Origin: a virus
IMG/VR virus record: IMGVR_UViG_3300040816_000681
Span: 1 to 26,402 of that record
Strand: one strand, 5' to 3'
Length of the DNA stretch: 26,402 bases
Both the position numbers and the translations under genes were made by a program. The notes below the pieces were generated by a model. That model saw nothing but the letters and a program-made list of their open reading frames with translations. It ran no database searches and had not been told where the DNA came from. Below are positions 1 through 26,402 of the stretch, in pieces (position 1 is the stretch's first letter; every line of letters begins with the position of its first letter).

Positions 1-1
1 A

Positions 2-412
2 AATTGGGAAGATGGCGAATTGTTGTCTGGTCCTAATATAGAACGTCATTGGGTAACCTGTAAATTTATGTGGCCAAGAGATAAAATGCCAGATCCGATG
101 GGCGGTAAACGTCTTGTAGATTACGACTGTAAGATAGGTTATGCAAAGTCACATATTATACACCCGAGAAAAATACGTAAACCAGAAGACATTCGACCAG
201 GTACTAAAAAAGGAAGATTAGACAGGCATCCTATTTGGACTGTTGAAATACAAATGCCTAAAAAACTAATTGCAGATATATATTCTAGTTATGCAGAAGA
301 AAAAGGGTTTAACGTAGAACCAGCTGTACCAGCTAATACTCCTCCATTAGAAACACAATCTTCTGATATAGAAGCAGACTTAGGACTTGAGAGTCCACAG
401 GGAGCATTATAA
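2..412 (+). CDS. Unrecognised protein, probably structural, 5' truncated
   Basis: The reading frame is open from base 2, where it reads N-W-E-D-G-E, to the stop at 410-412, so the true start lies before the window. I see 136 residues. The middle is rich in basic residues and Trp/Pro (for example WPRDKMPDP and RKIRKPEDIRPG), and the last 35 residues are acidic and Pro-rich, probably a flexible tail. No transmembrane segment, signal peptide or catalytic motif is visible. Its stop overlaps the next start by one base (TAATG), so the two are translationally coupled. The position just before the lysis block and the look of the sequence suggest a virion or baseplate protein of marine T4-like phages, but I do not recognise a named family. 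Confidence 0.75.
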   Translation, partial: NWEDGELLSGPNIERHWVTCKFMWPRDKMPDPMGGKRLVDYDCKIGYAKSHIIHPRKIRKPEDIRPGTKKGRLDRHPIWTVEIQMPKKLIADIYSSYAEEKGFNVEPAVPANTPPLETQSSDIEADLGLESPQGAL

Positions 413-1128
413 TGAGTTTGCGTGAAGGCGATCTAAGAGATTTTGTAGAAGACATTTTTGAAATAGATTCTTATCAATCAAAAATGGGTGAAGATAGAAA
501 TATTATTACTTTAAGTTTTACATGTAAGGACAAACAGCCTGCTACCGATCTTGCAAACTTTTTAGAGAAAGGTTATAATTTTATTCTTGATGCTGATGTT
601 ACAGCAGGTGAACAAAGCGATGGAAATTATAGAGTATTTGTTGAATTACAAAGAGAAAAAAGAGCTCACGAAAATATCACAGAGATTTTAGACGGTATAG
701 GAAAACTAGCAAATATAGACAAATTTAAATACAGATATTACAAAGACTTTCAAAGCAAAGAAGCAACCATCGAAAATATGGAATCAAGTGTACCGTTAGA
801 TCCTGATCAATACGGACAAATTGCAAATGAATCTAATCTGAGAAATTTTAAAAATTTCTTTAATAGAAGTTTTGTAGAAGACATTGATATGCATGACGAA
901 ATTTTAACTATTAAAAAGAAGTATGCAGATCCTTTAAATTTTAAATTTGTAGATTTTGGTGATACATTAAACATTGTAGAATCTATTGAAGGTAGATTTG
1001 ATATAATGGAAAGTTATCCAGAAATACTCTTTTTAACCAAGTACATCGGCGATTATAACATAAGTAAATATGGAGACAAACTTGTTTTTGAGAATGAAAA
1101 CAAGGCTCTCGTAGTTAAAAGGATCTAA
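412..1128 (+). CDS. Unrecognised 238-residue protein, probably structural
   Basis: The start is fixed by the one-base overlap with the preceding stop. The protein is soluble-looking, acidic and rich in aromatic and Asn/Asp residues, with no signal peptide or membrane segment. Two halves can be guessed. Residues 1-115 alternate short strands and helices (ITLSFTCKDK, YRVFVELQRE). Residues 135-238 are another alpha/beta segment following a PLDPDQYGQ linker. The phrase FVEDI occurs in both halves (near residues 11 and 154), hinting at a possible internal duplication, though the rest does not obviously align. The second and third codons after the start give L-R-E near the N-terminus. Function is unknown; a baseplate or tail role is a guess from position. 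Confidence 0.8.
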   Translation: MSLREGDLRDFVEDIFEIDSYQSKMGEDRNIITLSFTCKDKQPATDLANFLEKGYNFILDADVTAGEQSDGNYRVFVELQREKRAHENITEILDGIGKLANIDKFKYRYYKDFQSKEATIENMESSVPLDPDQYGQIANESNLRNFKNFFNRSFVEDIDMHDEILTIKKKYADPLNFKFVDFGDTLNIVESIEGRFDIMESYPEILFLTKYIGDYNISKYGDKLVFENENKALVVKRI

Positions 1129-1130
1129 AA

Positions 1131-2003
1131 ATGAGTTTTGAATTTGACTTTACCAAAGACCACCTAGCTGAAATCATCTCCGCTGATGCAGATGATTGGT
1201 ATGACGCACTATGCGAACTACTACCAAAGTATGGTATTACAACAGAACGTAGAGTAGCACACTTCCTAAGCCAGTGCGCTCACGAATCAGGCGGCTTCAA
1301 GCGCCTAGAAGAAAACCTAAACTATAGTGCAAAGGCACTTCGTGCAGTATTTGGACGTTACTTTGGTGAACCACCAAAGCGTGATGCAGATGAATATGCA
1401 CGTAACCCAGAGATGATTGCAAACTATGTATATATGGACGAGTTCCGTAAGTACAAAATGGGCAACGTTGAAGAAGGTGACGGTTGGAGATTCCGTGGAC
1501 GTGGACTAAAGCAACTAACAGGACGTGAGAACTACACACGTTTTGGCGACAGTGTAGATATGACAGCAGAAGAAGCAGCAGAATATGTAGCAACTCCAGC
1601 AGGTGCTATTGAATCAGCTTGCTGGTTCTGGGACGCAAAAAATCTAAACGATATTGCAGACACAGATGATGTTAAGCGTATGACTAAAGTCATTAACGGC
1701 GGAAGCATTGGCTTAGACGATCGTAAGAAGCGTTATGTACACGCAATGAAAGTACTAGGTATGGATGCAGAAGACCTTGCTCAAGACGACGATGACATTC
1801 AAGAAATTATTGATGACATTGGTGTACTACGCAAAGGTGCAAAAGGCGAAGGTGTAAAAATTATGCAAGAAGCCTTAGGTGTTGCAGCAGACGGTGACTT
1901 TGGACCAGGTACAGAACGTGCATTAAAGGAATGGCAGGCAGCAAATGGGCTAGTAGCAGACGGTATTGCCGGACCTGCAACATTTGCAAAATTGCTTGAC
2001 TAA
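1131..2003 (+). CDS. Endolysin: GH19 glycosidase with peptidoglycan-binding domain
   Basis: This 290-residue protein should cleave the host cell wall at lysis. Residues 1-210 form a glycoside hydrolase family 19 (chitinase/lysozyme-like) domain. The AHESGGF segment carries the probable catalytic Glu52, followed by EENLNYS and FRGRGLKQLTGRENY, typical of phage GH19 endolysins. Residues about 230-290 are a type 1 peptidoglycan-binding repeat (LRKGAKGEGVKIMQEALG, DGDFGPGTERALKEWQ, DGIAGPATFAKLL). No signal peptide is seen, so export would need a holin. It is followed 11 bases later by the spanin genes, giving a normal lysis order. Its codons look richer in G and C than those of the two genes upstream, suggesting high expression or a different history. 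Confidence 0.93.
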   Translation: MSFEFDFTKDHLAEIISADADDWYDALCELLPKYGITTERRVAHFLSQCAHESGGFKRLEENLNYSAKALRAVFGRYFGEPPKRDADEYARNPEMIANYVYMDEFRKYKMGNVEEGDGWRFRGRGLKQLTGRENYTRFGDSVDMTAEEAAEYVATPAGAIESACWFWDAKNLNDIADTDDVKRMTKVINGGSIGLDDRKKRYVHAMKVLGMDAEDLAQDDDDIQEIIDDIGVLRKGAKGEGVKIMQEALGVAADGDFGPGTERALKEWQAANGLVADGIAGPATFAKLLD

Positions 2004-2014
2004 ATAATAGTATA

Positions 2015-2446
2015 ATGTTTACATCACTAAAAATTGCGTTTGTTCTTGTTGCACTAGGTATAGCCGGTGGTGGTTATATGTATGTGCAAAAACTACAAAG
2101 CGACTTAGAAACAGCTCGTGCCAATGTAGCACGTATGGAAGTCGCTGTACAAACTAGCGAAGCAAGTTTAAAACTTGTTCAAGAAGAAACAGTAAGACTA
2201 GGTGAACTAAACGGTAAACTACAAAATGACTTACAAAAAGCAGAGCAGTACGGAGACGAGCTTCGTGCTACTCTACAACGTCATAACTTAACACACTTGG
2301 CTACTAAGAAGCCAGGTTTAATTGAACCAAGAATGCAAGGTGCAACAGATGAGCTTTGGAAAGATCTCGAGTCTATTACTGATCCTAACGCTAACAGCGG
2401 GATGCAGTCTACTGACTCCGGAACCACAGATACAAGTAGTAACTAA
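2015..2446 (+). CDS. Inner-membrane spanin subunit (Rz-like)
   Basis: The 143-residue protein has one N-terminal membrane segment (residues about 7-24, rich in Val/Ala/Gly). A long, charged heptad-like region follows (residues 27-95: LQSDLETARANVARMEVAV, EETVRLGELNGKLQNDL and similar), predicted to be a periplasmic coiled coil. This type II inner-membrane topology is that of i-spanins such as lambda Rz, which with an outer-membrane lipoprotein disrupts the outer membrane at the last step of lysis. Two contexts support the call: the endolysin lies just upstream, and a lipoprotein gene begins inside its 3' end in another frame, the classic Rz/Rz1 overlap. The C-terminus is Ser/Thr/Asp-rich. No single sequence motif proves the family; the call rests on topology and arrangement. 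Confidence 0.75.
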   Translation: MFTSLKIAFVLVALGIAGGGYMYVQKLQSDLETARANVARMEVAVQTSEASLKLVQEETVRLGELNGKLQNDLQKAEQYGDELRATLQRHNLTHLATKKPGLIEPRMQGATDELWKDLESITDPNANSGMQSTDSGTTDTSSN

Positions 2447-2726
2447 TACAGTTAAGACTACAGTGCCAATTGTTCCACACCCTAAAGGTGTGAATTTGAA
2501 CAGGGTTAAAATCTATGTGGTTAACGAAGATAATTTTGAAGAGTTCAAAGAAGAGTTTTATGCTAAGAATGGCGAAACTGCATGGATTGCTATTAGCGTA
2601 AAAGATTACGAAAATTTATCATTAAACTTTGCTGAACTTCGCAGATATATTGAGCAACAAAAAGAAATTATTGTATACTATGAAGAAGCAGTTAAGCCTG
2701 ATCCTGTTGACGATACTACTGAGTAG
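2349..2726 (+). CDS. Outer-membrane spanin candidate, lipoprotein (Rz1-like)
   Basis: This frame overlaps the last 98 bases of the i-spanin gene. I choose the ATG at 2349 because an AAGG element lies about 8 bases before it and because it gives a clean signal peptide: MSFGKISSLLLILTLTAGC, with lipobox L-T-A-G-C and Cys19 as the lipidated residue. An in-frame ATG at 2322 would add nine charged or polar residues before the signal. The mature part is about 107 residues, longer than lambda Rz1. It has a Thr/Val/Pro-rich stretch (VVTNTVKTTVPIVPHPKG) and a helical, Glu/Tyr-rich C-terminal half. The overlap with the i-spanin frame is the main argument for an o-spanin role. A lysis accessory lipoprotein is the alternative. 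Confidence 0.7.
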   Translation: MSFGKISSLLLILTLTAGCSLLTPEPQIQVVTNTVKTTVPIVPHPKGVNLNRVKIYVVNEDNFEEFKEEFYAKNGETAWIAISVKDYENLSLNFAELRRYIEQQKEIIVYYEEAVKPDPVDDTTE

Positions 2727-2820
2727 TTGTTCTTCACAATCTAGTTGTACATTGGATCCTGGCGCTGAAATCAGCAAAGAAAAAGTTAACCCCAAAGCAA
2801 CAGTAAATTGTTCTTTCTAA
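2680..2820 (+). CDS. Small lipoprotein nested in the o-spanin 3' end
   Basis: The 46-residue product starts at an ATG inside the preceding gene and overlaps it by 47 bases in a different frame. MKKQLSLILLTILLSSC is a textbook bacterial lipoprotein signal (two lysines, hydrophobic core, lipobox L-S-S-C), leaving a mature chain of about 30 residues with three cysteines (first, seventh and near the end). The frame continues upstream to an ATG at 2629, but that start would bury the signal behind 17 extra residues. The Shine-Dalgarno sequence is weak, so translation may depend on coupling to the upstream gene. The mature size fits a short o-spanin better than the upstream lipoprotein does, so it could be the true Rz1 partner or an extra lysis factor. 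Confidence 0.6.
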   Translation: MKKQLSLILLTILLSSCSSQSSCTLDPGAEISKEKVNPKATVNCSF

Positions 2821-2823
2821 AGG

Positions 2824-2852
2824 TTGACAAATTATTATAGTTTTGTTATACT
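2824..2852 (+). promoter_or_regulatory. Sigma70-type promoter for iscU
   Basis: TTGACA at 2824-2829 and TATACT at 2847-2852 are separated by exactly 17 bases, a near-consensus host housekeeping promoter in the gap between the lysis genes and iscU. The expected start site is near 2859, giving a leader of about 15 bases before the ATG at 2874 with no visible Shine-Dalgarno sequence. Confidence 0.85.
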
Positions 2853-2873
2853 ACATTAAAATAACTAAATTTT

Positions 2874-3302
2874 ATGGCATATTCAAATAAAGTAGTAGAG
2901 CGTTTTGAAAACGTTCTAAATAACCCGGAAGCTCACGGTGTGGGCCGTTTTGATCCTAAAGACCCTAACATAGCAACAGGACTAACAGGCGCTCCAGCAT
3001 GTGGCGATGTTATGAAACTTGACTTAAAAGTTAATCCTGATACAGATGTTATCGAAGATGTTAAATTTAAAACATACGGTTGTGGTAGTGCAATAGCAAG
3101 TTCAACTATGTTTGTTGAAATGCTTAAAGGACTTACTATGACACAGGCAATGGAGATTAAAGATAAAGACATTGCCGATGCATTAGAACTACCTCCGATT
3201 AAATTACACTGTTCAGTACTAGCAGAAGATTCTATTAAAAGAGCTTTGCAAGACTGGGAAGAAAAGAAAGCAAAACGTAAACACAACGGAGGACCTGAAT
3301 AA
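2874..3302 (+). CDS. iscU: Fe-S cluster assembly scaffold IscU
   Basis: The 142-residue protein is a full-length IscU/NifU-N-type scaffold, on which [2Fe-2S] and [4Fe-4S] clusters are built from cysteine-desulfurase sulfur. All known active residues are present: Cys43 and Asp45 in GAPACGDVMKL, Cys70 in FKTYGCGSAIASS, and His112-Cys113 in LHCSVLAEDS. The LPPIK stretch (residues 106-110) matches the LPPVK site that the HscA chaperone recognises in bacterial IscU. A lysine-rich tail (KKAKRKHNGG) extends the C-terminus. It has its own strong host-type promoter and is one-base-coupled to the next gene. Phage scaffolds of this kind are auxiliary metabolic genes. The likely role (inference) is to support Fe-S enzymes during infection or redirect host Fe-S assembly. 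Confidence 0.95.
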   Translation: MAYSNKVVERFENVLNNPEAHGVGRFDPKDPNIATGLTGAPACGDVMKLDLKVNPDTDVIEDVKFKTYGCGSAIASSTMFVEMLKGLTMTQAMEIKDKDIADALELPPIKLHCSVLAEDSIKRALQDWEEKKAKRKHNGGPE

Positions 3303-3487
3303 TGCCAGAAAAATTTAAACCATCACAAACTGTTAGAGACAAAAACTCTGGTAAAAATATAACGCAACATTATTACATGAAGTCTACACCACTGAGTGAA
3401 TTAAAAGAATACTTAGAAAAAAGTAGTGCCCAACGAAAAATAGTTTCTAAAGTTAAAAGAGAACTTATTCGTAGAGGAGTAAAATGA
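3302..3487 (+). CDS. Small basic conserved-looking protein, function unknown
   Basis: A 61-residue basic protein whose ATG overlaps the iscU stop by one base (TAATG). It has an N-terminal polar part (MPEKFKPSQTVRDKNSGK), then QHYYMKSTP, and a helical C-terminal half that is very Lys/Arg-rich (IVSKVKRELIRRG). There is no membrane segment or cysteine. It resembles short hypothetical proteins common in marine T4-like phages; a nucleic-acid or membrane-surface contact would fit the charge but is not shown. Its last bases overlap the next gene (ATGA), so iscU and the next two genes form one coupled unit. Confidence 0.75.
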   Translation: MPEKFKPSQTVRDKNSGKNITQHYYMKSTPLSELKEYLEKSSAQRKIVSKVKRELIRRGVK

Positions 3488-3708
3488 ACTGGTGGGATCG
3501 TTTCTTAGAACGTATGTTGCAACGTAAATCAGACAAGATGCATCGTAAAGCACTACAAGTAATAAATTTATCACCAAGCGAATCTTGGGTAGAAAAATTA
3601 GTAGAAATACATCCTATAAAACAAATAGTCTGGGCATCTATAATTCAAATAAGTGTTTTTGGTTTTATGATGCTATCATTCTGGGCTATTAGTAAGACCA
3701 TTATCTAA
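3484..3708 (+). CDS. Small membrane protein, function unknown
   Basis: A 74-residue protein overlapping the preceding stop by four bases. The first 45 residues are basic and amphipathic (NWWDRFLERMLQRKSDKMHRK). Residues about 47-70 form one hydrophobic segment (IVWASIIQISVFGFMMLSFW), so the probable topology is cytoplasmic N-terminus with one membrane span near the C-terminus. A single-span protein a short way after the lysis block could be a lysis regulator or holin-like protein, but nothing specific proves this. Confidence 0.7.
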   Translation: MNWWDRFLERMLQRKSDKMHRKALQVINLSPSESWVEKLVEIHPIKQIVWASIIQISVFGFMMLSFWAISKTII

Positions 3709-3716
3709 ATTATTCT

Positions 3717-3724
3717 AATAAATA
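3717..3724 (+). promoter_or_regulatory. Late-promoter-like motif AATAAATA
   Basis: AATAAATA, followed by C, lies in a true intergenic gap 26 bases before the ATG at 3750. It matches the T4-type late -10 element (TATAAATA; NATAAATA in marine relatives) in seven of eight positions. The gap leaves room for a short leader carrying the GAGGGAG ribosome site at about 3738-3744. AT-rich DNA makes chance matches common, so this is a candidate only. Confidence 0.45.
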
Positions 3725-3749
3725 CACATAGTAACACGAGGGAGTTATT

Positions 3750-4112
3750 ATGTGGGAAATGATACAAGAAATGGCGGGAGACCGTCTGTGGATTTACACT
3801 AGTATTGCAGGGTCATTACTAGGTGCTGCATTTTTATTCTGGTTTAAAGATACTAGAATGGCAACATGGGGCGTAACTAAGTTTGATAGTTTTTTAGAAT
3901 ATCTAGCAATACGCTGGGGCTGGACTTGGCTTCAGAATGATCCTAATGCTTGGCGTGTAAAATATCCCAAAATAACTGCAAAAATTGACGAAATAGAAGC
4001 TAGACTTGTAGAGCTAGAAAAAAATAGTCATCCATGCAAAGAACTACACGAGTTTGATGTATGGCCTGAACTAGATGCTCGTATTAAAAAACTAGAGGGG
4101 AAATCTAAATGA
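3750..4112 (+). CDS. Membrane-anchored protein with C-terminal helix, unknown function
   Basis: A 120-residue protein with a strong ribosome site (GAGGGAG about 6 bases before the ATG). Residues 14-32 form a hydrophobic segment (LWIYTSIAGSLLGAAFLFW), followed by a Trp-rich stretch (residues 40-68: WGVTKFDSF, RWGWTWLQNDPNAW). Residues 75-120 are a charged, heptad-like helix (ITAKIDEIEARLVELEKN), a likely short coiled coil, with one Cys-His pair nearby (HPCKELH). The protein is probably anchored in the inner membrane with a helical domain that could pair with a partner. It overlaps the next gene by four bases; both are membrane proteins and may act together. Confidence 0.75.
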   Translation: MWEMIQEMAGDRLWIYTSIAGSLLGAAFLFWFKDTRMATWGVTKFDSFLEYLAIRWGWTWLQNDPNAWRVKYPKITAKIDEIEARLVELEKNSHPCKELHEFDVWPELDARIKKLEGKSK

Positions 4113-4462
4113 GTGAAGAAGCAAAAAAGACTATAACTATGGATGCAGAAGTTGCCGCTAAAGCAGACACAAACGGTGACGGACACATCAGTGCAGAAGA
4201 ATATGCAATGGAATTAGAGTTCAAACGCAAAGCGTTTGAAGATGCAGATGCACGTAGAGACGCAATGCGTAACATGGCATGGTTTGCGTTATTTGGTATG
4301 CTATTATACCCATTTGCAGTTGTACTAGCACATCTAATTGGATTAGAAGGCGCTGGCAAGATTTTAGGTGATATGGCTGCTACATACTTTGTTTCAGTGG
4401 CCGCGATTGTAATGGCATTCATTGGTGGTAATGCCTACTCTGACGCACAAAAGAAAAAGTAA
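4109..4462 (+). CDS. EF-hand protein with two membrane segments (holin-like candidate)
   Basis: A 117-residue protein. Residues 20-31 are a canonical 12-residue EF-hand calcium loop, DTNGDGHISAEE, with ligands at Asp20, Asn22, Asp24, His26, Ser28 and Glu31. A charged helix follows (residues 33-52), then two hydrophobic segments at about 55-77 and 88-108 separated by a short turn, and a lysine tail. The pattern suggests a cytoplasmic calcium-sensing head on a two-span hairpin. Two-span topology within 2 kb of the endolysin fits a class II holin, but the EF-hand is unusual for holins and an ion-channel or membrane-remodelling role is equally open. It overlaps the preceding gene by four bases. 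Confidence 0.8.
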   Translation: MSEEAKKTITMDAEVAAKADTNGDGHISAEEYAMELEFKRKAFEDADARRDAMRNMAWFALFGMLLYPFAVVLAHLIGLEGAGKILGDMAATYFVSVAAIVMAFIGGNAYSDAQKKK

Positions 4463-4480
4463 TCAGTACTAACTTTATAC

Positions 4481-4515
4481 AATAGTCCGTGCGGTAAATA
4501 ATAGCATGGACTATT
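4481..4515 (+). promoter_or_regulatory. Hairpin over the dnaJ start, with a late-promoter-like motif in its loop
   Basis: AATAGTCC at 4481-4488 is perfectly complementary to GGACTATT at 4508-4515. Two further inner pairs (G-U and U-A) bring the start codon at 4506-4508 into a 10-pair stem with a 15-base loop. The loop, together with the base before it, contains GGTAAATA (4493-4500), similar to a T4 late -10 element. Transcripts reading in from upstream would bury the start codon. A transcript started by the loop motif would begin near 4506 and lack the left arm. Confidence 0.5.
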
Positions 4516-5324
4516 ACTCTGTATTAGGTGTTAGCAAATCTGCGACTGAACAAGATATTCGTAAAGCATACAAAAAGAAAAGTATGCAACACCATCCTGA
4601 TCGCGGTGGGAATGAAGAAGAATTTAAACGAGTAAACGAAGCTTATAGTACATTAAAAGATCCTCATAAACGAACTATGTATGATCATAGTCAAACTGCT
4701 GGCCAGGGCGGATTTCATTTTAACACAAGAAATATGGGAGGATTTGAAGATATCTTTGCAAATATGTTTAGACAAACTAATCAGCAAAGAACAAGCAGAA
4801 ATCCTGATATATCATTACGAGTTAACATAGATTTAGAAGAAGTATATACTGGAAAAAAAATAATAGTTACGTATGCGTTACGTAATGGACAAGAACAAAA
4901 TGTAAATCTAGATATTCCACCAGGATGTAAAGACGGTGACAGAGTTAGATTCACTGAGTTGGGTGAAAATATAATCCCCGGTCCTAGAGGAAATTTGTTT
5001 GTAGTAATTGGAGTTAGGCCTAAACCTGGTTGGGAACGAGCTGATAATCATTTATATACCAGTGTAGATATAAATTCATTAGAATTAATAGTAGGAACAA
5101 AAACTATAGTTACTTTACTAACAGGCAGAAAAATAGAACTTAGAATTCCGCCTAACACAAAAAATGGTACTACATTTAGTATGCCTGAAATGGGGTTGCC
5201 GGATGCAAGGGGAGGAAGGACAGGAAGTTTATATGTAAAAGTAAACTCAGTTACTCCTACAAACTTAAATGACGAACAACTAACAAAAATTAGAGAGATA
5301 ATAGATGGAATTAAAACTAGTTAA
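4506..5324 (+). CDS. dnaJ: J-domain co-chaperone (DnaJ/CbpA-like, no zinc finger)
   Basis: The 272-residue protein begins with a complete J domain (MDYYSVLGVSKSATEQDIRK onward) containing the essential HPD triad at residues 30-32. A short Gly/Phe region follows (residues about 66-90, GQGGFHF and NMGGFEDIF). Residues 100-270 are the two-part DnaJ C-terminal substrate-binding domain (NIDLEEVYTGKKI, LDIPPGCKDGDRVRF, GNLFVVIGVRPKPGWERADNHLY, GLPDARGGRTGSLYV). The cysteine-rich zinc domain is absent, making it a class B protein like CbpA. It should recruit host DnaK and stimulate its ATPase. The start is fixed by the J domain, yet there is no Shine-Dalgarno sequence. The deformylase frame begins 20 bases before its stop, so dnaJ-def-clpA is one coupled operon. 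Confidence 0.95.
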   Translation: MDYYSVLGVSKSATEQDIRKAYKKKSMQHHPDRGGNEEEFKRVNEAYSTLKDPHKRTMYDHSQTAGQGGFHFNTRNMGGFEDIFANMFRQTNQQRTSRNPDISLRVNIDLEEVYTGKKIIVTYALRNGQEQNVNLDIPPGCKDGDRVRFTELGENIIPGPRGNLFVVIGVRPKPGWERADNHLYTSVDINSLELIVGTKTIVTLLTGRKIELRIPPNTKNGTTFSMPEMGLPDARGGRTGSLYVKVNSVTPTNLNDEQLTKIREIIDGIKTS

Positions 5325-5814
5325 ATCACCAGATCCGTGGTTGCAGAAACAAGTAAGCCCTTTTAACTATAACTTTTTAAATGCAAAAGAAGTTGAAAAA
5401 CAAATGGTAGAACTAATGATAAGGGAAGGCGGAATAGGACTATCTGCAAATCAAGTTTCATTAGATGCACAAATATTTGTAATGAAGCCTTACTTAATAG
5501 AAGGAGCTCAACCTTTTGCAGTTATAAATCCTGAAATAAGGGAAGTTTCTGAAGAAGCAGAACTTATGCCGGAAGGTTGTTTAAGCCATCCAGACTTATA
5601 CTTTAGTGTTAAAAGACCTAAAAGAATTATTGCCAAATATCTTGACACTGACGCTAATGAGTGTATAATAGAACTATACGATATTGATGCTAGGTGTTTT
5701 TTACATGAGTATGATCACTTGCATGGAATAGAATTTACTGATAGGGTTAGCAAACTTAAATTAGATATTGCTAAGAAAAAAAGAAATAAAATGAGGAAAA
5801 AGCAGAATGGTTGA
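5305..5814 (+). CDS. def: Peptide deformylase
   Basis: The 169-residue enzyme removes the formyl group from the N-terminal methionine of new proteins. All three metal and active-site motifs are present: motif I GIGLSANQ (residues 43-50), motif II EGCLS (90-94, metal ligand Cys92) and motif III HEYDH (134-138, two His ligands and catalytic Glu135). It is close to full bacterial length and ends in a strongly basic tail (KKKRNKMRKKQ). Phage deformylases are known from marine cyanophages and are often shorter at the C-terminus; here the tail is kept. It overlaps dnaJ by 20 bases and clpA by 8, so it is co-translated with both. It probably keeps deformylation capacity high during infection. Confidence 0.95.
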   Translation: MELKLVKSPDPWLQKQVSPFNYNFLNAKEVEKQMVELMIREGGIGLSANQVSLDAQIFVMKPYLIEGAQPFAVINPEIREVSEEAELMPEGCLSHPDLYFSVKRPKRIIAKYLDTDANECIIELYDIDARCFLHEYDHLHGIEFTDRVSKLKLDIAKKKRNKMRKKQNG

Positions 5815-8053
5815 ACCAAGCAAAGAGCTACAATTAGTATTTGATAAAAGTATTAAAGATGCTAGAAAATTACAGCACGAATATGTAACGCTGGAGCATT
5901 TGCTCTTTGCTATGATGTGTAGCGAAAACTTTAGTAATTCTATCAAAGGTTTTGGAGGAGATGTTGATTATTTAAAATCTCATCTAGAACATTATCTAAA
6001 AAATAATCTTGAAGAAATTAAAATTGAAGGTACAAAGCATAAACCTAAAAAGACTCAAGCAGTAGAACGTTGTCTCAATCGTGCATTCACCCAAACATTG
6101 TTTGCAGGTAGATCTGAAATTGAACTAAGCGATGTATTATTAAGCATGATGAGTGAAAAGAAAAGTCATGCTAGTTACTTTATAGAAAAGGCCGGTATTA
6201 GTAAAGAAGAATTTGCTGATTATCTTAATACAGAAATGGAAGAGTCATTTCAAGATGAAGAAATGTCAGGCGCTTCACAAAAAGCTCTACGTGCATTTAC
6301 TACTAACTTAAATGATGAAGCAAAACGTAATCGCATTGATCCAATTATTGGTAGGGCAGAAGAATTAGAAGGCATTGCATTAGCACTTGGACGCCGTAGC
6401 AAAAATAATGTACTACTAGTAGGTGATCCCGGCGTAGGTAAGACTGCTATTGCTGAAGGACTTGCATACAACATTATCAATGACAATGTTCCTAATTTCT
6501 TAAAAGAGTATGAAGTTTTCATGCTTGATATAGGAAGTATGCTTGCAGGATCAAAATACCGCGGAGACTTTGAAGAACGATTTAAACTTGTTTTAGCAGG
6601 ATTAAAGAAAAAAGGTAAAACAATTATGTTTATCGACGAAGCACACATGATGAATGGTGCCGGAGCAGGTGGACAAGGAAATGCAAACGATCTTGCCAAT
6701 ATGCTAAAGCCTGCACTAACAAAAGGAAACCTTAAAGTTGTTGCTTCTACTACTTGGGATGAATTCCGTAAATACTTTGAGAAAGATCGTGCGTTGATGC
6801 GTAGATTCCAGCGTGTTACAGTTGATGAGCCTTCACCAGAAGTTACTAAGGATATTTTACAAGGTATTAAAAAATACTACGAAGACTACCATAAAACTAC
6901 TATTACAGATGAAGCAATTGATACAGCAGTTAAGCTAAGTGTAAAATATCAAGCAGACAAAAAACTTCCAGACAAAGCTATTGATTTGCTAGACTTAGCA
7001 TGTTCACGATTTAATCTAAAAGAAACAGAAGATAAAACAGTAACAGCTGAAGGTGTAGAATTTGAATTAGCAAAGGTTATTAAACTTCCTCCAGAACAGG
7101 TAAGTCAAAAGGAAACAGAAGGTTTAGCACACTTAGAAGAAAATCTAAAGAAAGTAGTTTACGGACAAGATGAAGCAATTGAGGGAATTGTTGATAAGAT
7201 TCTTGTAAGTCAAGCAGGCTTAAAACCTGACGATAAACCAATTGGTAGCTTTGTATTTATGGGTCCAACAGGTACAGGTAAAACAGAAACAGCAAAACAG
7301 TTAAGTAAGCAATTAGGTGTAGAACTTGTACGCTTTGATATGAGTGAATATCAAGAGAAACATAGTGTTGCAAAACTTATTGGTTCACCCCCAGGATACG
7401 TAGGACATGAAGATAGTGCAGGTCAACTAATAGAACGCTTACAAGAACATCCTAATTGTGTATTGCTGTTAGATGAGATTGAAAAAGCGCATCCAGACGT
7501 TTCGCAGATTTTATTACAGGTAATGGACAATGGTAAGATTACAGGTTCAAATGGTAAAGAAGCAGATGCACGTAATTGTGTGCTAATTCTTACAACTAAT
7601 CTAGGTGCTAAGGCAGCGGAAAAATCTTCAATCGGTTTTGATAGTGAAGATGCAGAACAAACCTATGAAGATACAGAATTTAAACAATTCTTTGCTCCTG
7701 AGTTCCGCAACAGACTTGACGGTGTAATTACATTTGCTAAACTAGGCAAAGAAGTAATGATGAAGATCGTTGGCAAGTTCCTTGTTGAACTTAAAGATAT
7801 GGTCAAAGATAAAGGCGTTGATATAAAAGTTTCTAACGAAGCTCTCGATGCTCTAGTTGATAAGGGCTTTGATCAAAAGAATGGTGCTCGTCCTTTACAA
7901 AGAGTAATTGATAAAGAAATTAAGCGTCCGTTATCAAGAGAATTATTGTTCGGAAAACTTAAAAACGGCGGCCTAGTAAATATTGACTTTAATGTAGATT
8001 TAGATATATTTGAATTAGATTGTACATCGGAGCCAGTACTTGAAAACGTTTAA
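5807..8053 (+). CDS. clpA: ClpA-type AAA+ unfoldase
   Basis: The 748-residue protein matches bacterial ClpA in size and layout. A Clp N-domain (residues 1-145) is followed by AAA domain 1 with Walker A GDPGVGKTA (about 206-214) and Walker B MFIDEAH, then AAA domain 2 with Walker A GPTGTGKTE (about 485-493) and Walker B LLLDEIEK, and a Clp D2-small domain (APEFRNRLD, GARPLQRVIDKEIKRPL). There is no ClpB-style coiled-coil middle domain. Residues I609-G610-F611 in SSIGFDSED sit where ClpA and ClpX carry the IGL/IGF tripeptide that docks on ClpP, so it should be able to feed substrates to host ClpP. No clpP gene is in the window. It overlaps def by 8 bases and the next gene by 14. Confidence 0.95.
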   Translation: MVEPSKELQLVFDKSIKDARKLQHEYVTLEHLLFAMMCSENFSNSIKGFGGDVDYLKSHLEHYLKNNLEEIKIEGTKHKPKKTQAVERCLNRAFTQTLFAGRSEIELSDVLLSMMSEKKSHASYFIEKAGISKEEFADYLNTEMEESFQDEEMSGASQKALRAFTTNLNDEAKRNRIDPIIGRAEELEGIALALGRRSKNNVLLVGDPGVGKTAIAEGLAYNIINDNVPNFLKEYEVFMLDIGSMLAGSKYRGDFEERFKLVLAGLKKKGKTIMFIDEAHMMNGAGAGGQGNANDLANMLKPALTKGNLKVVASTTWDEFRKYFEKDRALMRRFQRVTVDEPSPEVTKDILQGIKKYYEDYHKTTITDEAIDTAVKLSVKYQADKKLPDKAIDLLDLACSRFNLKETEDKTVTAEGVEFELAKVIKLPPEQVSQKETEGLAHLEENLKKVVYGQDEAIEGIVDKILVSQAGLKPDDKPIGSFVFMGPTGTGKTETAKQLSKQLGVELVRFDMSEYQEKHSVAKLIGSPPGYVGHEDSAGQLIERLQEHPNCVLLLDEIEKAHPDVSQILLQVMDNGKITGSNGKEADARNCVLILTTNLGAKAAEKSSIGFDSEDAEQTYEDTEFKQFFAPEFRNRLDGVITFAKLGKEVMMKIVGKFLVELKDMVKDKGVDIKVSNEALDALVDKGFDQKNGARPLQRVIDKEIKRPLSRELLFGKLKNGGLVNIDFNVDLDIFELDCTSEPVLENV

Positions 8054-8708
8054 AAGCTATAAACTTTTTTATAATAAATTTCTATACAGATTGCAAGTAA
8101 GAAATGATCTGGCCAGTGTTTTCCGTGAAAAGAAGTTTGCAATTACTAGAACTTCTTTAGATAGGTTACAAAGATTGCAAGATCAAAATCTTGATCTAGA
8201 AGTTGAAAGAGGATTGCGCAGATATCGCATAAGTGAAGAATCTTTTATAGATGCAAAAAAATTGTATAGTATGTTTATAGGTTATGATGATTTTAAATTA
8301 AGAGTTGAATCATCATATCTAAATATATACTCAAATAGTAAGAATTGGTTAAAACTAATTTCTAATTCGATTAATCCGAGTAATGCTATTGCATTTTATC
8401 AACCAGATAAATCATGGGAAAAGTTACTAGATTCAAATACTATTATTTTAGAAAGAGACATAGGTTTCCAGTATAAAGTTACAATAGGTAAAAACAGAAA
8501 CAGTATAGGTTTTGCAAAATGGGCATATAATAATCCTGGACAAGTTAGGCTTGGACCTATAGCATACCAAGAACTTTTAAAAAATGGGTATGTAGATGGA
8601 TTCTATTTTTATGCGAAAAACGATAAAACTTTGCATCTTTGTTCTTTAATGTTAGACAATATTCGCCGTGTTGATAAAATACTTGTACAGTCTAATCTAG
8701 ATAAATAG
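8040..8708 (+). CDS. Unrecognised 222-residue basic protein
   Basis: The start is a TTG at 8040 preceded by GGAG with 7-base spacing; the frame overlaps the clpA end by 14 bases. The protein is basic, rich in Tyr, Phe, Asn and Lys, with no signal peptide or strong membrane segment. The N-terminal third is helical and Arg/Lys-rich (NKFLYRLQVRNDLASVFREK, LDRLQRLQDQ). The C-terminal part looks alpha/beta (YKVTIGKNRN, VDGFYFYAKNDKTLHLCSLM). A basic, helical N-terminus could bind nucleic acid, but I recognise no motif. Coupling with clpA could make it an adaptor or partner of the protease (inference from position only). Confidence 0.8.
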   Translation: MKTFKSYKLFYNKFLYRLQVRNDLASVFREKKFAITRTSLDRLQRLQDQNLDLEVERGLRRYRISEESFIDAKKLYSMFIGYDDFKLRVESSYLNIYSNSKNWLKLISNSINPSNAIAFYQPDKSWEKLLDSNTIILERDIGFQYKVTIGKNRNSIGFAKWAYNNPGQVRLGPIAYQELLKNGYVDGFYFYAKNDKTLHLCSLMLDNIRRVDKILVQSNLDK

Positions 8709-8712
8709 TTAT

Positions 8713-9075
8713 ATGGCAAACAGTGAAACTATATTATCAGCACAATCACATCCAGGGGACAGTACTACAGAGACTGTAACTGGAGAGAAATTCAAAGGCG
8801 ACGGTTACTACGGACGTAGTGACGGTTTTCACACCGTTCAATATAATTTAACAGGTTTTTTAGGTACTGTAGTAATGCAGGCTACGTTATCTGTAGAACC
8901 TACAGATTCTGACTGGTTTACAATTACGTCTACATCACACACTGCTGATAATGATTCGAGTAGTAACAGGGACGGCGGACACATATATAATTTTACAGGA
9001 AATTATGTGTGGGTTAGAGCATACATTTCAAACTGGACAGACGGCACAGTTACAAGCATTAAATTAAATCATTAA
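8713..9075 (+). CDS. Small beta-rich protein, probably virion surface
   Basis: A 120-residue acidic protein of alternating Thr/Ser-rich strands and turns (GDSTTETVTGEKF, TVVMQATLSVEPTDSDWF, YVWVRAYISNWTDGTVTSIK), the look of a beta-sandwich. It has no cysteine, signal peptide or membrane segment. Similar small proteins in marine T4-like phages are listed as hypothetical or structural; a head decoration or tail-fibre tip role is plausible but unproven. There is no Shine-Dalgarno sequence. GATAAATA at 8700-8707 lies only six bases before the ATG, so a late transcript starting there would be almost leaderless. Confidence 0.7.
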   Translation: MANSETILSAQSHPGDSTTETVTGEKFKGDGYYGRSDGFHTVQYNLTGFLGTVVMQATLSVEPTDSDWFTITSTSHTADNDSSSNRDGGHIYNFTGNYVWVRAYISNWTDGTVTSIKLNH

Positions 9076-9085
9076 GGTAGGTATC

Positions 9086-9643
9086 ATGGAACACTTTGTA
9101 AGAGTAATAATGGAAAAACAAGAAAAGGCAAGGCTAAGTGAATCAGTCTTTCCTATTTATGAGTCTTATACTACAGAACAAGATGTAACTGTTCTACAAA
9201 TTCCACTACCAGGCGAACTGTCAGAACAAGAATCAAACGAGTATGCAGAAAAATTAGCAAACTATATGTTTGAAGAAGGATACGAAGATTTTGATATTAT
9301 CATAGGCGAAGAGGATAATATTATTGAAGAAACCTATGATGACGATGATGAATTTTATGAGCAGTACGGTGTATTATGGTTTAACGAAGATGACGAAGTA
9401 GACGAAGCAGAGTACCAAGGACGCAAAGTTAAACTGGGTAAGCCTATGCAAGGTGATGTTAAAAAGTTTAAAGTATATGTTAAAAATCCAAAGGGTAATG
9501 TAGTAAAAGTTAACTTTGGTGATAAAAAATCTAGAATTAAAAAATCAAATCCAAAACGCCGTAAAAGTTTCCGTGCAAGACACAACTGCGATAACCCGGG
9601 TCCTAGACATAAGGCACGTTATTGGTCATGTAGGAAGTGGTAA
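9086..9643 (+). CDS. Acidic protein with basic Cys/Trp-containing C-terminal domain
   Basis: The 185-residue protein has a strong ribosome site (AAGGTAGG, 9074-9081). Residues 1-75 are an alpha/beta segment, and residues 75-105 are very acidic (EETYDDDDEFYEQYG). The last 75 residues are a separate basic domain: YQGRKVKLGKP, KFKVYVKNPKGNVVKVNFGD, then an Arg/Lys-rich tail with Cys in HNCDNPGPRHKARYWSCRKW. This tail domain recurs at the ends of otherwise unrelated marine T4-like phage proteins as I know them. The charge split suggests an assembly or DNA-contact protein. The N-terminus contains I-M-E at residues 8-10, a possible prohead protease site of the [LI]xE type. Confidence 0.78.
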   Translation: MEHFVRVIMEKQEKARLSESVFPIYESYTTEQDVTVLQIPLPGELSEQESNEYAEKLANYMFEEGYEDFDIIIGEEDNIIEETYDDDDEFYEQYGVLWFNEDDEVDEAEYQGRKVKLGKPMQGDVKKFKVYVKNPKGNVVKVNFGDKKSRIKKSNPKRRKSFRARHNCDNPGPRHKARYWSCRKW

Positions 9644-9644
9644 T

Positions 9645-9980
9645 ATGCGTATTAATGAATTTAGTCAACAACCTGAAAATAGATTCGATTATGATGTAGT
9701 AGATGATGTTTGTGCGTTTATGCGCAACGACCCTATTTTTTACAGAAAAAGTTTCTTTCCAGCAATCAGCAGAATAGCAGACTTACATAGAGAAGGTAAG
9801 TCTATTGATAAAAAACAATGTCTTGGACAAATGATAGAAAATGCTTTAGAAGCATATTGTAAACGTTTTGATGTTGCAGATATTCCTGATCAAATGTTCA
9901 ACGACAATGATAGAAACAGCATTATGGATAAGATATTCTCCGAAGAAATGGAACAAATCCAAAAAGGGGAATACAAGTGA
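9645..9980 (+). CDS. Conserved-looking 111-residue protein, unknown function
   Basis: I place the start at the ATG at 9645, two bases after the preceding stop, because an AGGAAG ribosome site lies at 9632-9637. The frame is open further upstream, but that part runs through the preceding gene. The protein is helical and acidic (VVDDVCAFMRNDPIFYRKSF, GQMIENALEAYCKRF, NSIMDKIFSEEMEQIQKG), with two cysteines and no membrane segment. It resembles short hypothetical proteins of cyanophages. The N-terminus MRINEFSQQPE contains I-N-E at residues 3-5 and resembles other leaders in this block. The next start (GTG) overlaps its stop by four bases. Confidence 0.78.
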   Translation: MRINEFSQQPENRFDYDVVDDVCAFMRNDPIFYRKSFFPAISRIADLHREGKSIDKKQCLGQMIENALEAYCKRFDVADIPDQMFNDNDRNSIMDKIFSEEMEQIQKGEYK

Positions 9981-10744
9981 GGCTAAGAGAATTATTTGAA
10001 GAAGCACCTGCGAAAAAAATTGTAGCAGTAATGCCAGGAGGATTTCATCCATTTCATCCTGGACACAAAAGTCTGTATGACTGGGCTGTAGAAACATTTG
10101 GAAAAGCAAATGTATACGTAGCAGCAACAGACGATACAAAAAGTCGACCTTTTCCGTTTGATGTAAAAATTAAACTAGCTGGAATGGCTGGCGTACCACA
10201 ACAAAGATTTATACAAGTTAAAAGTCCATTTAACGCACTATCTTATGATAATATCATAGGAGATGCATCACAGACTGCACTAATATTTGTACGAAGTGAA
10301 AAAGATAAATCAAGTCATCCTTTACCAGATCAAATTCGTAAAAGCGATGGCAATATGGGTTATCTAATATCGTACAAAGGAAATGATAATTTAGAAACAG
10401 CAGATACACACGGATATCTAGCATACGGTCCTACTATAGATTTTGACTTTAGCGGAATGGCTATTAATAGTGCAAGCCAACTTAGAGAAGCATGGCCAAC
10501 TATGTCTCCTGAGGATAAAATGAAAGCTGCTGAACTTATGTATCCTGGTAATGGACAAACCGCAGTGCAACTTCTAGATAAAGCACTAGGGGTAGAACCT
10601 GTGGCAGCAGAAGATGCACCTCCAGGCAGGGAAAAGCAAGTTAAAGCTCTTAAAAAGAAATTTGACGACCCAGGTGCTCCTTATGCTATAGCATGGGCGC
10701 AGCACAACAAACACGGCAAGCCGAGAAGGAAAAGCCGTGGATGA
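9977..10744 (+). CDS. HxGH nucleotidyltransferase with N-terminal leader
   Basis: The start is a GTG four bases inside the preceding gene. After a 14-residue leader (MRLRELFEEAPAKK) comes a Rossmann-like nucleotidyltransferase core: IVAVMPGGFHPFHPGHKSLY, with the HPGH nucleotide-binding signature at residues 27-30. This is the family of NMN adenylyltransferases, phosphopantetheine adenylyltransferases and glycerol-3-phosphate cytidylyltransferases; the substrate cannot be read from the sequence. The core ends near residue 165. The rest is a helical segment and a basic tail (KQVKALKKKFDDPGAPYAIA and KHGKPRRKSRG). The leader has two [LI]xE sites (L-R-E, L-F-E) like T4 head propeptides, suggesting a packaged enzyme. 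Confidence 0.85.
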   Translation: MRLRELFEEAPAKKIVAVMPGGFHPFHPGHKSLYDWAVETFGKANVYVAATDDTKSRPFPFDVKIKLAGMAGVPQQRFIQVKSPFNALSYDNIIGDASQTALIFVRSEKDKSSHPLPDQIRKSDGNMGYLISYKGNDNLETADTHGYLAYGPTIDFDFSGMAINSASQLREAWPTMSPEDKMKAAELMYPGNGQTAVQLLDKALGVEPVAAEDAPPGREKQVKALKKKFDDPGAPYAIAWAQHNKHGKPRRKSRG

Positions 10745-10961
10745 AATCGATTATCTAAAAAAACTAGCAGGTATAAACGAATTCCAAGGCTATAAGCCGT
10801 ATGAAGGATCTAATATATCTGTTACAGGCACAGAAAAAAAACAAATAGAACGTGAAAAAAATCTTCGCCCAGGTGATGAAGAATGGTTTAAACTTTGGTT
10901 TAGTCGTCCTTATTGGAAGGGACAAGAATATCCACCAGGATTAAGAGGCCGTAAAAAATGA
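10737..10961 (+). CDS. Small 74-residue protein, unknown function
   Basis: The start is a GTG at 10737, eight bases inside the preceding gene. Residues 1-20 are a helical leader (MDEIDYLKKLAGINEF). The rest is polar with a conserved-looking core, NLRPGDEEWFKLWFSRPYW, and a basic end (RGRKK). LKKLAGINEF-type starts and PGxxxWFKLWFxRPY-type cores occur in short proteins of marine T4-like phages, to my knowledge without an assigned role. There are no cysteines or membrane segments. Its end overlaps the SGNH hydrolase start by four bases. Confidence 0.7.
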   Translation: MDEIDYLKKLAGINEFQGYKPYEGSNISVTGTEKKQIEREKNLRPGDEEWFKLWFSRPYWKGQEYPPGLRGRKK

Positions 10962-11605
10962 AAATTTATACTTTTGGCTGTAGCTGGACATATGGCTGTA
11001 AAGGATGGAATTACAATGTTGCTAGTTGGGTAGAAAAACTAGCTGAAAAATATCCAAATAATGAAGTGATAGATTTTTCCTATCCAGGAACAAGTTTAGA
11101 ATGTAGCCTTTTTCATTTTGAAAAAGTATTAAAAGAAAAAGAAGAAAAAGATAAAACTGTTTTCCAATTTACAACTCCTTTTAGATATACGGCATGGCCT
11201 GATGAAGTATTTAATAGTCCTAAATTACGTTATAAAAAAACAAAAAATTACACAAAATTTATACCTGAGTTAAAAGATAAAATAGATAGATATCATCCTT
11301 CTGCAGATAATGCAGGTAACGGTATAAACAAAGATATGAAGTTTCATAAAATTTTTTATCGTAAACATAATAAAGAATTAGAACTATCAAAGTTTGATGC
11401 TTTGGCAACATACATACACAGTAAATCAGACTATGCATTTTTCCAGCGTCGAGATTACCCTGTTGCAACGCATGTTCCTGCAATAAATACAATTATAGGA
11501 GAAGATGCATATCAAAGTTACGTTTGGGATCAAGGACAACACTTTGACGATGCAGGATGTGATTGGCAAGCATCTTATATTGCAAAAGAGATAGGATTAT
11601 CATGA
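10958..11605 (+). CDS. SGNH/GDSL-like hydrolase
   Basis: The 215-residue protein starts MKIYTFGCSWTYG, a block I motif of the SGNH/GDSL hydrolase superfamily with candidate nucleophile Ser9. A likely block V lies near the C-terminus in VWDQGQHFDDAG, with Asp191 and His195. Spacing in that block is D-x-x-x-H rather than the usual D-x-x-H, so activity is probable but not certain. Between them are FSYPGTSLECSLFHFE (block II-like with Gly-Thr) and FQFTTPFRYTAW (block III-like). The family includes esterases and carbohydrate deacetylases; in phages these can trim surface polysaccharides. There is no signal peptide. It overlaps genes on both sides by four bases. Confidence 0.75.
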   Translation: MKIYTFGCSWTYGCKGWNYNVASWVEKLAEKYPNNEVIDFSYPGTSLECSLFHFEKVLKEKEEKDKTVFQFTTPFRYTAWPDEVFNSPKLRYKKTKNYTKFIPELKDKIDRYHPSADNAGNGINKDMKFHKIFYRKHNKELELSKFDALATYIHSKSDYAFFQRRDYPVATHVPAINTIIGEDAYQSYVWDQGQHFDDAGCDWQASYIAKEIGLS

Positions 11606-13338
11606 GAGGTAGTGATCTTTTAAAAGAATGGGGACGCATTGTAAAAGGCGTAAACACTACAGCAGATGTAGGTCCTGGAGAAATCAAAAAACAAGCAGCA
11701 AAATTTGGTAATACTGTAGACAAAGATGGTAAGCCGCCTACACTAAGTAAAAAAGTAAAAGGCTCTAAAACTAATGTGTTGTTTAATTTAGGACTAGCAG
11801 AAGGTATTATACTCCGTTTAGAACGAGACAAGCATATAGATGTCTTGCACATTATGGATACTAACAAAAAGCATCGTGTAGAAGTGCGTGGTAAAAAAGG
11901 CTATGAAAGTGGAAACTATGATGCACAAGATAAACTACATCAAGTATTAGATCGTGTAGGTAAAGCAGCAAATATAAGCGAACTTATCAACGGCGAAACT
12001 GTTAGTATTAATCCTAACCATCCACAAGGTACTCGTGCTATACGCACAGCAAAGGATGTATTACAAACTGAGGAAAAACGTTTTACGGAAATGGAATTAG
12101 CTTGCATAGAAGGCGGGCACGATTTAAATGATTTATACGAAAAAGCACCTGAGCCAAAACCAACAGGTGATTTGTTTAATGCGTTATCTGAAACATATAA
12201 TTCAAGAGATTCTCTTATAGAAGCTCTAGGAGAAATTGCTCCTAACACAGAAATTTATGTTGATATGGATGGAGTGCTTGCCGACTTCTTTGGGGAATGG
12301 TCAAAATCACAAGGCGTAGGCAATTGGAAAGATATTGAGAATCCTGCACAAGCAATAGGCGATATTAAAACAATTGACAACTTTTGGTTAAACTTACCTG
12401 TATTGCCACAAGCAACGCAGTTACTATCGTTAATAAAAAAAGTTAAAGGTAGATATAAAATATGCACAAGTCCACTTGCCGATGATCCTCGTAGTGAACC
12501 ACACAAACGTCAATGGGTTAAAGATAATCTAGATTTCTTCCCACCAGACGAAGTAATTGTTACACACAACAAACCACAATTTGCAACTCAAAAAGATGGA
12601 ACACCTAACATACTAATAGACGACTACGGTGTTAATATTAATGCTTGGGAAGAAGCAGGCGGTATTGGTTTTAAGTATAAGGATCATAAATTTGAAAGAA
12701 CAGCAAAGGCATTACAACAACATGTACAAGAGCCTGTTGAAAATTATACAAGAGATCAACTTCCGCAGATCCGTCAAAAGAATTTAAAAAATATTCGTCA
12801 TACAATAGAAACTATTGCAATAAAGGATATAATACCTGTACAAAAAGAACGTATTATAGAAAACTTTAAACGTCAAGTTGATAGAATTGTTGCTGGAAAA
12901 TATACTCCTATTATAGTTGATTGTAATAATAAAATTGTAAATGGTCACCATAGATACACAGCATTAGAAATGCTAGGCTATGATAAGGTAGAAGTAGCAA
13001 AATTACCTTTAACTATCAAACAAATTGTAGAAAACTTTGCTGATGACCAAAGAGAGAAAACAAAACGTACACTTGCCAAACACGACAAAGCAATGATTAA
13101 AGTAGCTCGTGATTCTATTAAGAAGTACGAGAAAGACAAAGAAGATAAAGAAACTAATGAAAACTTTGCTGATGGTAAGAAAAAAGGCAAAAGCAGACCT
13201 GGACGAGTAAAGAAGTCAGGTGCTAGTTGTAATGGTAGTGTAACCAGTTTACGTAAAAAAGCAAAAAAGGCCAGCGGCGAACGTGCTAAAATGTACCACT
13301 GGTGTGCAAACATGAAGGCAGGTAGAAAGAAGAAGTAA
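11602..13338 (+). CDS. Multidomain protein: unknown N-domain, HAD phosphatase, ParB-like domain, basic tail
   Basis: I start at the ATG at 11602 (ATGA overlap with the preceding stop), giving 578 residues. Residues 1-150 are unrecognised. Residues about 217-370 are a HAD-like 5'-nucleotidase: YVDMDGVLADFFGEW with Asp221 and Asp223, ICTSP as motif II, and LIDDYGVNINAWEEAGG as the metal motif. Residues about 405-475 resemble ParB/sulfiredoxin-type nuclease folds (YTPIIVDCNNKIVNGHHRYT, with the GHHR signature). Residues 535-578 are a basic tail with Cys and HWC (KKASGERAKMYHWCANMKAG). The mix suggests a nucleotide- or DNA-handling protein. The N-terminus has L-K-E at residues 7-9, consistent with prohead packaging and cleavage. 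Confidence 0.8.
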   Translation: MRGSDLLKEWGRIVKGVNTTADVGPGEIKKQAAKFGNTVDKDGKPPTLSKKVKGSKTNVLFNLGLAEGIILRLERDKHIDVLHIMDTNKKHRVEVRGKKGYESGNYDAQDKLHQVLDRVGKAANISELINGETVSINPNHPQGTRAIRTAKDVLQTEEKRFTEMELACIEGGHDLNDLYEKAPEPKPTGDLFNALSETYNSRDSLIEALGEIAPNTEIYVDMDGVLADFFGEWSKSQGVGNWKDIENPAQAIGDIKTIDNFWLNLPVLPQATQLLSLIKKVKGRYKICTSPLADDPRSEPHKRQWVKDNLDFFPPDEVIVTHNKPQFATQKDGTPNILIDDYGVNINAWEEAGGIGFKYKDHKFERTAKALQQHVQEPVENYTRDQLPQIRQKNLKNIRHTIETIAIKDIIPVQKERIIENFKRQVDRIVAGKYTPIIVDCNNKIVNGHHRYTALEMLGYDKVEVAKLPLTIKQIVENFADDQREKTKRTLAKHDKAMIKVARDSIKKYEKDKEDKETNENFADGKKKGKSRPGRVKKSGASCNGSVTSLRKKAKKASGERAKMYHWCANMKAGRKKK

Positions 13339-13443
13339 ATGGACATAAGTCATTACGTTGAAAAGTTAAAAGAGCATGAAGCAAAAAGGCTAAGTACTAA
13401 TGAACGTAACAAGTATTGGAGGAAATACAATGAAAATAACTGA
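13339..13443 (+). CDS. 34-residue charged mini-protein
   Basis: A short frame starting at the first base after the preceding stop, with a purine-rich AGAAGAAG stretch just before the ATG. The product begins MDISHYVEKLKEHEAKRLS and is one very polar helix rich in Lys, Glu and Arg. It overlaps the next ATG by 14 bases. The tight fit between two genes and the amphipathic composition argue for a real gene, but size alone makes this uncertain. No function can be proposed. Confidence 0.45.
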   Translation: MDISHYVEKLKEHEAKRLSTNERNKYWRKYNENN

Positions 13444-13681
13444 ACTACTAGAAAGAGAAGGCTATTGTTCGGATAAATGCTGCGGTGCTGATGTAAAAGC
13501 TGCGGATTGTACCTGTGGCCCAGACTGCCCACATTGTACATGCAACGCTGTTAAAGAAACATTTACAGCAGGATCTGTAGCATCTAATAGTGCTGCTGGG
13601 TTTGCAAATGGTGGCATAGGCACATTAAGTCGTGCTCCAGGAACTAAAAAGAAAAAACGCAACAAGAACATGTCTAACTGA
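13430..13681 (+). CDS. Cys-rich, metallothionein-like mini-protein with leader
   Basis: I choose the ATG at 13430 because GGAGG lies at an ideal distance; an in-frame ATG at 13400 lacks one. The 83-residue product has three parts. Residues 1-10 are a leader, MKITELLERE, with I-T-E and L-L-E sites. Residues 13-38 hold eight cysteines (13, 17, 18, 27, 29, 33, 36, 38) and one His in CSDKCCGADVKAAD and CTCGPDCPHCTC, a density typical of metallothioneins. Residues 46-83 are a Gly/Ala/Ser-rich stretch ending in a poly-basic tail (GTKKKKRNKN). Binding of zinc, copper or similar soft metals is likely. A redox or zinc-finger role is possible. It is probably cytoplasmic or virion-borne. Confidence 0.8.
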   Translation: MKITELLEREGYCSDKCCGADVKAADCTCGPDCPHCTCNAVKETFTAGSVASNSAAGFANGGIGTLSRAPGTKKKKRNKNMSN

Positions 13682-13704
13682 TAAATACGTTATACATGTA
13701 TTTA
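13680..13704 (+). promoter_or_regulatory. Late-promoter-like motif GATAAATA within a small hairpin
   Basis: GATAAATA at 13680-13687, followed by C, matches the T4-like late -10 element. The same bases form the left arm of a stem, TAAATACGT (13682-13690) against ATGTATTTA (13696-13704), nine pairs including one G-U with a five-base loop. The stem ends one base before the CGGAG ribosome site of the next gene (ATG 13717). A transcript from the motif would start near 13693 and lack the left arm. Confidence 0.45.
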
Positions 13705-13716
13705 CGGAGCAATTTC

Positions 13717-14058
13717 ATGAGAAAAGACGAATTTAAAGAAGGTTTAGGAGATTTAGCTGCAAAAGCAGAAATGGATCACGAAGTTCAAATGGCCAGAGCT
13801 GACCTTTATAAAATTGCCAAATATGCTATAAAGTTACACGATATGATGAAATCAGTAAGTGAAGCTGAAGGGCTAGAAGGATGGCAACAGGCTAAAATTA
13901 CAAAAGCAGCTGATTATTTAGGTAGTGTATATCATAATTTAGATTATGAAACAAAGTTTGGAAATGGCGAAAATGCCGAACTAGAAATGCCTACTGAATC
14001 AACATACAAAGAAAAGTTAAACACAGTTTTAGAAAAAAAATTATCTAAAAGTGCATAA
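13717..14058 (+). CDS. Conserved-looking 113-residue helical protein
   Basis: I place the start at 13717 because GGAG (13706-13709) sits seven bases before it; an in-frame ATG at 13696 lies in the hairpin and has no ribosome site. The protein is almost all helix and charged: DEFKEGLGDLAAKAEMDHEV, then ARADLYKIAKYAIKLHDMMK, then GWQQAKITKAADYLGSVYHN. There are no cysteines or membrane segments. This helical core is familiar from hypothetical proteins shared by many marine T4-like phages; I know no assigned role. Its place among leader-bearing proteins would fit a head-internal or scaffold-associated protein, but that is a guess. Confidence 0.8.
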   Translation: MRKDEFKEGLGDLAAKAEMDHEVQMARADLYKIAKYAIKLHDMMKSVSEAEGLEGWQQAKITKAADYLGSVYHNLDYETKFGNGENAELEMPTESTYKEKLNTVLEKKLSKSA

Positions 14059-14069
14059 GGTTATAATGA

Positions 14070-17024
14070 ATGCACAAGTCAACTATTCTTGAAGCAATTA
14101 CTGTATCTAACAGATTACGCGACTACATAGACGGCCGATTTGATCAATACGGTGACGCGATGTGGGGCGGCCTTGCACTACGAATAATAGAATATGTTGA
14201 TTATAATTACGACTTTGAACGAGCTGCATACACTGCAAGTGTAATAGCAGAACGTACTAATCTATCATATCTTGTTTTTAGACTTAACAATAATGTTTAC
14301 ATCGTATCAGCAGAAAGAAATGACGGCAATGAACCAATCACACTAGAAAGATCTCGCTCTGTTGAAGATTCTGTGTATATTAATGCAATAACAGAACAAG
14401 CAGATAAAGAAATGCTCCCTCCGTATCTTGTTAGTTTGTGGAGACAAGAACTACAAAATAAAGACGATAGAGATGAAATTGAAGAAGCTGAATTAACAGC
14501 AGCCAACGTACAACATAATAGAAGATACGGTAATCCGAGCGTCGAAGTTACTGTTAATACCACTGATAGTGAGGAGGAAAAACTACCTCCAGTGAATGTT
14601 CCAGATGATGGTCCGCTTGCTAGATTTGCAAGATCTGAAAAAGGTGGATTATTTGATGATCCGGATGAAGAAGATGCTATACGCGAACTACAAACTATAT
14701 TAGTTGATTTAGGATTAGATGTAGGAGGCACAGGTGTTGACGGAAGATATGGCCCAAGAACAACTCAAGCAGTTAAAGACTTTCAACAAGCAGCGACTGA
14801 ACATTTAGGATATGATTTACTTAATAGTAACGGTCGACCAGACGGTGATGCTGGGCCAAAAACAATACCTGCACTAATAGAAGTAAGAAGAGATTTAGCA
14901 GAAATACAGCGTTTAGTTCTTGAAGTATCTAGAGAACAAACTAATGATAGTGTATATATAGATTTAGAAAAAAGTCTAAACATGCTCTTTGAAAAAGAGT
15001 TGTATGAAGATGATAGATCGGATCTACAATCCTTAGTTGATAAGTATACAGGCTTTTTACAACAATTTCCAAACGCAGAAATAAACCGCAGTGTAGAAGG
15101 TACTCCATCTATAATTAATCGAGCTAGACAAGTTCTAGATCTAGGAACTAATGATAACGAAGTAGATAATACAATTAACATTGACACATATCAAGTTGCT
15201 TCTGCAGAAAGACAAGATGCACTAGAAGGTGATCTTAGAAATAAAATATTACTTACTTCTGAAAGCGGTCCTGACCTATATATAGATAGAAGTTCACCTA
15301 TGGATCACACAGTTGAATATACCGTAGGCACAGACGGTGATAAACAATCAGCAGAATTTCCTGATGCATTACTAGATGATATTGATGCAGAAGTTGGGCG
15401 TAGAGGTCCTGAAGATACTTCAAATCAAAATATAGCTAATGTAGAAAATGTTGTGCAGAATCTTAGCGCAGAAGGTGTCGTTATAACGCCAGAAATGCTA
15501 GAAGGTGTAAGCAATGAAGACTTACTAGAAATAATTAGGAATCTATACCAACAAGCAGAGCCTTTAGTAAGAAAACAATTAAACAATAGCATCGAACACA
15601 TTGATTTAAACAACTTATACGAAGCACTTATTACTGAAGAAATTTCAGGACAGGAAGCTGTAGAATTACAAAGACTAGTTAGGAATCTACAACTTTTACG
15701 AGATCGTTATTATAATAATCAAGGTGATATGACAGATAATGATATTATTGATCTAGATACTTTGTTGCAAAATAATGTTCCAGATGTATTTAAAGGTGAT
15801 GACGATATTGATCCTGCAACATGGAATCAAGCCCCAGTTGATCCTAATGAAGGATTTGAAGAATTTACTGGTGGAAATCCTCCTGAAGGCTATAAGTTAT
15901 ATATTAAGCGAGGCAATCCAGCTGTATATCGTTGGGGGAGGGGTGAAGAAATAAACCCTCAAGATTACGACACTTATATGGCTGCTCAAGAGGCAGCTAA
16001 CGCAGATGCAGCAGAAAATGCTCCACAAGGAACACAATGGCCTGAACCATATGTTTTAGAAGATGGTTCGTGGCCTGAAGAGTTTCAAAATACAAATGGA
16101 ATAATAAGAGGTTCTGATATAGTAACGTTTGCCGGTGTTGACGCTAATGTTAGATGGATTTTATTAGTTGACACTAGAGTTTTACGTAGAGTAACAGATA
16201 TTAATATTACAGATGACAGAAGATACTTTAATGTACGTTTAAGAAATACATCACCTATTGCAGATTACAATGAACAAACTATAAGTTTAGCTGATTATGA
16301 TAATCTTACGATAGCATTATTAGACTTACCTGGATTTGAAGAAATTGATCCTGCAGATTATGGTAATGATATTACAGATAATATATTAGCATATTGGAAA
16401 ACATACAAAGACATTAATGAAACAGACAGGTTTTTAGATGCTACAGATATATCACAATTTGATTTAGGTGAATTGCGTGAAGTAAAGTCTTACTTTGAAG
16501 CATTAATTAATGCCATGCGACAGGAAAGCAGAAACCTTACTATTAATGGTATAACAAGACCGGCACCTACTGGCAGACCTATAGATGCACAAAGTATTGT
16601 TAAGATAGAAGATTATATTAGAAACACAATTGATGCTGCTATACAACAAAAAGAAAGCGAAGAAGAAGAACTAGCAGCAGCTGAAAGACAACAACGCGAA
16701 CAACAAAAAGCTAACAACTTATTACAACTACTTAGCGGTAGAACTAGTGCATCTGAACACAGGCAAATAGAATCTATTATATTAGATATAAGCACTGCGG
16801 AAGAATATAATCGTATAGATACGCTGTTTAAAAACTTACCAGATAATAGAGGTAAAGATGATCTATTTACATGGTTTAATAGTGAAGGTTTAGGAATAGG
16901 ATTTATACGTCACGATATGACTAGAATTAGAAACCATTTAAGTTCTATAGGTGTTAATATACAAGAACTAAACGAAGTATCACAAATGCTACAAAGGTTA
17001 AATAGTATACTAGGAGTTAACTAA
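14070..17024 (+). CDS. 984-residue protein with peptidoglycan-binding domain
   Basis: The largest gene here. Residues 1-150 are alpha/beta with N-terminus MHKSTILEAITVS (I-L-E at 6-8). An acidic linker follows (DSEEEKLPPVNVPDDGP). Residues about 202-272 are a type 1 peptidoglycan-binding domain (AIRELQTILVDLGLDVGG, DGRYGPRTTQAVKDFQQ, GPKTIPALIEV). The remaining 700 residues are very acidic, Asn/Asp/Gln-rich and repetitive in texture. Around 580-680 is a Pro/Gly-rich stretch (NPPEGYKLYIKRGNPAVYRW), and around 855-890 a likely coiled coil (QQKESEEEELAAAERQQREQ). No lytic domain is evident. Size, acidity and a cell-wall-binding module suggest a virion protein acting at entry or an internal head protein. 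Confidence 0.8.
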   Translation: MHKSTILEAITVSNRLRDYIDGRFDQYGDAMWGGLALRIIEYVDYNYDFERAAYTASVIAERTNLSYLVFRLNNNVYIVSAERNDGNEPITLERSRSVEDSVYINAITEQADKEMLPPYLVSLWRQELQNKDDRDEIEEAELTAANVQHNRRYGNPSVEVTVNTTDSEEEKLPPVNVPDDGPLARFARSEKGGLFDDPDEEDAIRELQTILVDLGLDVGGTGVDGRYGPRTTQAVKDFQQAATEHLGYDLLNSNGRPDGDAGPKTIPALIEVRRDLAEIQRLVLEVSREQTNDSVYIDLEKSLNMLFEKELYEDDRSDLQSLVDKYTGFLQQFPNAEINRSVEGTPSIINRARQVLDLGTNDNEVDNTINIDTYQVASAERQDALEGDLRNKILLTSESGPDLYIDRSSPMDHTVEYTVGTDGDKQSAEFPDALLDDIDAEVGRRGPEDTSNQNIANVENVVQNLSAEGVVITPEMLEGVSNEDLLEIIRNLYQQAEPLVRKQLNNSIEHIDLNNLYEALITEEISGQEAVELQRLVRNLQLLRDRYYNNQGDMTDNDIIDLDTLLQNNVPDVFKGDDDIDPATWNQAPVDPNEGFEEFTGGNPPEGYKLYIKRGNPAVYRWGRGEEINPQDYDTYMAAQEAANADAAENAPQGTQWPEPYVLEDGSWPEEFQNTNGIIRGSDIVTFAGVDANVRWILLVDTRVLRRVTDINITDDRRYFNVRLRNTSPIADYNEQTISLADYDNLTIALLDLPGFEEIDPADYGNDITDNILAYWKTYKDINETDRFLDATDISQFDLGELREVKSYFEALINAMRQESRNLTINGITRPAPTGRPIDAQSIVKIEDYIRNTIDAAIQQKESEEEELAAAERQQREQQKANNLLQLLSGRTSASEHRQIESIILDISTAEEYNRIDTLFKNLPDNRGKDDLFTWFNSEGLGIGFIRHDMTRIRNHLSSIGVNIQELNEVSQMLQRLNSILGVN

Positions 17025-17758
17025 TGCAAGTTATGCAAATTATAAAAGAAGATGAAGTTGTTAGGGTAAGAAACAGTAGAGAACTTGCTAGAGCATTTGA
17101 TGATACAGCAGACGGCGGGTATCAATGGACAAGAATTGCAAACTATTTTGCTGTTCAGCGCCAAAGAAGTCTTGGCGAAAATAGAGGACAGATAAATGGC
17201 AGGATGTCACGTATACACACTGATATCGGAAAAGACATGCCTGAACAACTTACAACTACTACTTGGAATCTAAGAGCAAGAAGCTATGGGATGGATACTC
17301 CGCAAGATCGTCCTACTTGGCAGGATATATACAATCACTTAGCTCCACACGCTAACTATGCATTACCTGAAGGTTGGGAAATACCTGGAACAGCACAGGG
17401 TGCAGGAACAAGTTCTAATAGTACTCCAGAATTGAATATTGAAGTTGGAGCTTGGATTGACACTGAAAGAACATCATGGGATAATGCAGATGAATTACGT
17501 AGTGAGTATCTTTCTCCATGGCTACAGCACGTACAGAATTTACGCGGTGAAGATTGGAGTACCTGGTTAGCAGCTCGTGGTAGTGACGGGGAAAGAAATA
17601 ATAATAACTTTTTATTTTATAAAAATCTTAGTAGAGTAGTTTTTCCTAGGATAATTTCAGGCGACGGTGAAATATCAAAAGGGGCAGTAGATCAAAGACT
17701 TTATAACTGGCTTGTAAGAGCAGACATGTCATTCCAAAATTATAGAGAAGCAAATTAA
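17024..17758 (+). CDS. Unrecognised 244-residue Trp-rich protein
   Basis: The ATG overlaps the preceding stop by one base (TAATG), so it is coupled to the 984-residue protein. The N-terminus MQVMQIIKEDEVVRVRN contains I-K-E at residues 7-9. The body is polar with many Trp and Arg residues (YQWTRIANYFAVQRQRSLGE, TTWNLRARSYGMDTPQ, EDWSTWLAARGSDGERNNN) and a low-complexity Gly/Ser/Thr linker near residue 130. There is no cysteine, signal peptide or membrane segment. The C-terminal third is helical. I do not recognise it; tight coupling with its neighbour suggests they work in the same structure. Confidence 0.75.
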   Translation: MQVMQIIKEDEVVRVRNSRELARAFDDTADGGYQWTRIANYFAVQRQRSLGENRGQINGRMSRIHTDIGKDMPEQLTTTTWNLRARSYGMDTPQDRPTWQDIYNHLAPHANYALPEGWEIPGTAQGAGTSSNSTPELNIEVGAWIDTERTSWDNADELRSEYLSPWLQHVQNLRGEDWSTWLAARGSDGERNNNNFLFYKNLSRVVFPRIISGDGEISKGAVDQRLYNWLVRADMSFQNYREAN

Positions 17759-18390
17759 TGGAATTAGTGAACTTATTTCCAGAGTTTACTAAAAATCCTT
17801 ACTTATACAACCCAATAGATCAATACTTGGTTAAAACACTTCCATTCAAAGACTTTGACAAGGACGGATACGAAGTTCCTACACCGTTAGAATATTTGCA
17901 TTACGAAGCAAATGGTGTAGAACTTAATCGTGAAATACAATATCATATTGCACCAGTACAAGAATGGTATCAAGATAAAAATAATAGCGAAGTTGGTTTA
18001 GTATTAGATCATTGCATGTTGCTTACTCGGTATGCATTTGCAGGCGAAGCAAGAACCCAATTAGAAAGCTATAGTATACAAAGACCAATACTACAAAAGT
18101 TACTCAATATAAAACCTAAATGGGGTATAGATTTTAGTTTAGATTATGTAGATCATGGTATTGTAATGGAAGTAATACATATAGAACAGGACTTCGATAA
18201 TATAGAAGAGGCACAAGAAGCAAAAAATAAACTAGAGCATATTATAGAAAATACTAATTGGTATGAAGGTGCTCATAGACTAATATCTCGTAAATCTGAA
18301 TGGGAAAATCTTAGCTCTGACGATCACTCAGATTACAAAGCACAGTTCTTTGGCTGGCATAGGGCATTTGATAATAAAAAAGTCTTTTAA
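17758..18390 (+). CDS. Unrecognised 210-residue acidic protein
   Basis: The start overlaps the preceding stop by one base. The protein is acidic and aromatic. The N-terminal third is MELVNLFPEFTKNPYLYNP and PLEYLHYEANGVELN, the middle is LVLDHCMLLTRYAFAGEART, and then comes WGIDFSLDYVDHGIVMEVIH, an alpha/beta hairpin, with IEEAQEAKNKLEHIIEN as a helix and a Trp-rich end. The HIExD-like pattern after a strand resembles hypothetical proteins of cyanophages. There is no catalytic motif, signal peptide or membrane segment. It is the last gene before the promoter at 18394 and so probably closes the central transcription unit. Confidence 0.75.
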   Translation: MELVNLFPEFTKNPYLYNPIDQYLVKTLPFKDFDKDGYEVPTPLEYLHYEANGVELNREIQYHIAPVQEWYQDKNNSEVGLVLDHCMLLTRYAFAGEARTQLESYSIQRPILQKLLNIKPKWGIDFSLDYVDHGIVMEVIHIEQDFDNIEEAQEAKNKLEHIIENTNWYEGAHRLISRKSEWENLSSDDHSDYKAQFFGWHRAFDNKKVF

Positions 18391-18393
18391 CGG

Positions 18394-18422
18394 TTGACTT
18401 TTATCTAAATATATCATATAAT
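18394..18422 (+). promoter_or_regulatory. Sigma70-type promoter for the dsbA-like gene
   Basis: TTGACT at 18394-18399 and TATAAT at 18417-18422 are 17 bases apart, one mismatch from full consensus, in a 59-base intergenic gap. The expected start is near 18429, giving a leader of about 20 bases with a strong AGGAGG ribosome site at 18439-18444 ahead of the ATG at 18450. Confidence 0.85.
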
Positions 18423-18449
18423 ATACATAACATTAAATAGGAGGTGTTT

Positions 18450-18710
18450 ATGGGTAGTCGTACCTACGGTGCTGATGAAAAAGCAAAACTAGAACGCTTA
18501 GTTCGAGAAGGCGTAACAGTCTTACAAGAAGTTGAAGATTTAAATACAGGCTTAAAAGAAACTGTAAAAGCAGTAGCAGAGGAAATGGATATTAAACCAA
18601 GTCTAATTAATAAGGCAATTAAGATTGCACAAAAACGTGACTGGGATTCACATGCAGATGCTTATGACGATTTAGAAACATTGATCGTCACACTTGGTTA
18701 TGATAAGTGA
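18450..18710 (+). CDS. dsbA: DsbA-like small double-stranded DNA-binding protein
   Basis: I use the ATG at 18450, six bases after AGGAGG; an in-frame GTG at 18444 lies inside that ribosome site. The 86-residue protein is helical and charged: AKLERLVREGVTVLQEVEDL, KETVKAVAEEMDIKPSLINK, then AIKIAQKRDWDSH. The layout (N-terminal helix, then a compact helix-turn-helix with DIKPSLINKAIK) matches how I remember DsbA proteins of T4-like phages, which bind double-stranded DNA near late promoters and assist late transcription. Its strong host-type promoter implies early expression. Identification is from pattern memory rather than a signature motif, so another small DNA-binding role is possible. Confidence 0.6.
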   Translation: MGSRTYGADEKAKLERLVREGVTVLQEVEDLNTGLKETVKAVAEEMDIKPSLINKAIKIAQKRDWDSHADAYDDLETLIVTLGYDK

Positions 18711-18988
18711 ACGGTGTAATTGAATTTTGGAGGAGCAGTTATCGCTCTGACCGCGTAGCCTTTGCATACGAACTTCTTAGTTTCGTATTCACTGTAGCCG
18801 CAAGTGCATCACTTGCACTTACTGCTGATTCTCCTGATATGCGTATTGTATATCCAGGTTTTTTCATCGGTAGTGTATTTGGAGTTTTAGGATATTATAG
18901 ACGTAAATTAGCATGGCCAATGATGTTAACAGGCTGGTTTATTTTTGTTAATGTTTTAGGTTTTGGAGTAGCAATGCAATGGTGGTAG
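18707..18988 (+). CDS. Three-span membrane protein, unknown function
   Basis: The start is a GTG overlapping the dsbA-like stop by four bases. The 93-residue protein has a short polar N-terminus (MNGVIEFWRSSYRSDRVAF) and three hydrophobic segments at about 21-39, 48-63 and 69-90 (LLSFVFTVAASASLALTA, IVYPGFFIGSVFGVLGYY, WPMMLTGWFIFVNVLGFG). It could be a small transporter subunit or an inner-membrane regulator; no substrate motif is present. Two more small membrane proteins follow at once, so this is a membrane-protein cluster between the DNA-binding protein and the polymerase. Confidence 0.7.
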   Translation: MNGVIEFWRSSYRSDRVAFAYELLSFVFTVAASASLALTADSPDMRIVYPGFFIGSVFGVLGYYRRKLAWPMMLTGWFIFVNVLGFGVAMQWW

Positions 18989-19068
18989 ATCTTTTACTTG
19001 TTATACTATTTTTTGCGGCATGCTATGCTGTTCCTGTTTGGGCATTATGGAAATGGAATAATGAATAA
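18979..19068 (+). CDS. 29-residue single-span microprotein
   Basis: A short frame starting within the last codons of the preceding gene (ATG at 18979, or GTG at 18982) and ending eight bases inside the next gene. The product reads MVVDLLLVILFFAACYAVP followed by VWALWKWNNE, one hydrophobic helix with a Trp-rich polar end. GGAG lies about 11 bases before the ATG. It fills an otherwise non-coding gap with overlaps at both ends, which supports it, but such short hydrophobic frames can arise by chance. Confidence 0.4.
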   Translation: MVVDLLLVILFFAACYAVPVWALWKWNNE

Positions 19069-19294
19069 AGAATTACAACCTAAACCCTATCAATGGTTGG
19101 CATGGATTGCAACGGTAATCTTATTAATTGCAGCAACTATGGCTGCATTTAACATGTATCCTTATTACAGTTATGCATTTACAGTAGCAAATGGTCTTTG
19201 GGTACTAATTGGAGTACTATGGAAAGAAAAAAGTTTAATAGTTTTAAATGCAGGACTAACCATAATTTACTTAGTGGGTTTGTTTGCACAATAA
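19061..19294 (+). CDS. Small membrane protein, unknown function
   Basis: I start at the ATG at 19061 (MNKELQPKPYQWL), because the upstream extension to 18998 runs through the microprotein and gives an odd N-terminus. The 77-residue product has three hydrophobic segments at about 10-29, 35-50 and 57-76 (LAWIATVILLIAATMAAF, YAFTVANGLWVLIGVLW, LIVLNAGLTIIYLVGLF). Tyr, Pro and Trp residues flank the spans. The shape recalls half-transporters or small phage membrane proteins, but no motif identifies it. Confidence 0.65.
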   Translation: MNKELQPKPYQWLAWIATVILLIAATMAAFNMYPYYSYAFTVANGLWVLIGVLWKEKSLIVLNAGLTIIYLVGLFAQ

Positions 19295-19297
19295 ATA
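19290..19297 (+). promoter_or_regulatory. Late-promoter-like motif AATAAATA before gene 43
   Basis: AATAAATA overlaps the stop codon of the preceding gene and begins a 76-base gap before the polymerase. It matches seven of eight positions of the T4-type late element. A start near 19303 would leave a leader of about 68 bases that keeps the hairpin at 19306-19325. Polymerase is normally early or middle, so a late element here is only a candidate. Confidence 0.3.
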
Positions 19298-19305
19298 AAT
19301 TTAAC

Positions 19306-19325
19306 GCCAATGGCAATTGCCAGGC
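19306..19325 (+). promoter_or_regulatory. Hairpin in the gene 43 leader
   Basis: TGGCAATTGCCA (19311-19322) is a perfect 12-base palindrome; with a two-base bulge, GCC (19306-19308) and GGC (19323-19325) extend it. A second palindrome, TTGGCCAA (19342-19349), lies a few bases before the GAGGAG ribosome site at 19358-19363. T4 gp43 represses its own translation by binding a leader hairpin, so this could be an analogous operator. As pure DNA palindromes they could also be protein-binding sites. Confidence 0.4.
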
Positions 19326-19370
19326 AAGTATGAAGGTTAAGTTGGCCAAAAGCAACGAGGAGAAAACTGA

Positions 19371-22043
19371 ATGCCATATGTAGACGCGATGTTCGATCGT
19401 GATCAAGATATTATCCGTGTCGTAGAACGCCGTGACGGCAAGAGACACTTTCAAGAATATCAAGCAAAATATACCTTCTATTATGAAGATCCTAAAGGCA
19501 AGTACAAAAGTGTATACGGAGATCCACTAAGCCGTATTGTATGTAAGAACACAAAAGACTTTCGCAAAGAAGTTGCTATTAACAAAGGCAAGAACTTATT
19601 TGAAAGCGACATCAATCCAATCTTCCAGTGTTTGAGTGAAAACTATCTTAATCAAGATGCTCCTAAACTAAACATTGCTTTCTTTGATATTGAGACAGAC
19701 TTTGACCCAGAGCGTGGCTTTGCTGATCCTAGTGATCCGTTTATGCCCATTACATCTATATCTGTATACTTACAGTGGCTAGAAACAATGGTATGTCTTG
19801 CTGTTCCGCCCAAGACACTTACTATGGAACAAGCCAAAGCAGAACTTGAAGGTATTGACAACGTAATGTTGTTTGAAAAAGAAAGTGAGATGATTGACAC
19901 TTTCTTAACACTGATTGAAGATGCTGATATTTTATCAGGCTGGAACAGTGAAGGTTATGATATTCCGTATACTGTAAACAGAACTAGTCGTGTACTAAGC
20001 AAAGACGACACACGTAGATTCTGCTTGTGGGGACAACTTCCTAAGAAGCGTGAATATGAAAAGTATGGGAAATCAGCTGTTACCTTTGACCTAATAGGCA
20101 GAGTGCATTTAGATAGTTTAGAATTATATCGTAAATACACATATGAAGAAAGACACACATACAGGCTTGATGCCATTGGTGAGATCGAAGTTGGTGAAAA
20201 TAAAGTACCTTATGAAGGCACTTTGGACCAGTTGTACAACAATGACTTTAGAAAGTTCATCGAATACAACATACAAGATACCGCACTACTGGACAAGCTG
20301 GACAAAAAACTAAGATTTATTGATCTAAGTAATTCAATTGCACACGAGAACACAGTCTTGTTACAGACCACTATGGGTGCTGTTGCTGTTACTGAACAAG
20401 GCATTATTAATGAAGCACACAACAGAGACTTGCGTGTACCTAATCGTCCTAAGCGTGATGATACAGAAAACACACAGGCAGCAGGTGCTTATGTTGCATT
20501 TCCTAAGAAAGGATTGCACAAATGGATTGCTTCAATGGACTTGAACTCACTGTATCCTTCAGTAATTCGTGCGTTGAACATGGCTCCAGAAACTATCGTA
20601 GGACAAATACGTCCAGAGATTACAGATGCTCGTGTACATGAAGATATGACACTAAAGAAAAAGTCGTTTGCAGGTAGTTGGGAAGGACGCTTTTCTACAG
20701 AAGAATACGAAGCAGTTATGGACCAACGCAAGGACATTGCCCTTACTGTTGATTGGGAAGATGGCAGGTCGGACGTACTTTCAGGTGCAGAGATTTATCA
20801 ACTTATATTTGATTCAAATATGCCCTGGATGCTTAGTGCTAATGGCACTATATTTACAACAGAATTTGAAGGTGTGATTCCAGGTATTCTTAAACGCTGG
20901 TATGCTGAGCGTAAAGACATGCAGAAGATGTTAAAGAAAGCAAAAGATTCAGAAAATCAAGCAGAAATTGAATATTGGGATAAACGTCAGTTGGTTAAGA
21001 AAATTAATCTTAACAGTTTGTACGGTGCTATTCTCAATCCTGGCTGTCGTTTTTTCGATAAACGTATCGGTCAGTCAACTACATTATCGGGTCGAACTAT
21101 TGTTAAACATATGTCGGCTGAAGTTAACAAAGTAATTACAGGCGAGTATGATCATGTAGGTAAAGCAATGATATATGGTGACACTGACTCTTGTTACTTT
21201 AGTGCATGGCCTATACTAAAAGATGACGTAGAAAGTGGTAAATTAGAATGGTCTAAAGAAAAATGTATTATACTTATGGATCAAGTATGCGAGCAAGCAA
21301 ACACAACATTTGGTGACTTTATGGCAAAGGCATTCCATTGTCCAAAGAGTCGTTCAGATGTTATTGCAGCAGGTAGAGAGATTATTGCACAGTCAGGCTT
21401 GTACATTACAAAGAAGCGATATGCGGCACTTGTAATTGACAATGAAGGTTTTAGAACAGACATAGACGGCAAACCGGGCAAAGTAAAAGCAATGGGCTTA
21501 GACTTAAGACGTTCAGATACGCCTGTATTCATGCAAAAGTTTCTAAGTGAACTACTACTTATGGTACTTACAGATGTTCCACAGGAAGACGTATTAGAAC
21601 GCATTACACAGTTCCGTAAGGAGTTCCAAGAAATGCCAGGTTGGGAAAAAGGTTCCCCTAAACGTGCAAATAAAATTGGACATTATCAAAGACTAGAACA
21701 AAAACAAGGAAAGGCAAATATGCCAGGCCATGTACGGGCAAGCATTAATTGGAATACACTAAAACGTATGAACGGCGACAAATACTCGCAAGAGATCGTA
21801 GACGGTATGAAAGTTATTGTTTGTAAACTTAAACAAAACCCTTTAGGTTATACAAGTGTCGCTTATCCAACAGATGAGCTTAGACTACCTGAATGGTTTA
21901 AAGAACTGCCATTTGATGACTCAGCAATGGCAGAAACAATTATTGATAATAAACTAGATAACTTAATTGGTGTGCTTAACTATCCGCTGGAGGATACTAA
22001 ACAACACACAACATTTAATAGTTTGTTTGACTTTGGAGACTAA
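19371..22043 (+). CDS. 43: DNA polymerase, family B (T4 gp43-like)
   Basis: The 890-residue replicative polymerase has all the family B landmarks. The 3'-5' exonuclease has Exo I FFDIETDF (Asp106, Glu108), Exo II GWNSEGYDIPYTVNR (about 190-204) and Exo III YNIQDTALLDKL (about 297-308). The polymerase has motif A SMDLNSLYPSVIRALNM (about 387), motif B KKINLNSLYGAILNPG (about 543) and motif C IYGDTDSCYF (601-610; catalytic Asp604 and Asp606), followed by KKRYAAL. Length matches T4 gp43 (898). GAGGAG lies eight bases before the ATG. It should work with the gp45 clamp 2 kb downstream. The 76-base leader with palindromes may mediate autogenous control. Confidence 0.98.
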   Translation: MPYVDAMFDRDQDIIRVVERRDGKRHFQEYQAKYTFYYEDPKGKYKSVYGDPLSRIVCKNTKDFRKEVAINKGKNLFESDINPIFQCLSENYLNQDAPKLNIAFFDIETDFDPERGFADPSDPFMPITSISVYLQWLETMVCLAVPPKTLTMEQAKAELEGIDNVMLFEKESEMIDTFLTLIEDADILSGWNSEGYDIPYTVNRTSRVLSKDDTRRFCLWGQLPKKREYEKYGKSAVTFDLIGRVHLDSLELYRKYTYEERHTYRLDAIGEIEVGENKVPYEGTLDQLYNNDFRKFIEYNIQDTALLDKLDKKLRFIDLSNSIAHENTVLLQTTMGAVAVTEQGIINEAHNRDLRVPNRPKRDDTENTQAAGAYVAFPKKGLHKWIASMDLNSLYPSVIRALNMAPETIVGQIRPEITDARVHEDMTLKKKSFAGSWEGRFSTEEYEAVMDQRKDIALTVDWEDGRSDVLSGAEIYQLIFDSNMPWMLSANGTIFTTEFEGVIPGILKRWYAERKDMQKMLKKAKDSENQAEIEYWDKRQLVKKINLNSLYGAILNPGCRFFDKRIGQSTTLSGRTIVKHMSAEVNKVITGEYDHVGKAMIYGDTDSCYFSAWPILKDDVESGKLEWSKEKCIILMDQVCEQANTTFGDFMAKAFHCPKSRSDVIAAGREIIAQSGLYITKKRYAALVIDNEGFRTDIDGKPGKVKAMGLDLRRSDTPVFMQKFLSELLLMVLTDVPQEDVLERITQFRKEFQEMPGWEKGSPKRANKIGHYQRLEQKQGKANMPGHVRASINWNTLKRMNGDKYSQEIVDGMKVIVCKLKQNPLGYTSVAYPTDELRLPEWFKELPFDDSAMAETIIDNKLDNLIGVLNYPLEDTKQHTTFNSLFDFGD

Positions 22044-22044
22044 T

Positions 22045-22161
22045 ATGAAAGTAAAGATGGAAATAGAAATTGATACAGAGAATAATCAAGATCTAAATAC
22101 CATACAGGAGTTAATTGATCTTTTAAAGCAATTAGCAGAAAATTATAACTACGAGGATTAA
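22045..22161 (+). CDS. 38-residue acidic mini-protein
   Basis: I place the start at the ATG at 22045, which begins two bases after the polymerase stop and has GGAG about seven bases upstream. The product begins MKVKMEIEIDTENNQDLNTI and continues as one helix with leucines at heptad-like spacing (LIDLLKQLAEN). It is too small to assign. Its place directly after gene 43 with a good ribosome site suggests co-expression with the polymerase. Confidence 0.55.
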   Translation: MKVKMEIEIDTENNQDLNTIQELIDLLKQLAENYNYED

Positions 22162-22165
22162 GAAA

Positions 22166-22300
22166 ATGAAAACTCTATCTATTTTATTAATTGCAACTAT
22201 GTTTTTAGGAGGATGCGCAAGCCGTGAAATTAGAAACAATCCTGACACCATAGTAGATGACCTTTTGATACTAGGAACGATGGGATTATATAGGGGTTAA
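22166..22300 (+). CDS. 44-residue lipoprotein
   Basis: The short frame begins five bases after the preceding stop, with an ACGAGGAT ribosome-site-like stretch upstream. MKTLSILLIATMFLGGC is a clear lipoprotein signal with lipobox F-L-G-G-C and Cys17 as the lipidated residue. The mature chain is 28 residues (ASREIRNNPDTIVDDLLILG onward), polar then hydrophobic. It ends two bases before the next ATG. Small phage lipoproteins can block superinfection or alter the outer membrane; which applies here is unknown. Confidence 0.7.
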   Translation: MKTLSILLIATMFLGGCASREIRNNPDTIVDDLLILGTMGLYRG

Positions 22301-22301
22301 A

Positions 22302-22715
22302 ATGAAAGTAGGATTCACATGCAGCACATTTGATTTGCTACACGCAGGACACGTACAAATGTTACGTGAAGCAAAAGAACAATGCGAATATCTTATGGTA
22401 GGATTACAAATGGATCCTAGTGCAGATCGTCCTAACAAAAATCCGCCTATACAAACTGTTGTTGAACGTTATACACAACTTAAAGCGGTTGGATATGTAG
22501 ACGAAATAATTCCTTATGGTACTGAAGAAGATCTAGAAGATATTTTGAGTATGTATACTATACATGTACGTATCTTAGGAGAAGAATATCGAGATAAAGA
22601 TTTTACAGGTAAAGACATTTGTCGTAAACGTGATATTGATTTGTATTTTAATAAACGAGATCACCGTTTTAGTTCTAGCGACTTAAGAAAAAGGGTAATA
22701 AATCGTGGCAAATAA
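22302..22715 (+). CDS. Cytidylyltransferase-family enzyme (TagD-like)
   Basis: The 137-residue protein is a compact nucleotidyltransferase: VGFTCSTFDLLHAGHVQMLR has the HxGH motif (HAGH, residues 14-17), and the end has RFSSSDLRKRV, the equivalent of the RTEGISTS-type motif. Size and layout match glycerol-3-phosphate cytidylyltransferase (TagD) and related sugar-phosphate cytidylyltransferases, which make CDP-activated precursors. AGGGG lies five bases before the ATG. It overlaps the next gene by 11 bases and forms a coupled set with the phosphomannomutase-like and epimerase genes, so a role in activating a sugar or polyol for surface or virion glycans is likely. The exact substrate is not determined. 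Confidence 0.88.
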   Translation: MKVGFTCSTFDLLHAGHVQMLREAKEQCEYLMVGLQMDPSADRPNKNPPIQTVVERYTQLKAVGYVDEIIPYGTEEDLEDILSMYTIHVRILGEEYRDKDFTGKDICRKRDIDLYFNKRDHRFSSSDLRKRVINRGK

Positions 22716-23418
22716 ATTTATATTCGATGTAGACGGCACACTTACCCCTAGTAGAGGAACAATCGATCAAGATTTCTGTGTGTTCTTTACTACATTTTGT
22801 GCAAATAACGATGTGTATCTTGTTACAGGTAGTGATAAACCAAAAACCATAGAACAAATAAGTGAAGAAGTTTATAGTCTTTGTAAACGTGTATACCAAT
22901 GTAACGGTAACGATGTTTGGGAAGGTGAAAAACACATTCGCACTAATGATTGGACACTTCCAGAAGATGCACACGAATGGTTAAGTATAAAATTAAACGA
23001 AAGTGATTTTTATTTACGCACAGGAATACACTTCGAACATCGTCCAGGTATGGTTAATTTTAGTATAGTAGGTCGTAATGCCACTAAAGAACAACGTACA
23101 GAATATGTAGACTGGGATTTAAGGTTCGATGAACGTATTGATATTGCACACAACTTTAACTTACTGTTTCCTGAACTAGAAGCAAAAGTAGGGGGCGAAA
23201 CAGGAATTGATATTAGTGCCAAAGGATTAGATAAAAGTCAAATTATAAAAGATTTTGATCCGGAAGACACTTTATGGTTTTTTGGAGATAGAATAGATGA
23301 AGGCGGAAACGACTATCCTCTAGCACAAGTAGTAGATCACTACAGACATGTAACTGGTTGGAGGAACACAAAAGAATTTTTATCTTGGTTTCAGGAACAA
23401 GGAATAGCAAATAGATGA
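22705..23418 (+). CDS. Phosphomannomutase-like HAD enzyme
   Basis: The start is a GTG 11 bases inside the preceding gene. The 237-residue protein follows the eukaryotic-type phosphomannomutase plan (HAD subfamily IIB): KFIFDVDGTLTPSR with nucleophile Asp8 and Asp10, VYLVTGSDKPKT, the cap-domain substrate segment RPGMVNFSIVGRNAT, then GIDISAKGLDKSQI and WFFGDRIDEGGNDYPLA with metal-binding Asp residues. This family interconverts mannose-6-phosphate and mannose-1-phosphate; relatives act on other hexose phosphates or as phosphatases. With a cytidylyltransferase before it and an epimerase after it, it would supply an activated sugar. It overlaps the epimerase by four bases. Confidence 0.88.
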   Translation: MANKFIFDVDGTLTPSRGTIDQDFCVFFTTFCANNDVYLVTGSDKPKTIEQISEEVYSLCKRVYQCNGNDVWEGEKHIRTNDWTLPEDAHEWLSIKLNESDFYLRTGIHFEHRPGMVNFSIVGRNATKEQRTEYVDWDLRFDERIDIAHNFNLLFPELEAKVGGETGIDISAKGLDKSQIIKDFDPEDTLWFFGDRIDEGGNDYPLAQVVDHYRHVTGWRNTKEFLSWFQEQGIANR

Positions 23419-24191
23419 AAATATTACTAACAGGATATTACGGCTTTATTGGTTCTGCGCTATGGAATCGTTTGCTAAAAGCAGGTCATAATTTAACTGG
23501 ATTAGATATTGCAGCAAATGGACTTGATAATCTTTTATACTGTGATTTCCCTACAGACGACTTTGACTTAGTGATACACCTAGCAGGCAAGAGTGGTGTA
23601 CGTGAAAGTTTACAAGACCCTGCAGGCTATTGGAATAACAACGTAGAAGCAAGCCGTAGACTGTTTGAACGATACGAAGGTACACGTATACTATATGCGA
23701 GCAGTTCAAGCGCATACGAACCTGATCTTAATCCTTATGCAGCAAGTAAATATTGTTTAGAGGAACTTGCAGAGCGTTACAACGCAGGAAATATGCTAGG
23801 TATGCGATTTCATACTGTATACTGTGATAGTTGTCCTAGAGAAAACATGTTCTTTAACAAGTTACGAAACAATACATTAGAATATACTACTAAGCACTAT
23901 AGAGATTTTATACACTTAGAAGATGTTCTTGATGCAATAGAAATATTAATATCAAAAGATTATGTCAACGGTATAGTTGACATTGGTACGGGGCATCCAG
24001 TTAGGATCCAAGACTTGGCACCGGAATTACCTGTGCGTCTAAATACCCCAGGAGAACGAGAATGGACTTGTGCTAACACAGAAAAAATGAAGGCACTAGG
24101 CTTTAAACCTAAATACACGGTAGAAAAGTTCTTGACAAACAACAACTTAGGCAATATAATAAATTTATTCAATGGAGAAACTATAAAATGA
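23415..24191 (+). CDS. NAD-dependent sugar-nucleotide epimerase/dehydratase
   Basis: The 258-residue protein is a short-chain extended-type reductase. The N-terminus MKILLTGYYGFIGSALWNRL has the Gly-rich NAD(P) loop (G7, G10, G13). HLAGKSGVRESLQDP is the conserved strand-4 region, and SSSSAYEPDLNPYAASK contains the catalytic Ser and Y108-x-x-x-K112. It resembles UDP-glucose 4-epimerase and related enzymes but is some 60 residues shorter than usual (about 320-340), mostly in the C-terminal substrate domain, so its substrate is uncertain. It closes the sugar cassette and overlaps the clamp gene by four bases. Its 3' end carries the clamp promoter. Confidence 0.88.
   Translation: MKILLTGYYGFIGSALWNRLLKAGHNLTGLDIAANGLDNLLYCDFPTDDFDLVIHLAGKSGVRESLQDPAGYWNNNVEASRRLFERYEGTRILYASSSSAYEPDLNPYAASKYCLEELAERYNAGNMLGMRFHTVYCDSCPRENMFFNKLRNNTLEYTTKHYRDFIHLEDVLDAIEILISKDYVNGIVDIGTGHPVRIQDLAPELPVRLNTPGEREWTCANTEKMKALGFKPKYTVEKFLTNNNLGNIINLFNGETIK
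24132..24160 (+). promoter_or_regulatory. Consensus sigma70 promoter for gene 45
   Basis: TTGACA at 24132-24137 and TATAAT at 24155-24160 match the host consensus at all 12 positions, with the ideal 17-base spacer, inside the last codons of the epimerase gene. The expected start near 24167 leaves a leader of about 20 bases containing GGAG (24174-24177) before the ATG at 24188. It would let the clamp be made independently of the sugar operon. Confidence 0.85.
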
Positions 24192-24916
24192 AAGATATCT
24201 TACAAGACGTAGTAGCACATACTCACGCACTAGGCTTTTTGTCGCTTGTGAAAGTAAGCAACGAAGAAGGCACACAAATTGACTCAATGGCAGAAGATCG
24301 TTCTGTTATTATGTCAGCAACAACAGCAAATCCAGTTAACGAGTTTGTAGGCACATTTGGTATGCCTAACTTAGACAAACTATCGCTACACTTAAAGAAT
24401 CCTGAGTACAAAGATAATGCAAAGATTGATGTAGTGCAGGCAGAACGCAACGGCGAAACTATTCCTACACACATTCACTTTGAAAATGCAGCAGGTGATT
24501 TTGAAAATGATTATCGCTTTATGAACAAAGCAATCATTGAAGAAAAACTAAAAACTGTAAAGTTTAAAGGCGCAGCTTGGGCTGTAGAATTTGCTCCAAG
24601 CATGGCTGCTATTAGTCGTATGAAACTTATGGCGGCAGCACATAGTGAAGAGCCTACTTTTAATGTTAGTACTAAAGACGGTAACTTAGTATTTGCATTT
24701 GGTGATGCAAGCACACACGCAGGTGAGTTTGTATTTGAAGCAGGCATTGAAGGTACACTACAACATACATGGAGTTGGCCTGTTGCACAGGTACAAGCAA
24801 TCTTAGGTTTAGATGGTGATGCTACAATGAGCATTTCAGATCAAGGTGCGATGAAGATTAGCGTAAACTCAGGTATGGCAACATACGATTACATCTTGCC
24901 AGCGCAGAGTAAGTAA
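24188..24916 (+). CDS. 45: Sliding clamp (T4 gp45-like)
   Basis: The 242-residue protein matches phage gp45 clamps in length and in several stretches: an N-terminal strand-helix unit, FGMPNLDKLSLHLKNP, FKGAAWAVEFAPSMAAISRM, then LVFAFGDASTHAGEFVFEAG and the C-terminal strand MATYDYILPAQSK. T4 gp45 forms a trimeric ring that tethers gp43 to DNA and also activates late transcription with gp33 and gp55. Only the clamp and polymerase of that system are in the window; the loader genes 44 and 62 are not. It has its own perfect promoter. Codon choice is richer in GC than that of many neighbours, in keeping with high expression. Confidence 0.92.
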   Translation: MKDILQDVVAHTHALGFLSLVKVSNEEGTQIDSMAEDRSVIMSATTANPVNEFVGTFGMPNLDKLSLHLKNPEYKDNAKIDVVQAERNGETIPTHIHFENAAGDFENDYRFMNKAIIEEKLKTVKFKGAAWAVEFAPSMAAISRMKLMAAAHSEEPTFNVSTKDGNLVFAFGDASTHAGEFVFEAGIEGTLQHTWSWPVAQVQAILGLDGDATMSISDQGAMKISVNSGMATYDYILPAQSK

Positions 24917-24917
24917 T

Positions 24918-25004
24918 ATGGGCGAAGTTGCAACAGCAATTAGCATATTGGCCGTTATTATAATTGGCTTTTATATAATAGCAGTATCGGAAATTAATAA
25001 ATGA
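24918..25004 (+). CDS. 28-residue single-span microprotein
   Basis: A short frame beginning two bases after the clamp stop (ATG 24918) and overlapping the next ATG by four bases (ATGA). The product is nearly one membrane helix: MGEVATAISILAVIIIGFYI followed by IAVSEINK. The tight packing at both ends supports translation as a coupled micro-gene. It could be a membrane regulator, but nothing specific is visible. Confidence 0.5.
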   Translation: MGEVATAISILAVIIIGFYIIAVSEINK

Positions 25005-26402
25005 ATAAAGACTTAACTGCAACACAAAATGATTACGCTAGATTTTTACCAGCACTAAGTGGCTTTTATGCAACTTATGTGGGCAAACAGCGTTATGACG
25101 AATATGTAGATAAGTCACGCATTCCTGCAAACTTTACTCACGGTGTTGAAAGTCTTAACTATCTTAACAAACAAGAAGGACAGTTCCAGTATCAGTGGAC
25201 ACTGTACTCAGCAGGACATGCTGAACTTGATGTAAACAAACATTCACCTAAAGAAGATATGGTGCGTAATAGAGATAGACAAAACTCTTGGATACTAGGC
25301 GACTCAGGTGGCTTCCAAATTGGTAAAGGTGTATGGGAAGGTGACTGGAAAAATCCTAATTGTCCAAAGGCAGCAAAGAAAAGAGATCAAGTTCTCCGTT
25401 GGATGGATGCTTATATGGACTACGGAATGATTCTTGATATCCCTGCCTGGGTATGTCGTTCGCCTGCTGGTAGAGAAGCAACTGGTATTACTAGTTACAT
25501 TGAAGCCGTAGAAGGAACTTACATTAACAATGACTACTGGATTGCTAATCGCACAGGCGCTTGCAAATTCTTAAATGTGCTACAAGGCGAGAATCACGCT
25601 GAAGCAGATGACTGGTACGATCGTATGAAGAAATACTGCGATCCAAAACAATATCCAGACAATCACTTTAATGGTTGGGCAATGGGTGGACAAAACATGT
25701 GTGATGTACACTTGGTGCTTAAACGTATTGTAACTATGCACTTTGATGGATTGTTAGAAAAAGGCATTCACGATGTAATGCACTTCTTAGGCACAAGCAA
25801 ACTAGAGTGGGCTACGCTACTAACTGATGTTCAAAGAGCAGTAAGGAAGAATTATAATGAAAACTTTACTATTACTTTTGATTGTGCTAGTCCTTTCTTG
25901 GCAACCGCGAATGGACAAATCTACATTCAGAATGAGACTGCGGACAGAAGCAAATGGACGTATCGTATGGTGCCATCAGTTGACGATAAAAAATATGCTA
26001 CAGACAACCGCCTGTTTAAAGACGCTGTTATATCAGATGGGATATTTAAAAACTTTGAAGACTCGCCAATCACTGCTGAACTCAAAGTATCAGACGTTTG
26101 TACATATGCTCCCGGTGACCTAAATAAGATCGGGAAAGAAGGAAAAACATCTTGGGATAGTTTTAGTTATGCTATCCAAATGGGACACAACGTATGGAGC
26201 CACATTAATGCAGTCCAAGAAGCAAACAGACAATACGACAATGGAGTCATTCCAAAAATGCTTGTACAAGAGCGTTTTGACAGGATTCTATTTAGAGATG
26301 TTGTGGAAGAAATATTTGCAATTACAAACAAAGACGAAGCCCTAGCAAAAATTGATGAGTATTCAAAGTTTTGGATGGCTATTCCAGGTACACGAGGTGC
26401 TA
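25001..26402 (+). CDS. dpdA: DpdA/TGT-like 7-deazaguanine DNA transglycosylase, 3' truncated
   Basis: The frame runs open to the window end (467 residues seen). It has the hallmarks of tRNA-guanine transglycosylases: ILGDSGGFQIGKG with Asp101 at the general-acid/base position, FLNVLQGENHAEADDWYDRM, GWAMGGQNMCDVHL, HFLGTSKLEWATLLTDVQRA and TFDCASPFLATANGQIYI with nucleophile candidate Asp294. No CxCxxC zinc cluster of canonical TGT is visible in the part seen. In phages, TGT-fold proteins of this kind are mostly DpdA, which swaps guanine in DNA for preQ0-type bases and blocks restriction enzymes. Biosynthesis genes (folE, queD, queE, queC) are not in the window, so the base may come from the host or from elsewhere in the genome. 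Confidence 0.82.
   Translation, partial: MNKDLTATQNDYARFLPALSGFYATYVGKQRYDEYVDKSRIPANFTHGVESLNYLNKQEGQFQYQWTLYSAGHAELDVNKHSPKEDMVRNRDRQNSWILGDSGGFQIGKGVWEGDWKNPNCPKAAKKRDQVLRWMDAYMDYGMILDIPAWVCRSPAGREATGITSYIEAVEGTYINNDYWIANRTGACKFLNVLQGENHAEADDWYDRMKKYCDPKQYPDNHFNGWAMGGQNMCDVHLVLKRIVTMHFDGLLEKGIHDVMHFLGTSKLEWATLLTDVQRAVRKNYNENFTITFDCASPFLATANGQIYIQNETADRSKWTYRMVPSVDDKKYATDNRLFKDAVISDGIFKNFEDSPITAELKVSDVCTYAPGDLNKIGKEGKTSWDSFSYAIQMGHNVWSHINAVQEANRQYDNGVIPKMLVQERFDRILFRDVVEEIFAITNKDEALAKIDEYSKFWMAIPGTRGA

Follow-up and report, generated by a model that had tools for sequence, protein, structure and literature searches.

In phage T4 the prohead protease gp21 cuts after L/I-X-E, and the first ten residues of the internal protein IPIII suffice for packaging; targeting is influenced by residues 4 and 7, processing by residues 8 and 10 (PMC9026906). 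The leaders read from the T4 record, with a slash at the cut, are MKTYQEFIAE/A in IPII and IPIII and MKTFKEFTSTTTPVSTITE/A in IPI, together with MELITELFDE in Alt, MAKINELLRE in gp24 and MAIFQIINE in gp2. The ejection proteins of phiKZ-type phages (SPN3US, phiKZ) are similar in that many head propeptides are removed after a Glu by the prohead protease, but the cut motif is S/A-x-E (PMC9026906), not L/I-x-E, and the cargo is different. The cyanophages S-CREM2, S-SZBM1 and S-SCSM1 share with the locus described here a homologous nucleotidyltransferase, a T4-type leader and a similar cassette, and no packaging leader is named in the available parts of the cyanophage virion papers. Within the limited collection of literature searched, capsid-targeting sequences had not been described for cyanophages.

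The window analysed here, which is the whole stretch of DNA, is a complete IMG/VR record of 26,402 bases and represents part of a T4-like marine phage genome. Its T4-like genes include those of a family-B DNA polymerase and of DnaJ- and Clp-like proteins. Being a fragment, it has no prohead protease or capsid gene of its own. When the window was compared at the nucleotide level to annotated phages, nothing matched. The original prediction was that seven neighbouring genes, named here by their start positions (9086, 9645, 9977, 11602, 13430, 14070 and 17024), begin with short leaders ending in [LI]xE, like those of T4 proteins injected with the DNA. All seven were found in their places when the sequence was read again. 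Of the conditions set to refute the prediction, none that lent itself to a check was fulfilled.

We believe, with a probability of roughly 0.85, that the block constitutes a cassette of cargo proteins packaged in the head, targeted by the leaders, trimmed by the protease and ejected with the DNA, where core binding, cleavage and ejection are inferred for this phage. The leader, about 5–19 residues ending in [LI]xE, would bind the cargo to the prohead core, and the gp21-type protease that matures the prohead would also trim the leaders. The cargo would then be unattached among the DNA and leave the head together with it when a cell is infected. Its bodies would be interchangeable modules: the nucleotidyltransferase, the 5'-nucleotidase/ParB-like protein and the large acidic protein, as well as Cys-rich and basic domains. 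The capsid junction and arm copied in some cargo of relatives would probably act as a second docking or cutting signal. A cluster of genes in abundant marine phages, most of them annotated as hypothetical, would thereby be predicted to encode proteins that enter the host right at the onset of infection, and packaged proteins could be predicted from sequence by means of the leader.

As in T4 IPI–IPIII and Alt, unrelated cargo has in common a short N-terminal leader with hydrophobic residues followed by [LI]xE, and single leaders resemble those of T4: MKITELLERE of 13430 that of gp24 (MAKINELLRE), MQVMQIIKED of 17024 that of gp2 (MAIFQIINES), and MRLRELFEEA of 9977 that of Alt (MELITELFDE). The cargo bodies, however, are other than those of the T4 internal proteins, and the block has M[KR][ILF]xE[LIF]xE instead of MKTYQEFIAE. 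The dense cassette, the shuffling of modules and the capsid junction/arm copies in some proteins also distinguish it from T4. The leaders vary more in length than in T4, with the Glu at residue 5, 8, 9 or 10; several sites, at residues 5–9, lie below the T4-type range of about 10–19, and in gene 9086 the Glu of one site is at 10 and that of another at 19. The pattern numbered after IPIII, with hydrophobic or aromatic residues at 4 and 7 and processing residues at 8 and 10, fits 9086 and the cyanophage homologues, and the other window leaders are shifted by 1–2 residues.

Clustering and conservation of the motif

[LI]xE within the first 12 residues was found in 7/10 genes of the block as compared to 3/27 outside it (Fisher P=0.001, own gene call). 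Counted over the whole window, 10 N-termini matched and 3.6 did so after shuffling (P=0.002), an enrichment that agrees with the original prediction. The start codons come partly from our own gene caller, which matched the annotated starts of 158/185 and 203/239 genes in two cyanophages, and this limits the analysis. About 10% of any 12-residue stretches match the motif, which means that the motif alone cannot identify cargo. Genome-wide, the counts against shuffles were 25 vs 17.8 in C48C1 and 28 vs 18.4 in HTVC008M, and clustering of the loose motif was not significant in these two. The whole genomes of S-CREM2 and S-SCSM1 showed no clear excess over shuffled N-termini. As a stand-alone test, the genome-wide count of the loose motif was rejected because the background is too high.

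This background, and the weak genome-wide enrichment, could mean that [LI]xE is merely frequent at N-termini and that the cluster is a coincidence. Genes 412 and 3750, outside the block, are matches of exactly that kind. They had been suspected of matching by chance, and as the motif is not conserved in their homologues (33% and 12%, respectively) they were rejected as cargo. Against coincidence speaks that another genome, G001 (a relative of 156 kb and the contig of locus L020), shows the same cluster. Out of 154 genes it has 21 with the motif (13.5 in shuffles), and 9/12 consecutive genes at 21.3–30.4 kb carry it, a clustering reached in 0/5000 permutations. The G001 cluster corresponds to the block, with homologues of 9086, 9645, 9977 and 13717. 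The remaining motif genes include the protease, the next gene (the scaffold by its position) and the major capsid protein, which are all expected substrates. The gp21-family protease was found in G001 and is annotated in C48C1 and HTVC008M.

Conservation in the families of the block, far above what shuffling gives, also makes coincidence very improbable. When the proteins of 81 records were clustered by their bodies, with the first 14 residues excluded, 40 families had at least 5 members, and only 6/40 retained [LI]xE in at least 60% of the members. All six come from this block: the families of 9977 (97%), a small protein (82%), 9645 (82%), a 379-residue protein (67%), 11602 (62%) and a CWKGY-domain protein (62%), where shuffling gives 8–15%. 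In no family of a window gene outside the block does the share exceed 33%. The six share a leader of approximately M[KR][ILF]xE[LIF]xE attached to unrelated bodies, and their leader similarity was 4.9, compared to -2.6 for other family pairs, which was not reached in any of 5000 random six-family sets. The latter test is partly circular, since the six families were chosen by the motif. The bodies are shuffled among relatives, and the same domains occur alone, fused or with different leaders. The alignment of homologues thus bore out that leaders are conserved and common to unrelated families, and as far as sequence comparison goes conservation is better evidence than a motif count, as it separates signal from chance.

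Leaders and domains of the block genes

The case is strongest for gene 9977 (9977..10741, + strand, GTG start), which encodes an NMNAT/cytidylyltransferase-like nucleotidyltransferase with an HxGH motif. The leader MRLRELFE/EA precedes the catalytic domain, where Pfam CTP_transf_like matches from residue 19, below the cut-off. The leader motif is retained in its 38 homologues at the rate given above, as compared to 8–11% expected by shuffling. One guess is that the nucleotidyltransferase might replenish NAD or nucleotides at an early stage of infection. Unlike the cyanophage NMNAT, the enzyme belongs to a phage of a distinct marine lineage and is shorter, 255 residues.

Good support was also obtained for 9645, 11602, 13430 and 9086. 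Gene 9645 (9645..9977, +), with the leader MRINE/F, has 49 homologues, in which the Glu is mostly at residue 5 or 6 (11% expected by shuffling for the motif). The 9086 leader MEHFVRVIME/K (9086..9115, +) has F4, V7, I8 and E10 in the spacing of T4 IPIII. The proposed I-M-E is present in the window and E10 is invariant, but most homologues have V-M-E, and with V at P3 the residue-10 site was rejected as a strict L/I site. A second predicted cut site, L-S-E19/S20 (9116..9142, +), is comparable to the [LI]xE at residue 19 of T4 IPI. In the 13 homologues, positions 3 to 40 hold no more than four invariant residues, E10, K11, E19 and S20. In C48C1 the homologue begins MKKFKQYIDE/G, a textbook T4 leader. 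The C-terminal basic domain of 9086 (..RRKSFRARHNCDNPGPRHKARYWSCRKW; 9395..9640, +) matches phrog_7595 (E=4e-10) and is also present in pelagiphages and C48C1.

Gene 11602 (11602..13335, +) encodes a multi-domain protein with the leader MRGSDLLKE/W, followed by a GRIVKGVNTT module ending in NLGLAE, a 5'-nucleotidase (NT5C/HAD), a ParB-like domain and a basic C-terminus. NT5C is above the Pfam cut-off, and PHROGs of ParB-like proteins and deoxyribonucleotidases match. Its leader motif was counted in 16 homologues, with 8% expected by shuffling. There is a possible internal cut site at L-A-E67/G (11794..11802, +), where NLG[LM][AST]E is found in 19/22 distinct contexts, and another at N-E520/NFADG, followed by the basic module KSRPGRVKKSGASC.. 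(13153..13335, +). The basic module E/NFADGKxKGKSRPGRVK, at 13162-13335 in the window, is found again at the C-terminus of block proteins of many kinds. A Glu precedes NFADG in 39/40 contexts, and the module may be released as a separate peptide.

The Cys-rich protein 13430 (13430..13678, +) has the leader MKITELLE/RE, and a relative (L032) begins MKISELLEE ahead of a similar Cys-rich domain. Two further genes, beyond the seven, have related but weaker sites. The small protein 10737 (10737..10958, +) has a possible site LAG[IV]NE15/F, LAGINE15 in the window, that is conserved in its homologues. In 13717 (13717..14055, +) a GLGDLAxKAExDHEVQMARADLY domain follows FKE8/G, with a conserved xE/GL junction, and its profile matches the virion-detected S-SCSM1_29 (E=3e-7). 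It is possible that both are cargo. Gene 10958, also in the block, has no leader.

Support is thin for the last two genes, whose leaders are only weakly supported because there are almost no homologues. A search for homologues of both in viral contigs returned one record only, identical to the window. Gene 14070 (14070..17021, +; leader MHKSTILE/A) encodes an acidic protein of 984 residues (pI 4.3) with a peptidoglycan-binding domain (PG_binding_1, above the cut-off); a relative (L004, 36% identity) begins MKISTLLEFA, and there are few others. For 17024 (17024..17755, +; leader MQVMQIIKE/D) the single distant relative (L014, 24% identity) begins MNVFDIIIE/Q.

Homologues in cyanophage virions

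Published virion mass spectrometry lists, as far as these sources were available, were mapped onto the genomes of S-CREM2, S-SCSM1 and S-SZBM1 (PMC10665884, PMC9146016, PMC9602691). The profile of the 9977 family finds one cytidylyltransferase/NMNAT in each, S-CREM2_154 (MKNFSSFLTE/A), S-SCSM1_91 (MKSFLQFLKE/A) and S-SZBM1_140 (MRFRQFIIE/A), and all three had been detected in virions. Without proteomics of the window phage itself, the evidence on presence in virions comes from the homologues of 9977, detected in 3/3 cyanophages and carrying T4-type leaders. Cytidyltransferases of S-ShM2 (MKKFSTFISE/A), P-SSM7 (MKKFSAFLTE/A) and ACG-2014d (MKKFSDFLSE/A) follow the pattern MKKFS[TAD]F[IL][ST]E/A.

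In S-CREM2 strict T4 geometry is found in six proteins, five of which were detected, as compared to 52/219 overall (P=0.003); the leader geometry of S-CREM2_154 recurs in the virion SAM hydrolase, an APH-like kinase and two unknown proteins. With the three proteomes pooled, 6/11 strict-leader proteins were detected vs 130/719 (P=0.007), and those not detected include two in S-SZBM1, one in S-SCSM1 and one in S-CREM2. Both P values are somewhat optimistic, since the strict pattern was written after the S-CREM2 leaders had been seen.

These detections would be uninformative on packaging if they merely reflected late proteins that were carried over because of their abundance. For S-CREM2 and S-SCSM1 the authors mention it as a possibility that non-structural proteins in the spectra are carry-over (PMC10665884, PMC9602691), and the papers leave the choice between packaging and carry-over of the enzymes unresolved. 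The cytidylyltransferases were also detected by few peptides, 3 in S-CREM2 and 2 in S-SZBM1. Carry-over is nevertheless an unlikely explanation, as strict-leader proteins are overrepresented both in S-CREM2 and in the pooled set, and nearly all replication proteins went undetected. The leader on virion-detected enzymes supports packaging over carry-over, and packaging would offer a mechanism for the presence of nucleotidyltransferases, a kinase and a SAM hydrolase in the particles, a puzzle of cyanophage proteomics.

Two uncharacterised S-SZBM1 proteins, S-SZBM1_191 and _192 (L106:22311-23125), have near-perfect T4 leaders, MKSFKSFLSES and MKTFKQYITEA, and are absent from the published virion list. 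In the virion-detected Cas9-like gp12 of S-CREM2 (L100:7704-10313), PLRFASFMAEA is found at residues 16–26, with a CTG codon at 17. It is possible, and not shown, that this is a leader behind an alternative start codon.

Copies of the capsid-protein junction and arm

In G001 and its relatives the major capsid protein reads ..ENTRKYLxE/[STAP]ATAGATSAGN[VI]ATL.., and [LI]xE is present at this junction, as YLxE or YINE, in 34/34 G001-type capsid proteins read. It falls at the cut position of T4 gp23, whose mature form in the PDB comprises 456/521 residues, i.e. it is cut after LTE65 (FLTE65). The junction is FLTE in T4 and C48C1, and FLGE in HTVC008M. For the window's lineage a protease specificity of [LI]xE is inferred, from sequences only.

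A profile of the 14-residue capsid arm alone, with the Glu left out, finds 16 other proteins, all in the block about 3–5.5 kb downstream of the 9086 homologue. The Glu is exactly at the cut position (P1) in 16/16 copies, and the control gave one match among three times as many shuffled sequences. It is conceivable that the leaders are real shared signals that are never cut, and instead dock the proteins to a replication, late-transcription or membrane complex. Cleavage is only predicted, and the cassette adjoins replication genes in the window and sits between gp41 and gp61 in cyanophages. Docking of this kind would not explain the fixed Glu at a capsid-type junction or the invariant E10 and E19 in the 9086 homologues; moreover, the geometry equals that of T4 leaders with a known packaging function, and leader-bearing homologues are detected in virions. 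We regard docking as improbable, and head-packaged cargo remains the preferred reading.

In T4-like marine phage cargo, the copied junction would be cut by the same protease, and the arm thus exposed might dock the cargo on the inner capsid surface or replace the arm of the capsid protein. The copies suggest such a second signal for packaging or assembly, for which we know of no precedent in T4, but the idea is tentative and its chances are slightly less than even. Gene 13430 has a degenerate junction and arm copy, VKE/TFTAGSVASNSAAGFANGGIGTLSR (13550..13633, +), recognised by eye only, with family members such as L013 (KE/TTTAGSVASVATPVGGLVSR) as reference; the arm profile missed it at E<=2. 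No gp23-arm copy was found in the T4 regions searched, and none that was convincing in S-SZBM1, C48C1 or HTVC008M.

The virion-detected S-CREM2 160 and S-SCSM1 97 copy the cyanophage-type arm (E=2.5e-9 and 6e-7), and so do cassette proteins of S-ShM2 (L195:36492-37352), P-SSM7 (L196:38683-39264) and ACG-2014d (L197:40018-40845). RefSeq gives the last three and S-SCSM1_97 (L110:13121-13306) the name 'major head protein', to which the copied arm apparently led; in length and context they are unlike capsid proteins. The arm scores separate two lineages that each fit their own arm type, [ST]ATAGATSAGNVATL in the window's group and AVGxGGFxGxxATGPVAGFDP in cyanophages. Among cyanophages a copy need not fit the arm of its own phage best: that of P-SSM7 fits other cyanophage arms better than its own.

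A K/P-rich tail with NALDMKxxxLxGGKxxKR is a frequent ending of the arm-copy proteins of relatives (L093:8711-8884, which is G001:28711, L034:7503, L005:16471, L010:8124 and others). For S-SCSM1_97, an upstream in-frame ATG gives MDKTDRVIQLIRE/MIAVGAGGF, with an I-R-E site before the arm copy, and the annotated start may be too late.
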